64,000 nt of DNA, taken from Fulvivirga sp. M361. GTDB taxonomy: Bacteria > Bacteroidota > Bacteroidia > Cytophagales > Cyclobacteriaceae. A program made the translations under genes and the position numbers. Below are positions 1 through 64,000 of the stretch, piece after piece; the first letter of the stretch is position 1; each line of letters begins with the position of its first letter. Under the pieces are notes generated by a model. It was not told where the DNA came from. It saw only the letters and a list, made by a program, of their open reading frames with translations, and did no database searches. The stretch lies in NCBI RefSeq assembly GCF_007097395.1, contig NZ_VKDC01000015.1, forward strand, positions 62,001 to 126,000, given 5' to 3'.

Positions 1-401
1 TCACTCAATTATCCTGGAGCAAGTAGAAAATGGGGTAGCAGTGCGGATGGCCGTACTTTATCTATTGGCAGGGAGGCACTAGTGTCATGTTTGTGCCACT
101 TTTAGTTTTCAATTATGATTTATTTACAATGAACACAACCATTAACCGATAATAGGGTCGGCAGTAAGTAATGGCGTGTTATAAAATTTTGCTTACTGTT
201 TATTGCTAACTGCCAACTCATCGAATAGCACTGTTCCCTCCAGGCACCATGCATAATCTGCATTGGACACGTCGTTTAATCATTGAACAGCACTAGTGCT
301 AATACTTTAATCAGCAAGATGCTGACATTTTTTTAGGGGCCTGTCGCTGTCATTTAACAAAGCATCTTACTAGCTTTACAGATTAAAATAAAACATGGAT
401 C
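1..401. other. Intergenic region upstream of the CBS gene
   Basis: No convincing gene lies in these 401 bases. The region holds an imperfect inverted repeat (160-171 with 203-214, ten of twelve positions matching, 31-base spacer) and two copies of the palindrome CACTAGTG (near 79 and 291). A short hairpin with a T-run lies just before the gene and is listed separately. The first bases may be the tail or downstream region of a gene outside the window, but nothing in them is recognisable. Confidence 0.5.
311..334 (+). terminator. Terminator-like hairpin 5' of the CBS gene
   Basis: TCAGCA (311-316) and TGCTGA (320-325) form a six-base-pair stem with a three-base loop, followed after CA by seven T. 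This has the shape of an intrinsic terminator on the plus strand. It could end an upstream transcript or act as an attenuator about 67 bases before the CBS start codon. The stem is short, so strength is uncertain. Confidence 0.45.
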
Positions 402-1772
402 ATGTATTACAATTCTATAATTGAGGCCATTGGAAATACTCCTTTGGTAAAGCTTAACAACCTTTCAAAAGGCATAAAAGGGACCGTGCTGGTGAAGGTA
501 GAATACTTCAATCCGGGTAATTCTATGAAAGATCGTATGGCGCTGAAAATGATAGAAGATGCAGAAGCAGCCGGCATATTGAAACCCGGTGGTACTATCA
601 TAGAAGGCACTTCAGGCAATACGGGTATGGGGCTGGCATTAGTGGCAATTGCTAAAGGTTATAAGTGTGTTTTTACATTGGCAGATAAACAATCACAGGA
701 AAAAATAGATATTTTACGTGCTATGGGTGCAGAAGTAATTGTCTGTCCTACCAATGTATCTCCTGATGATCCACGTAGCTATTATTCTATAGCACAAAAG
801 CTTAATAAGGAAACACCCAACTCTTTTTATCCTAATCAATACGACAACTTATCTAATGCTAAAGCACACTATGAGACCACTGGCCCTGAGATATGGGAAC
901 AAACAGAAGGTAAAATAACCCATTATGCTGCAGGAGTTGGTACGGGTGGTTCTATGTGCGGCACAGCCAAATACCTTAAAGAGCAAAACCCGGACGTCGT
1001 AACGGTGGGTATTGATACGTATGGTTCAGTGTTTAAGAAGTATAAAGAGACTGGTCAGTTTGATGAAAACGAAGTTTATCCTTACCTGACGGAGGGTATT
1101 GGTGAAGATATCCTGCCAAAGAATGTGGACTTTTCTCTTATAGATCATTTTGTCAAAGTAACGGATAAAGATGGGGCCATAACCACGAGAAAACTAGCCC
1201 GGCATGAAGGCCTTTTTATTGGCTGGTCCTGTGGGTCTGCTGTGCATGGTGCTCTGGAATATGCGCGTGAAAATCTGAAAGAAGATGATGTAATGGTGAT
1301 TATTCTTCCGGATCACGGCACCCGGTATTTAGGTAAAATATATAATGACAACTGGATGAAAGACCATGGGTTCATCGAGTCCAGGGATTTTGCTACGGCC
1401 AATGATATCATTCTACATAAAAATGGGGCAGACAAGCTTTTTACTGTAGATCAGGATGCAAAAGTAGGAGAGGTAGTGAAAATGTTAAACAAGCAAGGTA
1501 TTGATCAGGTACCCATTACGAATGGAAATCAATTCGTAGGAAGCGTAAGTACTTCCAAGCTATTGGAAAAACTTATAGAACAACCGGATATCACAGAAAA
1601 GAAAATACAGGAAATAATGGACCAACCTATTCCATTCGTAGGATTGGATAATACCCTGGATGTACTATCATCGATGATCAATAGAGATAATAAAGCAGTA
1701 CTGGTAAGAGACGAGGCCCTTGAGGTGCATATTATTACACAGCATGATATTTTACTGGCTATGACAAACTAA
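402..1772 (+). CDS. PLP-dependent cystathionine beta-synthase / cysteine synthase with C-terminal CBS pair
   Basis: Predicted cytosolic fold-type II PLP enzyme that condenses serine or an activated serine with homocysteine or sulfide. Residues 1-320 form the catalytic core: GNTPLVKL near the N-terminus, the PLP-binding lysine in NSMKDR (K43), the phosphate loop EGTSGNTG around residue 70, and a late GWSCGSA segment. Residues about 335-456 hold two CBS domains, which in relatives bind adenosyl ligands such as SAM. The 456-residue length is normal for bacterial CBS-type enzymes. Sequence alone does not separate cystathionine beta-synthase from cysteine synthase. It is a single gene, followed by its own terminator, and could connect to the sulfur operon near 21-27 kb by supplying cysteine or cystathionine. 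Confidence 0.9.
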   Translation: MYYNSIIEAIGNTPLVKLNNLSKGIKGTVLVKVEYFNPGNSMKDRMALKMIEDAEAAGILKPGGTIIEGTSGNTGMGLALVAIAKGYKCVFTLADKQSQEKIDILRAMGAEVIVCPTNVSPDDPRSYYSIAQKLNKETPNSFYPNQYDNLSNAKAHYETTGPEIWEQTEGKITHYAAGVGTGGSMCGTAKYLKEQNPDVVTVGIDTYGSVFKKYKETGQFDENEVYPYLTEGIGEDILPKNVDFSLIDHFVKVTDKDGAITTRKLARHEGLFIGWSCGSAVHGALEYARENLKEDDVMVIILPDHGTRYLGKIYNDNWMKDHGFIESRDFATANDIILHKNGADKLFTVDQDAKVGEVVKMLNKQGIDQVPITNGNQFVGSVSTSKLLEKLIEQPDITEKKIQEIMDQPIPFVGLDNTLDVLSSMINRDNKAVLVRDEALEVHIITQHDILLAMTN

Positions 1773-1840
1773 ATAAATTGTCAAATGTTATTTAGGTATT
1801 ACGGTTAATAATTTAATAATCTATTTAAGTTTTGGATGGG

Positions 1841-1873
1841 ACCCTGCTAGTATTTACCTGGCAGGGTTTTATA
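1841..1873 (+). terminator. Intrinsic terminator after the CBS gene
   Basis: ACCCTGC (1841-1847) pairs perfectly with GCAGGGT (1861-1867) across a 13-base loop, followed by a T-rich run. It lies about 70 bases past the CBS stop codon and just before the converging gene end at 1900, so it may serve both strands weakly. Confidence 0.75.
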
Positions 1874-1899
1874 TTTCATACCATTTTAAATCAAATGTA

Positions 1900-2487
1900 T
1901 CAGACAAGCAATACTCTTCGATAGGGTAATGTTTCCTCTAATTCCGGAGGAGGGCCGAAATTCCTGTCCCTGAAGCCGTTTAGCTCATCCAATGTTTTTT
2001 GTGAGAGTAAGTGCTGTATTTCGTCGAGAGCTTCATTTCCTAGCAGGTAGGGTGATTCACGCATATCCAGCTTTTCGCCTTTACAATGTGCATAAAGCTG
2101 AAATTCCCGGAGTTGGTTAACCTTTGTCCCCTTTATGAGACATTCACTGGTCCAGACATCAGGGTTTCCAGGGTTAGTATTGACAAGGTTCATACGTCTT
2201 TCCATATCCATGTTGTGAACGAAAAAGTCTTCAATCTTTTTCAGCGATTCTTCTGACATCTCTTTTCTGATTCGCTCTACGCAATCTATACATATGGCGT
2301 ATTCAAAGATTACATCCTGTGCACTAAATCCATCATAACGTTTTATCGCCTTTTCAATATAATATTCGGTATCGGCATCCAACAGATATTTATCACACTC
2401 TATACATCTGTCAAAGAGGGTACCTGTAGAAAAGGAATGAAATTTTTCCGGCATTTCGATGTATTGCTCGTATTGATCATTTTCCAT
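1900..2487 (-). CDS. Hypothetical protein with paired CxxC motifs
   Basis: A 195-residue soluble protein I do not recognise. Two short cysteine pairs, CIEC (about residues 28-31) and CIDC (about 66-69), could form one zinc site. The rest is charged and helical, with no signal peptide or membrane segment. It is transcribed away from the DUF2807-like gene at 2580 through a shared 92-base spacer. It converges on the CBS terminator. The compact acidic composition and normal codon use suggest a real gene; function is unknown. Confidence 0.7.
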   Translation of the reverse strand: MENDQYEQYIEMPEKFHSFSTGTLFDRCIECDKYLLDADTEYYIEKAIKRYDGFSAQDVIFEYAICIDCVERIRKEMSEESLKKIEDFFVHNMDMERRMNLVNTNPGNPDVWTSECLIKGTKVNQLREFQLYAHCKGEKLDMRESPYLLGNEALDEIQHLLSQKTLDELNGFRDRNFGPPPELEETLPYRRVLLV

Positions 2488-2579
2488 AATGAGTAAAATT
2501 AACTAAACCTATAGGATTTGTTTGAAAATTTGGAAACCTTCTTAGTTACGTTAAGTCTTTGGAAAAAAACTCATTAACT

Positions 2580-3323
2580 ATGAATAAACTTAACTCAATA
2601 ACTACGCTACTATCTCTTTTATTCCTTTTAGGTACTTCGTCGTGCTATATAGATCTTGATGATGACGGTCATAATAACTGTATTGATGGTCGTGGGTCTG
2701 TCAAAACAGATAACTATAACTTTGGTGAATTCACCAAGGTTTCTAACTCAATTGACGCTGATATTAACATAACTACCGGGGTGAGTAACCACCGTTTGAC
2801 TGTTCAAGGCAGACGTAATGTGTTGGATCATGTAAGTATATATACCAGGGGAGGAGAGTTGATCATCGAGTCATCAAGGTGTATCAATGACGGTGATATC
2901 ACCGTAGACCTTTCTCTTTTTGAACTCAGGGGCCTATTTAATTCAGGTAGTGCTGACATTAAGGGTACTAACACATGGGAAACAAACGAGTTGATCATAA
3001 ACCTGAGCGGTTCCGGAAGTATTGATGCTATACTGGATGTGCAGCGATTAGACCATTCCATATCCGGTAGCGGTGATGTAACACTGTCCGGAGAGGCGGA
3101 TAACGTTGACATTTCTATAGCAGGGTCCGGTGATTACAGGGCCTTTGGACTGATTGTCAATGACTATGAGGTGACGATAGCAGGTTCGGGAGATACTGAT
3201 ATATTCGTTTCGGACGACTTGAGGGGCTCCATTAGCGGCAGCGGAAGGATAAAGTATAAAGGGACACCTTCACTGATAGATGTTAAGGTAGTGGGTTCAG
3301 GGAAAGTCGAGAATGTGAACTGA
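2580..3323 (+). CDS. DUF2807-type head-GIN repeat lipoprotein
   Basis: Predicted 247-residue surface or periplasmic protein. From the ATG at 2580 the N-terminus is a lipoprotein-like signal (hydrophobic LLSLLFLLGT followed by SSC). An in-frame ATG at 2559 would add seven polar residues and spoil the signal. The body repeats short beta-strand units containing GSG or SGSGD every 20-25 residues, typical of the DUF2807 (putative auto-transporter adhesin, head GIN) right-handed beta-helix family common in Bacteroidota. The biochemical role of this family is not established. It is probably transcribed alone. Confidence 0.85.
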   Translation: MNKLNSITTLLSLLFLLGTSSCYIDLDDDGHNNCIDGRGSVKTDNYNFGEFTKVSNSIDADINITTGVSNHRLTVQGRRNVLDHVSIYTRGGELIIESSRCINDGDITVDLSLFELRGLFNSGSADIKGTNTWETNELIINLSGSGSIDAILDVQRLDHSISGSGDVTLSGEADNVDISIAGSGDYRAFGLIVNDYEVTIAGSGDTDIFVSDDLRGSISGSGRIKYKGTPSLIDVKVVGSGKVENVN

Positions 3324-3392
3324 TAACACCTTCATTCACAGTTGATTTAGAAGTGTTGACCTCAACGCATAATTTTTAGTTAAATTAGTGAC

Positions 3393-3794
3393 ATGAGGTT
3401 GATAGTCTTGATTGTTTTGGTTGGAATAATTTCGTCAAACCTTTTTGCCCAGGAAAAGCTGGAGTTTGGCGATACACCAACTACTACCTCTAAACCCAAG
3501 TACAAACCGAGAGACAAAGATCATCGTCAACGTGATATCATTCATTGGGTAAAACCTACCGCAAAAGGTCTTTATATGGGCAATAAGTGTGTAGATGAAT
3601 TGACCTATTCTATGGGCTTTGTATACCTTATACAGGTTAAGGGGCAGACTGGCTATAAATCAGAAACCAACCGGCTACTTCATAACCTGGGAGCAAAAAT
3701 TCGCATCTTATTCCGAAATGGCCCTTTTTGGAAATTTAAGCTCAAGAAAAAGACAAAAGAATGCCGCAGAGAAACAGGAGATTATATAGGGTAG
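3393..3794 (+). CDS. Small secreted hypothetical protein
   Basis: A 133-residue protein with a clear signal peptide (MRLIVLIVLVGIISSNLFAQ, cleavage after about residue 20). The mature part is very basic and lysine- and arginine-rich, with two cysteines in the mature part. No domain is recognised. It starts 69 bases after the DUF2807-like gene on the same strand and could be co-transcribed with it, but nothing links the two functionally. It is likely periplasmic or secreted. Confidence 0.65.
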   Translation: MRLIVLIVLVGIISSNLFAQEKLEFGDTPTTTSKPKYKPRDKDHRQRDIIHWVKPTAKGLYMGNKCVDELTYSMGFVYLIQVKGQTGYKSETNRLLHNLGAKIRILFRNGPFWKFKLKKKTKECRRETGDYIG

Positions 3795-3863
3795 TGGGGT
3801 AGCATCACGGGGAAAGCAGGTCCTGGTGTACAGGCAACTACACTTAAGGGATCATATCAACAT

Positions 3864-5210
3864 TCAGGAGACCCCGGTATAATTAAATGGAGTGATTTTT
3901 TTTAACTCTGCCTTTAAGGTATCGCTAACGTTAAGTGAATCAATAAACCTTTGTATACTATCCTTTGTGATTTGCTCGTTTTTGCGGGTAAGATCTTTTA
4001 ACGCTTCATAAGGTTTAGGATACCCTTCACGGCGTAAAATGGTCTGGAGTGCTTCAGCTACAACGGCCCAGTTTTCATTTAAATCGTTTTCTATAGCTAT
4101 CGGGTTGAGCTCCAATTTATGGAGTCCTTTTTTAAGAGATCGTAATGAGATCAACATATGAGCCAGTGGCACACCTACATTTCTTAATACGGTGGAGTCT
4201 GTCAGGTCTCTTTGGAGTCTTGATATCGGTAGCTTTGCAGCTAAATGTTCAAAAACAGCATTGGCAATCCCCAGGTTGCCTTCGGCATTTTCAAAATCGA
4301 TAGGGTTGACCTTATGTGGCATCGCAGATGAACCGACTTCTCCGGCTTTGATCTTTTGTTTAAAATAGTTCATCGAAACGTACTGCCATACATCACGACT
4401 AAAATCTATTAAGATAGTATTGATTCGTTTTAGATTGTCAAACAATGCAGCAAGGTGGTCGTAATGTTCGATTTGTGTTGTAGGATGGCTTCTGGTAAGC
4501 CCCAGGGATTTTTCTATAAATGAATTGCCAAATTCAATCCAGTTTACATCCGGATAAGCCACATGATGTGCATTGAAATTACCGGTGGCTCCTCCGAATT
4601 TTGCAGCATGAGGAATGTACCTTAGCAATGCAACCTGATTCGCCACTCGTTTATGAAAGACCTTTATTTCCTTACCAAGAGTAGTAGGTGAGGCCGGCTG
4701 GCCATGTGTTTTGGCAAGCATAGGGACAATACTCCACTGTTCAGCAAAACCATTGATCATAGAACTAACCTCTTCCAGTAAAGGAAAGACTTCACCGGTT
4801 AGAGCTTCTTTAAGCGAAAGAGGTATGGCCGTGTTGTTAATGTCTTGTGATGTAAGCCCAAAATGGATAAACTCCATCGTTTCCTCAAGGCCCAGTACCT
4901 CAAACTTTTCCTTTAGAAAGTACTCGACCGCTTTGACATCATGGTTCGTGGTTTTCTCAATTTCTTTTATTCGCTCAGCGTCCTTTTCCTCAAAATTCTC
5001 ATAAATATTCCTCAATGCGGTAAAATGTTCGTGCGAAAAGCTCTTGAGCTGAGGTAGAGGTACCTCACATAAAGCAATGAAATACTCGATTTCTACTCTG
5101 ACTCTATATTTTATCAGCCCAAATTCTGACAAATAGCCGGAAAGAGCTTCCGTCTGTTTTCGGTATCGTCCATCTATTGGAGAGGTGGCAGTGAGCGCAT
5201 TGAGGATCAT
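3864..5210 (-). CDS. purB: Adenylosuccinate lyase
   Basis: Cytosolic enzyme of purine biosynthesis that releases fumarate from SAICAR and from adenylosuccinate. The 448-residue protein has the family signature GSSAMPHKVNPIDFENAEG (catalytic serine loop), the TSQDINNTA segment and HGQPASPTT with the catalytic histidine. The N-terminal LTATSPIDGRY is typical of PurB. A GTG at 5235-5237 would extend it by nine residues, but that codon overlaps a promoter-like box, so the ATG at 5208-5210 is preferred. Divergent from the DUF5916 gene. Confidence 0.95.
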   Translation of the reverse strand: MILNALTATSPIDGRYRKQTEALSGYLSEFGLIKYRVRVEIEYFIALCEVPLPQLKSFSHEHFTALRNIYENFEEKDAERIKEIEKTTNHDVKAVEYFLKEKFEVLGLEETMEFIHFGLTSQDINNTAIPLSLKEALTGEVFPLLEEVSSMINGFAEQWSIVPMLAKTHGQPASPTTLGKEIKVFHKRVANQVALLRYIPHAAKFGGATGNFNAHHVAYPDVNWIEFGNSFIEKSLGLTRSHPTTQIEHYDHLAALFDNLKRINTILIDFSRDVWQYVSMNYFKQKIKAGEVGSSAMPHKVNPIDFENAEGNLGIANAVFEHLAAKLPISRLQRDLTDSTVLRNVGVPLAHMLISLRSLKKGLHKLELNPIAIENDLNENWAVVAEALQTILRREGYPKPYEALKDLTRKNEQITKDSIQRFIDSLNVSDTLKAELKKITPFNYTGVS

Positions 5211-5236
5211 GAAATAGGCTTTGATTTCAAAGCGCA

Positions 5237-5244
5237 CAAAAGTA
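5237..5244 (-). promoter_or_regulatory. Bacteroidota -7 promoter box for purB
   Basis: TACTTTTG on the minus strand matches the Bacteroidota -7 consensus TAnnTTTG exactly and lies 27 bases before the purB ATG. No clear -33 element was identified, so this is tentative. Its position argues against the upstream GTG start. Confidence 0.45.
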
Positions 5245-5320
5245 GCAAATAATTCCGTTCATGTAAATCTTAATATATAGATGCACAATGGTTTTTCCAT
5301 TATTTAGTTTTGTAATCATA

Positions 5321-7552
5321 ATGAGGAAAGGTTGGTTTACAGTGGTTTTGCTAAGTCTGACGTGTTTTTCCGTCAGTGTGCAAGCACAACAATATGCTGA
5401 AAAATATCGACTGGTTGCCAATAAAGTTTTTAAACCTCTGCAGCTCGATGGTAAATTACTGGAAGATGTTTGGCAAAGTGCTCAGGCAGCACAAGATTTT
5501 GTGCAGAACTTCCCACAAGATTCAATAGCAGCCCGGGCACAGACACGCATCATGATCAGTTTTGATGAACAGAACCTGTACATAGGTGGTGTCTGTTACG
5601 AAGCTACGGATGAAGAAGATATTGTCGCTTCACTAAGACGTGATTTTATCTGGCGACTCAATGAAAACATCAGTATTTACATTGATCCTTATAATGATTA
5701 TACCAATGGGTTCACATTTGGGCTTACTCCTTTTGGTGTGCAGCGGGAAGGACTGGTCATTGAGGGAGGAGAAGTACGTCCCGATTGGGATAACAAATGG
5801 TTTTCAGCGGTAGAAAGATATAAAGACCGCTGGGAATTCGAAATGGCTATTCCGTTCAAAACATTGCGATACGATGATCAAAATGACCAGTGGAATATCG
5901 TTTTCCTTAGAAATAATCTTAAACTGAATGAACGGTCCGGCTGGACTGTCGTACCACAGGGGTTCGGGCCCTCTGACTTTGTTTTTGCCGGCAGGCTGAC
6001 CTTTGATGCACCTTTGCCAAAAGCAGGGACAAATGTTGTTTTGATTCCTTTTATAACCTCCGGTGTAAGTAAAGATTTCGAAGAAGATACCTCTACAAAA
6101 AGCACTTTTGATGCCGGGTTTGATGCCAAAGTAGGGGTTACTTCTTCTCTCAACCTTGACCTGACGGTCAACCCTGATTTTTCACAGGTGGAAGTGGATA
6201 GGCAAGTGACTAACCTACAGCGCTTTGAAATATTTTTCCCGGAACGAAGACAATTTTTCCTGGAAAACCAAGACCTGTTTGGACAGGGAGGGTTACGCAA
6301 TACACGCCCCTTTTTCAGCAGAAGGGTTGGAATAGCAAAGGATACCGCCGATAATGCCCTTCAAGTGCCTATTCTCTACGGCGCCAGACTCAGTGGTAAA
6401 ATAGGTCAGAAATGGCGTGTTGGGCTTTTGAATATGCAAACGCGGAAAGAAAACGGCGCGTTACTGACGGGTGTGGACGAAATAGCTAATTCCTATCGGC
6501 TTTTAGCACAAAACTATACGGTGGGGGTATTGCAACGCCAGGTTTTCGATCGTTCTAACGTAGGTGTGATTGCCGTTAATCGGCAGGCATTGAATTATGA
6601 TGACGGTGATTCAACCATTTCTACCACTAAATATAATCGTGTGTTGGGGGTAGATTATAACCTGATCAGTCCGGATGGGCGATGGACCGGAGATTTTTAT
6701 TTTCATAACTCTTTTGACGAAGAGAAAAAAGATGATACATTTTCAGGAGGAGGCCTTTTGAGTTATCAAAGTACACGTTTTGAGAGCACAATATTAGCCT
6801 ATGCAGTTGGGGAAGATTATAATGCCGAAGCAGGTTTCGTGCAGCGGAAAAATGTTTTTCGTGTCACTAATTTTAATGGGTACAGCTTTTATCCTGTCGG
6901 TAGTAATATTAATAATCACGGGCCATACGTGGAGTTTACGCTATTCACGGATCTTGATTTTGAAAAAACGGATAGTGAATATGAACTTGGCTATCAGTTT
7001 CAGTTTAATAACACGGCAAATTTGGAACTCTCATACAATGAGATATTTCGTAAGTTATTGGATGATTTTGAACCCTTGGATGACTATGTGCTGGTAAACA
7101 GAACTTCCTATAGCTGGAGATCATTAGAACTGGAATTCAACACAGACCGCAGGAAGCTGTTTTGGGCTTCCGGTGAAATGCGGTTCGGAGGTTTTTTCAA
7201 TGGAAACAGGGTGAATGTATCAGGAGGTATGAACTACCGTTATCAGCCTTACCTGAATGTAGCGCTGGATGCAGAGTTTAACAGCCTCGATCTGCCAGGT
7301 GAATTCGGACAGGCAGACTTCTGGCTTATCAGCCCAAGAGTTGATTTAACTTTCACGGATAAACTATTCCTTACTACATTTGTACAATATAACGAACAGG
7401 CCGACAATGTTAATATGAATGCACGGTTTCAATGGCGCTATCGCCCTGTTTCAGATTTATTTATTGTATACACAGATAATTATTTTCCGGAGAGCTTTAG
7501 TGCGAAAAGCAGAGCGATCGTATTTAAACTTACCTCCTGGTTAAACTTATGA
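5321..7552 (+). CDS. CBM9-like / DUF5916 outer-membrane beta-barrel protein
   Basis: A 743-residue secreted protein. The ATG at 5321 opens a good signal peptide (KGWFTVVLLSLTCFSVSVQA); the earlier ATG at 5288 adds a hydrophobic tail ahead of it. Residues about 25-220 resemble the carbohydrate-binding family 9-like domain (LDGKLLEDVWQSA, then VFLRNNLK). The remainder matches DUF5916, whose alternating aromatic strands suggest an outer-membrane barrel ending in a C-terminal strand. Such proteins are abundant in Bacteroidota but their substrate is not known. It is followed after six bases by a ferredoxin-reductase gene, so the two are probably co-transcribed. Confidence 0.85.
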   Translation: MRKGWFTVVLLSLTCFSVSVQAQQYAEKYRLVANKVFKPLQLDGKLLEDVWQSAQAAQDFVQNFPQDSIAARAQTRIMISFDEQNLYIGGVCYEATDEEDIVASLRRDFIWRLNENISIYIDPYNDYTNGFTFGLTPFGVQREGLVIEGGEVRPDWDNKWFSAVERYKDRWEFEMAIPFKTLRYDDQNDQWNIVFLRNNLKLNERSGWTVVPQGFGPSDFVFAGRLTFDAPLPKAGTNVVLIPFITSGVSKDFEEDTSTKSTFDAGFDAKVGVTSSLNLDLTVNPDFSQVEVDRQVTNLQRFEIFFPERRQFFLENQDLFGQGGLRNTRPFFSRRVGIAKDTADNALQVPILYGARLSGKIGQKWRVGLLNMQTRKENGALLTGVDEIANSYRLLAQNYTVGVLQRQVFDRSNVGVIAVNRQALNYDDGDSTISTTKYNRVLGVDYNLISPDGRWTGDFYFHNSFDEEKKDDTFSGGGLLSYQSTRFESTILAYAVGEDYNAEAGFVQRKNVFRVTNFNGYSFYPVGSNINNHGPYVEFTLFTDLDFEKTDSEYELGYQFQFNNTANLELSYNEIFRKLLDDFEPLDDYVLVNRTSYSWRSLELEFNTDRRKLFWASGEMRFGGFFNGNRVNVSGGMNYRYQPYLNVALDAEFNSLDLPGEFGQADFWLISPRVDLTFTDKLFLTTFVQYNEQADNVNMNARFQWRYRPVSDLFIVYTDNYFPESFSAKSRAIVFKLTSWLNL

Positions 7553-7558
7553 AATTCA

Positions 7559-8671
7559 ATGGCATTTAGTTTTTTTAAAAAGAGCAAGAGCAAAGAAGAG
7601 TCCGCTAAAAAGTCCAACACCACACAGTATTTTGATTTGAAGGTAATTGATATTGTTCGGGAGACGCAGGATGCAATATCCATTGTATTTGAGCAACCGA
7701 ATACGCCAATATTATACAAATCAGGCCAGTTTCTTACATTGATAAATACCATAGATGGCAAGGAAGTAAGGAGAGCATATTCATTGTGTTCTTCGCCATA
7801 CACTGAGCAGCATTTGGCAGTAGCCGTTAAACGTGTAGAAAATGGAGTGATGTCTAACTGGTTGGCAAATAACCTCAAAGTAGGGGATACCATGAAAATA
7901 ATGGAGCCCATGGGAGCGTTTACCGTAGATTATGATCAGAACAATGACAAGCACCTGGTGATGTTTGCAGGAGGCAGTGGTATTACACCTATGCTGTCTA
8001 TTATAAAATCCACCCTGGATCAGGAGTCGCACAGTGTCATTACCCTGATTTATGCCAATCGCAATAGTGAGAGCATCATTTTCAAAGAAACACTTGAACG
8101 ACTTGCTGAAGGCTATCAAGGTCGCCTTGTTTTGATACACGTGCTGGATGTAGCGCCTGACGATTGGAAGGGATATGCAGGCCTGTTAGATCAGGAGATA
8201 CTGACGAAAATTTTTGATGTCCTGCCGGAACACTCAGATACCACCTACCTTTTATGTGGCCCGGAAGGCATGATGCGTACCGTTGAGTCTTTCCTTGCAG
8301 ATCAAAATATAAGTAAAGAGCAATTATTAAAAGAAAGTTTTGTCGCGAGTACCAATACTGACGGCGCACAACAAAGTGACCCGGGCAGCAAGATCATTAC
8401 ACGAGAAGTGATCGTGATCTATGATGGAGAAGAGCATAAATTTGAGGTGGAGCCTTCCAGTACCATTTTAGAAACGGCATTGGATCAGGGCATAGACCTG
8501 CCGTACTCTTGCCAAAGTGGCTTATGTACCGCTTGCCGTGGCAAATGTATTTCGGGAAAGGTGAAATTGGATGAAGAAGAAGGTCTCTCCGAGGAAGAGA
8601 CAGCCGAAGGGTATGTACTAACCTGTGTCGGCCATCCGTTAACCGATGATGTAGTTATAGAAATCGGCTAA
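7559..8671 (+). CDS. PaaE-like ferredoxin reductase with C-terminal 2Fe-2S domain
   Basis: Predicted cytosolic flavin/iron-sulfur electron-transfer protein of 370 residues. Order of domains: a lysine-rich N-terminus, an FAD-binding barrel (RAYSLCSSP), an NAD(P)-binding domain (GGSGITPMLSI and LLCGPEGMM), then a plant-type 2Fe-2S ferredoxin domain with ligands C318, C323, C326 and C356. This order matches PaaE and Hcr-type oxidoreductases that pass electrons from NAD(P)H to an oxygenase or to a hybrid-cluster protein. No paaABC genes are nearby, so the partner is unknown. It starts six bases after the DUF5916 gene. Confidence 0.88.
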   Translation: MAFSFFKKSKSKEESAKKSNTTQYFDLKVIDIVRETQDAISIVFEQPNTPILYKSGQFLTLINTIDGKEVRRAYSLCSSPYTEQHLAVAVKRVENGVMSNWLANNLKVGDTMKIMEPMGAFTVDYDQNNDKHLVMFAGGSGITPMLSIIKSTLDQESHSVITLIYANRNSESIIFKETLERLAEGYQGRLVLIHVLDVAPDDWKGYAGLLDQEILTKIFDVLPEHSDTTYLLCGPEGMMRTVESFLADQNISKEQLLKESFVASTNTDGAQQSDPGSKIITREVIVIYDGEEHKFEVEPSSTILETALDQGIDLPYSCQSGLCTACRGKCISGKVKLDEEEGLSEEETAEGYVLTCVGHPLTDDVVIEIG

Positions 8672-8679
8672 AATCATTT

Positions 8680-8765
8680 GACTGCCGGTAACTAACATCC
8701 AAAAGCCAGTAACCAGCAACCATAACCTAGCAACCAGAACCCAGAACCCAGCAACAAACAACCAG
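8680..8765 (+). repeat. Degenerate AACCAG-type tandem repeat in the spacer
   Basis: The spacer between two same-strand genes is made of imperfect units of the form AACCAGCAACC or AACCCAG repeated about seven times, running right up to the start codon at 8766. The units are too short and irregular for a CRISPR. No ribosome-binding site interrupts them. Confidence 0.7.
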
Positions 8766-10481
8766 ATGACAAACACCATAAAAAGAAAACCAAGAACTTT
8801 TTTACCTGAAGACTTTCGCATTGAAACCTGGGAGGGAATGAAACCTTATTTTGAGGACCTTCTGGAAAGAGAGATCGGTTCGATGGACCAACTTGAGCAA
8901 TGGTTCAAAGATAAAAGTGAGCTCAGTGCAGTTATCTCTGAGGATTTAGGGTGGAGATACATCAATATGACCCGGTATACGGATAATGAGAAATACAGCG
9001 ATGCTTATAAATTCTTTGTCACTAAGATCCAACCTGAAATTGCTCCTTATTCGGATAGTTTAAATAAAAAAGCTGCTGGTAGTGAGTTTTTATCAGCGCT
9101 TGAACAAAAGGAAGGTTACCATATTCTCGTGCGTGAAATGCGTAAGGATATAGAAATATTCAGGAAAGAGAATATCCCGGTGTTTACTGAGATACAGACT
9201 GAAACCCAAAAGTACGGACAGATCAATGGCGCTATGACGGTGGAAGTGGAGGGTAAAGAAATGACATTGCAGCAAGCTGCGGTTTTCCTGCAATCTACGG
9301 ACAGAAACAAACGAGAGGCCGTGTATCACAGTGTGGCCAAAAGAAGGCTAGAAGATAAAGAATCTCTGGATGGTTTATTCAATACACTGATCGGTTTGAG
9401 AACACAAGTAGCTAAAAATGCAGGTTTCGATAACTTTCGCGATTATATGTTCAGGTCTATGGGGAGGTTTGACTACACAGCTGAAGATTGTTTTGCATTC
9501 CATGATTCTGTGCAGACGGAAGTGGTACCTATGCTTAATGACCTCGCAAAAGAGCGTAAGTCTGCGCTAAAGCTAGATCACCTTCGCCCGTGGGATAAAG
9601 CAGTAGACCCGAAAGGGCGTGAAGCGCTAAAACCTTTTGAAGGGGGTGATGACCTGACAGAAAAGACCATTGAGTGTTTTAAAAGGCTTGATCCTTTCTT
9701 AGGTCAATGCTTAAGTATTATGAAGGAAATGGGACACCTTGACCTGGTATCCAGGAAGGGAAAGGCCCCGGGGGGATATAATTACCCGTTGTCGGAAATC
9801 GGTGTTCCTTTTATCTTTATGAATGCTACCTCTACCCATAGGGATATGATCACTATTTTGCATGAAGGCGGCCATGCGGTGCATTCTTTTCTAACACGTG
9901 ACCTGGAGCTTACCGAATTCAAACATACCCCTTCTGAAGTAGCGGAATTGGCCTCCATGAGTATGGAACTCATCTCCATGGACCACTGGGATGTGTTTTT
10001 TGCCAATGAAGAAGATCTGAAACGTGCCAAAAAAGAGCACTTGGAGCAGATCATAGAGACACTACCATGGGTAGCTACGATCGATAAGTTCCAGCACTGG
10101 ATCTACGAAAATCCGTCACATACCGAAGAGGAAAGAGTGGTGAAATGGAATACGATATTTGACGAATTTTCAGATGATATCACAGACTGGAATAACCTTA
10201 AGGAGAATAAAGACCACCTATGGCAAAAACAATTGCACCTGTATGAAGTGCCTTTCTACTATATAGAATATGGTATGGCCCAGCTAGGTGCGGTAGCCGT
10301 TTGGAAGAATTACAAAGACAACCGGGAGCAAGGGTTGGCAGGATATATGAATGCTCTAAAATTGGGCTATACACAGTCCATACCGGAAGTTTATGCTGCT
10401 GCCAATATTAAGTTTGATTTCAGTAAAAGCTATATCCGTGAGCTTATGCAGTTCGTGCAAACAGAACTCAAAAAGGTTTAA
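8766..10481 (+). CDS. M3 family oligoendopeptidase (PepF-like)
   Basis: A 571-residue zinc metallopeptidase without a signal peptide, so cytosolic. The catalytic motif HEGGH lies at residues 366-370 (H366, E367, H370), and a third ligand glutamate lies in the following helix (PSEVAELASM). The C-terminal region YYIEYGMAQLGA is typical of the M3B/PepF group, which cleaves short peptides during protein turnover. The start codon follows a repetitive spacer and has no Shine-Dalgarno sequence, which is normal in Bacteroidota. Function is inferred from the family; the peptide specificity is unknown. Confidence 0.92.
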   Translation: MTNTIKRKPRTFLPEDFRIETWEGMKPYFEDLLEREIGSMDQLEQWFKDKSELSAVISEDLGWRYINMTRYTDNEKYSDAYKFFVTKIQPEIAPYSDSLNKKAAGSEFLSALEQKEGYHILVREMRKDIEIFRKENIPVFTEIQTETQKYGQINGAMTVEVEGKEMTLQQAAVFLQSTDRNKREAVYHSVAKRRLEDKESLDGLFNTLIGLRTQVAKNAGFDNFRDYMFRSMGRFDYTAEDCFAFHDSVQTEVVPMLNDLAKERKSALKLDHLRPWDKAVDPKGREALKPFEGGDDLTEKTIECFKRLDPFLGQCLSIMKEMGHLDLVSRKGKAPGGYNYPLSEIGVPFIFMNATSTHRDMITILHEGGHAVHSFLTRDLELTEFKHTPSEVAELASMSMELISMDHWDVFFANEEDLKRAKKEHLEQIIETLPWVATIDKFQHWIYENPSHTEEERVVKWNTIFDEFSDDITDWNNLKENKDHLWQKQLHLYEVPFYYIEYGMAQLGAVAVWKNYKDNREQGLAGYMNALKLGYTQSIPEVYAAANIKFDFSKSYIRELMQFVQTELKKV

Positions 10482-10614
10482 ATTAATTGAAAAATGATCG
10501 AAATCTGTCATTTGCATCTTCTTGTACCAATTTTAAGGTGTGGTTGTAAAGTTTAAGTGTATTATTGATGTTATTTAACTCAACGCATTTACACTTTTAA
10601 AAAACAACTTAACT

Positions 10615-10998
10615 ATGGCAGACATCAATGTTTTAATTGTTGTAGACACAAAAACTACATTAGCTGGTACTACTACGGTTTACATGGAGGATGATAATCC
10701 CGGAGATGATACCGGAGAAGGTACTTCTGAATTACATATTAATGCAAGTCCCGGTGACAAAATCATTTGGCGAGCAACTTCCATTAATCAATCTGATACC
10801 ATTGATTTATCAGAATTTGTAGATAACAGTGGTCAGGTATTTAGCCCTGCGCCTACTAAAAACACCAGTGATGGTTCATGGTCTGGGACAGTAGGTAATT
10901 TTCCGGCTGATACAACAGAGAGTTATACTTTTCGTTTTAAAATCAATGGTGGTAGTCAGAAATATAGCTGGGATCCGGAGATAAAGATTAAAACATAG
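10615..10998 (+). CDS. AidA/PixA-like small protein
   Basis: A 127-residue acidic protein without signal peptide. The start INVLIVVDT, the middle GDKIIWRAT and the late TFRFKI and YSWDPEI segments resemble the AidA/PixA inclusion-body protein family, although this copy is shorter than the usual 170-180 residues. Members of that family are abundant cytosolic proteins of uncertain function. The gene ends one base before the start of a sensor-kinase gene, so the two form an operon. The family match is by eye and tentative. Confidence 0.55.
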   Translation: MADINVLIVVDTKTTLAGTTTVYMEDDNPGDDTGEGTSELHINASPGDKIIWRATSINQSDTIDLSEFVDNSGQVFSPAPTKNTSDGSWSGTVGNFPADTTESYTFRFKINGGSQKYSWDPEIKIKT

Positions 10999-10999
10999 A

Positions 11000-12925
11000 A
11001 TGATTAAAATGTACAAAGCCTATTTTCTGATAGGCTTTTTATTTTTCAGTTCTTATTTACAAGCGCAGGATCAAAACATAGCAGATAGCTTGGTTAATTT
11101 ATATGCTAAATTAACCGATAGTGATTCACTGAAAATGACAGTGCTTCATGAAATAGCTTTTTATCATACTAATCCTGACTCAGCGTTAAAATATTCTACA
11201 TTACTCGTTGAATTTGCCGAAGCTGATTCGAATCACCTATGGTTACATAGAGGCTTTATTGAGAAAGGGCATGCGTACAAACTTAAAGGAGATCTTGAGC
11301 AATCATTATTTTGCTACTTTCAAAGTTTAGATTTTGCACAACGTGCTAATTACATGATTGGCGTTGCCGGAGCTCAAAATGCCATAGCAGGTGTTTATAG
11401 AGTACAGGGAAATCAACAAACTTCCTTTCGATATTATAATCAAGCTATTGATATCTTTCGCCGGGAAAATGATACGCTTAGGCTGGCTTCCAGCTTATTG
11501 AATACAGGAGATCTTTATCGGGAGTCTTCTCAGTTAGATACGGCGCTACTCTATTTTGAAGAATCTCAGGTATTGTATGCCCAAGTAGATTATGAGATAG
11601 GTATTGCTTACAGTTTAGGTAACATAGGTTTGGTATATGCCGAACAAGGCAGACATGCAGAAGCTGAAAAAAACATTAAAGAAGCTACACTTATCCTGGA
11701 AAAACTAGGTGACAGATATCCTATAGCCGTTTATGACACCTACATGGCCGATATCTATCGAGAGAAAGGAGATTTCCAACGTGCTTTGAAATATGCCCAG
11801 AGAAGTTATGATGTGTCGATAGAGTTGGGCCTCAAGGAACAAACACGTGACGCCAGTTTAAAACTATCAGAATTGTATCAGGAAGCAGGAAACTATGAGC
11901 AAGCTTATACCTATCAGAGTAAATACCTTGCCTATCGTGATAGTATAAATAATGAGGAAACCATCCGCCAAATGGCGGACCTTCGTACGGAATATGAAGT
12001 ATCACAAAAACAGGTAGAAGTGGACCTGCTGGAAGAACAAAAGCGCTCACAACAGATCGTAGGGATCTCACTGATAGTGGTATTGCTGTTAGTAGTTTTA
12101 TTGGCTTTTGTTCTGTACAAAAACAATAGACAGAAACAAGCCACCAACCTTCTGCTTAGCGAGCAGAAAGAAGAAATAGCTGCCCAGCGTGACCAACTGG
12201 AAGACCTTAACGATACAAAAGACCGTTTTTTCTCTATCATTTCTCATGACCTTCGTGGCCCCGTAAGTGCATTTAAGGGGGTTTCTAACCTGATAAAACT
12301 GTTTATTGAGGAAAAGGACATGGACGGCCTTGCTGATATTAATGAACACTTTGATAAGTCGGTAGATCAAATGTCTGTTCTTCTGGATAATCTGCTGGAC
12401 TGGGCGGTTACTCAACAAGGGGCTATTCCTTATACTCCTGAGCAGGTGAGCCTCAGTACCGTTTTTTTTGATGACTTGCATAGTCTTTTTGTCCATATGG
12501 CCCAGGATAAGAAAATCACTTTAACGTCGAAATTTGAAGATGACTTGGTGCTTTGGGCGGATGTCAATAGCCTCAAAACGATCCTTAGAAACCTGATCAA
12601 TAACGCCATTAAATTCACGGAAGAAGAAGGAGAAGTGTCAGTAGTAGCTTCGGCCAACGGGGCCATGGCCGATATTCGTGTTACGGATAATGGTGTGGGA
12701 ATTTCCAAAGAAAAACTCGATGTACTTTTTGGAACGAATAAGTATAATCGCAGCTGGGGCACCAGTGGTGAAAAAGGACTTGGCTTAGGATTACAATTGG
12801 TGTATGATTTTGCCTTGTTAAACCATGGTACTGTTCGGGTAGAGAGTGAAGAAAGGTTAGGGACTACCTTTATAATAGAGCTACCTCTTTATGATCCGGG
12901 AAAGGATCCGGAATCAGCAGGCTGA
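11000..12925 (+). CDS. TPR-domain sensor histidine kinase
   Basis: A 641-residue membrane kinase. A signal peptide (residues 1-22) is followed by a periplasmic region of about six TPR units (roughly 30-330), a coiled segment, one transmembrane helix near 352-374 and a cytosolic kinase core. The phospho-acceptor is H416 in SIISHDLRGP. The ATPase domain shows the N box NLINNAIKFT, the G1 box DNGVGIS and the G2 box GLGLGLQLV. No receiver domain is fused and no response regulator is adjacent, so its partner must be elsewhere. The gene follows the AidA/PixA-like gene by one base. Its last 12 bases overlap the converging MarR gene. Confidence 0.9.
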   Translation: MIKMYKAYFLIGFLFFSSYLQAQDQNIADSLVNLYAKLTDSDSLKMTVLHEIAFYHTNPDSALKYSTLLVEFAEADSNHLWLHRGFIEKGHAYKLKGDLEQSLFCYFQSLDFAQRANYMIGVAGAQNAIAGVYRVQGNQQTSFRYYNQAIDIFRRENDTLRLASSLLNTGDLYRESSQLDTALLYFEESQVLYAQVDYEIGIAYSLGNIGLVYAEQGRHAEAEKNIKEATLILEKLGDRYPIAVYDTYMADIYREKGDFQRALKYAQRSYDVSIELGLKEQTRDASLKLSELYQEAGNYEQAYTYQSKYLAYRDSINNEETIRQMADLRTEYEVSQKQVEVDLLEEQKRSQQIVGISLIVVLLLVVLLAFVLYKNNRQKQATNLLLSEQKEEIAAQRDQLEDLNDTKDRFFSIISHDLRGPVSAFKGVSNLIKLFIEEKDMDGLADINEHFDKSVDQMSVLLDNLLDWAVTQQGAIPYTPEQVSLSTVFFDDLHSLFVHMAQDKKITLTSKFEDDLVLWADVNSLKTILRNLINNAIKFTEEEGEVSVVASANGAMADIRVTDNGVGISKEKLDVLFGTNKYNRSWGTSGEKGLGLGLQLVYDFALLNHGTVRVESEERLGTTFIIELPLYDPGKDPESAG

Positions 12926-13369
12926 TCTTAGTTTGTCCAATAATTCGTTTAATGTTTGGGCTTCCCTTTCATTCAGGTTACCTGAGAAGTCATTCATTAT
13001 GTCTATGTTTCTATCCACTTCATGCAATAATTGAAATCCGTTTTCTGTCAGACTCACATCCACTAATCTGCGGTCTTCTGAACAAACAGATTTTTTAACA
13101 TAACCTTTTGAAGTTAAGCGATCTACAATCCTGGAAGCGTCAGAATTCCGATCATGCAGACGTGCTTTAATTTCAGAAGTAGATATGGTTTTGGGATGGG
13201 TAATCCTTAAGACACTCAATACATGATACTGTTGTGAAGTAATGCCGTAAGGGTTAAAAAATTTCTGATATTGAGACGAGATCCAGTTTGAAGTAAATAA
13301 AATGTTTAAGGCCGCTTTTTGTGTCTCATTTTTAAATGGCAACCGGTTAATTTCCTCTTTGATCTTCAT
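12914..13369 (-). CDS. MarR family transcriptional regulator
   Basis: A 151-residue DNA-binding protein with the MarR winged-helix arrangement: an N-terminal dimerisation helix, ITSQQYHVLSVLR leading into the helix-turn-helix, the recognition region IVDRLTSKGYVKKS with the wing residues CSEDRRLVDVSLTENG, and a C-terminal helix. The SEDRR wing is characteristic of the family. Ligand and target are unknown; MarR proteins usually repress nearby efflux or stress genes, but no divergent neighbour lies close. The 3' end overlaps the kinase gene by 12 bases. Confidence 0.88.
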   Translation of the reverse strand: MKIKEEINRLPFKNETQKAALNILFTSNWISSQYQKFFNPYGITSQQYHVLSVLRITHPKTISTSEIKARLHDRNSDASRIVDRLTSKGYVKKSVCSEDRRLVDVSLTENGFQLLHEVDRNIDIMNDFSGNLNEREAQTLNELLDKLRSAC

Positions 13370-13446
13370 TTTCTAAGACAACTGGATCAGGTCCCGTTAT
13401 GTTCCCGAAAGAGAATAATAATATGCTGTCAACCAGATAAATGGCT

Positions 13447-13473
13447 AAAAAAAAAGCGGGCTTTGCCCGCTTC
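13447..13473 (-). terminator. Intrinsic terminator after the RRM gene
   Basis: On the minus strand AGCGGGC and GCCCGCT (plus positions 65-71 and 55-61 of the 13400 block) form a GC-rich stem with an AAA loop, followed by eight T. It lies 27 bases past the RNA-binding protein gene and is a textbook intrinsic terminator. Confidence 0.9.
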
Positions 13474-13499
13474 TATTCAATGCATAAAACAGTAGTAAG

Positions 13500-13754
13500 T
13501 TACATACTTTCTGTTTTTGGTTTTGCTTTTTTTACTACGATAGTTCTTCCGTCTAATTCAGTTTCATTCAATTGATCAATTGCCGTAAGGGCGGCTTGAT
13601 CATCGGGCATTTCTACGAAACCAAAACCTTTTGATCGTTGAGTTTCTTTGTCGAAAATTACCTTTGCTGAAGATACCTCGCCATATTCTTCAAAATAGGC
13701 CTGTAATGTTTCTGGAGTAGTTCGGAAGTTCAGCTTTGCTACGAAAATATTCAT
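13500..13754 (-). CDS. RRM-type RNA-binding protein
   Basis: An 84-residue protein consisting of one RNA-recognition motif. The RNP2 strand is MNIFVAKL and the RNP1 strand is KGFGFVEM, both with the aromatic residues that stack on RNA bases. The C-terminus is lysine-rich (VVKKAKPK). Small single-RRM proteins of this kind occur in cyanobacteria and many Bacteroidota, often linked to cold response and mRNA stability. It is a single gene with a strong terminator and a 5' spacer of about 150 bases. Confidence 0.93.
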   Translation of the reverse strand: MNIFVAKLNFRTTPETLQAYFEEYGEVSSAKVIFDKETQRSKGFGFVEMPDDQAALTAIDQLNETELDGRTIVVKKAKPKTESM

Positions 13755-13905
13755 TTTTAAGGGATAATAAGGTTAATAAATATATTTGAGCATGGGGATT
13801 TAGCATGTATATTCAGGACTACAAGTTATGCTATATCGGGTTGACCCAAATGTTAATCTAAAGATAGATGAACCAAAAGAGTATTACTAACGATGCACTT
13901 TTTTA

Positions 13906-14187
13906 CTAAGACAATACATCCCCGAAATCCGGCCGTTTATCGAAAACACTGCGCGCAAAAGGGCACAAAGGTATGATTTTAAGATTATTGGTTCGCGCGT
14001 AATTAACAGCTGCCTCTACAAGCTTTAAGCCAAGGTTTTTGCCCTTATACGATTCACTTACCTCTGTATGGTCAATAATGAATTTTGTATCCCCGGCTGA
14101 TACATAAGTCATTTTTGCCACCTCGGTACCATTATCCAGGATATAGAATTTACCACGATTTTCGACGTTTTTGTTTAGAATTTCCAT
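13906..14187 (-). CDS. GNAT-like acetyltransferase, short CG type
   Basis: A 93-residue protein of the small acetyltransferase group (Acetyltransf_CG, related to human GTLF3B/NATD1). It has the acetyl-CoA loop SYKGKNLGLKLVEAAV and the C-terminal signature LCPFARSVFDKRPDF. The short length is normal for this group. The substrate is unknown. It is divergent from the M28 peptidase gene with about 65 bases between start codons. Confidence 0.85.
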   Translation of the reverse strand: MEILNKNVENRGKFYILDNGTEVAKMTYVSAGDTKFIIDHTEVSESYKGKNLGLKLVEAAVNYARTNNLKIIPLCPFARSVFDKRPDFGDVLS

Positions 14188-14252
14188 GACCGGGACGTGT
14201 GATGCGTTATTTTGTTGTCATATTTAAACTTAAGCTGATTTAACCTAAATGT

Positions 14253-15611
14253 ATGATGAAAAGTTTACTAACGATCACAATATATCTTTTTTCCCGGACA
14301 ATACTACTGGCGCAAGTGCCTCCTGCCACGGATCAACGTCATTACACTATTGTGGAAGACGTGTCTGCGGCGCGTCTTGAAAGGGACATTAAAGCCCTGG
14401 TTAATTTTGGTACACGCCATACATTATCCGATACCACATCAACTACACGCGGTATCGGTGCAGCCCGCAGGTGGATCAAAAAGGAGTTTGAACAAATTTC
14501 TAAAGACTGTGGCAATTGCCTTGAAGTATCATATTTAAGAAATATTGTAAAAGGAGATCCGGAAACGCGAATAAAAAAAGATACTGAAATAGTAAGCGTC
14601 ATGGCCATTCAACACGGTAGCCTATATCCGGACCGCTATATCATCATGTCAGGTGATATTGACACCCGTGTTTCCGACGTGCTCAACTCAACAAGTGATG
14701 CACCTGGTGCGAATGATAATGCAACAGGAATGGCCGGCGCTATGGAAGCGGCACGTGTTTTATCTAAATATAAATTCCCCACCAGCATCGTCTATGTAGG
14801 ACTATCAGGGGAAGAACAGGGACTTTTTGGTGGTAAGCATATGGCCAAGGTCGCTAGGGACCTAAAATGGGGCATAGTAGGTGTTTTGAACAATGACATG
14901 ATAGGTAATATTGAAGGTATTGATGGAGTGATAGATAATCGGTCTTTTAGGATATTTTCTGAACCGACTCCTGTTATTGAAACTGAGAGACAGCGTACGC
15001 TAAGAAGGTATTATGGAGGAGAGGTAGATGGTATTTCGAGGCAATTGGCGCGGTATGTTCACAAACAAACCACCACCTACATGCCGGAAATGCGTCCTAC
15101 TTTGATCTACCGGTTAGACCGCTTTGGAAGAGGAGGGCATCATCGCCCGTTCAATGACGAAGGTTTTGCAGGGATAAGGATTATGGAGACACATGAAAAC
15201 TACAATCGACAGCATCAGGACCTGCGTACTGAAAATGGAATAGCATACGGCGATGTATTGTCCGGTGTTAACTTTGATTATACTAAAAGGTTAACAGCCG
15301 TTAATGCTATTACCCTTGCAGGCATAGCCTGGGCGCCCCCGCAGCCGGTAAATGTTAAAATTGGTGGTGCCGTACAGCCTTCTACTACATTGAAATGGGA
15401 CAAGCAGGAAGGTGAAACACTGGCAGGTTATAAGATATACTGGAGAGAAACCACCTCTGCGCAATGGGAATATTCCAGGTATGTGGGCAATGTGGATCAA
15501 TTTACACTTGAAGGCATTGTGATCGACAATTATCTCTTTGGTGTGACGGCTGTAGGTAAAGATGGTAATGAAAGTGTTGTAGTCTTCCCTTCAGGTCTTA
15601 TCAGAAGGTAA
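14253..15611 (+). CDS. M28 family zinc peptidase with C-terminal Fn3-like domain
   Basis: A 452-residue secreted exopeptidase-like protein with a signal peptide (LLTITIYLFSRTILLAQ). The M28 core includes GANDNATG with a bridging aspartate, the catalytic GEEQGL pair, NNDMIGN and the late THENY histidine. The strand that usually reads SAHYDS reads SGDIDTR here, so the first zinc-ligand histidine is replaced by aspartate. The last 90 residues form a fibronectin-type III-like domain (PQPVNVKIGG, AGYKIYW). Two ATG codons stand in tandem at the start. It probably degrades peptides outside the inner membrane. Confidence 0.85.
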   Translation: MMKSLLTITIYLFSRTILLAQVPPATDQRHYTIVEDVSAARLERDIKALVNFGTRHTLSDTTSTTRGIGAARRWIKKEFEQISKDCGNCLEVSYLRNIVKGDPETRIKKDTEIVSVMAIQHGSLYPDRYIIMSGDIDTRVSDVLNSTSDAPGANDNATGMAGAMEAARVLSKYKFPTSIVYVGLSGEEQGLFGGKHMAKVARDLKWGIVGVLNNDMIGNIEGIDGVIDNRSFRIFSEPTPVIETERQRTLRRYYGGEVDGISRQLARYVHKQTTTYMPEMRPTLIYRLDRFGRGGHHRPFNDEGFAGIRIMETHENYNRQHQDLRTENGIAYGDVLSGVNFDYTKRLTAVNAITLAGIAWAPPQPVNVKIGGAVQPSTTLKWDKQEGETLAGYKIYWRETTSAQWEYSRYVGNVDQFTLEGIVIDNYLFGVTAVGKDGNESVVVFPSGLIRR

Positions 15612-15621
15612 TAGGGCCGTT

Positions 15622-16353
15622 TTAAAGCATTGGGTGGAAGGCCTGGGTCAATCTTTTGTATGCGTTTGACCAGCTGCCATCCGTTGTGTAATGAGTAAGT
15701 GCTTCTTCTTTGATAATCGATGCTTTTTTCTTGCTTATTTGAAGCAATACACGTTCACAAGGTTTATCAGCTCTTGAGTAAAAATGGAGTCTTTTGTGCA
15801 CGTATAAGTCTTTTTGAGGAATGGTACGCATAAAAATATCCTGATTATAAGCAGGAATGATAACACATAGTTTACCTTCCGAAGACAGCAGCCGGCTACT
15901 GGCCCCGAGCAACTCCGGATGGCTTAATGATTTAATATGTCTCGCGTAATGTCTTGCGGTATTTGGTGAAGAAGTTCCGTGGTTGAAGTAGGGTGGATTG
16001 GATACGATCAGATCAAATTTTTCCGGGCCGCCATTGAACTGCTGTAAGGATGTGACGATTGAATTCAGGCGATCCTTCCAGGGACTGTTTGAAAAATTAC
16101 GTTTTGCTTCCCCGGCCGATGCCTTATCAATATCAATAGCCGTGATCTTGGCCTTGGAGAAGCGCTGAGCCAGCATGAGAGCAATAAGCCCACAGCCCGT
16201 GCCTATGTCCAATATATGGTTTACATTTTCACTTTCTGCCCATGACCCTAGTAATACACCGTCAGTTCCTACTTTCATAGCGCTTTCCGTATGGTTTACG
16301 TCGAACTTCTTGAAGTGAAATATCTTCTGTTTGTCCCGCATTCTTCCCGACAT
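15622..16353 (-). CDS. trmN6: tRNA1(Val) (adenine(37)-N6)-methyltransferase
   Basis: A 243-residue SAM-dependent methyltransferase. It has the SAM motif DIGTGCGLIALMLA, the acidic motif DIDKASAGEA and the N6-adenine motif NPPYF. The N-terminal FHFKKFDVNHTESAMKVGTDGVLLG is typical of TrmN6/YfiC, which modifies A37 of tRNA-Val. An alternative start four codons inside (MRDKQ) cannot be excluded. It is divergent from fhs across a spacer of about 60 bases, and its end lies close to the converging M28 gene. Confidence 0.9.
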   Translation of the reverse strand: MSGRMRDKQKIFHFKKFDVNHTESAMKVGTDGVLLGSWAESENVNHILDIGTGCGLIALMLAQRFSKAKITAIDIDKASAGEAKRNFSNSPWKDRLNSIVTSLQQFNGGPEKFDLIVSNPPYFNHGTSSPNTARHYARHIKSLSHPELLGASSRLLSSEGKLCVIIPAYNQDIFMRTIPQKDLYVHKRLHFYSRADKPCERVLLQISKKKASIIKEEALTHYTTDGSWSNAYKRLTQAFHPML

Positions 16354-16413
16354 GAGTGGAGCGCCAAATTAGAATTATATTTTTAATTTAGAGTGCACCT
16401 AAACGTAAATTCC

Positions 16414-18093
16414 ATGGCCTCGTATCCTTCAGATCTGGACATTGCCCAATCCTCAAAGCTCGTACCTGTCAAAGACATCGGCAACCAGCTCGGTATTGCA
16501 GAAAATGACATGGAGTTGTACGGGAATTATAAAGCCAAACTACCACTGAAGCTAATCGATGAGAAGAAGGTAAGCAAAAGCAACCTGATCCTGGTAACTG
16601 CCATGACCCCGACGCCGGCGGGTGAAGGAAAGACCACCACATCTATCGGATTGGCTGAGGGGATGAATAAAATTGGCAAAAAAACTACTGTGGTGCTTCG
16701 TGAACCCTCTTTGGGGCCAGTGTTTGGAGTGAAGGGTGGAGCGGCAGGCGGTGGGTATTCACAGGTAGTGCCTATGGAAGATATTAACCTACACTTTACA
16801 GGTGACTTTGCCGCTATAGAAAAAGCCAATAACTTACTGGCGGCATTGATTGACAATAACATTCAAAGCCTAAAGAATAATCTCGGACTGGATCCGCGTA
16901 CAGTAGAATGGAAGCGGGTAATGGATATGAATGACAGGGCCTTGCGTAACGTTGTTTCCGGTATGGGAGGGAAACCAGGAGGTATGATGCGTGAAACCGG
17001 CTTTAATATTACTGCTGCTTCAGAAGTAATGGCCATTCTCTGTTTGGCGGAAGGTATGTCTGATCTGAAAGAAAAAATAGGCAATATTTACATAGGAGAT
17101 ACGTATGAAGGACAGGCCATATTTGCGCGTGACCTGAAGGCCGAAGGCGCTATGGCCGCTTTGCTTAAAGAAGCTATCAAACCTAACCTGGTACAGACGT
17201 TAGAAGGAAATCCAGCTATTATCCACGGAGGGCCTTTCGCTAACATTGCCCAGGGTACGAATTCTGTGATAGCTACGAAAATGGGTATGTCACTGACGGA
17301 TTATGTAGTGACTGAAGCTGGTTTTGGAGCAGATTTGGGGGCAGAAAAATTTCTGAATATTAAATGTGGATATTCCGGGCTTGCCCCGAAGGCGGTTGTA
17401 CTTGTTGCTACCATTAGAGCCCTAAAGTACCATGGAGGACAGTCTCTGGCCGATGTAAAAGAACACAATACAGTAGCATTGGTAAAAGGGCTTGCCAACC
17501 TGGAAAAACATATTGAAAATATTGCTATCTATGGTCTCACAGTGGTGGTTTCCATCAATAAATTTATAACAGATTCGGAAGAGGAGATCAGGATAGTGAA
17601 AGAAAGGTGTGAAGAACTGAATGTCAAGGTAGCTATTTGCGAGGGTTGGGAAAAAGGTGGAGCCGGGGCCACCGTTCTGGCTGAAGAAGTAATAGAGGCT
17701 ATTGAAAACGGATCTGGATCCTACAAACCGATTTATGATTGGAACTGGACGGTGAAGGAAAAAATTGAAGCAGTAGCAAGAAAGGTTTATGGGGCCAGAA
17801 ATGTTGAGTTTTTACCGAGGGCTAAGCAAAATCTCAGAAAACTTGAACGTATTGGACTGAACGACAAACCTGTTTGTATTGCCAAAACACAAAATTCATT
17901 GAGCGATGATCCTAAATGGTTAGGCCGGCCGGTGAATTTTACCTTGACGGTACGTGAGATAGAAGTGGCTTCCGGAGCAGGTTTTTCGATACCTATTACA
18001 GGTAACATGTTGCGTATGCCGGGGCTACCTGCTACACCTGCGGCCGAAGGTATGGATATAGATAATGAAGGTAGGATTACAGGACTTTCCTGA
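16414..18093 (+). CDS. fhs: Formate-tetrahydrofolate ligase
   Basis: Cytosolic one-carbon enzyme that uses ATP, formate and tetrahydrofolate to make 10-formyl-THF. The 559-residue protein has the P-loop TPTPAGEGKTTTS with lysine about residue 73, the REPSLGPVFGVKGGAAGGGY signature and a C-terminal GMDIDNEGRITGLS. Length and motifs match the family throughout. The first in-frame start is a GTG at 16393, but the ATG at 16414 gives the usual N-terminus. It is a single gene. Confidence 0.95.
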   Translation: MASYPSDLDIAQSSKLVPVKDIGNQLGIAENDMELYGNYKAKLPLKLIDEKKVSKSNLILVTAMTPTPAGEGKTTTSIGLAEGMNKIGKKTTVVLREPSLGPVFGVKGGAAGGGYSQVVPMEDINLHFTGDFAAIEKANNLLAALIDNNIQSLKNNLGLDPRTVEWKRVMDMNDRALRNVVSGMGGKPGGMMRETGFNITAASEVMAILCLAEGMSDLKEKIGNIYIGDTYEGQAIFARDLKAEGAMAALLKEAIKPNLVQTLEGNPAIIHGGPFANIAQGTNSVIATKMGMSLTDYVVTEAGFGADLGAEKFLNIKCGYSGLAPKAVVLVATIRALKYHGGQSLADVKEHNTVALVKGLANLEKHIENIAIYGLTVVVSINKFITDSEEEIRIVKERCEELNVKVAICEGWEKGGAGATVLAEEVIEAIENGSGSYKPIYDWNWTVKEKIEAVARKVYGARNVEFLPRAKQNLRKLERIGLNDKPVCIAKTQNSLSDDPKWLGRPVNFTLTVREIEVASGAGFSIPITGNMLRMPGLPATPAAEGMDIDNEGRITGLS

Positions 18094-18201
18094 CAAAAAT
18101 CACTATAAACATCAGTTGGAACATCTTTTTGTAGCATAAAAGTGTTGTTAGTTTTAGCCGCACAGAATAATCTGCCCACAAGAATATAGATAGATCAGGA
18201 T

Positions 18202-18579
18202 ATGAAACTAAGGATTAAAGGGAATACACTGCGATTAAGACTTTCAAAAACAGAAGTAGATGAAGTGAGTCACAAAGGAATGACCAGCGACACAATATCC
18301 TTCCCAACCGGTCGACTCATTTATACATTAGCTGGTGGAGATGACGAATCACTCAATGCCAGTTTTAAAGATAGTGAAATACGTATTGTAGTCCCTGGCC
18401 ATGTAATGAAAGAATGGGCTATCACCGACCAGGTAGGGTTTTCGGGTCAAATATCTTTGGCTGATGGTCAGGAAATGAGTGTTTTGGTGGAAAAGGATTT
18501 TCAATGTAGCATGAACAGGCCTGAAGAAGATGAAAGCGATCTATACGAGAACCCGCAAATGAGGAAGCGAAGGACATGA
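18202..18579 (+). CDS. Small conserved hypothetical protein (DUF7009-like)
   Basis: A 125-residue soluble protein that starts MKLRIKGNTLRLRLSKTEVD. This opening is conserved in a small family found in several bacterial phyla and, as I recall, labelled DUF7009; that name was not checked. The C-terminal tail is acidic and then basic. Its stop overlaps the start of the next oxidoreductase gene by four bases (ATGA), so the two are translationally coupled. The function is unknown. Confidence 0.7.
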   Translation: MKLRIKGNTLRLRLSKTEVDEVSHKGMTSDTISFPTGRLIYTLAGGDDESLNASFKDSEIRIVVPGHVMKEWAITDQVGFSGQISLADGQEMSVLVEKDFQCSMNRPEEDESDLYENPQMRKRRT

Positions 18580-19991
18580 ATGACGTGGACGCTGTAATAA
18601 TAGGGTCCGGACCTAATGGGTTGGCTGCAGCTATTGAACTGGCCAGGAATGGCGCTAAAGTAGCTGTATTTGAGGCTGCCACTACTCCGGGAGGAGGCTT
18701 ACGAACGGCTGAACTTACGCTGCCAGGGTTTCATCATGATTTTTGTTCGGCTGTGCATCCTATGGGTGTCCTTTCCCCATATTTTAAAAAACTTCCCTTG
18801 GAGCAATACGGTCTAAAATGGATATTTCCGGAGGCTTCAGTGGCACATCCATTAGATGACGGGGCAGCAGTACTTTTGACGAGATCATTGAAAGAAACCG
18901 CACTTGGCTTAGGAAATGATGCAGAGAGCTATGTTCGCCTGTTGCGCCCTTTTGTGACTAAGGCAGAAGCTTTACTGGAAGATGCCCTGGCGCCGTTAAC
19001 GATACCTAAAAGTCCGTTTTTGATGGCCCGTTTTGGTATGAAGGCCATTCGTTCAGCTACTGGTTTAGCCAATAGTATTTTCAAAGAAACTCGCGCTAAA
19101 GCGCTTTTTGCAGGTTGCGCCGCTCATAGCATTTTACCACTTGAAAAACCCTTAAGTGCGGCACTGGGTATGATGTTTACTCTTACAGGCCATGTTACTG
19201 ATTGGCCGGTAGCTGCAGGAGGATCACAATACATAGCTGATGCGTTGACCTCCTACCTTCGCGAGCTGGGCGGTGATATAATAACTTCTACAAGAGTGAC
19301 CTCCATGAAAGACCTGCCGCCAGCAAAGGCATATCTGTTTGATACTGATCCGCTACAACTAATGAGGATTGCCAGCGATAGACTTCCTAATGGTTATGTA
19401 AAAAGATTGCAAAGATATCATTTTGGGCCTGGCGCATTTAAGGTAGACTGGGCATTAGACGGCCCTATTCCCTGGAAAGACCCTAACTGTTTAAAAGCGT
19501 CCACTGTACACATCGGAGGAACAATAGATGAAATTGCTTCCAGCGAACGTGATGCCTGGTATGGAAGACATCATGAAAAACCTTTTGTATTGCTGTGCCA
19601 GCAGAGTCAGTTTGACACTGGCAGGGCCCCGGAAGGTAAACATACCGGATATGCCTATTGCCATGTTCCCAATGGCTCTGATGTGGACAGAACAGAAGCT
19701 ATTGAAAATCAAATAGAGCGGTTTGCGCCTGGCTTTAAAGATATTATCCTGAAAAGGCATACCACCGGTGGCAGGGCCTTTTCAAACTATAACCCAAACT
19801 ATGTCGGTGGGGCCATTACTGGCGGCGTGGCTGACCTTACACAGCTCTTTACCCGGCCAGTAGCTCGTTTTGACCCATATTCTACTCCTGACCCAAAGAT
19901 TTTCATTTGTTCTGCATCTACACCGCCAGGAGGGGGTGTGCATGGGATGTGCGGCTACTATGCTGCAAAAAGTGCCTTAAAAAGAATATAG
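18576..19991 (+). CDS. Phytoene-desaturase-like FAD-dependent oxidoreductase
   Basis: A 471-residue FAD protein of the phytoene dehydrogenase/CrtI-like superfamily. The N-terminal dinucleotide-binding motif is VIIGSGPNGLAAAIELARNG, followed by the acidic FEAATTPGGG. The C-terminus contains SASTPPGGGVHGMCGYYAA, which closes the FAD site. No other carotenoid genes (crtB, crtZ) are nearby, so the substrate cannot be named; the family also includes retinol saturase-like and amine oxidase-like members. It overlaps the upstream small gene by four bases. Confidence 0.82.
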   Translation: MNDVDAVIIGSGPNGLAAAIELARNGAKVAVFEAATTPGGGLRTAELTLPGFHHDFCSAVHPMGVLSPYFKKLPLEQYGLKWIFPEASVAHPLDDGAAVLLTRSLKETALGLGNDAESYVRLLRPFVTKAEALLEDALAPLTIPKSPFLMARFGMKAIRSATGLANSIFKETRAKALFAGCAAHSILPLEKPLSAALGMMFTLTGHVTDWPVAAGGSQYIADALTSYLRELGGDIITSTRVTSMKDLPPAKAYLFDTDPLQLMRIASDRLPNGYVKRLQRYHFGPGAFKVDWALDGPIPWKDPNCLKASTVHIGGTIDEIASSERDAWYGRHHEKPFVLLCQQSQFDTGRAPEGKHTGYAYCHVPNGSDVDRTEAIENQIERFAPGFKDIILKRHTTGGRAFSNYNPNYVGGAITGGVADLTQLFTRPVARFDPYSTPDPKIFICSASTPPGGGVHGMCGYYAAKSALKRI

Positions 19992-20053
19992 GATTAGTAA
20001 AACATCTGAATAGGCCCATCTTATATTTTTTACAATGACAGTCTGATCAATAT

Positions 20054-20512
20054 CTATCCTTTTACCTTTTTATATTCCAGTCCGGGGCCGTCACAGATAT
20101 TCCAGGTGCCTGACATTTTATTTTCCGACTGTATCATCAGGTATTCTTTGGCTTCACCCGTACAGTTTCCAATTAACCTGTGATCAGTTTTGTAGTTTAA
20201 TTCCAGGTAACGGTCTCCTGATAAGGTGACAAATTGATAGGTGCCGCCTGCCTGACTTTCATTACCTGATTCTTCCCGTGACTTAATAAAGGTGTTGTCC
20301 GGATGTAGCAGGTAGTACTCCTGCCAGGCCATATCATCTCCTGTTCTTTCAGAATTGGCCATACTTCCTGTCATTGTGATCAGTTGCCATTTTTCAACTT
20401 TCGATGGCGCGGTACGCTCAGTAGGGGTGTTCTCATTTTTCAATGTTTGTTCTTTTATACAAGAAAATAAATTAATAACGACGATCAGGAAGTAGAGGGT
20501 ACTTTTTTTCAT
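20054..20512 (-). CDS. Putative lipoprotein, hypothetical
   Basis: A 152-residue predicted lipoprotein: the ATG at 20510-20512 gives KKSTLYFLIVVINLFSC, a short signal with a lipobox-like LFSC. An upstream in-frame ATG at 20548 would add twelve residues before the signal. The mature part contains alternating polar and aromatic strands (GGTYQFVTLSGDRYLELNY, MSGTWNIC) resembling lipocalin-like small beta proteins of Bacteroidota. It lies about 290 bases past cysH on the same strand and is probably a separate transcription unit. Confidence 0.65.
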   Translation of the reverse strand: MKKSTLYFLIVVINLFSCIKEQTLKNENTPTERTAPSKVEKWQLITMTGSMANSERTGDDMAWQEYYLLHPDNTFIKSREESGNESQAGGTYQFVTLSGDRYLELNYKTDHRLIGNCTGEAKEYLMIQSENKMSGTWNICDGPGLEYKKVKG

Positions 20513-20806
20513 GATAATTACTTTTATTCTAGGACACGACCGCGTCAATCAAGGTTGGAATAGTCAGGCAGTTTTGAGGACACCTCAAAGGACCAGGGCA
20601 ATCCGAGCAGAGCCGTAATGCCCGATACAATATAAACACTAATGGAAGGCAGGTCAGCTTAAAGAACAAAAGATGTTCAGTGGTCACTTTTTGCTGATAG
20701 ATGTTGCTTGCTATAGTTTTCGGACCAGAGGTGTTTTGATCATCCCATGGCAGGTGAATGGGTGAATATGAAAACTATTCATTAAAATGGGATAGAGGGC
20801 TGGCCT

Positions 20807-21463
20807 TTACAGATGTAACCCACATTCCACTTTTTTGGTATTGGCCCACCTTCCTTGCCGTCCATGACCTTTAACTGTACAATGAGTACATCCAATGGAG
20901 TCATATCCTTTTTCTATCAACGGATGTGAGGGGAGTTCGTTGATGTAGGAATACAATTCTACTTCATCCCGCGTCATATCTAGCATAGGGTGGAATTTTA
21001 CGATGCCCGCTTTTCTTTCGAAGACCTGCATTTTACTGCGGTTGGCGTTTTGATATTTTAGCAAACCGGATATCCAGATACTGTGCTTTTCCTTGAGTTC
21101 ATTTACAGGCTGTACCTTATTGATGAAGCAGCATAAGTCAGTGTTAAGCTTCCAGGTGCTGTTCTCATTGGTAAAACGTGCATGGTTGGTTTTAGCTTTT
21201 ACGTCTTCTACATTCAGGTGAAATAACTTAACGAGCTGGTTTTTGTAATCGATGGTTTCCTGGAAATGATATTGCGTGTCTACGAAATAAACCGGATGAT
21301 CCGGCTTTACTTTACTGAGCATATGAAGCAGTACTGCTGAAGAAGCTCCAAAAGATGAAGTGATCAGGATTTCTCGTTCCGGAAAACTATCAAAGAGTAG
21401 TTGAAGACGTTCTTCAGGACGCAGGCCACTATACCTTTTGTTCAATGATTCTGTAAATGTCAT
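20807..21463 (-). CDS. cysH: Phosphoadenylyl/adenylyl-sulfate reductase, iron-sulfur type
   Basis: Reduces activated sulfate to sulfite in assimilation. The 218-residue protein has the ATP-pyrophosphatase-like loop TSSFGASSAV, the cysteine pair C111-C112, C192 and C195 (IGCTHCT), and the catalytic ECGLHL with C214. The CC plus CxxC ligands indicate a 4Fe-4S cluster, the form typical of enzymes using APS rather than PAPS. It is the last gene of the sulfur operon and overlaps the preceding gene by four bases. ATP sulfurylase genes are not in the window. Confidence 0.92.
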   Translation of the reverse strand: MTFTESLNKRYSGLRPEERLQLLFDSFPEREILITSSFGASSAVLLHMLSKVKPDHPVYFVDTQYHFQETIDYKNQLVKLFHLNVEDVKAKTNHARFTNENSTWKLNTDLCCFINKVQPVNELKEKHSIWISGLLKYQNANRSKMQVFERKAGIVKFHPMLDMTRDEVELYSYINELPSHPLIEKGYDSIGCTHCTVKGHGRQGRWANTKKVECGLHL

Positions 21464-22065
21464 TTTTCCTCGTTTTTCGATACCAGCGATCGGGTTATTT
21501 TATTGAGTTCTTTTACCTTGTAACCAAAGTCTCCTTTAAGAGAATCCCGTACCTGTTTTAAGTTTTTCAATAGCTCTTGTGTGTCTTCGGGCAATACATC
21601 TTCCAGTACTTCTCTAAATCTTTTGGCAAAGGTGGGAGACTGACCATTGGTAGAAATACCAATTTTCAGATTACCCTTTTTCACTGTAGAGCCTAGATAG
21701 AAATCACATAAGTCCGGTGTATCTGCCACATTTACCAGAATATTCTGCTGCTTGGCCACTGCTCTGATAGATGCATTTGTTTCCCTACTATCCGTAGCTA
21801 ATATGGTGACATTCACACCTTCCAGGTCTTCCGGAGTAAAAGCTTTTTTGATGATCTCGAAAGCAGGCCTGTTTTCAGCCAGGGCCCATAGTTCATCTTT
21901 TATTTCCGGTGCTACCAGTTTAATTATAGCGCCTGGATCATTTTTAAGTAAGGCCTCTACTTTTTCTAAACCTACATTACCTCCTCCCACCACCAGCGTG
22001 GTGAGTTGATCAAGCTTCAGGAATACCGGGAATAAATTATTACTATTTGGCATAATCTCGTTCAA
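21460..22065 (-). CDS. Precorrin-2 dehydrogenase / sirohydrochlorin ferrochelatase domain (CysG N-type)
   Basis: A 201-residue Met8/CysG N-terminal-type protein that oxidises precorrin-2 and inserts iron to finish siroheme, the cofactor of the sulfite reductase two genes upstream. It has the NAD-binding motif VVGGGNVGLEKVEALL, the family strand VNVADTPDLCDFYLGS and the catalytic region GISTNGQSPTFAKRFRE. The start could be the internal ATG four codons later. It overlaps cobA by up to 23 bases and cysH by four, showing tight coupling. Confidence 0.9.
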   Translation of the reverse strand: MNEIMPNSNNLFPVFLKLDQLTTLVVGGGNVGLEKVEALLKNDPGAIIKLVAPEIKDELWALAENRPAFEIIKKAFTPEDLEGVNVTILATDSRETNASIRAVAKQQNILVNVADTPDLCDFYLGSTVKKGNLKIGISTNGQSPTFAKRFREVLEDVLPEDTQELLKNLKQVRDSLKGDFGYKVKELNKITRSLVSKNEEK

Positions 22066-22804
22066 CCGTTTTTACTAATTCATAGAAATGTTCATGGGTG
22101 CCTACCGCCTCACCGATCACGATCAATGCCGGAGTGGGAGGGTTGTGCTGTCGTTTCAAAGCGGTTAGTTCACTTACCCGGCCAAAGATCACTTTTCCAT
22201 CTTCCAGGGACCCCTTTGAGATAATGGCAGCAGGGATATCTGTTTTTCCCTGGCCAATGTAGGCTTTTACAATGGCATTTAGCTTACCTAATCCCATGAG
22301 AAAAATACCTGTAGCTGTTGACTGGGCTACTAACTTTACATCGTTGGAGATCTCACCGGAACTTGTAGTAGCGGTTACCACCCAGAAACTTTCGTTAACG
22401 CCACGGCGAGTGATCGGCACACCGTAATATCCGGGAAGTGTAATACTTGATATGCCGGGGACAAATGCAACGGGTATATTGAATGTTTCAGCGTATTCCG
22501 CTTCTTCTTTCCCACGAGCAAAAACAAATGGATCACCACCTTTCAGCCTTACTACATGTCCTTCGCTAAGGGCGAAATCAACAATGAGTTGATTGATCTC
22601 TTCCTGCTTATAACTATGTTGACCGGCCCGTTTTCCAACGTATACTTTACGGGCTTTGGCGGGAGCATAATTGAGAAGGTCCGGATGCACCAGTGCGTCG
22701 TAAAGAACGACATCGGCGGAAGCCAGTGCTTTTACTCCCTTGATACTGACCAGGTCAGGATCACCGGGACCTGCACCTACTAAGGTTACTCTTGCATTCA
22801 TCAT
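22043..22804 (-). CDS. cobA: Uroporphyrinogen-III C-methyltransferase
   Basis: SAM-dependent enzyme that dimethylates uroporphyrinogen III to precorrin-2, the first step to siroheme. The 253-residue protein has the family signatures VTLVGAGPGDPDLVSIKG, VRLKGGDPFVFARGKEEAEY and VPGISS. It is a stand-alone CobA, separate from the CysG N-domain that follows. Its first ATG directly abuts the sulfite reductase stop codon; a second ATG follows immediately. Confidence 0.95.
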   Translation of the reverse strand: MMNARVTLVGAGPGDPDLVSIKGVKALASADVVLYDALVHPDLLNYAPAKARKVYVGKRAGQHSYKQEEINQLIVDFALSEGHVVRLKGGDPFVFARGKEEAEYAETFNIPVAFVPGISSITLPGYYGVPITRRGVNESFWVVTATTSSGEISNDVKLVAQSTATGIFLMGLGKLNAIVKAYIGQGKTDIPAAIISKGSLEDGKVIFGRVSELTALKRQHNPPTPALIVIGEAVGTHEHFYELVKTVERDYAK

Positions 22805-24964
22805 TTACGCTTTATAATAATTATCAACTACTACTTTATCTTGTCCTTCGTCCGTTGTATTTAATTGCAACTGACGGAACTTCTTAACCTTGTAAAGGAA
22901 AGTACTGGCTGTTTCATGGTAGGTGTTCGCAAACTCTCCACCAGGCTCGTTTTTATTAATGGACAATACTGTTTCTTCAAAAGTATCTTTCCAGTCAAAC
23001 TTTCCACTTTGAACAAAGTATTGCTCAAAGTCACGGATAATACCGATATGTGTATTACAATGTTGGTCTTCGCTTAGAAGTAGCGCTTTGGCACTGACAA
23101 TAAGTGTGTTATAACTATTGTAGATGGCACTGGCCCATTCTTCTGTTTTTAATGCTTCCGCTGCCAAGTCCAGTTTCTCCTGTGCATCGTTGATGATAGT
23201 GCCTACCACGTCCAATGTTACACCGGCACATTCTCCGACGCCTATTTCAGGAATAAATTGTTCCGAATGTCCCCAGTCTACATAATCTTCAGGGGCAAGG
23301 GCCTTTATATCGGCAAACCTTTTAAGCAGGGAGTAGAAGTACATCTTGCCCTGGCGCTGATAATAGTCATTAAAGTATTCGGCTTCTTCAGCATTGTTTT
23401 CGTAATCTTTGAGAATAGATCTCAGCGCTTCAGGGATCTTTTTGCTAGGTAGTTTGATCACTTTGTCAGCTATAAAGCCTTTGCCATCAGCATCTACTCC
23501 TCCACCTATTACCACTTGCTGGGCGGGTATCACTAATTCACCATTCTTAATCGAGCTGCCATGAAATCCAATATTGGCCACCATATGCTGACCACATGAA
23601 TTCATACAACCGCTTATTTTAATAGCAATGTCATTTTCCAACACCAGTTCTTTGAATTCTTCTCGGATCATTTTTTCCAGTATTAAACTGATATCGGTAC
23701 TATTGGTAACTCCCAGATTACAGGTGTCGGTGCCCGGGCAGGCAGTAATGTCAGCAATGGTTTCAGCACCTGCCTGGGCCAGGTTCAGCTCATTAAGCCC
23801 TTGGTAAATGGCTGGTAATAACGCTGCCCTAACATATTTGATAATAATACCCTGCTGGATGGTGATACGCATGTCATCGGCGGCATATTTTTTTACCAGA
23901 TCGGCTAGTTTTCTTGCCCTTTCTGCATCTATATTTCCGAGATCCACTTTTGCCTTGACGGCATAGAAACCGGACTGCTTTTGTTCAAATACATTGGTTT
24001 TGAACCAGTAATCATATGCGTCAGGATCGGAAATTTTTATGTTCGGGATAGTTACATCATCAGAGGGGAGTACTTCTTTTACTGAAGTCCGGTCGATCGG
24101 GTAGGTTTTGAAAGGAAGCGCTGTACGTTCCTGATCGACCAGCTCAAGAAACTTTTCTATACCCAATCCTTTCTTTTCTTCTATAAGGAATTTAAGCCGT
24201 GCTTTGAAACGTTTTTCTCGCTCACCATAGCGATCAAATACCCTCAACCCTGCTTCTATGAAGGGAATGATCTCATCTTCATGCAAAAATTCATAGGCTG
24301 TTGGGGCGAGTAACGCCTGAGCGCCAAGGCCACCTCCTACCAATACTTTAAAACCTCTTATCTTCTGTCCGTTTTCTTCTTTTACTCTGGGTATAAATCC
24401 AAAATCATGGAGGAAGGCAAAGGCAGAGTCTCTTTCACTGGAAGAGAAAGCCATTTTAATCTTTCTTCCCATCTCCTGGTTCACAGGGTAACGTAGAAAA
24501 TATTCGAACACCGCCTGTGCGTATGGAGCTACATCAAAAGGTTCTTCCGGATCTATGCCGGCCTTGGCTGAAGCAGTAATGTTCCTTACTGTATTTCCAC
24601 ATGCCTCTCTGGTGGTTATGCCTACTTCTTCGAGCTTACTCCACAATTCAGGTGTATCGTCAAGTTTGATGTAATGAAGCTGGACATTTTGACGGGTGGT
24701 AAGATGTAAATTACCATTGGTGTATTGTTCCGAGAGGTCAGCCAGGCGTACTAACTGCTCGGCCGTGATCTTTCCAAAAGGTAATTTAATACGGAACATT
24801 TGCACGCCCTGCTGCCGTTGTCCGTATACTCCTCGTGCCAGCCGAAAAGCTTTGAAGCGCTCTTCCTGAATCTCACCCTGCTTGAAATTTTTGATCTTAC
24901 TTTGTAGTTCAAGAATGTCTTTTCGGGCTTCTTTACTTACTTTTTCACTTATGGTAATGCTCAT
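22805..24964 (-). CDS. Siroheme sulfite/nitrite reductase with C-terminal HEPN-like domain
   Basis: A 719-residue hemoprotein predicted to reduce sulfite to sulfide, most likely from ferredoxin given the operon. Two nitrite/sulfite reductase half-domains are seen; the siroheme/4Fe-4S ligands lie in TACPGTDTC and SGCMNSCGQH. The N-terminus contains the ferrodoxin-like half-domain (QLVRLADLSEQYTNGNLHLT). The last 150 residues form a helical extension (AEALKTEEWASAIYNSYNT) resembling HEPN domains, unusual compared with standard SiR but recurring in Bacteroidota. Nitrite as substrate cannot be ruled out, but neighbours cobA, CysG N-domain and cysH favour sulfite. Its expression is preceded by a terminator and Cys-rich leader. 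Confidence 0.9.
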   Translation of the reverse strand: MSITISEKVSKEARKDILELQSKIKNFKQGEIQEERFKAFRLARGVYGQRQQGVQMFRIKLPFGKITAEQLVRLADLSEQYTNGNLHLTTRQNVQLHYIKLDDTPELWSKLEEVGITTREACGNTVRNITASAKAGIDPEEPFDVAPYAQAVFEYFLRYPVNQEMGRKIKMAFSSSERDSAFAFLHDFGFIPRVKEENGQKIRGFKVLVGGGLGAQALLAPTAYEFLHEDEIIPFIEAGLRVFDRYGEREKRFKARLKFLIEEKKGLGIEKFLELVDQERTALPFKTYPIDRTSVKEVLPSDDVTIPNIKISDPDAYDYWFKTNVFEQKQSGFYAVKAKVDLGNIDAERARKLADLVKKYAADDMRITIQQGIIIKYVRAALLPAIYQGLNELNLAQAGAETIADITACPGTDTCNLGVTNSTDISLILEKMIREEFKELVLENDIAIKISGCMNSCGQHMVANIGFHGSSIKNGELVIPAQQVVIGGGVDADGKGFIADKVIKLPSKKIPEALRSILKDYENNAEEAEYFNDYYQRQGKMYFYSLLKRFADIKALAPEDYVDWGHSEQFIPEIGVGECAGVTLDVVGTIINDAQEKLDLAAEALKTEEWASAIYNSYNTLIVSAKALLLSEDQHCNTHIGIIRDFEQYFVQSGKFDWKDTFEETVLSINKNEPGGEFANTYHETASTFLYKVKKFRQLQLNTTDEGQDKVVVDNYYKA

Positions 24965-25012
24965 TTCTTCTTTTTTTAAATTCTTTTTACTTCGTTAAGT
25001 CCAGCCAGGGCT

Positions 25013-25047
25013 AAAAAAAGCCTCTGAAGATTGTTATCCGCAGAGGC
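25013..25047 (-). terminator. Intrinsic terminator/attenuator before the sulfite reductase gene
   Basis: On the minus strand GCCTCTG (25047-25041) and CAGAGGC (25026-25020) form a perfect seven-base-pair stem, followed by seven T (25019-25013). It lies inside the operon, 25 bases past the Cys-rich leader ORF and 48 bases before the sulfite reductase start, so it is placed as an attenuator rather than a simple end of metZ. Confidence 0.85.
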
Positions 25048-25089
25048 CTTTGACGTAAATGGTACATTCATCTCAGGTAATGCGGACAA
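25034..25089 (-). promoter_or_regulatory. Candidate antiterminator pairing of the intra-operon attenuator
   Basis: TTGTCCGCA (25089-25081, the last codons of the leader ORF) can pair with TGCGGATAA (25042-25034, the loop side and edge of the terminator stem): eight Watson-Crick pairs and one G-U. The second arm overlaps the terminator stem at 25041-25042. A ribosome finishing the leader would cover the first arm and let the terminator form; one stalled on the Cys codons would leave it free. Mechanism is inferred; pairing is seen. Confidence 0.6.
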
Positions 25090-25159
25090 AATAATCCTCC
25101 GGACAACAACAAATGCAGTCGCAACAGATGATCGTCATATTGTGCTTCCTGATCTTCAT
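25073..25159 (-). CDS. Cys-rich leader peptide (attenuation) upstream of the sulfite reductase gene
   Basis: A 28-codon ORF in the metZ to sulfite reductase spacer. Its ATG overlaps the metZ stop codon as ATGA, the usual sign of translational coupling. Residues 12-19 read CCDCICCC, six cysteines in eight codons, then a short tail ending VRIT. Five of the six codons are TGT. A terminator follows 25 bases after the stop. The composition, position and terminator together fit a cysteine-sensing leader whose product has no function of its own. A small metal-binding peptide is the alternative. Confidence 0.75.
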   Translation of the reverse strand: MKIRKHNMTIICCDCICCCPEDYFVRIT

Positions 25160-26394
25160 TTCTTTATGCTATTAACGGGTTCTTGCTGTACAGTTTCTAC
25201 TTTAATGTTGCCGTCAGTTTTAGACGCATTTAATGCATTTACAATATCTTCTAATATGTCATTTACATTTTCCAGTCCAACGGAAATTCGTATCAGACCA
25301 GGGGTTATTCCTACATTTTGACGTTCTTCTTCCGTAAGTTTTGAATGAGTGGTAGAAGCCGGATGGGTAGCGATTGTCCTGGTATCACCCAGGTTTGCTG
25401 TGAGCGTTAACATCTTTAAGTTGTTCAGAAATTTCACACCTCTTTCCAACCCTCCGTTTACTTCAAAAGTAATCAGCCCGCCACCATGCCGCATTTGTTT
25501 TTGGGCCAGGGTGTAATTTGGATAGGATTTAAGAAACGGATATTTTACACTTGCCAGTTCCTCATGTCCTTCCAGGTATTCGGCAATCTTTAAAGCATTC
25601 TCACAGTGTTTCTCCATCCTTACCGGCAGTGTTTCCAGGCTCTTGGAAAGTATCCATGCATTAAATGGAGACATAGATGGGCCAGAGTGCCGGACGAAAA
25701 AACGTATTTTTTCGATCAGGTCTCGACGCCCTACAATAGCACCCCCGATCGTTCGCCCCTGACCATCTATAAACTTGGTGGCAGAATGACAGATCAAATG
25801 GGCGCCGTATTTGGCAGGTTGCTGTAAATATGGTGTGGCAAAGCAGTTATCTACATTAAGAATCAAACCGTGTTTTTCAGCCATTTGCCCTAACCATTCC
25901 AGGTCGATCAGGTCCAACCCCGGGTTTGATGGGGTCTCTACGAAGATCATTTTTGTATTGGGCCGGATCAGTGATTCCCAGGTTTCAGGACTGTTAATAT
26001 CTGCATAGGTATGCGAGATACCCCATTTTGGGAATATCTGCGTAAGTATCTGGTGTGTAGAACCGAACAGAGAGCGAGATGCCAGCACATGATCACCATT
26101 TTCCAGCAAAGCGGCCATACTACTGAACATTGCAGCCATGCCGGAAGCAGTGGAAACCCCATCTTCAGTGCCTTCTAACAGTGCCAGCTTTTCTATGAAT
26201 TCGTTGCTGTTAGGGTTAGAATACCGTGTGTAGATATTGCCTTCCACTTCTTCTGCAAACAGAGCCCTGGCATGCTCTGCATCATCAAAGGTGAAACTGG
26301 AAGTCATGTAAATAGGAGTCGCGTGTTCGCGTTGCAGTTGGTTGTCCGACTGGGTACGAATGGCTTGGGTTTCAAAGTGTTTTTTCTCGCTCAT
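25156..26394 (-). CDS. metZ: O-succinylhomoserine sulfhydrylase / cystathionine gamma-synthase family
   Basis: PLP enzyme that adds sulfide to an activated homoserine to give homocysteine, using the sulfide made downstream. The 412-residue protein has the Cys/Met metabolism PLP motif HSATKFIDGQGR with the PLP lysine K207, ETPSNPG, and NPNSNEFIEKL near the N-terminus. MetZ is preferred over MetB because of the direct-sulfhydrylation operon context. An in-frame TTG at 26415 is less likely than the ATG at 26392-26394. The gene starts five bases after the ferredoxin stop, and its own stop overlaps the leader ORF start. Confidence 0.88.
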   Translation of the reverse strand: MSEKKHFETQAIRTQSDNQLQREHATPIYMTSSFTFDDAEHARALFAEEVEGNIYTRYSNPNSNEFIEKLALLEGTEDGVSTASGMAAMFSSMAALLENGDHVLASRSLFGSTHQILTQIFPKWGISHTYADINSPETWESLIRPNTKMIFVETPSNPGLDLIDLEWLGQMAEKHGLILNVDNCFATPYLQQPAKYGAHLICHSATKFIDGQGRTIGGAIVGRRDLIEKIRFFVRHSGPSMSPFNAWILSKSLETLPVRMEKHCENALKIAEYLEGHEELASVKYPFLKSYPNYTLAQKQMRHGGGLITFEVNGGLERGVKFLNNLKMLTLTANLGDTRTIATHPASTTHSKLTEEERQNVGITPGLIRISVGLENVNDILEDIVNALNASKTDGNIKVETVQQEPVNSIKK

Positions 26395-26399
26395 AAGAT

Positions 26400-26835
<436 letters not shown>

Positions 26836-26846
26836 AATGAAAGAAA

Positions 26847-26972
26847 TTAACAACAACAGCAACAACAGCAGACTAATGCTGAAGGGCAATAAGTGCTGAT
26901 ATTATTGTTTTTTAAACGGTACAAGCTGTGGTGCTTGAAGTGCTGTTTAGAGATGTTTGTAAAATGATTCAT
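26847..26972 (-). CDS. Poly-Cys leader peptide (attenuation) of the sulfur operon
   Basis: A 41-codon ORF between the SAM riboswitch and the ferredoxin gene. Residues 1-34 are unremarkable and polar (NHFTNISKQHFKHHS). Residues 35-41 are seven consecutive cysteines just before the TAA stop, after an earlier C29. The codons mix TGT and TGC, so it is not a plain triplet expansion. The start lies nine bases past the P1 helix of the riboswitch. This is the usual layout of an amino-acid-sensing leader; no function for the peptide itself is needed. Confidence 0.75.
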   Translation of the reverse strand: MNHFTNISKQHFKHHSLYRLKNNNISTYCPSALVCCCCCCC

Positions 26973-26980
26973 AGCATTCT

Positions 26981-27100
26981 AATTTATATGTTCCTCCGAT
27001 TTCCATCGGAATGGACCAGGAATTAGCACCTTTTCGTAATAAAACTTGACAGGTTGCTAGCGCATCTTAGAGCCTGATCTCTCCGCGCTTCTTTATAAAT
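26981..27100 (-). promoter_or_regulatory. SAM-I riboswitch (S-box)
   Basis: On the minus strand the element reads in order: ATTTATA (P1 5' arm, 27100-27094), AAAGAAGCGCGGAGAGATC, the GCAACC signature (27057-27052), GGTGCTAATTCC (27030-27019, the S-box signature), a CCGAT/ATCGG P4 hairpin (26996-27009) and TATAAAT closing P1 (seven perfect pairs with the 5' arm). All parts and order match the SAM-I class. It controls the sulfur operon starting at 26744. No own terminator was seen; the next element is the Cys-rich leader. Confidence 0.88.
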
Positions 27101-27547
27101 CAAATGCTCGAAAATTTTTTTAACAGCAATTGATACTACAATAGTTGAAATAATTTACGGATTATGCAACTATTGGGTTTGAAAAAAATGACGGAAAACG
27201 TTTTCGGTCGACTTTACGACATTATTTTATTTAAATGAGAGTGGTTTTTCAAGCAGTTTAATGAAGGATCAGTCTAGGTGAAGTACACTACAGTCGGATC
27301 GTTCGGCACTATGAGAAGTAACATAGAATAACATTTTTGAACTCACTGAGTGATTTTCATTCATCAGTTACGTGTATCTTGAATACCGCTGCAAGAGGCT
27401 CCTCAAGTATTGAAGAATCTACTTAGATGTATTTATCTTAAACAAGACACTGTAACACAGTGTTTTTGACTAGTATTGAGGGTTAAATAGTTGACTTATT
27501 TTGTGTTGAATATTCTTTTCACATCTCGATCGAGGTTTTTTATCAGC
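27101..27547. other. Divergent intergenic region
   Basis: About 450 bases between the SAM riboswitch (minus) and the gene at 27548 (plus), presumably carrying both promoters. It is AT-rich, without a convincing ORF. A terminator-like hairpin on the plus strand (27447-27468) is listed separately. Confidence 0.5.
27447..27468 (+). terminator. Hairpin plus T-run with no upstream gene
   Basis: ACACTG (27447-27452) pairs with CAGTGT (27458-27463) around a five-base loop, followed by four more T. It resembles a short intrinsic terminator on the plus strand, though no plus-strand gene precedes it. Strength is uncertain. Confidence 0.35.
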
Positions 27548-28558
27548 ATGATTTGTAGCGTGTTAAGCGTTTGCTTTGGAGATTTGCGGGCGCAAGCAGA
27601 TGAAAAGTTGAGTATCAAAAGTACTTCACCCATTAAAGCTGCCGCTGATCGGTATAAGCCCCGTCCGAAGTTCATTGTATTTGAAGTGGAATCGCTCGGG
27701 AAGTTTAATGTAAATGCTTTATCGGATCTGGCTGGCAATGCCAGTGCACGTGTAAGAGAAAACCTGGTTCGGCAAGTTAAAGTCAAATTTCCAATTATTC
27801 TGAAGGAAGGATTGAACGTGATCGGAGGAGTAGATTATCGCCATGAACAGTTTAAATTTGATATGGCCTCTGAACCCGATTACCCACTTTTTCAGCGTTT
27901 TGAGGATAAACCATTAAAAAGAATCAGTACCAATTTCTATCTCAAAAAGACACTCAAAAACAAACGATTTGTTTTTGCCTATTTGAATAACTCTTTGAAT
28001 AGTGATGTTCCCCAGTTTAACAATTTTGAAGATCAATTGAAGGCCTCCGTATCTTTTATATATGGTAAACAGGCTAACCCTAACAAGCAGATAGGATATG
28101 GAGTGTCCTTTGGTTATGACCTGGGGCAACCATCTGTTTTTCCTCTTTTTATTTACAACCATGATTTCAGTTTGCATTGGGGGTTGCAGTTGTTGCTTCC
28201 CAAAAGTGCACAACTTCGGTACTCGCCGTCTAATTCAATGCATTTTTATGCTATTACCGAATTAAAAGGAGCTAGCTATCATATTCAGGGAGATGTACTT
28301 AACGGCTTTGATCAGTTGGAATTCCGACGATCATCCGTAAGGTTCAATCTAAGGGTTGAACATGAAATATATGATTGGCTATGGTTCGGTGTTACTGCAG
28401 GATATCGGGTTCCTATCAATATATTTCTTTCTGAACCCAGGAAAAACCGGCGAGATAGTCTGGTAGAAGTGGATGCCCAATCCATTCAATACTATAATTT
28501 TTCCATTTTTATTGTACCTCCCACTAAGCTGTACAATCGTGCAAAAGGAAGTGGTTAA
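27548..28558 (+). CDS. DUF6268-like outer-membrane protein
   Basis: Predicted 336-residue secreted barrel-like protein. Regular amphipathic strands (VIGGVDYRHEQFKF, QIGYGVSFGYDL, LWFGVTAGYRVP) and the ending IVPPTKLY suggest an outer-membrane barrel of the DUF6268-like type. The ORF is open from a stop at 27488; candidate starts are TTG 27491, GTG 27503 and ATG 27548. The region just before the ATG supplies a more usual positively charged signal start (SRSRFFIS), so an upstream start is possible. The promoter-like TTATTTTG near 27497 argues for the ATG. Function is unknown. Confidence 0.65.
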   Translation: MICSVLSVCFGDLRAQADEKLSIKSTSPIKAAADRYKPRPKFIVFEVESLGKFNVNALSDLAGNASARVRENLVRQVKVKFPIILKEGLNVIGGVDYRHEQFKFDMASEPDYPLFQRFEDKPLKRISTNFYLKKTLKNKRFVFAYLNNSLNSDVPQFNNFEDQLKASVSFIYGKQANPNKQIGYGVSFGYDLGQPSVFPLFIYNHDFSLHWGLQLLLPKSAQLRYSPSNSMHFYAITELKGASYHIQGDVLNGFDQLEFRRSSVRFNLRVEHEIYDWLWFGVTAGYRVPINIFLSEPRKNRRDSLVEVDAQSIQYYNFSIFIVPPTKLYNRAKGSG

Positions 28559-29287
28559 TTTATAGCGTTCGATTATTTTACCTTCGCTAATGTTTGTCAC
28601 ATTTTCACCGGAGCATTGCTGACCTGGGAAAGGGTTACTACTTATCGATACCTGGAATTTATAAGAGGAAAAAGCTCATTGATTGATCAGGTCAAAGTTA
28701 CAAGAGGGTATTTGGAAGGGGGAGAAGAGTCGGCTTTCCTTTTTGTGTCCATGGGTCCAACGCCATATTTTGTCTAATGCATTGAATGAACAATATCATT
28801 AAGTTTTCGAAAATTCTACACATCATAGATTACGGTTTAGGGTTAATGGTCTTATAAGCCATTTAATCGAATGACGATGGATAAGGACAAGATACTGACC
28901 TGTGACAAATACTATTTATTAAGAGTAATGTAGGTATCGGAAGAGAGAAGGCATGATATAGATGGAATACGTAATGGTAAAAATCGAAATAGAGGTGTTT
29001 TTGCAAGAGCCACGGTCATCCTTTATTCAAAAAGCCTCAAAACATGACATGAATCTGAAAAATGGTAAAATTCAAATATCTCAAGAGGTATTAATTGGTG
29101 TCGCTGGGTTATCTTGGAATTCATAAATCCGTAGGTCTTTTTTATTGAGAACGGGAACGACAATGTGTAGAATGAGAACAGATAATTACTACTACTGGCG
29201 TCAAATAGGATCGCCGTCCGTCAACTGACTTTGATACGATAAATGAACCATTGAATGACTATTCGATGAACCTTAACCTCCTGCTTT
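28559..29287. other. Long gene-poor intergenic region
   Basis: About 730 bases upstream of the LytTR gene. The longest plausible reading frame is a 50-codon ORF at 28974-29126 (plus) with no recognised features, which I do not call as a gene. The start of the region may carry the terminator of the preceding gene; nothing else stands out. Confidence 0.5.
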
Positions 29288-29995
29288 ATGAAGATAAAAA
29301 CACTGATAGTTGACGATGAGCCTATGGCCATCCGTGTCATTCAAAACTACCTGGAAAAGTTTGATGACTTTGATCTGGTAGCTATAAGTGGAGACCCTGT
29401 GGAAGCGTTTGATATCCTTAAAAATGAATGCATAGATCTTATCTTTTTAGATATTAACCTACCTATGATCAGTGGTTTGGAATTTCTCAAAAGCCTTCGT
29501 TCACCGCCTTCATGTGTTATCACTACTGCCTACAGGGAATATGCTGTTGAAAGCTTTGAACTCAATGTATTGGACTATCTGATGAAGCCTATTTCTTTTA
29601 ACCGGTTTCTCAAGACAATTGATAAGATCAATCACCAGTTTTACCCTGAGCGTGCCAAAGAGGGCGCGGAAGGAGAGGATTACATGTTCATAAAAGTAGA
29701 CAAACGAATGATCCGTGTTGAGCTTTCTGATATATTATATATTGAGAGCCTTAAGGATTATATTAAGATCGTTACCGGAGATGATAACTATATCACCCAC
29801 CAAAGCCTGATAGGAATAGGTAAGGTTTTGCCCGAAAATAGATTTTTAAGGATACATCGTTCCTATACTGTAGCCATAGACAAAATCACTATGCTGGAGG
29901 GAAACTCTGTCAAAGTAGGTTGTCAGCAACTTCCTATAGGTCGCAATTTTCAAACCGGAGTAAAAAAGATCATTCTTAAGAAAAGCCTGGATTAG
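29288..29995 (+). CDS. LytTR-family response regulator
   Basis: A 235-residue two-component regulator. The receiver domain (1-120) has the phosphorylated D55 in LIFLDINLPM, the acidic pair D9-D10 and the lysine in DYLMKPIS. The LytTR DNA-binding domain (about 135-230) carries the family segments YIESLKDYIKIV and RFLRIHRSYTVAIDKI. No kinase is next to it. It precedes the secreted chitinase genes on the same strand by 239 bases and is a candidate regulator for them, which is an inference from position only. Confidence 0.9.
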   Translation: MKIKTLIVDDEPMAIRVIQNYLEKFDDFDLVAISGDPVEAFDILKNECIDLIFLDINLPMISGLEFLKSLRSPPSCVITTAYREYAVESFELNVLDYLMKPISFNRFLKTIDKINHQFYPERAKEGAEGEDYMFIKVDKRMIRVELSDILYIESLKDYIKIVTGDDNYITHQSLIGIGKVLPENRFLRIHRSYTVAIDKITMLEGNSVKVGCQQLPIGRNFQTGVKKIILKKSLD

Positions 29996-30102
29996 CCTAC
30001 TATCTTGTTGGTTACTTTCATCACCTGCTTCTCCCCCCTTTGTCCTTTGCCTGGTGTTGATCTCCCGGTAAATATTCGCCTATAACTTACTTTTTCCCCT
30101 AG

Positions 30103-30155
30103 TTAGCTACACTCTTGTGCGAGTGAGCTAAAAAATTATACTCTGGTGTGTATAC
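30103..30155. promoter_or_regulatory. Inverted and direct repeats upstream of the GH18 gene
   Basis: TTAGCTACACTC (30103-30114) mirrors GAGTGAGCTAA (30121-30131), eleven pairs with one bulge. Then TATAC (30137-30141) mirrors GTATA (30150-30154). The two also contain a direct repeat, ACTCTTGTGCG (30111) and ACTCTGGTGTG (30140), nine of eleven identical and 29 bases apart. The arrangement suggests a regulator-binding site or leader structure before the chitinase gene; which is not known. Confidence 0.4.
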
Positions 30156-30234
30156 CTCCTAAATTGGTCTCCGGCTTTGTTCCTGTCTGTTTGTTGGCTT
30201 TATGGAAAATTCTTAACCCATAAACAATCAACGT

Positions 30235-33200
30235 ATGGAATTAAAATTATCAACTATTGCGGAGGCATGGAGAGAAAAACTCTGTGTTGTTAAATGGAGG
30301 TATTGGTTACTTTCATGTTTGACCTGTCTTTTGTCTTTTAGTGTTACAGCACAAGTCAATACAGGTGGATCGGGTAATACCAATGATCACAATAAACAGG
30401 TCATAGGTTATATTACAAACTGGGATGCCTGGAAAGCCACCAATGCAGGAGTACCAGCGAAAGGGGCATTGAATCACCTGAATATTGATTACTCGAAGTA
30501 TACCATTCTGAATTTTTCATTTTTTGGAGTAGCTGTTGACGGTTCTTTGCACAGCGGGGATCATAGAAACAAGAACATCTATCAACCGGGGGCTACTCAA
30601 GCTCCGGCCGAACTGCTTTTTAGCGATAACTATAGCAGCTGGGATTTTGATATTCTTTTTGGAGAGATAGAACGTATTACTTGGATAAATGATGCTGCCA
30701 AACAACGAGCAGAAGCATTTGGTTTTGTGGTGAATGGCAATACCTGGGGGCATCCGAAATGGAGGATCAGCAATCAGAGCGTTTCACTTGTTCCGATACC
30801 ACTTCCTAAGGAGGGCGGTGCACCGGGTTTATTGGAATTAGCTCATCAAAATGGCGTGAAAGTTATGGCTTCCATTGGTGGATGGAGCATGTGTAAGCAC
30901 TTTCCGGAAATGGCGGCAGATCCTGTTAAAAGAGCAAGGTTTGTAGAAGATTGCAAGACCTTGATCGAGATGGGGTTTGACGGGATCGACTTTGACTGGG
31001 AATACCCAGGGCCATTTCCGGGTATGAATTTTACCGGGAGTGAATCCGATTTTGCCAATTTTGCCATATTGGCACAGGAAGTCAGAGATGCGATAGGCCC
31101 GGGAAAGCTGCTTACCACAGTTATGGCAGCGGACCCACAAAAACTCACTGGGTACAACTGGTCTCAGATATCCAATACTTTCAATTTCTTCAATGTCATG
31201 AGTTATGACTATAATGGTGGATGGTCAAATAAAGCAGGCCATAATTCACCAGTGTATCCGTACGATGGTGCTGAAGCTCCTGATTTTAACTGGCAGTCTA
31301 CGCTCAACGCACTGAAAGCACTTAATGTACCATTGAATAAGATAAATTTTGGCATTCCGTTTTATGGACGAGGAGTTATAACAGACGGTAATGCGACCGT
31401 CAATGCACCTACGGTTAAAAGGTCGGAAACCATACAGCCGGATGGGCCTGTACAAACGTGCGCTGACTATACCAATTGGCCACGAGAGGTATATGATGGC
31501 ACTCCCAACCACTTCTTTATTAAGCAAAAAACCGGTGCCGGAAGTGGTTGGACAAAACACTGGGACGATCAGGCGAAAGTACCTTACATGACCAAAGGAA
31601 ACTATTTCCTGAGCTATGACGACGAAGAATCCGTGGGCATTAAATCTAAGTTTATCAACGATAATAGCCTCGCAGGGACCATCATCTGGACTGTATTCGG
31701 TGACCTGGAAATGAGTGGTTCCGCCCAGTCTTTTGGAGTGAAATTGAAAAGGTGGTCTAATGTAAAATCTCCACTGGTGAATAAGATCAACGAAGTTTTT
31801 GCCTCTGAAGGCGGTAGTAGCAATCAACTTCCTGTGGTTTCTATCACCTCACCACAACCCGGAGCTACATTTACGGTGGGAGCCAATGTAACTATCATGG
31901 CTACTGCCAGTGATAGTGATGGATCTGTATCCATGGTTGAGTTTTACCAGGGTAATACAAAACTGGGAGAGGATCAAACCGCTCCTTATAGCTTCACATG
32001 GAACAATGCTTCGGTTGGCAGCCACTCTTTGATTGCCAAAGCAATTGATAATGATAATGCCGAAGGTGCTTCTTTAGCGGTTAATATAACCATAACCGGC
32101 AGCGGTAGTACCTGTACTGAACCGGCCTGGATATCAGGTCAGGGCTATTCCGGTGGGGCCGTGGTATCCTACCAGGGGCGTAAATACAGAGCGAAATGGT
32201 GGACGAACCAAAATCCGGCACAAAGTTCTGAATGGGAAGATCTTGGCCCTTGTGATGGCGGTAATAGCGGTCCGTGTAGTGCGCCTGCCTGGGTATCCGG
32301 TCAGGGATATTCCGGAGGGTCTGTGGTGTCTTATGAAGGCCGTGAGTACAAAGCCAAATGGTGGACGAACCAAAACCCGGCTCAAAGTTCAGAGTGGGAA
32401 GACCTCGGGCCATGCGAAGGCGGAGGAAATAACAACGCTCCCCAGGTTTCTATTACTTCTCCACAGCCAGGGGCCACTTTTACGGAAGGAGGTAGCGTCA
32501 CTATTGAAGCCAGTGCTTCAGATAGTGACGGGTCCGTTGCCAAAGTAGAGTTTTACAATGGAGGTACCAAGCTTGGTGAAGATTTAAGCCAGCCCTACAG
32601 TTTTACGTGGAATAATGTGTCATCAGGTAGCCACTCTCTGATAGTGAAAGCCATAGACGATGATAATGCTACAGGCACATCTTCTTCAGTTAATATAACC
32701 GTCAATGGTGATGGGGGTTGCGGTAATGCAGGTTTCAAAGTAGTTGGATACATGCCATCTTGGGCAGGCAGTCCAAATTCTATTGATTACAAGAAGCTTA
32801 CCCATATTAATTATGCTTTTGCATTACCCAGAAGCAATGGTACAATAGAACCTGTTCCAAATGCAGGAAAGCTTCAGCAGATCGTTTCTCTGGCCCATCA
32901 GCAGGGAGTAAAAGTCCTGATCGCTGTAGGAGGTTGGGATATTGGTGATGGAGGAGGTAACGACAGTCGTTTTACTCAGCTGGCATCTTCTTCAGCTACC
33001 AGAACTGCTTTCGTAAATAACCTGATCAATCTTATTGGACAGTATAACCTTGATGGTGTGGATATGGACTGGGAATACCCCAGGGAAGGCAGCGAACCTC
33101 AGAACTTTGAATTATTAATGCAGGAACTTGGACAAGCGCTGCATAGTCGGGGTAAGTTGCTCACTGCGGCGGTAGTTGCCTCCGGATGGACCGCAGATGG

Positions 33201-34404
33201 TGTTTTGACCGGAGTCTTTGATGATGTGGATTTTCTGAACTTAATGGCATATGATGGTGGTAATCCACACTCACCGTATAGCTATTCGGTGCAGTCCTTA
33301 AACTATTGGGTGGGAAGAGGTTTGCCACGGTCGAAGGCCATCATAGGTGTACCTTTTTATGGAAGGAATGGCGGTCAGTTTGTCACATACAGAGACCTTC
33401 TGGCACAAGGTGCCAGCGCTAATTCGGATCAGTTTAATGGATTCAGCTATAACGGCATTCCGACGATCAAGTCAAAAACTGAATTGGCATTGCAGAGTGC
33501 CGGGGGAATTATGATCTGGGAGCTGTCACAGGATTCCGGTAGCCCTCAGACATCACTACTTACTGCAATAAACCAGGTAGCAGGTGATCCTTGCGGCGGA
33601 AATGGAAATAACAATGCTCCCACAGTTTCAGTTACTTCTCCATCCAACGGAAGCATTTTTACGGTAGGAGATAACATTGTGATCAATGCCACCGCATCTG
33701 ACAGTGACGGTAATGTCACCAAAGTCGAATTCTATGCCGGCGCTGTTAAATTAGGAGAAGACTTAAGTCAACCTTACAGCTATACCTGGGCGAATGCAGC
33801 CTTAGGAAGCTATTCTATTACAGCGAAGGCTATAGATAATGATAATCTCACAGGAACTTCATCTGCAGTCAGTATGACTGTAAATCAATCCGGTGGAGGA
33901 AGTTGTGATGCCAACCAATATGTGGAAAATGGAGGTTACCAGGAAGGTAGCAGGGTACAAAACAATGGTAACCTGTATGAATGTAGACCCTTTCCTAATA
34001 GCGGATGGTGTAATGGCGCTTCCTGGGCTTATGGACCAGGAGAAGGTGCATACTGGGAAGATGCGTGGACACTGATAGGTCCTTGTAACGCTGACCCTCA
34101 GGCGCGGTCTGCATCCACCTCCAAGGAAAGTGTGATGGAAAACAGTTTAGCCGACCCTGTAGTATACCCTAACCCATTTACGAATGAACTGAACATCACT
34201 TTTGCCCTGGATGAAACCAAGCCGGTTTCCCTGATTATGATGGATAGATCAGGGCGTGAAATAGATGTGATACTGAATAGTAAAAAGCTAGACCCGGGAG
34301 TTCATACGATCAAATGGGATGCTGGGAATTTGCCTTCAGGACTCTACTTTTATCGTTTGTTGCATGGAGATAAAGTGCAGAATTTAAAGCTATTTAAAGA
34401 ATAA
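30235..34404 (+). CDS. Double-GH18 secreted chitinase, T9SS substrate
   Basis: A 1389-residue secreted multi-domain chitinase. Order: signal peptide (1-40), GH18 domain 1 (about 54-520, catalytic DGIDFDWE, E256), Ig-like domain (530-622), two CBM5/12-type chitin-binding modules (627-673 and 681-727), Ig-like (735-825), GH18 domain 2 (833-1120, DGVDMDWE, E947), Ig-like (1128-1218), a longer chitin-binding module (1224-1283) and a T9SS type A sorting domain (about 1305-1389). Both catalytic motifs are intact, so it may combine two chitinase activities, as in ChiA of Flavobacterium johnsoniae, which is also dual GH18 and secreted by T9SS. The next gene follows after a strong terminator. Confidence 0.95.
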   Translation: MELKLSTIAEAWREKLCVVKWRYWLLSCLTCLLSFSVTAQVNTGGSGNTNDHNKQVIGYITNWDAWKATNAGVPAKGALNHLNIDYSKYTILNFSFFGVAVDGSLHSGDHRNKNIYQPGATQAPAELLFSDNYSSWDFDILFGEIERITWINDAAKQRAEAFGFVVNGNTWGHPKWRISNQSVSLVPIPLPKEGGAPGLLELAHQNGVKVMASIGGWSMCKHFPEMAADPVKRARFVEDCKTLIEMGFDGIDFDWEYPGPFPGMNFTGSESDFANFAILAQEVRDAIGPGKLLTTVMAADPQKLTGYNWSQISNTFNFFNVMSYDYNGGWSNKAGHNSPVYPYDGAEAPDFNWQSTLNALKALNVPLNKINFGIPFYGRGVITDGNATVNAPTVKRSETIQPDGPVQTCADYTNWPREVYDGTPNHFFIKQKTGAGSGWTKHWDDQAKVPYMTKGNYFLSYDDEESVGIKSKFINDNSLAGTIIWTVFGDLEMSGSAQSFGVKLKRWSNVKSPLVNKINEVFASEGGSSNQLPVVSITSPQPGATFTVGANVTIMATASDSDGSVSMVEFYQGNTKLGEDQTAPYSFTWNNASVGSHSLIAKAIDNDNAEGASLAVNITITGSGSTCTEPAWISGQGYSGGAVVSYQGRKYRAKWWTNQNPAQSSEWEDLGPCDGGNSGPCSAPAWVSGQGYSGGSVVSYEGREYKAKWWTNQNPAQSSEWEDLGPCEGGGNNNAPQVSITSPQPGATFTEGGSVTIEASASDSDGSVAKVEFYNGGTKLGEDLSQPYSFTWNNVSSGSHSLIVKAIDDDNATGTSSSVNITVNGDGGCGNAGFKVVGYMPSWAGSPNSIDYKKLTHINYAFALPRSNGTIEPVPNAGKLQQIVSLAHQQGVKVLIAVGGWDIGDGGGNDSRFTQLASSSATRTAFVNNLINLIGQYNLDGVDMDWEYPREGSEPQNFELLMQELGQALHSRGKLLTAAVVASGWTADGVLTGVFDDVDFLNLMAYDGGNPHSPYSYSVQSLNYWVGRGLPRSKAIIGVPFYGRNGGQFVTYRDLLAQGASANSDQFNGFSYNGIPTIKSKTELALQSAGGIMIWELSQDSGSPQTSLLTAINQVAGDPCGGNGNNNAPTVSVTSPSNGSIFTVGDNIVINATASDSDGNVTKVEFYAGAVKLGEDLSQPYSYTWANAALGSYSITAKAIDNDNLTGTSSAVSMTVNQSGGGSCDANQYVENGGYQEGSRVQNNGNLYECRPFPNSGWCNGASWAYGPGEGAYWEDAWTLIGPCNADPQARSASTSKESVMENSLADPVVYPNPFTNELNITFALDETKPVSLIMMDRSGREIDVILNSKKLDPGVHTIKWDAGNLPSGLYFYRLLHGDKVQNLKLFKE

Positions 34405-34416
34405 CTCCTCTGTTTT

Positions 34417-34462
34417 AACAGGTTCTCCCCGTTTCAATGAGACCGGGAGAACCTGTTTCTTA
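34417..34462 (+). terminator. Strong intrinsic terminator after the GH18 gene
   Basis: AACAGGTTCTCCC (34417-34429) pairs perfectly over 13 bases with GGGAGAACCTGTT (34445-34457), followed by a T-rich run. It separates the two chitinase genes. The first in-frame ATG of the next ORF (34437) lies inside this structure. Confidence 0.93.
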
Positions 34463-34511
34463 TAAAACAACTCAAAACGGTTCTGATAATTTCTACGCTA
34501 ACAATAGCACT

Positions 34512-37500
34512 ATGAAGATCAAGAAAACTTTACCTGATCCGGGGAACTTGATACAGTTCTTGCTGGTCCTTCCTTTTGTCTTTTCTATGGCAATGGCCCA
34601 AAACACACCGGTAGAGCAAAACGGGCAATTGAAAGTATGCGGTACAAAACTTTGTAATCAATATAATAACCCTATTCAATTGAGAGGCATGAGCACTCAT
34701 GGTATTCAATGGTATGGATGGGATGACTGTCTTACCGAGGCCTCATTAGATGCCCTGGCTTATGACTGGGAAGCAGATATCTTGCGTATCTCGCTTTATG
34801 TACAGGAAGGTGGTTATGAGACGGATCCTGTAGGCTTTACCAACCAGGTCAGTCGTTTGATCAATGAGGCTACTGAGCGTGGAATGTACGCTTTGGTCGA
34901 TTGGCATCAACTTAACCCCGGAGACCCTAATGACAATCTGGAGAATGCCAGGAAGTTCTTTACAGATATTGCCACACAGCACAAAAACAAGAACAACATC
35001 ATCTACGATATTTGCAATGAGCCCAATGGATCCTCAGTGACGTGGAATCGTATAAAAACCTATGCAGACCAGATCATTCCTGTCATTAAAGGAATTGATA
35101 ATGATGCGGTCATTCTGGTAGGTACTCATGGATGGGCTACTTTCGGAGTCTCTGGTCAGGGTAGCCTCCAGGATGTTATTGACAATCCTCTTCGCTTTGA
35201 TAACATCATGTATACTTTTCATTTCTATGCCAAGAGTCACCGGGATACTTATTTGAATACATTGGACCGGGCGTCTGATGTCTTACCTGTTTTTGTGACC
35301 GAGTTCGGCTCACAGGAATATACTGGTGATGGGCCAAATGACTTTGTCATGACTCAACGTTACATCGATCTGATGCAGCGTAAAAAGATCAGTTGGACGA
35401 ATTGGAATTTTTCAGATGATTTCAGGTCCGGGGCAGTATGGGAGTCCGGTACCTGTTCAAATGGACCCTGGACTGTGGGGCGTCTTAAGCCGGCCGGAAC
35501 CTGGATACGGGAAAAAATAAGGTTTCCGGCGGACAATTTTCCAGGGGGTGATCCCAACCCTATCCAATCACCCTATGGAGGAACGCCATGGTCTGTACCG
35601 GGTAGTCTGGAAGCGGAAAACTATGATGCAGGAGGCCAGGGCATCGCGTTCAACGACCTAACTAACGTTAATGAAGGTAATGCCTATCGTGATGATCCGG
35701 TAGACATAGAAGTATGTACAGATACCGGAGGTGGATACAATGTGGGGTGGATAGTAAATGGAGAGTGGTTGGAATATACGGTAGACGTGGCCACTTCCGG
35801 AACCTACATGATGGAAGCAAGGGTAGCGGCTGAGGCTCCTGGAAAGAGCTTTCACTTTGAAGTAGAAGGACAAATCGTTAGTAATTCTGTCTCCGTTCCT
35901 AATACCGGTGGTTGGCAAAACTGGCAGACTGTTTCAACAGCAGTTTCATTAAATGCAGGAGTGCAGGTGATTCGTGTTGTGATGGAAAGTGATAATTTCA
36001 ACCTGAACTCGATGACCTTTAGGCTTGATAGCGGTCCGGGTATTGATATCAAACATGAGTTTTTTGATGATTTTACCTACACGGGTTATGCTGACCCTGA
36101 GATGCTGGGTTTTGGGTGGAATATAGTAGATGGTGTAAGCGGTCCTACCGAAGGTTCACTATACAAAAAAGAACAGGTTCAGTTTGTTAGCGACCCGCAG
36201 TTACCTGGTAACAAGGTGATGCATGTGATCAATAAGGCGGCGGGAACTGCTTCCAGCATCCAAAATGCCCGGATAGAATCTCAAAAGATATTCTTTGAAG
36301 GCACCTATGCTGCACGTGTATATTTTGATAGTTCTCCGGCCAGCTCTATGGATGGGAATGTGGAAACTTTTTATACCATTAACTGGTCCCCTGGCAATCC
36401 AAATTATTCAGAACTTGATTTTGAATACCTGCCTTACAACGTGTGGGGTGATCGGAGTAAGAAGACCATGCATACTACTTCCTGGGCACGGGCCGGAGAA
36501 GTTAGTGATAATGCCAATACCCAGGAATACAATGACTTTCAGGGGTGGCATGATCTCGTGATCCAGGCATCAGATGGTCAAAATGTACGTTATTTTATAG
36601 ACGGCCGGTTAATGGCTACCCATACTGTTTCGGATAGAGGCAATAGTGTTTATCCCCGTATGAACATGCAGATTGCTTTTGCCAATTGGATATTTTTTAA
36701 TGATCAGGACGGGTTGAATCCATCCGGACAGCAAAGAACAACAACGATGAAAGTGGACTGGGTGTATCATGCCAAAAATGTAGCGCTTTCACTTTCGGAG
36801 GTTTCCGGTAGGGTGGAAGCGATACGCAATAACAATCTTGAAAGACTTAATACCATGGAAGAGAGTCAGGCAGACGGGCCTCCTACAGTGGCTATTACTT
36901 CTCCTCAGCCCGGAACAACTTATATGGAGGGCGATGATATTACCGTCACGGCTATTGCTTCGGACCAGGAGGGTCCGATCACCAAAGTGGAGTTCTATCG
37001 GGATGGCACGAAGGTGTTTGATGACTTTTCAGCGCCTTATACCTTCAGCTGGAATAATGTTTCTGAAGGCAGTTACCAATGGTATGCCAGGGCGTATGAT
37101 AACAGCGGAAAGAATTCCGATTCCAATACAATAATTGTTACAGTAAGCAATAGTAACAGCGATTGTAATGTAGCTCAGTATGTGGATGGTAATACCTATG
37201 ATAGCGGTGATATGATTCAGCATAATGGAAATAAATACCGTTGTAAAGTAGGAGGTTGGTGTGCCATAGGTGGGCCTTATGAACCGGGTATAGGTTGGGC
37301 ATCAGGAGACGCCTGGGAAGATTTAGGGACATGTAGTACGGCCGGTCTGGCAGTCAGTAATCGACTGGATGCTGAATGTTCCGCTTCGCCTTATGTCAAC
37401 GGGTCTGCTTATGGCAATGGTGATGAGGTTCAAAACGATGGCAAAAAATACCGCTGTAAAGTAGGAGGGTGGTGTACGATAGGCGGACCATATGAGCCTG

Positions 37501-39140
37501 GTAAAGGCTGGGCCTGGCCGATGGCATGGGAAGAACTGGGAGAATGCACCGGTGGTAACATGCTTCCGGAAGTAACTTCACTCACTACTGCTATCATTTA
37601 TGCAGATTCACTGCCTGTAACAGCACCCTTTCGTGTGAGGGCAAAAGATCCGGATGGTAGCATTTCAAGTGTTACTGTTAACATTACAGGAGGTAACTTG
37701 CCCTTGTTACCAAAAGGAGGGGATGTCTATGAGTCAAACTGGTCTTTTTCAGACTATGGCACATATACTTATACCGGGCAGGCTTATGATAATCAAGAAG
37801 GAGTTTCCTTGTTTACCTTTGAAATTACTATTAAGGAACCTTTGCCGGCAGGAGATTTTTTAGTCTCACCGCAGGAATATGATAGTTTTTTCCCCTACCG
37901 ATATGGTACCGATCTGGTAAATTACGAGCTGGATCCTGCCAAAGATTTTTTCACCTACCAGGCTTTTTTGGAAGCGATAGAGCGGATGAAGAACATTGAA
38001 GTGGTTTTTGAAAGACGCTCAGAAACAAACCTTTATCGTCTGACCCGGAAAGATAAAACTACCCATCAATCTCAGATTATTCGTGTGGACCAGGACTTTG
38101 ATGCAGACTGGAACCTATCCAAACCTATTGTTACTCAAGTGGTCGATTATGAAAAGTTTGCCACCGAGGGTGATGAGATCACAAAAAAGCGTGAGTTGTC
38201 AGCTTTCCTGGCCAACATTGCACAGGAAACTACCGGAGGCTGGGATACCGCTCCGGGTGGAAGATATGCCTGGGGGCTTCATTTTCGGGAAGAAGTGGGT
38301 TATGGTCAACCTGGCGCCCCGTTGGCTTATCGAGATGAAAATAATGCCAACTATCCGGCCGCTCCGGGTAAATCTTACCACGGCAGAGGCCCGATACAAT
38401 TGAGCTGGAATTATAATTACGGACAGGTAAGTGAGTTTTTGTTTGGAGACAAAAATGTGCTGCTCAACCAACCTGAATTAGTAGTTCAGGATGCTGCACT
38501 GGCTTTCCAGACGGCCATATGGTTCTGGATGACCCCTCAATTCCCAAAACCTTCCGCACATGATGTAATGGTCGGTAGCTGGACTCCCTCGACCTATGAT
38601 CAACAGCGAAACAGGTTGCCGGGATTTGGCATGACCGTGAATATCATTAACGGAGGATTGGAATGTGGTAAGGGCACGGAGATCGCTAAGGTGGTCCATA
38701 GGATCGGGCATTATGAGCGTTTTTCCGGTATTTTGGGAGTTACTACGGACCTGGATGGTACAAACGACTGCTCAGAATGTGGTTGTTCGGGTATGGGGCC
38801 TTTTTATGGTTTAGAACCTGAACCTGCCTCCAATGCAAGGAAAATGCCGGAAGAAAGTGCAGGTATATCCTTTTCCGGGGGAGTGGTGCAGATGACCTCT
38901 TATCCGAACCCTTTTCGTGATGAGGTTTTCTTCTCCTTAAAACTGGATCGTGAAGCAAAGATCAGCATCATGATCTTCAATACTTCAGGAGAGAAAATGA
39001 AATCGGTGGCGGAAGATCAGGTCTTCGAAAAGGGCAGTTATACACTTTCCGCGGATACCCAAAATTATCCTGCGGGTGTATATTATTACCATATTACACT
39101 AGACAAACACTTGAAAGTACTTAAGCTTATCAAAAGATGA
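34512..39140 (+). CDS. Multi-catalytic GH5-CBM6-GH16-GH19 secreted enzyme, T9SS substrate
   Basis: A 1542-residue secreted enzyme; the ATG at 34512 starts a signal peptide (NLIQFLLVLPFVFSMAMAQ), while the earlier ATG at 34437 lies in the terminator. Order, numbered from 34512: GH5 cellulase-like domain (25-335, catalytic E170 in CNEPNG and E264 in TEFGS), CBM6 (356-505), GH16-like domain (513-760, motif ELDFE with E634, D636, E638), Ig-like (790-880), two chitin-binding modules (885-942, 957-1013), Ig-like (1018-1115), GH19 chitinase (about 1135-1415, catalytic E1239 and E1261), and a T9SS sorting domain (1463-1542). All key catalytic residues are present. It likely attacks mixed glucan-chitin walls. 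Confidence 0.93.
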   Translation: MKIKKTLPDPGNLIQFLLVLPFVFSMAMAQNTPVEQNGQLKVCGTKLCNQYNNPIQLRGMSTHGIQWYGWDDCLTEASLDALAYDWEADILRISLYVQEGGYETDPVGFTNQVSRLINEATERGMYALVDWHQLNPGDPNDNLENARKFFTDIATQHKNKNNIIYDICNEPNGSSVTWNRIKTYADQIIPVIKGIDNDAVILVGTHGWATFGVSGQGSLQDVIDNPLRFDNIMYTFHFYAKSHRDTYLNTLDRASDVLPVFVTEFGSQEYTGDGPNDFVMTQRYIDLMQRKKISWTNWNFSDDFRSGAVWESGTCSNGPWTVGRLKPAGTWIREKIRFPADNFPGGDPNPIQSPYGGTPWSVPGSLEAENYDAGGQGIAFNDLTNVNEGNAYRDDPVDIEVCTDTGGGYNVGWIVNGEWLEYTVDVATSGTYMMEARVAAEAPGKSFHFEVEGQIVSNSVSVPNTGGWQNWQTVSTAVSLNAGVQVIRVVMESDNFNLNSMTFRLDSGPGIDIKHEFFDDFTYTGYADPEMLGFGWNIVDGVSGPTEGSLYKKEQVQFVSDPQLPGNKVMHVINKAAGTASSIQNARIESQKIFFEGTYAARVYFDSSPASSMDGNVETFYTINWSPGNPNYSELDFEYLPYNVWGDRSKKTMHTTSWARAGEVSDNANTQEYNDFQGWHDLVIQASDGQNVRYFIDGRLMATHTVSDRGNSVYPRMNMQIAFANWIFFNDQDGLNPSGQQRTTTMKVDWVYHAKNVALSLSEVSGRVEAIRNNNLERLNTMEESQADGPPTVAITSPQPGTTYMEGDDITVTAIASDQEGPITKVEFYRDGTKVFDDFSAPYTFSWNNVSEGSYQWYARAYDNSGKNSDSNTIIVTVSNSNSDCNVAQYVDGNTYDSGDMIQHNGNKYRCKVGGWCAIGGPYEPGIGWASGDAWEDLGTCSTAGLAVSNRLDAECSASPYVNGSAYGNGDEVQNDGKKYRCKVGGWCTIGGPYEPGKGWAWPMAWEELGECTGGNMLPEVTSLTTAIIYADSLPVTAPFRVRAKDPDGSISSVTVNITGGNLPLLPKGGDVYESNWSFSDYGTYTYTGQAYDNQEGVSLFTFEITIKEPLPAGDFLVSPQEYDSFFPYRYGTDLVNYELDPAKDFFTYQAFLEAIERMKNIEVVFERRSETNLYRLTRKDKTTHQSQIIRVDQDFDADWNLSKPIVTQVVDYEKFATEGDEITKKRELSAFLANIAQETTGGWDTAPGGRYAWGLHFREEVGYGQPGAPLAYRDENNANYPAAPGKSYHGRGPIQLSWNYNYGQVSEFLFGDKNVLLNQPELVVQDAALAFQTAIWFWMTPQFPKPSAHDVMVGSWTPSTYDQQRNRLPGFGMTVNIINGGLECGKGTEIAKVVHRIGHYERFSGILGVTTDLDGTNDCSECGCSGMGPFYGLEPEPASNARKMPEESAGISFSGGVVQMTSYPNPFRDEVFFSLKLDREAKISIMIFNTSGEKMKSVAEDQVFEKGSYTLSADTQNYPAGVYYYHITLDKHLKVLKLIKR

Positions 39141-39462
39141 GGCTTATTAAGTGAGGATGAAGAGTTGCTAAGTCATTGACTGTAAGTGTGGTGATTTTTG
39201 GATACAGGCACTTACAGAAGGGCCAAACCGGTAGTTTTCATTTATCAACACGTTATGATAAATGAATGATTCCGGTTAAAGAGCCTTAGAGTAGCAGAAT
39301 ATAGGTAAGGGTTGTTTTTGAAAGGGAGTTGGGGGCTCCCCTTCTTAAACGCTCTTTTCCTTTTCAGTTATTGGAAAATAAAGGTTTGATAAAGTTTAAT
39401 TCATTTCCGGTCTGAAAGGAGACTCGATCTTTCGTCTAAATAGAGCATTAAGTAAAAATGAC
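39141..39462. other. Spacer between converging genes
   Basis: About 320 bases. A G/C-rich inverted repeat near 39321-39345 (AAGGGAG...CTCCCCTT) could be a terminator for the preceding gene but is imperfect. No ORF of interest. Confidence 0.4.
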
Positions 39463-39843
39463 TTAATGATAGATATGAATCACTTTATCAAGGAAAATAA
39501 TAATGCCAACGGCTGTTGCTGTAATTGAAGTGATCAATACAGCTCCGGCAGAAAGGTCTTTTACTAATCCTATTCCCGGATGACGTTGTGGGTGGAGGTG
39601 GTCTATTAATTTTTCGATGGCTGTATTAAAAGTTTCTGCTGTCAATACAAGTCCGATCATTACAATGATACAGACCCATTCCATCCGGTCCAGGCTAAGA
39701 AAACAGCCTAGAGTAATGGTGATTATGGCTGCGACTGTTTGATATAGAATATTATTTTCATGGCAAAAAACGTAACGAATTCCTTTAATGGCATATCCGT
39801 AACTCCGTAAATTCTTATTCAGGCTATCTCTTAAAGCGTTCAT
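39463..39843 (-). CDS. Diacylglycerol/undecaprenol kinase family membrane protein
   Basis: A 126-residue membrane protein of the DgkA family. It has three predicted transmembrane helices and the conserved cytosolic region TAETFNTAIEKLIDHL with the catalytic glutamate, followed by GLVKDLSAGAVL. Gram-positive-type relatives phosphorylate undecaprenol; proteobacterial ones phosphorylate diacylglycerol. Substrate cannot be told from sequence. It is the last gene of the operon and overlaps the preceding one by 20 bases. Confidence 0.88.
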   Translation of the reverse strand: MNALRDSLNKNLRSYGYAIKGIRYVFCHENNILYQTVAAIITITLGCFLSLDRMEWVCIIVMIGLVLTAETFNTAIEKLIDHLHPQRHPGIGLVKDLSAGAVLITSITATAVGIIIFLDKVIHIYH

Positions 39844-40504
39844 GGCGGATCAATGTTTGTAACATGAAGTAAATAATAAAAAGCAAAGCAGAGAAACCCA
39901 GGGTCATTTTTAGTGCCTGTACATTGGTAAGTTGCCCGAAGGTATCTACCAGAAGCGCCAACGGGCGGGTAAACAGGTCCCAGCTATTCCAGCGCTGTAC
40001 GCGGCCCAGGTATATGCCGTAACCAGATAATATAAGACTTACGGATATAAGAATCCATGACCTCGTAATGGTAAGGTATCGATTGATGAGCTGATGGATG
40101 ATATGAAGAGAGTAGATACCCACAATGAGTCCGGTAAATGCACAAGAAAAAAGTAATAAGGTGTCTGCCCAGATGGCCGGATTGAAGCGGTTATTTAAAT
40201 GCACCAGGTCCGTAATGAGATATGGAGCATTTGGAAAAAACAATAGCCACAAACAAAACATTATGCAGGCCTTCCATTTTTTCAATAGGCCGAATGTCAT
40301 CCTGTGTCGCCATAAAAGAGCAAAAAATAAAGGTACCCAGGCTAAAAACAGGTTCCAGGCCAGGAAAAAGTAAGTAAAATTGGACGACCTCAAATAGCTC
40401 ATAATGATGAGTAATAGGCAGAATACAGTCAGTTGTGCCAGTACACCAACCGGAGTGCTGACATATCTTATAGCTTTCAACATTTTATTATGCGGTTGCT
40501 TCAT
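39824..40504 (-). CDS. DUF1361 membrane protein
   Basis: A 226-residue integral membrane protein with six or seven hydrophobic segments. The sequence AWNLFLAWVPLFFALLW and PNAPYLITDLVHL is typical of DUF1361. No function has been assigned to this family. An alternative start at the ATG eight codons inside is possible. It overlaps the genes on both sides (four bases upstream, 20 downstream), so it is part of one operon. Confidence 0.85.
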   Translation of the reverse strand: MKQPHNKMLKAIRYVSTPVGVLAQLTVFCLLLIIMSYLRSSNFTYFFLAWNLFLAWVPLFFALLWRHRMTFGLLKKWKACIMFCLWLLFFPNAPYLITDLVHLNNRFNPAIWADTLLLFSCAFTGLIVGIYSLHIIHQLINRYLTITRSWILISVSLILSGYGIYLGRVQRWNSWDLFTRPLALLVDTFGQLTNVQALKMTLGFSALLFIIYFMLQTLIRHERFKR

Positions 40505-40920
40505 TGTGTTTTCTTTAGAGTTGGTTTGAAATAGTTAGTCGAAAAAAAGTACCATCCGGTAATGGCTGACAGGTAGGTGCTGATCGCCAGTGAGGATGAA
40601 AAAGACTCGAAATCGGAGACATAGCAAACTATCCCTCCGGGTATTCCGAAAGTGAATAGATAAAATGGGAGTACCTTCTCAAATATTTCTAGCGTGTCCC
40701 TTGACGAATGACGTTCATACCACAACGTTAAAGGCGCAAAAAAAAGACAGCCTGCCACGAAAGCAATGATCCAGCATATTAAAGTGCCAAAGAAAAAGAT
40801 CATGAACCATAGGGTTTGGTCCAGATGCTTTTCCAATACTGTAAATGGCACTAAAAAGTAGATCATGGATAACGGGCCAAGTTTTGCAGACATTTTGACG
40901 ATGGAAACAGCTGTGTTCAT
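40501..40920 (-). CDS. Hypothetical membrane protein
   Basis: A 139-residue protein with four predicted transmembrane helices (PLSMIYFLVPFTVL, WFMIFFFGTLICWIIAFVAG, YLFTFGIPGGIVCYVSDF, LAISTYLSAITGWYFF). I do not recognise a family. It overlaps its neighbours by four bases at each end, so it is translated as part of the same operon as the DUF4173 and DUF1361 genes. Function is unknown. Confidence 0.75.
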   Translation of the reverse strand: MNTAVSIVKMSAKLGPLSMIYFLVPFTVLEKHLDQTLWFMIFFFGTLICWIIAFVAGCLFFAPLTLWYERHSSRDTLEIFEKVLPFYLFTFGIPGGIVCYVSDFESFSSSLAISTYLSAITGWYFFSTNYFKPTLKKTQ

Positions 40921-42371
40921 TGTGTCGCTACTTCAAGTTCCTGGAAAGTTTGATCATCGCGGTAATTCCAGGATTGCCAACCCTGCTTCTCCATACGTTC
41001 GTAAAAGTCTTTTCTTTTAGTTTGGAGTAGGTTTCTGTAAGAATCCCTGGTCAGGAGGCCATTGTTTTCCCATGATTGAAGTAATGGAAGGTTAGCGTCC
41101 GACAACTTGATCAGGTATTCAAAGTCTACTTCCTTATTTTGCTTGTAATTGACCTGTGTAATGATTTTGTCCCAGTTCCATATACTCATGGTACAAAGAA
41201 GTCCGTAGGCCACCCAGCTATTTCTTCGGATTAAATACCATAGGTTTTTCTTATTTACCACTTTCAGATAGGTGGTAAGCAAGCCTGCCAGCGCCAGAAA
41301 AAGATAGACAAACACTCCGATACGTTTGTAAGTGAGGCTGTATTCTTCTATGTAAAGGGCATTTTTATAGGCTGTGGTCAATGCGAGTACTATGTTTTGA
41401 ATAATCCATACATAGGCAAATAACAGCATCCTGCTTTTGTCCGGATAGAAGTTAAGATTGGACCTCAGAAAGTAGAGAATAATAAGGATCGCCAATATAA
41501 TGGAGACAATAAGTGTATAAACGCCTTGATGTACATATTCGGAATAAGAAAGTCCTTCAGGTAATGTGGCACCAAGTACATACCGGATATCAACAATATT
41601 AAAGACCAGAAGCAGGATATTCAGGAAGAACAAAAGTATCATGCCAGTTTTCAATTCGAACTTCAAAGCCAACGGGTGGAATATTAGTTTTCGATTTCTC
41701 CTTTTGCGTTCTATGCGATTGCCTGCATCTATGTCCATTTTGATAAGGTGGTTCAATCGGACACCATAGAAACATCCAAATAGCAGAAAACTACCGATCA
41801 TAGTGAATCGTACCCAGCCCCAGGAAATAAAATCAAGGTCAATGCTTTTGATGAAACTTGAAAATGCAGGATTGGCATTGGCGTAGAGACTCAGGAAGAT
41901 CAAGGTGATCAATGCAGGTAGCGCAAAACTTCCGAAACGTAATAGCTTGAGTTCGTGACTTGATACCCGGCGTTCAGGATGGGTTTCTTTTGCCGGTTTT
42001 TGATGAAAATATCTCGCCAAATAAATAAAAGGGGAAGCCATAATAGAATATACAGCATTCAGAAGGGTCACGAACATGGAAGTTTTTGAATTTAATGAAT
42101 ATCCCAATAGTACGAGAGTGGATAGAACGCTTGCAGTTATCGCGAGATCGGAATGAATCATGATAACAGCTATTGAGGTGATCAAACTTGTGGATGCAAG
42201 TACCAGTATGGGTTTACTGACAGTGTTGAAAGACCGATCAATAAAAATAGCAGCCAGTAAGGTCAGATTGAAAATTGGGAGATTAATACCTATGTCATGT
42301 TCATAAAACAAGTAGGAATAAATAATAATGGTTAAGAGTAGCAGAAGGTCCCGGCGTTTTATATTGCTCAT
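40917..42371 (-). CDS. DUF4173 family membrane protein
   Basis: A 484-residue polytopic membrane protein with about twelve hydrophobic segments and a soluble C-terminus (roughly 420-484). The segment NPAFSSFIKSIDLDFISWGWVRFT is characteristic of DUF4173, a Bacteroidota-rich family without assigned function. The start at 42371 lies 18 bases after a palindrome shared with the regulator operon, implying direct control by that regulator. It is the first gene of the 40.9-39.5 kb overlapping operon. Confidence 0.85.
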   Translation of the reverse strand: MSNIKRRDLLLLLTIIIYSYLFYEHDIGINLPIFNLTLLAAIFIDRSFNTVSKPILVLASTSLITSIAVIMIHSDLAITASVLSTLVLLGYSLNSKTSMFVTLLNAVYSIMASPFIYLARYFHQKPAKETHPERRVSSHELKLLRFGSFALPALITLIFLSLYANANPAFSSFIKSIDLDFISWGWVRFTMIGSFLLFGCFYGVRLNHLIKMDIDAGNRIERKRRNRKLIFHPLALKFELKTGMILLFFLNILLLVFNIVDIRYVLGATLPEGLSYSEYVHQGVYTLIVSIILAILIILYFLRSNLNFYPDKSRMLLFAYVWIIQNIVLALTTAYKNALYIEEYSLTYKRIGVFVYLFLALAGLLTTYLKVVNKKNLWYLIRRNSWVAYGLLCTMSIWNWDKIITQVNYKQNKEVDFEYLIKLSDANLPLLQSWENNGLLTRDSYRNLLQTKRKDFYERMEKQGWQSWNYRDDQTFQELEVATQ

Positions 42372-42389
42372 AATGTTTTGTTTAAAAGT

Positions 42390-42406
42390 ACTTTGTAATT
42401 CAAAGT
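42390..42406. promoter_or_regulatory. Palindromic operator upstream of the DUF4173 gene
   Basis: ACTTTGTAATTCAAAGT: inverted arms ACTTTG and CAAAGT with a five-base centre. An almost identical site, one base different in the centre, occurs at 43402-43420 before the regulator operon. The shared flank AAAAGT is conserved too. Likely the binding site of the winged-helix protein at 42474. Confidence 0.75.
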
Positions 42407-42473
42407 GATAAAATAAATTTTTTTCCTTTATTTAATGCATGCAATGCTCTCGAACTGATCTTGATCTTTCATT

Positions 42474-42773
42474 TTATTCATTGCCTTTGATCAATGCTTC
42501 TAATGCTTTTATATGATCGTTAAATGCTGACTTTCCTTCTTCGGTAACGCTGTATTTCGTATTCGGCTTTCTACCGATAAATTCCTTTTTCATCGTAATG
42601 TAAGCAGTTTTTTCCAGGGCCTTAAGATGACTTGCCAGGTTACCGTCCGTCACATTGATCAGCTCTTTTAAGGAGTTGAAGTCCACGAAATCATTTACCA
42701 TTAATGCAGACATAATACCCAGCCGCACACGGTTTTCAAATGCCTTATTTAGTTTTTCGATAAGGTGTTTCAC
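42474..42773 (-). CDS. Winged-helix transcriptional regulator (PF13601-type)
   Basis: A 99-residue winged-helix DNA-binding protein. The helix-turn-helix includes SLKELINVTDGNLASHLKALE, followed by the wing FIGRKPNTKYSVTEEGKSAF. The small PF13601 regulators usually act as ligand-independent repressors in operons with membrane proteins. It overlaps the gene at 42770 by four bases. The two palindromes at 42390 and 43402 are its most likely operators, including one controlling its own operon. Confidence 0.9.
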   Translation of the reverse strand: MKHLIEKLNKAFENRVRLGIMSALMVNDFVDFNSLKELINVTDGNLASHLKALEKTAYITMKKEFIGRKPNTKYSVTEEGKSAFNDHIKALEALIKGNE

Positions 42774-43393
42774 CGTTCGTATTTAAAATACATTACAGTA
42801 CCATACAGGATGTGAAGTATTCCAAAACCAATGGCCCAAAACAAGAGCCCATAACCCACATACACGAAGGCCAGTAACCCGATAACGATTTCAGTTAAGC
42901 CCAGGTAGCGTATATCCTTAAAAGTGTGATGACTGGCATTGATCAACGATAGCCCATAAAAGACTAATGTAGAGGGGGCTACCATCGTATAATAACCATT
43001 ATTTAAAAGTATAACACATACCATACCTCCTGTGCCCAGTGGGATCAACAAATTGATCAACAATCGTTTGGTAGTATGGTCCCATATTTTTAATCCCTGG
43101 ATCTTTGCCTTTCGTGTAGTGAAAAAAATACCCGTACTCAAAGCCAGGAAAAGGACCAGGCCCGCCACGATGAGCATGAACTGTACGTCGCTGGTATAGG
43201 AATGGGCATAGCTCCGGCTGTACAGCATTCCATCCGAAGTGTACATTCGATCAAATACCAACCAGGCGCCGACTAATGCATACACCCCGGCAAAAACGCC
43301 GGAAAGGCCGCTGAGTGAAATGAAACGTGATGAACGTTCCATCATGTTTTTTATTTCAGAGATCTCGCTCAGGTACTGATCTTTGCTATTCAT
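42770..43393 (-). CDS. Hypothetical membrane protein co-transcribed with the regulator
   Basis: A 207-residue protein with an N-terminal soluble helix and about five transmembrane segments (FISLSGLSGVFAGVYALVGAW, LMLIVAGLVLFLALSTGIFF-like, ending FGILHILYGTVMYF). Proteins of this kind commonly precede PF13601 regulators in Bacteroidota. It is the first gene of the unit. The start codon lies nine bases after the palindromic operator and four bases past a TACTTTTG promoter-like box, so the mRNA may be nearly leaderless. Confidence 0.8.
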   Translation of the reverse strand: MNSKDQYLSEISEIKNMMERSSRFISLSGLSGVFAGVYALVGAWLVFDRMYTSDGMLYSRSYAHSYTSDVQFMLIVAGLVLFLALSTGIFFTTRKAKIQGLKIWDHTTKRLLINLLIPLGTGGMVCVILLNNGYYTMVAPSTLVFYGLSLINASHHTFKDIRYLGLTEIVIGLLAFVYVGYGLLFWAIGFGILHILYGTVMYFKYER

Positions 43394-43396
43394 TTC

Positions 43397-43404
43397 AAAA
43401 GTAC
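43397..43404 (-). promoter_or_regulatory. -7 promoter box overlapping the operator
   Basis: TACTTTTG on the minus strand matches TAnnTTTG. It shares three bases with the operator palindrome at 43402-43420 and ends only a few bases before the start codon at 43393. The overlap fits repression by blocking the polymerase. Confidence 0.5.
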
Positions 43405-43420
43405 TTTGTGATTCAAAGTA
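43402..43420. promoter_or_regulatory. Palindromic operator upstream of the regulator operon
   Basis: TACTTTGTGATTCAAAGTA: seven-base arms TACTTTG and CAAAGTA around a five-base centre, fully symmetric. It matches the site at 42390 in 16 of 17 core bases. Placement over the promoter suggests autoregulation by the winged-helix gene product. Confidence 0.8.
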
Positions 43421-43457
43421 ACTACACGTAAATGAAAAAACAAAGTTTCATTTAGAA

Positions 43458-43488
43458 TAAAAAAACCAGCGTGTAATTGCACCCTGGT
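43458..43488 (-). terminator. Intrinsic terminator after the DJ-1/PfpI gene
   Basis: On the minus strand ACCAGGGTG and CACGCTGGT form a nine-position stem with one mismatch, followed by seven T. It ends the gene that stops at 43512 and separates it from the regulator operon downstream. Confidence 0.8.
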
Positions 43489-43511
43489 CTTTGTGTAATT
43501 AATTGGTCCCT

Positions 43512-44300
43512 CTATTCCTTCAAGGTTAGTTGACCTAACAATTTATTGGCCACTAGTTCGGATGATTGCGGGTTCTGCCCTGTGATCAACAGACCATCTT
43601 CTACTGCAAAAGCACTCCAATCCTCACCACGTTCAAATTGACCCCCATTATCTTTAAGCATATCTTCTACTAAAAATGGTACCACATTGGTTAACTGCAC
43701 AGCTTCTTCCTCTGTATTTGTAAATCCGGTAACTTTTTTACCTTTTACCAATGCATTTCCATTTTTATCTTTCACGTTTTGCAAAGCAGCAGGAGCATGG
43801 CACACCAGTGCTACAGGCTTATCATTAGTATAAAATGATTCGATTAATGCAATAGAAAACTCATCGGTGGCAAGGTCCCACAACGGTCCATGTCCACCGG
43901 GATAAAAAATGGCATCATAAGTTTCATGATTGACCTTACTTAATACCATGGTGTTACTAAGTTTTTGCTGCAACTCATTGTCCTTATTAAATCGATCTGT
44001 GGACGGCGTGCTAAAGTCAGGTAATTCACTTTTAGGATCAATAGGAGGTTGCCCACCTTTGGGTGATGCCAGGTGGATCTCTACTCCCTTGTCTTTTAGC
44101 GCATAATAGGGTGTAGCAAACTCTTCCACCCAGAATCCCGTTTTTTCCCCGGTATTGCCCAGTTTATCGTGCGATGTTAATACAAATAGTACCTTCATAA
44201 TTTTTTCGTCGTTGGTGATCAATTCGTTTTTGTCTTCTTTCTTTGTAGTGCTACAACTTAAAATAAAAGCCACAGCGCTTAATAAAAATGTGTACTTCAT
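43512..44300 (-). CDS. DJ-1/PfpI family lipoprotein (Hsp31-like)
   Basis: A 262-residue protein. The ATG at 44298-44300 starts KYTFLLSAVAFILSCS, a lipoprotein signal with lipobox-like ILSC; the ORF opens further up at 44363. The domain is the type 1 glutamine amidotransferase-like DJ-1/PfpI fold, with the nucleophile elbow ALVCHAPAAL, YPGGHGPLWDL and SPKGGQPP. The arrangement resembles Hsp31/YhbO-like chaperone-glyoxalase proteins. Lipid anchoring of this family is unusual. The gene is followed by its own terminator. Role is probably in stress protection. Confidence 0.85.
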   Translation of the reverse strand: MKYTFLLSAVAFILSCSTTKKEDKNELITNDEKIMKVLFVLTSHDKLGNTGEKTGFWVEEFATPYYALKDKGVEIHLASPKGGQPPIDPKSELPDFSTPSTDRFNKDNELQQKLSNTMVLSKVNHETYDAIFYPGGHGPLWDLATDEFSIALIESFYTNDKPVALVCHAPAALQNVKDKNGNALVKGKKVTGFTNTEEEAVQLTNVVPFLVEDMLKDNGGQFERGEDWSAFAVEDGLLITGQNPQSSELVANKLLGQLTLKE

Positions 44301-44402
44301 TAATACTTTTTTTCTTGCACAAAGATCATGGGAATATATCCCTCCGGCGAGGAGGCAGATCACTAAAATGAAGTGATGTAGATCACTTCCGGTAGAACGG
44401 GA

Positions 44403-44987
44403 TCATTCCAACCGGCTGAGTGTTTCCCTGGATACACCCAGAAAGGAAGCGATCATCTTTTTAGGTACACGTTGCAAAAGACTTGGATACAGGCGCAGGA
44501 ATTCTTCATACCTTTCCTTTGCGTTGTTTTTCAATAAGGAAAGGATCCTTTTTTGAAGGGCAAGAAAGCCAAATTTTGTTTTATTGGCCCAAAACAACGC
44601 CATACGGTGTTGTTCCTGACAAAGTTTTTCCCTGTTTTCTAATGAAATAGTCAGCAGCTCACAGTCTTCAATACATTCTATGAAAATACTGGCCTGGCTT
44701 TGTTTTAAAAAAGCCTCGTAGTCCGTGATCCACCATTCTTCCTGCGCAAACTGAATGATATGCTCTTTACCGGATCCATCGACAAAGTAAGCTTTTAAAC
44801 AGCCTTTGAGTACCCAAAATTCATTGCGCACCTGATCGTGTTCCTGTACAACGAATTGGTGCTTTTTTCGTCTTATGACATCGAAGTGCCCCAGAATAGG
44901 TTCGAATTCCTCGTTGGTCATAGGAAAAGTGGCTTCTTCGATGTGTTTTTTTAACGGGAGTAACAATTGAGCTTGATTGGATACCAT
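44403..44987 (-). CDS. Crp/Fnr family transcriptional regulator
   Basis: A 194-residue regulator with an N-terminal cyclic-nucleotide-binding-like barrel (about 20-125; HIIQFAQEEWWITDYEAF) and a C-terminal helix-turn-helix (VPKKMIASFLGVSRETLSRLE). It lacks the cysteine set of Fnr, so it is not an oxygen sensor of that type. It lies 102 bases upstream of the DJ-1/PfpI gene on the same strand and may control it. Ligand is unknown. Confidence 0.9.
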   Translation of the reverse strand: MVSNQAQLLLPLKKHIEEATFPMTNEEFEPILGHFDVIRRKKHQFVVQEHDQVRNEFWVLKGCLKAYFVDGSGKEHIIQFAQEEWWITDYEAFLKQSQASIFIECIEDCELLTISLENREKLCQEQHRMALFWANKTKFGFLALQKRILSLLKNNAKERYEEFLRLYPSLLQRVPKKMIASFLGVSRETLSRLE

Positions 44988-45604
44988 TGGGGTGGCAAAA
45001 TTACTTTAGAATGTTTATTTAAAAAATGCGTATATCCAACCATTGATTCTTTATACCACGAACTTGTTTGAGGGTATTGGTTTTCATATCCAGACCAAAA
45101 CATATTAATGGCTACTTGGTTCAAATATTTTAATCACTTCACATAGTTAGATGTAAGTTTTTTATTAAAAAGGAATGTTTTTTTTGTTCATTTAAAATTT
45201 AAGTTAATCTAATTTAAATATTCATATGAATTATAGGCTGAGTGCAATGTAGTTTTCAACCAGAAATAGAGGTTTTATTTTTTATTAGGTTGATTAACTT
45301 GCCAACCGTTGTTTACCCTTTGTTTATAGTTGGTTCAAATGGTTTTTACCCCCTTCATACCCTCAGGCATTATCAGGCCATTATTCTTAAAATACATTGA
45401 TTTAAATCAGGTCAATGATAGACGTCAGGGATCACTAATATGCGTCTATTTAAAGCATTTCATTTTCCATGTGATTAGCCAGGCCTTCTCAAGGTTAGAA
45501 ACACGTCCAATGACTCTTTTGATTTATGCTTCTGCTTATGAGACTCAGTTAGGCAGTCATTTTCCATTATATTGGCTATTGGCTAAAAGGAAGAGAGGGT
45601 AGAG
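44988..45604. other. AT-rich intergenic region before the giant-protein cluster
   Basis: About 617 bases. It holds the start region of the Crp/Fnr gene and presumably the promoter of the plus-strand cluster beginning at 45605. A 90-codon frame at 45330-45602 has no coding support. No clear repeat or terminator was found. Confidence 0.5.
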
Positions 45605-48600
45605 ATGAGAAGAAATAAGCTGATCTACCCGGTTCTATTTTGTTTGTTATTAACTTCAGCGGCATTAGCCCAACCGGCTAATGATAATTCGACCAATGCA
45701 GAGGAAATAGTTATCAATACTTATTGTTCCGCTACCGGGGCCTTCACTACAGTAGGAGCAACCCCGGATGGTTTAAAGCCGAATAACTGGTCGAACGGTC
45801 CCAATAGTAACGTTTGGTTCAAATTCCAGGCTACCACTACCGAAGTAGCAATACACCTTACCCCGGATGGGATGAGTCGCCCTAAACTGGCGTTGCACGG
45901 TGCTTTGCTAGCGGAATTGGTGAGTGTCAATGACGATGGAGCAACAGAAGATATAGGGTTAAGTTGGAACACACTGGTGGTCGGAGCATGGTATTTTATT
46001 AATGTCTCCAATGGATCGAGTTCGGGGAATAATGGAGCGTTCCTGTTATGTGTAGATGATGCCGTGTCACAGGATTATCCGGCAGGCGCTGTTGAGATCA
46101 GCCATACGAGTAACCAGTGTTCAGCTTTAGCTGCATACCAGACCCGGATAGGCACACCGGATGGTGCCCGCCCCTCGAAATGGTCGAACGGACCTAATGC
46201 GAATGTTTGGTTCAAATTTCAGGCTACTACCGCCGAAGTGGCTTTGAGTCTAAAGGTAAAAGATGCTGAAGGGACACTTTTATATCCGAAGCTGGCCCTT
46301 TATGATGCCTCTATTACTGAACTGGTCAGCGTCAATGATGATGGAGCTACAGAAGATATAGGGTTGAGCCACACCAATCTTACGATAGGAGCCTGGTACT
46401 ATGTGAACGTTGATAACGGGAATAACCGGGATCATCGTGGTACGTTTACCCTGTGTGTCGACACTAGGACAACACATGATTACTCCTCTCAAGCAGTTGT
46501 ATTGACGAATGTAGCAGGTTATTGTACCTCTTTGGAAGAATATACTACCCGGATTGCCACACCTGATGGGTCAAGACCTTCCAATTGGAACAATGGTCCT
46601 AATGCCAATGTCTGGTTCACCTTTCAGGCGCTGGGTCCCGGTGTTACGATTGGTGTTAAAACCGATGGTGTGGAAGGTTCATTGCGTTATCCAAAAGTTG
46701 CACTGCATGCCAGTACTTTAACAGAGCTTGCCAGCCGCAATGATGCCGGGGCAACAACAGATATTGAGCTGATCCATTCAGGACTGATCATTGGAGACTG
46801 GTATTATATCAATGTAGACAATGCGACCAATCAGTCACAACGTGGCACCTTTACCTTATGTGTAGATAATCCGTCGTTGTTGCCTTCTGTTCCGGGAGAC
46901 CCTGTGATGAGTAACGTTACTTCCAGCTCGGCTCAATTGGATTGGGTGGATAACTCAGCGAATGAGACCGGCTTCGAGCTTTACCGGGCTACTGTATCCG
47001 GCGGTCCTTATAGCCTGGTGACTACCACGGGGTCAGGTGTAGTTACCCATACAGATACAGGGTTGTCAGACGCCACGAGCTATTACTATGTGGTACGGGC
47101 CATAAATGCACATGGGAATTCTTCCAATAGTTCCGAAGTAGTTGCGCTGACCAGTAGTTCTTCCCCATCTTCTCCGCAAACGTTACGTATTTTGGCCCCA
47201 TTGGCTTCAGGCCCGGCTTCGTCCCAATATTTCCCGATCCAGTTCGGGTTTGACGGGCCACCTACCTGGGATGATGCAAATCAAACTCCTACAGGCGGGA
47301 GTGGCGGTAGCGATGCACCGGGGTATAACAATCGTACAGGGTATATTGATTTTGGTCCGGATTATGCTGATCTGCGCATTATTTCTACCTGGACGCAATA
47401 TCGTCCTAACAGCCCGGGAGATCATATGCCTTACGCAGCGGTATGGTGGGATGATGATAACGATGATGTTAATGACAATGGCATAACTACTACCGCTATT
47501 AATTTTAATACCGCCCAGGGGTTGGCAAATCTTGGATCACTTCTATGGGTCCGGGATATGGACCACACCAATGCACCTGTTACTCCCCAGAGGCGTTACC
47601 TGGTGTTACGATCCGCGGATCCTATGACAGGCAGGGCCCGGGAATATGCTATGGTAGGTTATAGTGCAAGTGTTGAAGGTAACCTGCCGGATCACCTCGA
47701 GCTCCAGGCGCTCCGGGATCTGTATGAAGGTACGAATGGAGCTAACTGGACCAATAATACAGGCTGGCCCACTATGGATGCCGCGTGGGATGCCATTACT
47801 TCAGTGGATCAGTTGACCGGCTGGCATGGGATTACGGTAGAAAATGGGGATCTGTCTGAAATTGTCTTGAACGATAATAATCTTGACGGAAATTTTCCAA
47901 TTGGCCTAATTACCCTCAAAGCATTGAATACACTTAATATGGGTACGAATCATATAATTGGAACCATTCCTGAACAGATAAATTCCTTGGAGAGCATCGA
48001 GTTTATTGACCTTTCCAATAATAGTCTTACAGGTTCTATTCCACTATCTCTTGAGACTTTGCCCTTAAAACACTTGTTTTTATCCGGGAACCAAATGTCT
48101 GGAGAGATTCCTGATTATCTGTTTCAAAAAACGTCGCTAATTCATTTGTCCTTGACCGGTAACCAATTTACAGGAACTTTGCCCAACACACTTAATCTAC
48201 CCTGGATAGAATACATCGACATAGGCAGTAATATGCTTTCAGGGGAAGTTCCGTCATCCATTTCTACTCTGGGCAGGCTTAAAAGACTCACATTAAGTTC
48301 GAATAACTTTGAGGGCGATTTCCCACCGTTTGATTTGGCCGGACAGGTATATGAGATGAACCTTGAAAACAATCAGTTTACCTCGATCCCCTATTTCGAT
48401 CGTGTAGACGAGTTAAGAGTGCAAGGTAATGCGCTGACATTTGAGAGCCTGGAAGCTCAATTTACAGATGGGACACCACCAAGAATATTTACCTATGCAC
48501 CTCAGAAAGCACCCCTGAATCCAATAGTTTTGAACGCTGACCTAAATGAACCTTACCAGATTAATAACAATAGGTCTGGAGGTAATCAAACTACTTACAC

Positions 48601-49093
48601 ATGGCAGGAATGGGATGGTACCAACTGGGCTAATATTAATGGAGAAACAACCGCTCAATTGAATATCAGTAATGTCATCATCGGTGATGACGGCAGGCGC
48701 CTGCGTTGTGAGATGATTAATAGCACTTTTCCCGGCTTGGTAATCTACAGTGAAGAGTATGAACTGAACGTTATTATCAGTCAAACTTTTTATGTGATTG
48801 CTAGCGGGAATTGGTCAGATCCAATGATCTGGTCACTTACGGAAGGAGGGGCACCGGAAAATAGAGTGCCTACTGAGTTTGACAAGATACAATTAGCTAA
48901 TTACCAAGTGGAAGTTACTAAAGTTGTGGATTGTCGCAGTGTAAGGATCGATGCCGGGCCGGGTACCACATTAAAAATATCAGGGCAGCAGGCAGCTTTG
49001 AATGTCAACGGTCAGATGGTGGTCGATAACATCAGCGCCATAGAAAATAAAATTTTACAGGTATTGAACGGAGGAAAGTTGGAATGCAGGTGA
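45605..49093 (+). CDS. Giant secreted protein with PPC-like, Fn3, LRR and Ig-like domains
   Basis: A 1162-residue secreted protein with a signal peptide (1-22). Three tandem repeats (about 24-150, 150-290, 295-430), each with NVWFKFQA, PKLAL and W-Y-(F/Y)-I-N-V segments, resemble the pre-peptidase C-terminal beta domain. Then come an Fn3-like domain (430-515, LDWVDNSANETGFELYRA), an unassigned segment, plant-type leucine-rich repeats (about 695-920, capped by LRDLYEGTNGANWTNNTGWP), an Ig-like domain and a G8-like ending (SGNWSDPMIWS). No T9SS sorting domain is seen. It overlaps the next gene by ten bases and opens the cluster. Probably an adhesin or recognition protein. Confidence 0.88.
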   Translation: MRRNKLIYPVLFCLLLTSAALAQPANDNSTNAEEIVINTYCSATGAFTTVGATPDGLKPNNWSNGPNSNVWFKFQATTTEVAIHLTPDGMSRPKLALHGALLAELVSVNDDGATEDIGLSWNTLVVGAWYFINVSNGSSSGNNGAFLLCVDDAVSQDYPAGAVEISHTSNQCSALAAYQTRIGTPDGARPSKWSNGPNANVWFKFQATTAEVALSLKVKDAEGTLLYPKLALYDASITELVSVNDDGATEDIGLSHTNLTIGAWYYVNVDNGNNRDHRGTFTLCVDTRTTHDYSSQAVVLTNVAGYCTSLEEYTTRIATPDGSRPSNWNNGPNANVWFTFQALGPGVTIGVKTDGVEGSLRYPKVALHASTLTELASRNDAGATTDIELIHSGLIIGDWYYINVDNATNQSQRGTFTLCVDNPSLLPSVPGDPVMSNVTSSSAQLDWVDNSANETGFELYRATVSGGPYSLVTTTGSGVVTHTDTGLSDATSYYYVVRAINAHGNSSNSSEVVALTSSSSPSSPQTLRILAPLASGPASSQYFPIQFGFDGPPTWDDANQTPTGGSGGSDAPGYNNRTGYIDFGPDYADLRIISTWTQYRPNSPGDHMPYAAVWWDDDNDDVNDNGITTTAINFNTAQGLANLGSLLWVRDMDHTNAPVTPQRRYLVLRSADPMTGRAREYAMVGYSASVEGNLPDHLELQALRDLYEGTNGANWTNNTGWPTMDAAWDAITSVDQLTGWHGITVENGDLSEIVLNDNNLDGNFPIGLITLKALNTLNMGTNHIIGTIPEQINSLESIEFIDLSNNSLTGSIPLSLETLPLKHLFLSGNQMSGEIPDYLFQKTSLIHLSLTGNQFTGTLPNTLNLPWIEYIDIGSNMLSGEVPSSISTLGRLKRLTLSSNNFEGDFPPFDLAGQVYEMNLENNQFTSIPYFDRVDELRVQGNALTFESLEAQFTDGTPPRIFTYAPQKAPLNPIVLNADLNEPYQINNNRSGGNQTTYTWQEWDGTNWANINGETTAQLNISNVIIGDDGRRLRCEMINSTFPGLVIYSEEYELNVIISQTFYVIASGNWSDPMIWSLTEGGAPENRVPTEFDKIQLANYQVEVTKVVDCRSVRIDAGPGTTLKISGQQAALNVNGQMVVDNISAIENKILQVLNGGKLECR

Positions 49094-49632
49094 ATATCAA
49101 AATAGCGATAACAGGAGTATTGCTCGTGGTGGTTTCCGTGAGTATTTCTTTGGTAGCAGCCGCTTTCTTTTTTAAGCCTAAAATAGCCTTTGTTCGTTCA
49201 CAGGAGTTGATCTACAATTATGAAGGCACGAAAGAAGCTATGACAAAGTTCAACAATCAAAAGCAGCAATGGCAGGCCAATGCCGATACGTTGAAATTTG
49301 ATTTACAAAGAGCTGTTGCCACGTACAATAGGGAATATACCAATCTAACCGTTAGTCAACGGCAGAAACAAGAAGAGGTATTGTCCAAGCAAGATCGACA
49401 GTTGCAAAGTTACTCATCGGCGATTGAGGAAAAGATCCGGCAAGCCGATGATGAAATGATGCAGGCTGTGCTGGACCAGGTAAATGTTTATGTTGAAGAA
49501 TATAGCCAGAAGCATGGCTATGATCTTATTCTCGGTACAACGGCTAACGGAAATGTACTGTATGGCAAGGAGGAGCTGGATGTTACGGAGTACTTATTGA
49601 AAGGGTTGAATGAAAAATATCTTGGTAAATGA
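49084..49632 (+). CDS. OmpH/Skp-like periplasmic protein
   Basis: A 182-residue protein of the OmpH/Skp family: one N-terminal hydrophobic segment (signal or anchor, about 5-30), then IAFVRSQELIYNYEGTKEAM and a long coiled coil (about 55-130). Skp-like proteins hold unfolded outer-membrane or secreted proteins. Placement inside a cluster of giant secreted proteins, with ten- and four-base overlaps to neighbours, suggests a dedicated chaperone. Inference; the sequence itself only shows the family. Confidence 0.85.
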   Translation: MQVNIKIAITGVLLVVVSVSISLVAAAFFFKPKIAFVRSQELIYNYEGTKEAMTKFNNQKQQWQANADTLKFDLQRAVATYNREYTNLTVSQRQKQEEVLSKQDRQLQSYSSAIEEKIRQADDEMMQAVLDQVNVYVEEYSQKHGYDLILGTTANGNVLYGKEELDVTEYLLKGLNEKYLGK

Positions 49633-50258
49633 GACTATCTATTATCATATTGCTCTTAGCTAACCTTTTGTCATCCTGTGGAACAGGGGCTGATATAGAA
49701 CTAAGTATATCCGAGTATCGTAAATGGTTGACTTCTTCTGAAAATGGCCTTAGAAAGCACAAAAAAGGGAAATTAATAGATGTTAGTGCATCTTTTCTAC
49801 CTTCTGACCTTCTGACCTATCGTGAATTAAATGCTTCGTTAGCCGCTTATTCTGGTGAAATGTTGGATTCGATCAAAACACGCTATGACAATACGCTGAA
49901 TTTTACAATTGAGCTAAGTGCGAAACAGGTTGGCGAAAATCTCCTTTGGTACGGACTGACAGATTATACGTCTTACCAGGCCCGTATCCACAAATTGAAT
50001 TTTAACATAGAAAACTTTATCAGTTTAAAAATAATGGATGCTACTTATTATCCGGTACTATCGCATTTCGAAGGTTACAACGAATTGAGCAACAAACTTA
50101 TATTTCACATAGCTTTCGCGCCGACCAAGGTTTCACTGGAATTGCCTGGAACTACAGTGAGGTTAACGTTTGATGACCCTTACTGGAGAACAGGAGTGAA
50201 CCATTTTTCCTTTAAAAAAGAGGATTTTGATAATATACCCGAGTTGGTTATAGAATAA
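49629..50258 (+). CDS. Hypothetical lipoprotein in the giant-protein cluster
   Basis: A 209-residue predicted lipoprotein: RLSIIILLLANLLSSC with a lipobox LSSC at about residue 17. The mature part is mixed alpha-beta (ISEYRKWLTSSENGLRKHKKG, KLIFHIAFAPTKVSLELPG). No family is recognised. It overlaps the OmpH-like gene by four bases and precedes the RHS-like gene by 12 bases, so it belongs to the same operon. It might anchor or help export the large proteins. Confidence 0.75.
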   Translation: MRLSIIILLLANLLSSCGTGADIELSISEYRKWLTSSENGLRKHKKGKLIDVSASFLPSDLLTYRELNASLAAYSGEMLDSIKTRYDNTLNFTIELSAKQVGENLLWYGLTDYTSYQARIHKLNFNIENFISLKIMDATYYPVLSHFEGYNELSNKLIFHIAFAPTKVSLELPGTTVRLTFDDPYWRTGVNHFSFKKEDFDNIPELVIE

Positions 50259-50270
50259 TGTCTTAACAGA

Positions 50271-53200
50271 ATGATCAGGAATCGAAAATACCTCAGAGCT
50301 ATCGCATTATTCTTTACCACCAATATAATCTTAGAGGTGGTGGTGCCAAACATGGCATATGCCTTAACATCAGGTCCTGCACAGCCTGAATTTAGTAGTT
50401 TTGAACCGGTGGCCACAACGAATATGGTCAATGAGTTTAGCGGAGATTTTACCTATAACCTTCCGGTGATTGAAGTGCCGGGACCTCACGGCAGTAGCTA
50501 TTCCCTTTCGTTATCATATCACAGTGGGAGTTCCCCTGAAGAAGAAGCCAGCTGGGTTGGATACGGGTGGACGCTTAATCCTGGAGCTATAAACCGATCC
50601 ACTCGAGGTTTTCCCGACGATTACAATGGGGCCAAAGTTAAATATCACAATAAAGTACCGGATCATTGGACTGCTACAGTAGGAGCAAAAGTGAGTGCGG
50701 AAGCCATCAGTTTTGACCTCCCCTTCCAAGCCAGTGCAGCTTTGCGTTACAATAACTATCGAGGATTTGGCTATAATGCTGGTGTAGGTTTATCTCTGGG
50801 AAAAGGAGTGGTTAACCTAGGGTATAATGTCTCGAATGGTCAGGGTAGTTTCTCCTTAAGTTTAAGCCCTCTTAATGCGTTGAGTGCTCTCAAGGCTAAA
50901 TCCAAGGACGCTGAGAAAAACCCTTCAGAACTCTCTTCACAAATTAAGATGGACAAAGAGGCACAGAGGTCCGCTCAAAAGAAGGCAGAATTGGGTGCCC
51001 GATCTTTAGGTGTAGCAGGTGCAGCTTTGAGTAGCTATATTCAGCATAGCTTTTCTTCTATGGAGCGTGCTACGGCTGTTTCTGACTATGTCAGTACTTC
51101 GATCAACGCCAGTATTGGGGTTAACCTGACACCGACATTCCTGGAACTGGGATCTTCAGGAGACCTTTTCGGAAGCATAGCACTACAGGCCTATAAAGAT
51201 GAAAAAAACCTTAATGCTTTTGGCTATTTGTATTCTACCAATTCCGGGGAAAAGGATATGATGGATTACTATGTGGAAAAAGAAACACCCTATCAAAAGA
51301 GAGACGTATTTCTGGGTATACCATTCAATAACGCAGACTACTTCTCAGTATCTGGTGAGGGGCTTGGAGGAGGGTTTCGCTTGTATCAGCAAGAAGTTGG
51401 ACACTTTAAACCGAATAATACGGTAAGTGAAACAGCCATTGTAAATGCCGGAGGGGAAATTGAAGCAGGCTTTAACTGGGGAGGTGGCTCAGATATAGGT
51501 GTTGGTGTATCGGCGATCACCTCAAGGGGCTGGGAAAAAAAGAATACCGGTTTTTCTTCTATAGAGAAGGACCCCAATAGTATATTTTTCAGGTTTAACA
51601 ATGATCTTGGCGGCAGCTGGTTGCATGCTTCACAGGACGATCTGCTCAGCGCTTCCATATCCGGTGGGGGAGCTCCCGGTGTAAAAGGCTTCAAAGCCCG
51701 GTTACCAGGTAATTCCGGGATTATGAACTTTGATAAACCCGTCGGAAGATCTTCTTTCATAGGTTATAGCACAAACAAAACCATCAGCATTGCGACTTCC
51801 AGGAACCGGCCTTATGAAATTTATTCCCACCGGAAAGACCTTCGTGATATAAGCGGCCAGGCCAGGTCACTGGATGATGGTGATAATGCTGATGGTATTG
51901 GTGAAATTGCAGTGTTTAATGAATCCGGTAACCGATACGTTTATGGACTGCCCGTGTATGCCAGGAGTGAGAAAAACCTACAGTTTGGATTGCAAAATGC
52001 ACCGGCATCCTCCATTGATGCCAATTTCCTGGCCTACTACAAAGACGATAAAACCAAGATAGGAGAGGAACGTGAAACGGGATATGCCACTGCCTATTTG
52101 CTGAGCGAGATCACCACACCTGATTACGTGGACAAGACGTTCAACGGTCCTTCATTAGATGATCTTGGAGGATATACACGTTTCAATTATGAACGGCACG
52201 CAGGTGGCTCAAATTTGAATACCTGGTTCAAATGGCGAATGCCCTATACCGGTTTGTCCTATAGTCGGAATTCTATGTCAGACCCTAAGGACGATCTTGG
52301 AAGCTATAGTGAAGGGCTTAAAGAAATATACTATTTGCAGTCTATTGAAACCAAAACGCATGCAGCGATCTTTGTTACCAGTGATAGAGAAGATGGGCTG
52401 GAGGCTGGTAATGATGCAATCACTAACCGAAATGCAAAGGGTACTAAAGTACTGAAAAAGCTGGATCGCATTGAGATCTATTCATTGCAGGATGTCCAGG
52501 AAATAAATGATAACCTTTTCCCCAAGCCAGGGGCCAGACCGATCAAAACGGTAAACCTTGAGTATGATTACCATTTGATGAACGGTGAGCATGACCCTCA
52601 CCTGATGAACGGTGTCCCTAATGCCAGTTCAGGAAAACTTACCTTGAAAAAACTATGGTTTGAATATGAAGGTATTACGGAGGCGCGTATCAGCCCTTAT
52701 CGGTTTGATTACCTATATAACAATGCTGTTTACCCGACCAAATACGCTACCATCAGGGCCGAGATGGATCAGTTGGCCGATGCCAGTCAAAATCCAGGAT
52801 ACTCAAAATTTAACCTGGATGCCTGGGGTAACTACCAGGAAAACGGGGATACTCGCTACGCAGAGATGCGTAAGTGGGTAGATCAGAAGGGCAGTACCAC
52901 TTTCGATCCTGCTGCCTGGCAACTCAAAACCATTACCCTGCCAAGTGGAGGACAGATCCATGTACAATATGAGCAGGATGACTATAGTTATGTTCAGGAT
53001 CAGGTCGCTCATGTGATGGTACGATTGGATAACGCTACAAATCATACTAACAATATATTTTACCTTGACACCGGATCAGACCTTGACCTGTCAGCGAGCA
53101 AGCTGGACCTGATGAAAAAAATGATCCACGATCGCTACATCAGGGATAAAAATAAACTCTACTTCAAGTTTTTGTACAAATTGATGAATAATGGTACCCC

Positions 53201-55223
53201 GGATCTTAGTAGCTGTAATAGTGAATATATCACGGGCTATGTCGACGTAGAGACCGTGGACATTGATGCTGGCAATGGCAAATTATACGTTCGTCTGTAC
53301 AATGATGAGTCTCGCCTGCCTCGCCAGGTGTGTAAGGACTTTGTAATGACTCAGCGCATAGGAAATCTCAGTACCAGCGGTAACTGCAATGCTTCTTCAG
53401 CAGGGATAGATCCTAAAAATGACGCGGTAGCCATCATCAAACAATTGGGCAACATGGCTAAAACAATTGTAGCTCCCAGTAGTTTATGCCGGGACATCAA
53501 CGCTGGGTTATCCTATTTAAGAGTACCGTTACCGGTCAGTAAGAAGGGGGGAGGTCTTAGGGTAAAGAGGCTGCTAACCTATGACCAAGGGCTCGAGAAC
53601 AACCCGGTAGTATATGGCAACGAATATCTTTATGAATTTGAAGACCCACTTACTGGTACGGTAAGGAGTAGCGGAGTGGCTACTAATGAACCTTCACCTA
53701 TTCGTGAGGAGAACATCCTGGTAGATTTCATTGCACGTGAAAAAGAGAGTCTGGCCAGTAAGATAATTTCTGGCAGAGATAAAAAGCAATCGGAGGGTCC
53801 CTTGGGGGAATCTATTATGCCGGCAGCTTCAGTGGGCTATTCTCAGGTGGTGGTTAAGAATATACATTCCGGAAAGACCAACGTTGGCTTCAATGTAAAG
53901 CAATTTTATACAGCCTATGACTATCCTTTTGAGGTAGAACAGACAGGAATGCAGGATAAAAAAGATTTTGTTCCGTTTCCTTTTGGTTTGGTGAATGTTT
54001 TTGTAAACAATGTATGGCTTACCCAGGGCTTTACGTTCAAGTTGAACAATATGCACGGACAGTTCAGGCGTGATGCTAATTATAGTGGTACGTATACTCC
54101 TGGATTTGAACTAGCCACAGTGGTTACAGAACAACAGTACCGTTATTTCGAACCCGGCAAGGACAAAATACCTGTTACGACAGACCTTTTGGAAGGAATA
54201 CACTACGAAGATCCAGGGAAGGAAATTGACATTACCTTTGCAGACAAAGCTATAATAGAAGAGCAATATGATGCCAGTGTAGAATTCGATGTAAGTGTTG
54301 GGATCATTCCCTTTTTCCCGATCCCTATTATCGTTCCACAAGCATCGGCCGTTCCCAGCCTGACCCATACCCGAAGTGAATTGTATACGCATGCCACTTC
54401 CAAGGTGGTCCGTTATCCGGCCATTGTAAAGGAGGTCATTTCACGACAGGATAATATTTTACACCGCCAGGTGAACCTCGCTTTCGACGCATTTACCGGT
54501 AAGCCGGTTTCCGTACGTTCGTACGATGAATTTACCGGCTCTTACCTGAGCCAGAACATACCGGCTTCATGGGAATATGATAATTTTCGCCCTATGGCTA
54601 TGGAACAGGGCAAGATCATCGAAGCGTCTATGGGCTACTCAGGGGATAGCAAAGAGGAGCGGCTTTATTTCACGGGAGGAGAAGCCTGCCAGTTGCTGGC
54701 AGAGTTTACCAAAGGAGACTTACTGGAGTTGTCTGACGGGGTATTTTATCATGTCAAGGATTTTGACTTTTTTGCGGACGAAGTGATCATCGTACCTTCT
54801 TCAACAAGTACCGGTTCCCCACCAACCAGCTTGTCTTCTGTGAGGGTGGTGAATAGTGGAAATAATAACCGGCTTACTGATCAGGCCGGTCGGACCAACT
54901 TTCATAGTACCAACGGCGACGTGGCTCCTCCGGATGCCAGTGACGCTGCTCGTTGGGTATCCAATGCTTTTACCAATGACCTGAATAACGCCATGGCCAC
55001 CCAGACAGAATTTATCCTAGCCGGACCGTACGCGAATATGAACATGACCGGTTACCTAAGTGCACTTCCTGAAGGGTGTGATGTGAACCTGCGTGATGTG
55101 ACCATACGAAATGCTTCCTTCATCTACTTCAACCGTGAAGGAAGCCTGGACCTTTATTTGCTTTCGTTCGATCTCAACTGTGGAGGCAATAACTGGATCA
55201 TCATAGACGCTGCAGCCCTATAG
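50271..55223 (+). CDS. Giant RHS/SpvB-like N-terminal protein
   Basis: A 1650-residue secreted protein with a signal peptide ending near residue 31 (VVVPNMAYA). Residues about 45-110 (GDFTYNLPVIEVPGPHG, LSYHSGSSPEEEASWVGYGW, LNPGAINRS) match the starter region of RHS/SpvB/TcdB-type shell proteins. The body is beta-rich and shows no YD repeats, and neither a toxin domain nor a T9SS sorting domain is seen. It may be the N-terminal part of a split RHS system whose YD-bearing part sits in neighbouring genes. It is followed after two bases by the 2118-residue gene. Confidence 0.85.
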   Translation: MIRNRKYLRAIALFFTTNIILEVVVPNMAYALTSGPAQPEFSSFEPVATTNMVNEFSGDFTYNLPVIEVPGPHGSSYSLSLSYHSGSSPEEEASWVGYGWTLNPGAINRSTRGFPDDYNGAKVKYHNKVPDHWTATVGAKVSAEAISFDLPFQASAALRYNNYRGFGYNAGVGLSLGKGVVNLGYNVSNGQGSFSLSLSPLNALSALKAKSKDAEKNPSELSSQIKMDKEAQRSAQKKAELGARSLGVAGAALSSYIQHSFSSMERATAVSDYVSTSINASIGVNLTPTFLELGSSGDLFGSIALQAYKDEKNLNAFGYLYSTNSGEKDMMDYYVEKETPYQKRDVFLGIPFNNADYFSVSGEGLGGGFRLYQQEVGHFKPNNTVSETAIVNAGGEIEAGFNWGGGSDIGVGVSAITSRGWEKKNTGFSSIEKDPNSIFFRFNNDLGGSWLHASQDDLLSASISGGGAPGVKGFKARLPGNSGIMNFDKPVGRSSFIGYSTNKTISIATSRNRPYEIYSHRKDLRDISGQARSLDDGDNADGIGEIAVFNESGNRYVYGLPVYARSEKNLQFGLQNAPASSIDANFLAYYKDDKTKIGEERETGYATAYLLSEITTPDYVDKTFNGPSLDDLGGYTRFNYERHAGGSNLNTWFKWRMPYTGLSYSRNSMSDPKDDLGSYSEGLKEIYYLQSIETKTHAAIFVTSDREDGLEAGNDAITNRNAKGTKVLKKLDRIEIYSLQDVQEINDNLFPKPGARPIKTVNLEYDYHLMNGEHDPHLMNGVPNASSGKLTLKKLWFEYEGITEARISPYRFDYLYNNAVYPTKYATIRAEMDQLADASQNPGYSKFNLDAWGNYQENGDTRYAEMRKWVDQKGSTTFDPAAWQLKTITLPSGGQIHVQYEQDDYSYVQDQVAHVMVRLDNATNHTNNIFYLDTGSDLDLSASKLDLMKKMIHDRYIRDKNKLYFKFLYKLMNNGTPDLSSCNSEYITGYVDVETVDIDAGNGKLYVRLYNDESRLPRQVCKDFVMTQRIGNLSTSGNCNASSAGIDPKNDAVAIIKQLGNMAKTIVAPSSLCRDINAGLSYLRVPLPVSKKGGGLRVKRLLTYDQGLENNPVVYGNEYLYEFEDPLTGTVRSSGVATNEPSPIREENILVDFIAREKESLASKIISGRDKKQSEGPLGESIMPAASVGYSQVVVKNIHSGKTNVGFNVKQFYTAYDYPFEVEQTGMQDKKDFVPFPFGLVNVFVNNVWLTQGFTFKLNNMHGQFRRDANYSGTYTPGFELATVVTEQQYRYFEPGKDKIPVTTDLLEGIHYEDPGKEIDITFADKAIIEEQYDASVEFDVSVGIIPFFPIPIIVPQASAVPSLTHTRSELYTHATSKVVRYPAIVKEVISRQDNILHRQVNLAFDAFTGKPVSVRSYDEFTGSYLSQNIPASWEYDNFRPMAMEQGKIIEASMGYSGDSKEERLYFTGGEACQLLAEFTKGDLLELSDGVFYHVKDFDFFADEVIIVPSSTSTGSPPTSLSSVRVVNSGNNNRLTDQAGRTNFHSTNGDVAPPDASDAARWVSNAFTNDLNNAMATQTEFILAGPYANMNMTGYLSALPEGCDVNLRDVTIRNASFIYFNREGSLDLYLLSFDLNCGGNNWIIIDAAAL

Positions 55224-55225
55224 TT

Positions 55226-58200
55226 ATGAATAAGTACCTACAAACATACCTCTGGACAAAATTCATACAAGTACGTATTGCTGTCATGCTGGCCGTATGG
55301 GCATGCTTTGTTCCTGTTTTTTCAGCCTTTGCACAGGAAGGGAATGTGCCGGATGCCATCGAATACCAGGCGTTGATGGACCTGTATAATTCAACAGGTG
55401 GACTTAATTGGACCAATAATACGAATTGGTTGACTGGTACGGCCAACGCGAATTTCGGAACGTGGTTTGGTGTGACTGTAGTCAATGGTGATGTTCAGCG
55501 TATCATACTTCCGTCAAATAACCTTACAAATATCTTACCATCGAGTCTAATATTATTATCACAATTAAAAGAGCTGACACTTAACAACAACAGCCTTGCA
55601 GGTAACATACCTTCATTTATTGGACAATTGAATTTGCTGGAAGAACTCAATTTAAGTCAGAACAATTTTTCAGGTCTTATACCTTCGGAACTTGGAGACC
55701 TTTCAAACCTCAAAGAATTGGCATTAATATTTAACGGGCTTAGTGGTTCTATTCCTCCTGAACTTGGTAACCTTTTAAATCTCGAAAGGCTATTGCTTTT
55801 CACCAATGAGCTTTCCGGCACTCTACCCGCAAGCTTAGGAAATTTGATAAATCTTCAGCAATTGGATTTAAATAATAATAATTTTATCAGCCCTATTCCA
55901 AATGAACTGTCTAATTTAAGTAATTTAAATTTTTTAAGACTGTCTGGTAATAATTTTGAGGGTTCATTTTCTCTCAACCTGAATAATTTTGCAGGATTGA
56001 CAAGTTTCTTTGTTCAGAGAAATAAGTTTAACAACCTTCCTAATCTCTCAAGCCACATTAACGCACTAAATTTGTCGGTAGCCTACAGCGTTAATCAAGT
56101 CGATTTCGGTTCATTAGAACCAAATTTCACTAACATTGGTACCTATCCCTTTCTAAACTTTACTTATTCTCCGCAAGCTGAAATAGGAGAAGAACAAAAC
56201 CTTACATTCCATATAGGAAGCCCATTCAATATCCCTTTCACAACCGGAGGTACCCGAAACCAGTACCAATGGCAAAAGAAAGATGCTTCCAACCAATGGC
56301 ATAATATTCCCGGGGCCACTTCCAGTTCATTTTCTAAAGCCAGTTTTGAAGTTATTGATATTGGAGAATATCGAGTAGTAGTGACAAACGAGTGGGTGAC
56401 AAACCTTACTTTATATAGCAAGATAATAAGTGTACAAAGTGAAAACGATTGTGTCAGTGCTTCGGTGACCCAAAACCCAACGTGTCATGCAGCCGGTAAT
56501 GGGGAGATCACAATTGATATTTCCTGTACGGAGTCACCATTCCTATTAGAATTTTTTTTATTTCAAGGTACTAGTGAGGTTCCAATAGCAAACATTACAA
56601 ATACCAGTGATCAGCAAATAATACTGTCAAAAAACATTAATGTTTCCACTGGAGAAGTAATATATTTTCATGGCTTTGATGACTTTGGTATTCGTGCTAA
56701 TGATGACCCTGAATTGGTTGCCGGAGTAGGGGCCAATTCAGAATATCGATTTAGATTGTATTCCATGAGTTCGGATTTAAGATATACTTCTCCGGCATTT
56801 GTTTTGACTGCTCCCCCACTTGTGGGCTCCTACGCCGGTCCGGACCAAACTGTTTGCTCTCCGACAGCCACTATGGCTGCCACAGGAACTTCCGGCCACT
56901 GGACACAGGAAACAGGCCCGTCACCTGCAAGGTTCAGTAATTCTACCAGCCCTGGCAGCATAGTGACCCTAGGTTCCCCGGGAGAATATGTGTTTACCTG
57001 GACCGTACCCGGTCAGAACTGTAATGGAACGGATCAGGTATTCATCGATTACGAACCCAATCTTGCGGTATCTATCCTGCCTGCTGATGGCAGGCCGGTT
57101 ACGGAGCTCACGAGGGGGCGTTTCTATGACCACAATGGTGGTGTGGATTCCGGGGTCAACTATCCTTTAAATGGAGGAGTTTTTTATGATGGTTTAGCCG
57201 TTGATACAAAAGGAAACACGCTTTATGTTGCGGCCGATGCACAAGGTTTATGGATTTTGGACCGAAACACTAATCATGGTGAACTCATTACGGTTGACAC
57301 AGCCGTTCCTTCCGGTGATAAATACAATCAATATACTCGCTCCTTGTTTGTGGATGAAGATGCTAGGGTGCTGTATGCCTCCGGATGGCCCAGAGGTACC
57401 AATGCCGGTGCGCTTTGGCGCTATGACCTTGTTACGGGCGAAGGCACCGCCTTCTATCCTGGCTATCTGCCTCCCGGTGGTGGGGATCCTTTTCCCAATG
57501 GTATAGGTGATGAAGTCAAGCGGATAGGAGATAAAGTATATGTCTCGGTGTATCGTTTTAATGGTAATATACCTGATGGAGGGGTATATATTTATGACGA
57601 ATCTGACCGATCCGGAAAGTTCCTGACACCTGAAAATACTACCCCCGGGGGAGCTTATACAGTTCAGGGAGACCCAATGCCTTCGAATAAATGCCATACC
57701 ACAGCCTACACCTTGCACAAAGGAAAGGAATACCTGTTTGTCGGCTTCCAGGATAACGAGATATGGGAATTCAATCTGACGGATAACATTGGCCGGGTAT
57801 TTACCCCGGTATCCACGGCACCTGATGGAGATTATTCGGTGGATGGAGACCCCATGCCGGACACCGATGTTTTTAACCTGAAACTGGCGGGATCACTTCT
57901 TATGTCAGTAAATTGGAAACTGGGTGTCTGGCTGTTTGATTTCAACAGTAACCAGGGCAAGCTGCTGACCAGGGAAAATACCCTTCCGGGAGGTCGATAT
58001 GAAGTGATAGGAGACGCCATTCCAACTAACCATGCAGGGGGGCTGGAATACGACCCTGAGGGACATCGTATTTTTGTGGGGCTGTCTTCCTCACAGGACC
58101 CTGAACTGGCAAATGTACAAGGTACTGGTGGAGGTATCTGGGAGTATGGGTTGGCAACAGGGCGTGCTCGTTTACATAAGGTGGCAGATGTCGGGTATGT

Positions 58201-61200
58201 TTTTGAAGAATTTACCGTACGTCCTGTAAGGTTTGACCCGCTTTCCCGAACAGTTTATGGCTCTATTGGAACCACAAGGCCCGGCGCAGGTATTTTTATG
58301 TATGACCTTCGCGATGGGGTCACTATATGCAACGGTGAAACGGTTACACTTCGGGCCAACGTTAACGGTAATCCAGGGGTCACCTATCAATGGAGAGAGA
58401 ACGGTGTGCCGATTGCAGCAGCGATTAATTCGACATACAGTACTGCTACGCCCGGATACTACACCGTAACGGCAAGTTTAAGTGGCGGGTGTTACACGGA
58501 AAGCGAAGGTTTTATTGTTCGGGAGGCACGATTTGATAATTTGTCTGTTACCCCAAATAGCGCCTGGGAAATTTGTGATGGAGGCAGTACAGTGATCAAT
58601 GCTACTGCCGGTTATATAGGTTACCAGTGGTATCGCGGTACAGAGGCGCTGGCAGAAGCTATTACCAACCAGTTGACTGTCTCATCCAATGAGCCCGGCA
58701 TCTATACCGTACAAGCTACTACTATTGAAGGGTGTACAGGGAATGCGGTAGATTCTGTTTCGATCACGGCAAGTACGTTAAGTCTTTCCTACGTATCATT
58801 ATTTGACTCCCCATTGGGAAGAGGTAGCATAGATCTGACAGTCAGCGGAGGAGTTGCCCCTTATACGTACGAATGGTCCGACGGTCTTGTCGGCCAGGAA
58901 GATCATATGAATACCTTACTGCCCGGTGTTTATTCCGTTGAAGTGACAGATGTTGCAGGCTGTACCGCGGCGTCAGGCCCCATTGTAATTGGATTGGACC
59001 ACTGCTCGTTTTCGTTGTCGGCCAATGTTATGCGTGACGATGGTTCTGCTAGTGGTACCATTGACCTGAACGTATTGGGAGGCATTGGTCCTTTTACCTA
59101 TAGTTGGACGTTAGGGCTACCAGCGCAACAAGATCAGACTGGTTTAAGAAAGGGAGTATACCGTGTCTCGGTTACCGATAGCCAGGGGTGTTCACAACGC
59201 CTGTCGGTCGTTGTACGGGGTAGTGATGAATGCCAGAATGTTACAAGCTATCATTCTTTTGCATTTAACACTCCTTGCCATGATACAAGGAATGGTTTGA
59301 TCATTTTTGCTGTACTGGACGGTGTCCCTCCTTATGACTATTCAATCTTTGATGTTTTAGAAGAACGCGAAGTGACCCAGGAAGTCAATATCGTGCCTTT
59401 TTCCCAGAATATGGTACTTTTTACCGGGCTAAAACCTTCCGAATACGTTGTTTCTGTCCGTAATCAGGAGTGTGAATTTTTTGATATCATAGATACCGGC
59501 GGATTGGTAGTGGGTTCCCCGGAACTCATTGTTGCCACTTTTAACACGAAAGGAGATACAGGTTCCGGCAACGGGTCGATTGACCTTACCGTGACCGGAG
59601 GGACAGCACCTTATAGCTATGCCTGGTCCGGAAGTTTGCCTGCAGTAGAAGACCATAATGGTATTGTATCAACTGGTGTTTATGAGGTGACCGTTACAGA
59701 TGCCCTGGGATGCCAGGTGATCGTTGAGGATATTTTTGTGGAAAATGCCAACAATTGTTCTCCCGACCACCCCCAGCGTTTTACAGTGCAACTGCTGAGT
59801 GCAACGGAACGTGCATGTGATGATGGAAGTACAACGGCAGATATGACTGTCCGACTCGATTTTGCCAATGCCCCTCCGTTTCCGGGTATGACCTACACCT
59901 TCCGGCTTATGGATGCTACCGGGTTCAACTACTTTGAGAATAACGGGGGAACCATACTACAGGAATTTGCCGGGGTGACGATCAATACTGATCCATTCGA
60001 TTTTAGCTTTACCGGTATTGCTGTGGTCCCGACGGGCTACGGAGTAGTGGTGATGGCCGATGGAGTTACACCGGCACAGCACCCTACATGTCTTTATGGA
60101 ACATATGGGTTCGCTAATAATATCACTATCGGAACAGATCCTTTACCGGATGCTTCGTTCCGTTTCCGTTATCCGTTGATCAAAGTAGGTGATGAGGTAG
60201 AAACTACCATAGAAGAATTTGTGTCTGGGTATTCCTACACTTTTAACTGGAACGATGGCACTGCTACGGTTGCTTCTCACCAACGTTCAAAACGCTTGTT
60301 TGACACGCCGGGTGAATACAATGTGACACTCACAGTAGTAAGTGATCAGGGATGTATCTCCCAAACCACTGAAGTATTAAGGGTCTTTGACTACATCTGT
60401 GAGTCACCGGTACCGGATAATGGGGGACAGTTTTATGTGGATAATACCACTGGGAAGATCGTTTTCAGAAGGGCGGAATGTCCCGGAAACTTTTTGCTTT
60501 CCTGTATTTCTGCTACTGCACAACCCAATATTTTTGACAATGCTGTTGCCGCTTCTGCTGTTACCTATGATGATCAATGGGATCATGATCCTTTACAGGA
60601 AGCTTCCCATGATTTTGACGAAAGTGCAAATGCATTTGAGCGTGGTGAACGGGGTAAGTGGCGGATAAAGAACTTCTATGCCTTTAAAGTACCGTTACAG
60701 GAGTCAGACAAAAACTTTAGTGCCGGTACATTCAGGCTGGAAGATTTTAGTTGGCGATACGAAGATGCCAATGATCCCTCCAAATGGATCAGGAGTACTA
60801 CAGTAGAACGGTATTCACCGAATGGAGAAGCACTCCAGGAGCGTAATGCTTTAGGGGTGCCTAGTGCCGCCAAGTTTGGTTATCAGGGTGCATTGCCCTA
60901 CCTGATTGCACAAAATGCCGAATACCAGGATGTCCATTTTGAAAGTTTTGAGCGCATTTACCGTAACCGGCTGGAAGATAATGTAAGTATTTCGGATAAT
61001 GGCATTGCTGTAGCCGGTGACATCGTGCATGCAGGCACAAAGTCAGCCAGACTCAATGGAATGTTCAAACTTCCTGTGATGCATTTGTCAGACCAGTTGG
61101 TGTCTAACGGATTGTTAATGAAGGTTTGGATCCATGCTCCTCAGGCTACCCAGTTGACAGACCTTTATTTCTCTGTAGTAGATAAAAATGGAGTGATAGT

Positions 61201-61582
61201 CTCATCATCCGCTTTTGACATCGTAGCTACTGTAGGACCGTGGCAATTGCTGGAAGCAATGGTAACCAATTTTGGAACACTGGTAGTCGGAGATTTTAGG
61301 GAAAATTCCGATGTCCTTATTCCGGCATTGGAAAACAGGGGTACTGACCCTGTTTGGATCGATGACCTGCGTTATCAGCCAGCGGACGCCGAGATGACCA
61401 CATACCTCTACGATCCGCGTAATTTCAGGCTGCTAACCGTCTTTGACGATCAGCATTTTGGGTTATACTATCAGTATAATGCTGAAGGTAAGCTGGTAAG
61501 AAAACGTATTGAGACAGAGCGAGGTATAAAAACCATCCAGGAAACACAGATAAATCAACCTAAAGTTAGTCGGGGTGAATAA
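55226..61582 (+). CDS. Giant LRR, beta-propeller, SprB/PKD surface protein with YD-like tail
   Basis: A 2118-residue protein with a signal peptide (VMLAVWACFVPVFSAFAQ). Order: plant-type LRRs (about 45-290), Ig-like domain (330-395), SprB- and PKD-like segments, a propeller-like region with repeated GxxW or LWILDRN-type blades (about 650-1030), Ig-like domains, SprB-type repeats (starting near 1186, 1260 and 1432, each with GSIDLTVSGG or similar), a PKD domain (1641-1715) and a C-terminal region with the YD-like motif YYQYNAEGKLVRKR (about 2055-2110). It combines adhesin and RHS-type modules. It overlaps the next gene by eight bases. Confidence 0.88.
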   Translation: MNKYLQTYLWTKFIQVRIAVMLAVWACFVPVFSAFAQEGNVPDAIEYQALMDLYNSTGGLNWTNNTNWLTGTANANFGTWFGVTVVNGDVQRIILPSNNLTNILPSSLILLSQLKELTLNNNSLAGNIPSFIGQLNLLEELNLSQNNFSGLIPSELGDLSNLKELALIFNGLSGSIPPELGNLLNLERLLLFTNELSGTLPASLGNLINLQQLDLNNNNFISPIPNELSNLSNLNFLRLSGNNFEGSFSLNLNNFAGLTSFFVQRNKFNNLPNLSSHINALNLSVAYSVNQVDFGSLEPNFTNIGTYPFLNFTYSPQAEIGEEQNLTFHIGSPFNIPFTTGGTRNQYQWQKKDASNQWHNIPGATSSSFSKASFEVIDIGEYRVVVTNEWVTNLTLYSKIISVQSENDCVSASVTQNPTCHAAGNGEITIDISCTESPFLLEFFLFQGTSEVPIANITNTSDQQIILSKNINVSTGEVIYFHGFDDFGIRANDDPELVAGVGANSEYRFRLYSMSSDLRYTSPAFVLTAPPLVGSYAGPDQTVCSPTATMAATGTSGHWTQETGPSPARFSNSTSPGSIVTLGSPGEYVFTWTVPGQNCNGTDQVFIDYEPNLAVSILPADGRPVTELTRGRFYDHNGGVDSGVNYPLNGGVFYDGLAVDTKGNTLYVAADAQGLWILDRNTNHGELITVDTAVPSGDKYNQYTRSLFVDEDARVLYASGWPRGTNAGALWRYDLVTGEGTAFYPGYLPPGGGDPFPNGIGDEVKRIGDKVYVSVYRFNGNIPDGGVYIYDESDRSGKFLTPENTTPGGAYTVQGDPMPSNKCHTTAYTLHKGKEYLFVGFQDNEIWEFNLTDNIGRVFTPVSTAPDGDYSVDGDPMPDTDVFNLKLAGSLLMSVNWKLGVWLFDFNSNQGKLLTRENTLPGGRYEVIGDAIPTNHAGGLEYDPEGHRIFVGLSSSQDPELANVQGTGGGIWEYGLATGRARLHKVADVGYVFEEFTVRPVRFDPLSRTVYGSIGTTRPGAGIFMYDLRDGVTICNGETVTLRANVNGNPGVTYQWRENGVPIAAAINSTYSTATPGYYTVTASLSGGCYTESEGFIVREARFDNLSVTPNSAWEICDGGSTVINATAGYIGYQWYRGTEALAEAITNQLTVSSNEPGIYTVQATTIEGCTGNAVDSVSITASTLSLSYVSLFDSPLGRGSIDLTVSGGVAPYTYEWSDGLVGQEDHMNTLLPGVYSVEVTDVAGCTAASGPIVIGLDHCSFSLSANVMRDDGSASGTIDLNVLGGIGPFTYSWTLGLPAQQDQTGLRKGVYRVSVTDSQGCSQRLSVVVRGSDECQNVTSYHSFAFNTPCHDTRNGLIIFAVLDGVPPYDYSIFDVLEEREVTQEVNIVPFSQNMVLFTGLKPSEYVVSVRNQECEFFDIIDTGGLVVGSPELIVATFNTKGDTGSGNGSIDLTVTGGTAPYSYAWSGSLPAVEDHNGIVSTGVYEVTVTDALGCQVIVEDIFVENANNCSPDHPQRFTVQLLSATERACDDGSTTADMTVRLDFANAPPFPGMTYTFRLMDATGFNYFENNGGTILQEFAGVTINTDPFDFSFTGIAVVPTGYGVVVMADGVTPAQHPTCLYGTYGFANNITIGTDPLPDASFRFRYPLIKVGDEVETTIEEFVSGYSYTFNWNDGTATVASHQRSKRLFDTPGEYNVTLTVVSDQGCISQTTEVLRVFDYICESPVPDNGGQFYVDNTTGKIVFRRAECPGNFLLSCISATAQPNIFDNAVAASAVTYDDQWDHDPLQEASHDFDESANAFERGERGKWRIKNFYAFKVPLQESDKNFSAGTFRLEDFSWRYEDANDPSKWIRSTTVERYSPNGEALQERNALGVPSAAKFGYQGALPYLIAQNAEYQDVHFESFERIYRNRLEDNVSISDNGIAVAGDIVHAGTKSARLNGMFKLPVMHLSDQLVSNGLLMKVWIHAPQATQLTDLYFSVVDKNGVIVSSSAFDIVATVGPWQLLEAMVTNFGTLVVGDFRENSDVLIPALENRGTDPVWIDDLRYQPADAEMTTYLYDPRNFRLLTVFDDQHFGLYYQYNAEGKLVRKRIETERGIKTIQETQINQPKVSRGE

Positions 61583-62378
61583 GTCATTGACGATAGCGCC
61601 GACCTGTAAACCTTTGAAGACACGAAAAAAGCGTTTTCTAATACCGCTTCCCCCCCGGTTGGTTTTAGTGTCAGTTATGGTCTTAACGACCTGCTGCACT
61701 TTAACAAAGGCACAGGATTGTCATCAGAAACTTAAGCGGCTTTATGCCAGGAATTCGATAGGAGGGTTAGAATCGTATCTCCTGGATTATACCGTATCGA
61801 TCCGGTTTAATGGGGGAGGTATTCCAAAGACAGAACGATTGAAAGTAATCGCTACAGAAGGTAAATCCCTGATTGAATCCCCGGCTTACAAGATCTACCA
61901 GGATGCAGAGGCTATGGTGTCCCTGTTATCGGATCAAAAGACCATCTTTATTGCCGGGAACCCCGGTGATGTACTACGTAACAAACAAATGACCAACTGG
62001 TTGCAATTACAGGATTCATTGATATCCAGTGCTAAGGAGGTAAAGTGTAGCCAAGATGAAGTAAGCGGAACTCCTTTGATAAAAATGAACGTCACCCTGG
62101 ATGAGGCGGTTAAACAACATTACCTTCTCGATGAGTTTATTCTTTGGGCAGATATGGACATTTCTGCTATGGTGCAGGCCAGGGTCACGTATGTCGAAGG
62201 CCCTCTGAAGTCTTTGGACCTCGTGATCCATCAGTACGACCCGGCCTTCGCCGGAAAAACCTTTCAGGGCAGTGCGCTGCAACAAGTCTATGGAGGGAAT
62301 GGACTAAAGCCGGATTTTAAAGGTTACAAAGTGATCGATGCAAGGAAAAAAACATCTTCTCATAACACTCCTCATTAG
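61575..62378 (+). CDS. Hypothetical secreted protein
   Basis: A 267-residue protein with a long basic N-terminus and a hydrophobic segment (about 29-46), ending in TKAQ, so probably a signal peptide or anchor. The mature part has a single alpha-beta domain (DCHQKLKRLYARNS, YLLDYTVSIRFNGGG) with no recognised family. It overlaps the 2118-residue gene by eight bases and is followed after one base by the last gene, so it belongs to the cluster. Function is unknown. Confidence 0.75.
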   Translation: MNKSLTIAPTCKPLKTRKKRFLIPLPPRLVLVSVMVLTTCCTLTKAQDCHQKLKRLYARNSIGGLESYLLDYTVSIRFNGGGIPKTERLKVIATEGKSLIESPAYKIYQDAEAMVSLLSDQKTIFIAGNPGDVLRNKQMTNWLQLQDSLISSAKEVKCSQDEVSGTPLIKMNVTLDEAVKQHYLLDEFILWADMDISAMVQARVTYVEGPLKSLDLVIHQYDPAFAGKTFQGSALQQVYGGNGLKPDFKGYKVIDARKKTSSHNTPH

Positions 62379-62379
62379 T

Positions 62380-64000
62380 ATGGTGAAAGATATGATCATA
62401 GCGGTTAAGAAAGTGAATGCCTTTATAAAACCATCTCTAACCCCCTTTATGAGGGTGAAATGGATTGTTTTTTTGCTGTTAGTTTCCTTTCAGAGTTATG
62501 GGCAATTGCAGTTTTTTGCTTACAGGTGCCTCCCCCCTACAGTTATAAAAGATGCATATATTGCCGATCCTGATAGAAATACCAGTTATATTCCCGGAGA
62601 AGTATACGATTTCAATTTTGTGGTATTTGATCGATTTTTCCCACCATCACTTCCAAAGGTATTTGCAAGTCATTATGAGTGGCGCTTGGATGGAAAAAAG
62701 ATGAGTAGTGGAGAAGCTTTGTCCGTAAGGTTAACATTACCACCGCTGGATAATGGGATCCATGTTCTTGAGCTTGTTCCTTTAAAGACCTGTTACAGCT
62801 TGTTTAATGTTATTTTTTTCGTTGAAACTGATAACTTGTTTAAAGTTATTCGTGTGCCTAATTCCGAACAGAAAACATTCATAAAACAACTGCGAGTGGT
62901 AAACCCTTGCGAACCCAATGTAGTCATGACCTACGCAGGGACAGATACTGAGATATGTTCCGGCACAACCCAGCTTTACAGACTGAATAATGCCGTTGAT
63001 GGCTACTCATGGTCCGCAGACAATGGGGCAACAGTTAGTGTCAATGGCTTTGAAGCTAATGTGACCTTCCCATTGGAAGGTAATTATACCGTTACAGCTA
63101 CCAAAAACAACAATGCTGCTTGTGTTTATTCTATTGATGCTGAAGTAGGTGTGAATCCTAAGGCCATTGACTTTATTGACGGACTTTTCAACACCTGCCA
63201 GGGCAATACACAGGAGTTTACTGTAGTAGGAGCACAAAATGCGGATGTGCTTAACTGGACCTTCCCGGCAGGAGTCACTCATACCTTTCCAGAGGCAACA
63301 CGCCGTACGGCTTTAGTGACCTTTCCCAATACCGGGAATTTTAACATTGGTGTGGTGGCTCAGAACAGTTGTGGATCGGGGACGTCTACTTCCTTTGATG
63401 TTAATGTGGAAGCTGTGTCCGTAAAGGATCCCGAGGAGACATTTACACATGGTCAGTTGAGTACTTTGCCAACAACACAACTGGTATTGAATACATGTGA
63501 AGAGCGGGCATCTTCGTGTCTTGGAAAACTCCAGGCATTGGCACTCAATGTACAGCTTGACCTGGGAGATATCTATAACTGGGGGGAACAGGAATTCACC
63601 ACACAGGTCGATTTTTCCATGACCGGGAAAGATGCCTCAGGTGTTACCCTATTTACTGAAAACGGAATACTTGCCATCAACAAAGATAATCCACGTGCCC
63701 TGTACAAGCATAGTGTATCCACGAATTTTGCTGACCTCAGAACCATTGACGTGGCAATCACCAATTACCCTGGTAGTGGGGGGATAGTGGATAACACCGT
63801 TCGTTTTAAAGTGTGGTACGAAGACCAGGTGGAGATCAGTGTTGGCAAGATCAAACTGAGCAGCCATACCGCCGTACCTGTGAGTATAGGCAGCTGGAAT
63901 GTACGTTTCTCCTGGAATAGCACTTGTTCTATAGTGGGTAACTACCAGTTACGTTTATTAAGGCTTTTTGAAGGTGAAACAGTTCCCGATGAGTTGGATT
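62380..64000 (+). CDS. Giant secreted protein, 3' end outside the window
   Basis: An open frame of 540 codons that continues past the window edge, so partial at its 3' end. From the ATG at 62380, a hydrophobic segment (about 28-45, WIVFFLLVSFQSYGQ) acts as a signal after a basic start; an internal ATG 24 codons in is an alternative. Two PKD/Ig-like domains follow (AGTDTEICSGTTQLYR, SWSADNGATVSVNGFEANVTFP), then a beta-rich region (VKDPEETFTHGQLS, LALNVQLDLGDIYNWGE). It is the last visible gene of the cluster. The missing part may hold RHS/YD repeats; this is a guess from context. Confidence 0.8.
   Translation, partial: MVKDMIIAVKKVNAFIKPSLTPFMRVKWIVFLLLVSFQSYGQLQFFAYRCLPPTVIKDAYIADPDRNTSYIPGEVYDFNFVVFDRFFPPSLPKVFASHYEWRLDGKKMSSGEALSVRLTLPPLDNGIHVLELVPLKTCYSLFNVIFFVETDNLFKVIRVPNSEQKTFIKQLRVVNPCEPNVVMTYAGTDTEICSGTTQLYRLNNAVDGYSWSADNGATVSVNGFEANVTFPLEGNYTVTATKNNNAACVYSIDAEVGVNPKAIDFIDGLFNTCQGNTQEFTVVGAQNADVLNWTFPAGVTHTFPEATRRTALVTFPNTGNFNIGVVAQNSCGSGTSTSFDVNVEAVSVKDPEETFTHGQLSTLPTTQLVLNTCEERASSCLGKLQALALNVQLDLGDIYNWGEQEFTTQVDFSMTGKDASGVTLFTENGILAINKDNPRALYKHSVSTNFADLRTIDVAITNYPGSGGIVDNTVRFKVWYEDQVEISVGKIKLSSHTAVPVSIGSWNVRFSWNSTCSIVGNYQLRLLRLFEGETVPDELD

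Follow-up and report, generated by a model that had tools for sequence, protein, structure and literature searches.

A 28-codon Cys-rich leader ORF lying between metZ and a sulfite/nitrite reductase gene is best explained as part of an intra-operon transcription attenuator that is ribosome-mediated and responds to cysteine, a reading to which we assign, from sequence evidence, a probability of roughly 0.87. The operon is on the minus strand of the window, by which we mean the whole 64-kb stretch of DNA that was analysed. In the proposed mechanism, ribosomes ending metZ would begin the leader at an overlapping ATGA. With scarce Cys-tRNA the ribosome would stall at codons 12–19, leaving the leader tail, UUGUCCGCA, free to pair with UGCGGAUAA once the latter is transcribed; the terminator would thereby be blocked, and RNA polymerase would continue into the genes for sulfite reductase, siroheme synthesis and PAPS reductase. 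With ample Cys-tRNA, a ribosome at the stop codon would mask the tail, the terminator would form and transcription would stop after metZ. From this arrangement we infer that metZ would be kept expressed when the attenuator terminates.

The second leader, its terminator and its operon

Read along the minus strand, the operon is headed by a SAM riboswitch (26981..27101; Rfam RF00162, 64.9 bits) and a first poly-Cys leader ORF with seven Cys before its stop (26847..26972). There follow genes for a YfhL-type 4Fe-4S ferredoxin (26400..26744) and a metZ-like O-succinylhomoserine sulfhydrylase (25156..26394), the second Cys-rich leader (25073..25159) and an intrinsic terminator (25013..25051). Beyond the terminator lie the reductase gene (22805..24964), predicted to be the first gene controlled, and those for uroporphyrinogen-III C-methyltransferase (cobA/cysG-C; 22043..22804), a siroheme synthase N-terminal domain protein (cysG-N; 21460..22065) and phosphoadenylyl-sulfate reductase (cysH; 20807..21463). 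The protein-coding genes were identified with family models; the start of metZ was assumed to be the ATG at 26394, the listed ORF beginning at a TTG at 26415. Matches of the reductase to the NirA/CysI models score under the curated cut-offs, and it is therefore by its neighbour genes that we call it a sulfite reductase.

The initial annotation had described, past metZ, a 28-codon ORF with an ATGA overlapping the metZ stop and with six Cys in eight codons; each of these particulars is borne out. The ORF at 25159–25073 on the minus strand encodes MKIRKHNMTIICCDCICCCPEDYFVRIT; its ATG overlaps the TGA of metZ, and the six Cys occupy codons 12–19 (25103..25126, minus strand), the predicted stall site. 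On both strands of the 64-kb window, at least five Cys in eight codons occur in just two ORFs, each belonging to this operon. The seven-pair terminator with seven T that had been reported ahead of the reductase gene was recovered as GCCUCUG (25047–25041) pairing with CAGAGGC (25026–25020), followed by the T tract at 25019–25013, all on the minus strand. A simple terminator scan missed it because the scan has a loop limit of 8 and the actual loop of the 7-bp stem is 14 nt. Folding lengthens the stem inward via GGAU/AUCU pairs.

The putative antiterminator, located from the sequence and from pairing tests, has as its 5′ arm UUGUCCGCA, within the final codons of the leader (25081..25089, minus strand), and as its 3′ arm UGCGGAUAA, which lies within the 5′ arm and loop of the terminator (25034..25042, minus strand). 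As originally proposed, the two form eight Watson–Crick pairs and one G-U. Their claimed two-base overlap with the terminator is true for the 7-bp stem, and it becomes longer than two bases because folding adds GGAU/AUCU. Numbered within the leader ORF, the Cys codons occupy nt 34–57, the antiterminator arm nt 71–79 and the stop codon nt 85–87. The footprint of a ribosome extends about 13 nt beyond the start of its A-site. With such a footprint, the antiterminator arm of the window's leader is exposed when the ribosome is at the Cys codons and covered when it has reached the stop codon.

A promoter between metZ and the leader was sought with TAnnTTTG, the Bacteroidota −7 consensus; the pattern, an insensitive test, was found in 1 of the 35 distinct loci with metZ directly upstream.

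Conservation, covariation and folding among relatives

Relatives were sampled in two sets. The first comprises 30 reductase loci including the window, which are the best matches from 295 family genomes searched (210 matched), and 80 contigs, the best of 151 confirmed; both samples, being best matches, are biased to close relatives. These 110 loci gave 108 with at least 150 nt upstream (L088 and L104, with less, were left out) and 87 distinct regions. A leader was counted when a short ORF no more than 450 nt upstream of the reductase had at least four Cys in eight codons. This was so in 69 of the 87 regions, one of the 69 (L007) being a chance ORF that overlaps a ferredoxin gene. The same search returned 0/87 on the reverse strand and 13/1740 in dinucleotide shuffles. 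Cys is conspicuous among amino acids, with 69/87 against 0.2 expected from shuffles. The leader peptides are mostly unalike. Judged by eye, in most relatives the number, position and neighbours of the Cys vary and only the clustering is kept: L017 has eight consecutive Cys, L021 seven, and in other relatives the clusters, of five or six, are interrupted. How many Cys codons a leader has thus seems to change readily.

Leu clusters are also in excess (66/87 against 23.8 expected from shuffles), an excess due at least in part to the TGY repeats of the Cys cluster being read in another frame. We therefore considered a Leu leader, with the TGY repeats read as YTG. The composition of the cluster alone would not have settled the matter, Cys outnumbering Leu in 35 of the 69 loci, equalling it in 32 and falling below it in 2. 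The frame is decided by start codons and spacing: the Cys frame has an in-frame ATG in 65/69 loci and the Leu frame in 15, and the distance from stop codon to terminator is narrow in the Cys frame alone (median 30 nt, interquartile range 26.5–32.5; Leu frame, median 41, interquartile range 6.5–61.5). The Leu leader was ruled out on these grounds.

A terminator was called downstream of 63 of the 69 leaders, compared with 12/345 mononucleotide-shuffled spacers, and the search gave none for the other six; the script also accepts weak hairpins, such as those of L053 (−4.7), L058 (−6.8, inside metZ) and L108 (−8.5). Where metZ lies directly upstream of the reductase (35 distinct loci, including the window), leader and terminator occur together in 28. 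In this set of 35 the leader starts between −10 and +60 nt of the metZ stop in 24 loci, seven of them with the four-base overlap seen in the window. Four loci with a metZ–reductase gap of at most 57 nt (L009, L011, L031, L058) have neither leader nor terminator, and L060 and L069 have a three-Cys cluster with a strong terminator. The initial annotation held that relatives keeping the terminator without any Cys codons before it would refute attenuation. Such a case is approached by L052 (metZ-upstream set; weak terminator, no Cys cluster) and, in the phylum set, by L238 and L245, whose terminators are preceded by two scattered Cys and one Cys, respectively.

Might the poly-Cys ORF act by translational attenuation, with the hairpin merely shaping the start region of the reductase gene? 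Cysteine genes of M. smegmatis are described, in the text available, as under translation attenuation (PMC13236596), and of 15 relatives tested just 1 has a terminator after the operon's first leader. This reading accounts poorly for a hairpin with a T tract after 63/69 second leaders, with little variation in its distance from the leader stop. In the window, moreover, the start codon of the reductase gene (ATG at 24964) lies outside the hairpin, 48 nt beyond the end of the T tract (25013). We consider translational attenuation at the second leader very improbable and transcription attenuation the far better reading.

The second set is more distant: the same family supplied 60 regions and a search of the phylum 29 loci. 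Of these 89 regions two were too short and nine were repeats, leaving 78, and removal of L177 and L188, which repeat L053 and L069, leaves 76. Nineteen have at least four Cys in eight codons, and in 19/19 of these a terminator lies between leader and gene. A further 14 regions have three Cys and a called terminator (L177 being spurious here and L188 a repeat). In the family labelled f6, three-Cys clusters and terminator calls below −10 kcal/mol are both absent from all 16 loci. Going by these sequences, the predicted attenuator is common in the window's closer relatives, in Saprospiraceae, in Phaeodactylibacter and in some Chitinophagales, and patchy or absent elsewhere in the sample.

A different leader, also before the reductase and with a terminator, was seen in the second set. 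It has a conserved peptide core, RCACWFWCC or RRACWFWCC-like (L205, L206, L209, L210, L212, L214, L215, L216, L218, L219, L220, L224, L225), and the combination of Cys and Trp may possibly mark an arrest peptide. That the second-leader peptide itself is functional, as a small metal- or redox-binding Cys-rich protein or a nascent-chain sensor, is hardly credible: eleven consecutive Cys in L071, this conserved stretch in one group of relatives and the existence of copper-sensing Cys uORFs in other bacteria speak for it, but in most relatives only the clustering is kept, and the controlled genes serve cysteine synthesis.

Covariation of the antiterminator had been suggested as a check of the attenuator, and it was assessed by swapping species, not by column-by-column pair counts. 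A 14-sequence MAFFT alignment was not used for pair counts because the antiterminator 5′ arm, whose distance to the stop codon varies, is unaligned in it. Each leader tail was paired with its own terminator 5′ arm and loop and with those of every other locus (63 loci). Native pairings average −14.9 kcal/mol against −10.4 for swapped ones, and the native mean was reached in 0/20,000 permutations; for 44 non-redundant loci the values are −15.3 and −10.7, with 0/50,000 species-swapping permutations. The antiterminator covaries by this measure. Arms that change in concert can be seen in the window (UUGUCCGCA/UGCGGAUAA), L005 (UACGUCCG/CGGAUGUA), L010 (UAUCCGG/CCGGAUA) and L008 (UCAGCAGG/CCUGCUGA). 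At single loci, pairing is better than with the locus's own shuffled tail at p≤0.05 in 36/63, and the locus's own tail ranks in the best tenth against the tails of other loci in 32/63.

Equilibrium folding tells little about the switch in most loci. With the whole terminator present, a clear change between ribosome states (>0.2) was found in 5/63 loci, the reverse change in 2/63 (L099, L106) and little change in 56/63, the terminator dominating most states and loci. Its probability in the window is 0.19 with the ribosome at the last Cys codon, 0.80 at the median Cys, 0.96 at the stop codon and 0.85 with no ribosome. Because the equilibrium fold shows so few switches, the attenuation model needs co-transcriptional kinetics, with the antiterminator forming before the terminator 3′ arm exists. 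The equilibrium folds would also suit a fixed partial terminator that sets the metZ:reductase ratio, with the ORF merely coupling translation. Such an arrangement leaves the Cys codons, the covarying antiterminator and the joint loss of the elements unexplained, and we rate it lower still than translational attenuation.

Folds of the RNA before the terminator 3′ arm is made are consistent with the kinetic version of transcription attenuation. At that point the terminator 5′ arm or loop is paired upstream in 59/61 loci when the ribosome sits at the median Cys, in 51 at the last Cys and in 11 at the stop codon. The count alone is weak, as a probability of at least 0.5 in the stalled state is also reached by about 49.7/63 shuffled controls. 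Fold energy discriminates better in this test: the stalled state gives −18.9 against −12.0 for shuffles, and 35/63 loci beat all 20 of their shuffles.

Classical attenuation geometry, as first claimed for this spacer, thus finds support in the conserved Cys clusters, the terminators, the covarying antiterminator, the constrained spacing and the joint loss of leader and terminator. The layout, its conservation, the covarying pairs, the geometry and the co-loss are read directly from the DNA of the window and its relatives, and from them we infer that the leader is translated, that ribosomes stall at its Cys codons and that the outcome responds to cysteine.

The first leader, the SAM riboswitch and tandem leaders

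An Rfam SAM riboswitch was found in 12/13 and 9/13 of the reductase loci searched, 26 loci picked mainly for having metZ upstream. Near it, a poly-Cys ORF (at least five Cys in eight codons) is present in 16/21, in 15 of them ahead of ferredoxin or metZ and in L064 far upstream. The Cys run is at or near the end of this first leader ORF in the window and in 15 loci between L032 and L089. No intrinsic terminator was seen downstream of the first leader in the window, and a terminator was called in 1 of 15 loci, a weak one (L037). The 75 nt downstream contain 24% C against 17% G (13 loci). The first leader probably works differently from the second, and it may depend on Rho or act on translation.

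Both in the window (26981–26972) and at L115 (1613–1605, minus strand), 7–8 nt separate the end of the SAM aptamer match from the ATG that opens a poly-Cys leader. The riboswitch may control translation of the poly-Cys leader itself rather than a gene. At L115, in the window's own genome, a SAM riboswitch and a poly-Cys leader stand before a gene that we call O-acetylhomoserine sulfhydrylase-like on its sequence and not by a family search. Five consecutive TGY codons occur at three places in this genome, in frame in the first leader and L115 and out of frame in L116. Four consecutive TGY give 35 matches, 30 of them with loci, among which are several further short in-frame four-Cys ORFs.

A phylum-wide search for six TGY codons matched 88/148 genomes. 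Among 30 such loci examined, 20 have no Cys-frame ORF, 2 lie in long ORFs and 8 have a short Cys ORF. A downstream ORF like any of six window genes was found at just one of the 30, L154, which is the window's first leader, and a wider regulon is accordingly not claimed.

Relatives without a metZ match upstream often have two successive poly-Cys leaders: 19 loci by script, or 18 without the spurious L035 (the leader match of L007/L035 overlaps a ferredoxin gene and was counted both in the 69 leaders and in the 19 tandem loci). In 14 of these the upstream leader has its own terminator, so that each leader is followed by one (L057, L059, L066, L070, L071, L074, L082, L085, L094, L099, L100, L101, L106, L107).

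Taken more broadly, many Bacteroidota may stack a SAM riboswitch and ribosome sensors, namely a terminator-less poly-Cys leader and an intra-operon, terminator-type Cys attenuator that would meter the costly sulfate-reduction half alone. The first leader would then represent another type of mechanism, perhaps dependent on Rho or translational, and Saprospiraceae-like relatives would have two complete successive Cys attenuators. We put the chances of this wider picture at about even. If it holds, two successive complete Cys attenuators would sharpen the response to cysteine and, being tandem attenuators for the same amino acid, would constitute, if functional, a natural experiment on attenuation gain.

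Comparison with known attenuators

In the literature covered (top-ranked results, main texts and few subscription papers) no cysteine attenuator was described in Bacteroidota or inside an operon, and tandem cysteine modules were not found. Hints from the phylum exist: the portion seen of a Flavobacterium psychrophilum transcriptome study gives clues for leader-peptide attenuation before amino-acid operons, cysteine being unnamed in that passage (PMC9723704), and short ORFs reminiscent of leader peptides are noted, in the excerpt available, for Bacteroides thetaiotaomicron (PMC7366714).

Elsewhere, cysteine attenuators are already known. The uORFC-8-2 motif, a cysS leader in Rhodobacterales, is proposed to act by ribosome-mediated attenuation (PMC8632094). 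As far as the text available describes it, it resembles the window's leader in having a uORF with tandem Cys codons and a U run that would fit an intrinsic terminator. It differs in belonging to another phylum, in preceding cysS and in having two conserved Cys codons, and the same text describes no intra-operon position; the gene downstream in the window is the sulfite/nitrite reductase. Mycobacterial polycysteine uORFs are described, in the parts of the sources available, as leaderless and acting by translation attenuation (PMC13236596, PMC9094748; citing Canestrari et al. 2020). For the cys operons of Actinobacteria, the corresponding part of a 2005 paper reports Cys leader peptides with no conserved hairpin able to be a terminator (PMC1262725). 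Going by these excerpts, both share with the window a poly-Cys short ORF before cysteine genes and a reported or proposed response to cysteine. A leaderless ORF sits at the 5′ end of its transcript, whereas the window's second leader starts in the metZ stop codon.

For the arrangement of ORFs there is precedent in the Salmonella mgtCBR leader, whose tandem ORFs sense ATP and proline, and in mgtQ, a short ORF between mgtC and mgtB that acts on translation (PMC3641672, PMC8092293). As portrayed in the available portions of these papers, the former is a tandem leader-ORF attenuator and the latter a regulatory short ORF between operon genes; unlike in the window, ATP and proline are what is sensed, and mgtQ is translational.

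If correct, our reading would give part of Bacteroidota a conserved, directly testable mechanism of cysteine control, and would show one transcript being read by a SAM riboswitch and by cysteine-sensing leaders, so that the cut would fall at one point for the methionine branch and at another for the cysteine branch. Close mechanistic relatives are the classical trp and his attenuators, in which a leader peptide with cognate codons governs mutually exclusive antiterminator and terminator. The window has a cluster of cognate codons, an intrinsic terminator, a covarying and mutually exclusive antiterminator, and an antiterminator arm predicted to be free when the ribosome is stalled and covered when it is at the stop codon. 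The trp and his attenuators differ in standing at the 5′ end of their operons and in sensing other amino acids; what is unusual here is the place of a cysteine attenuator inside an operon.
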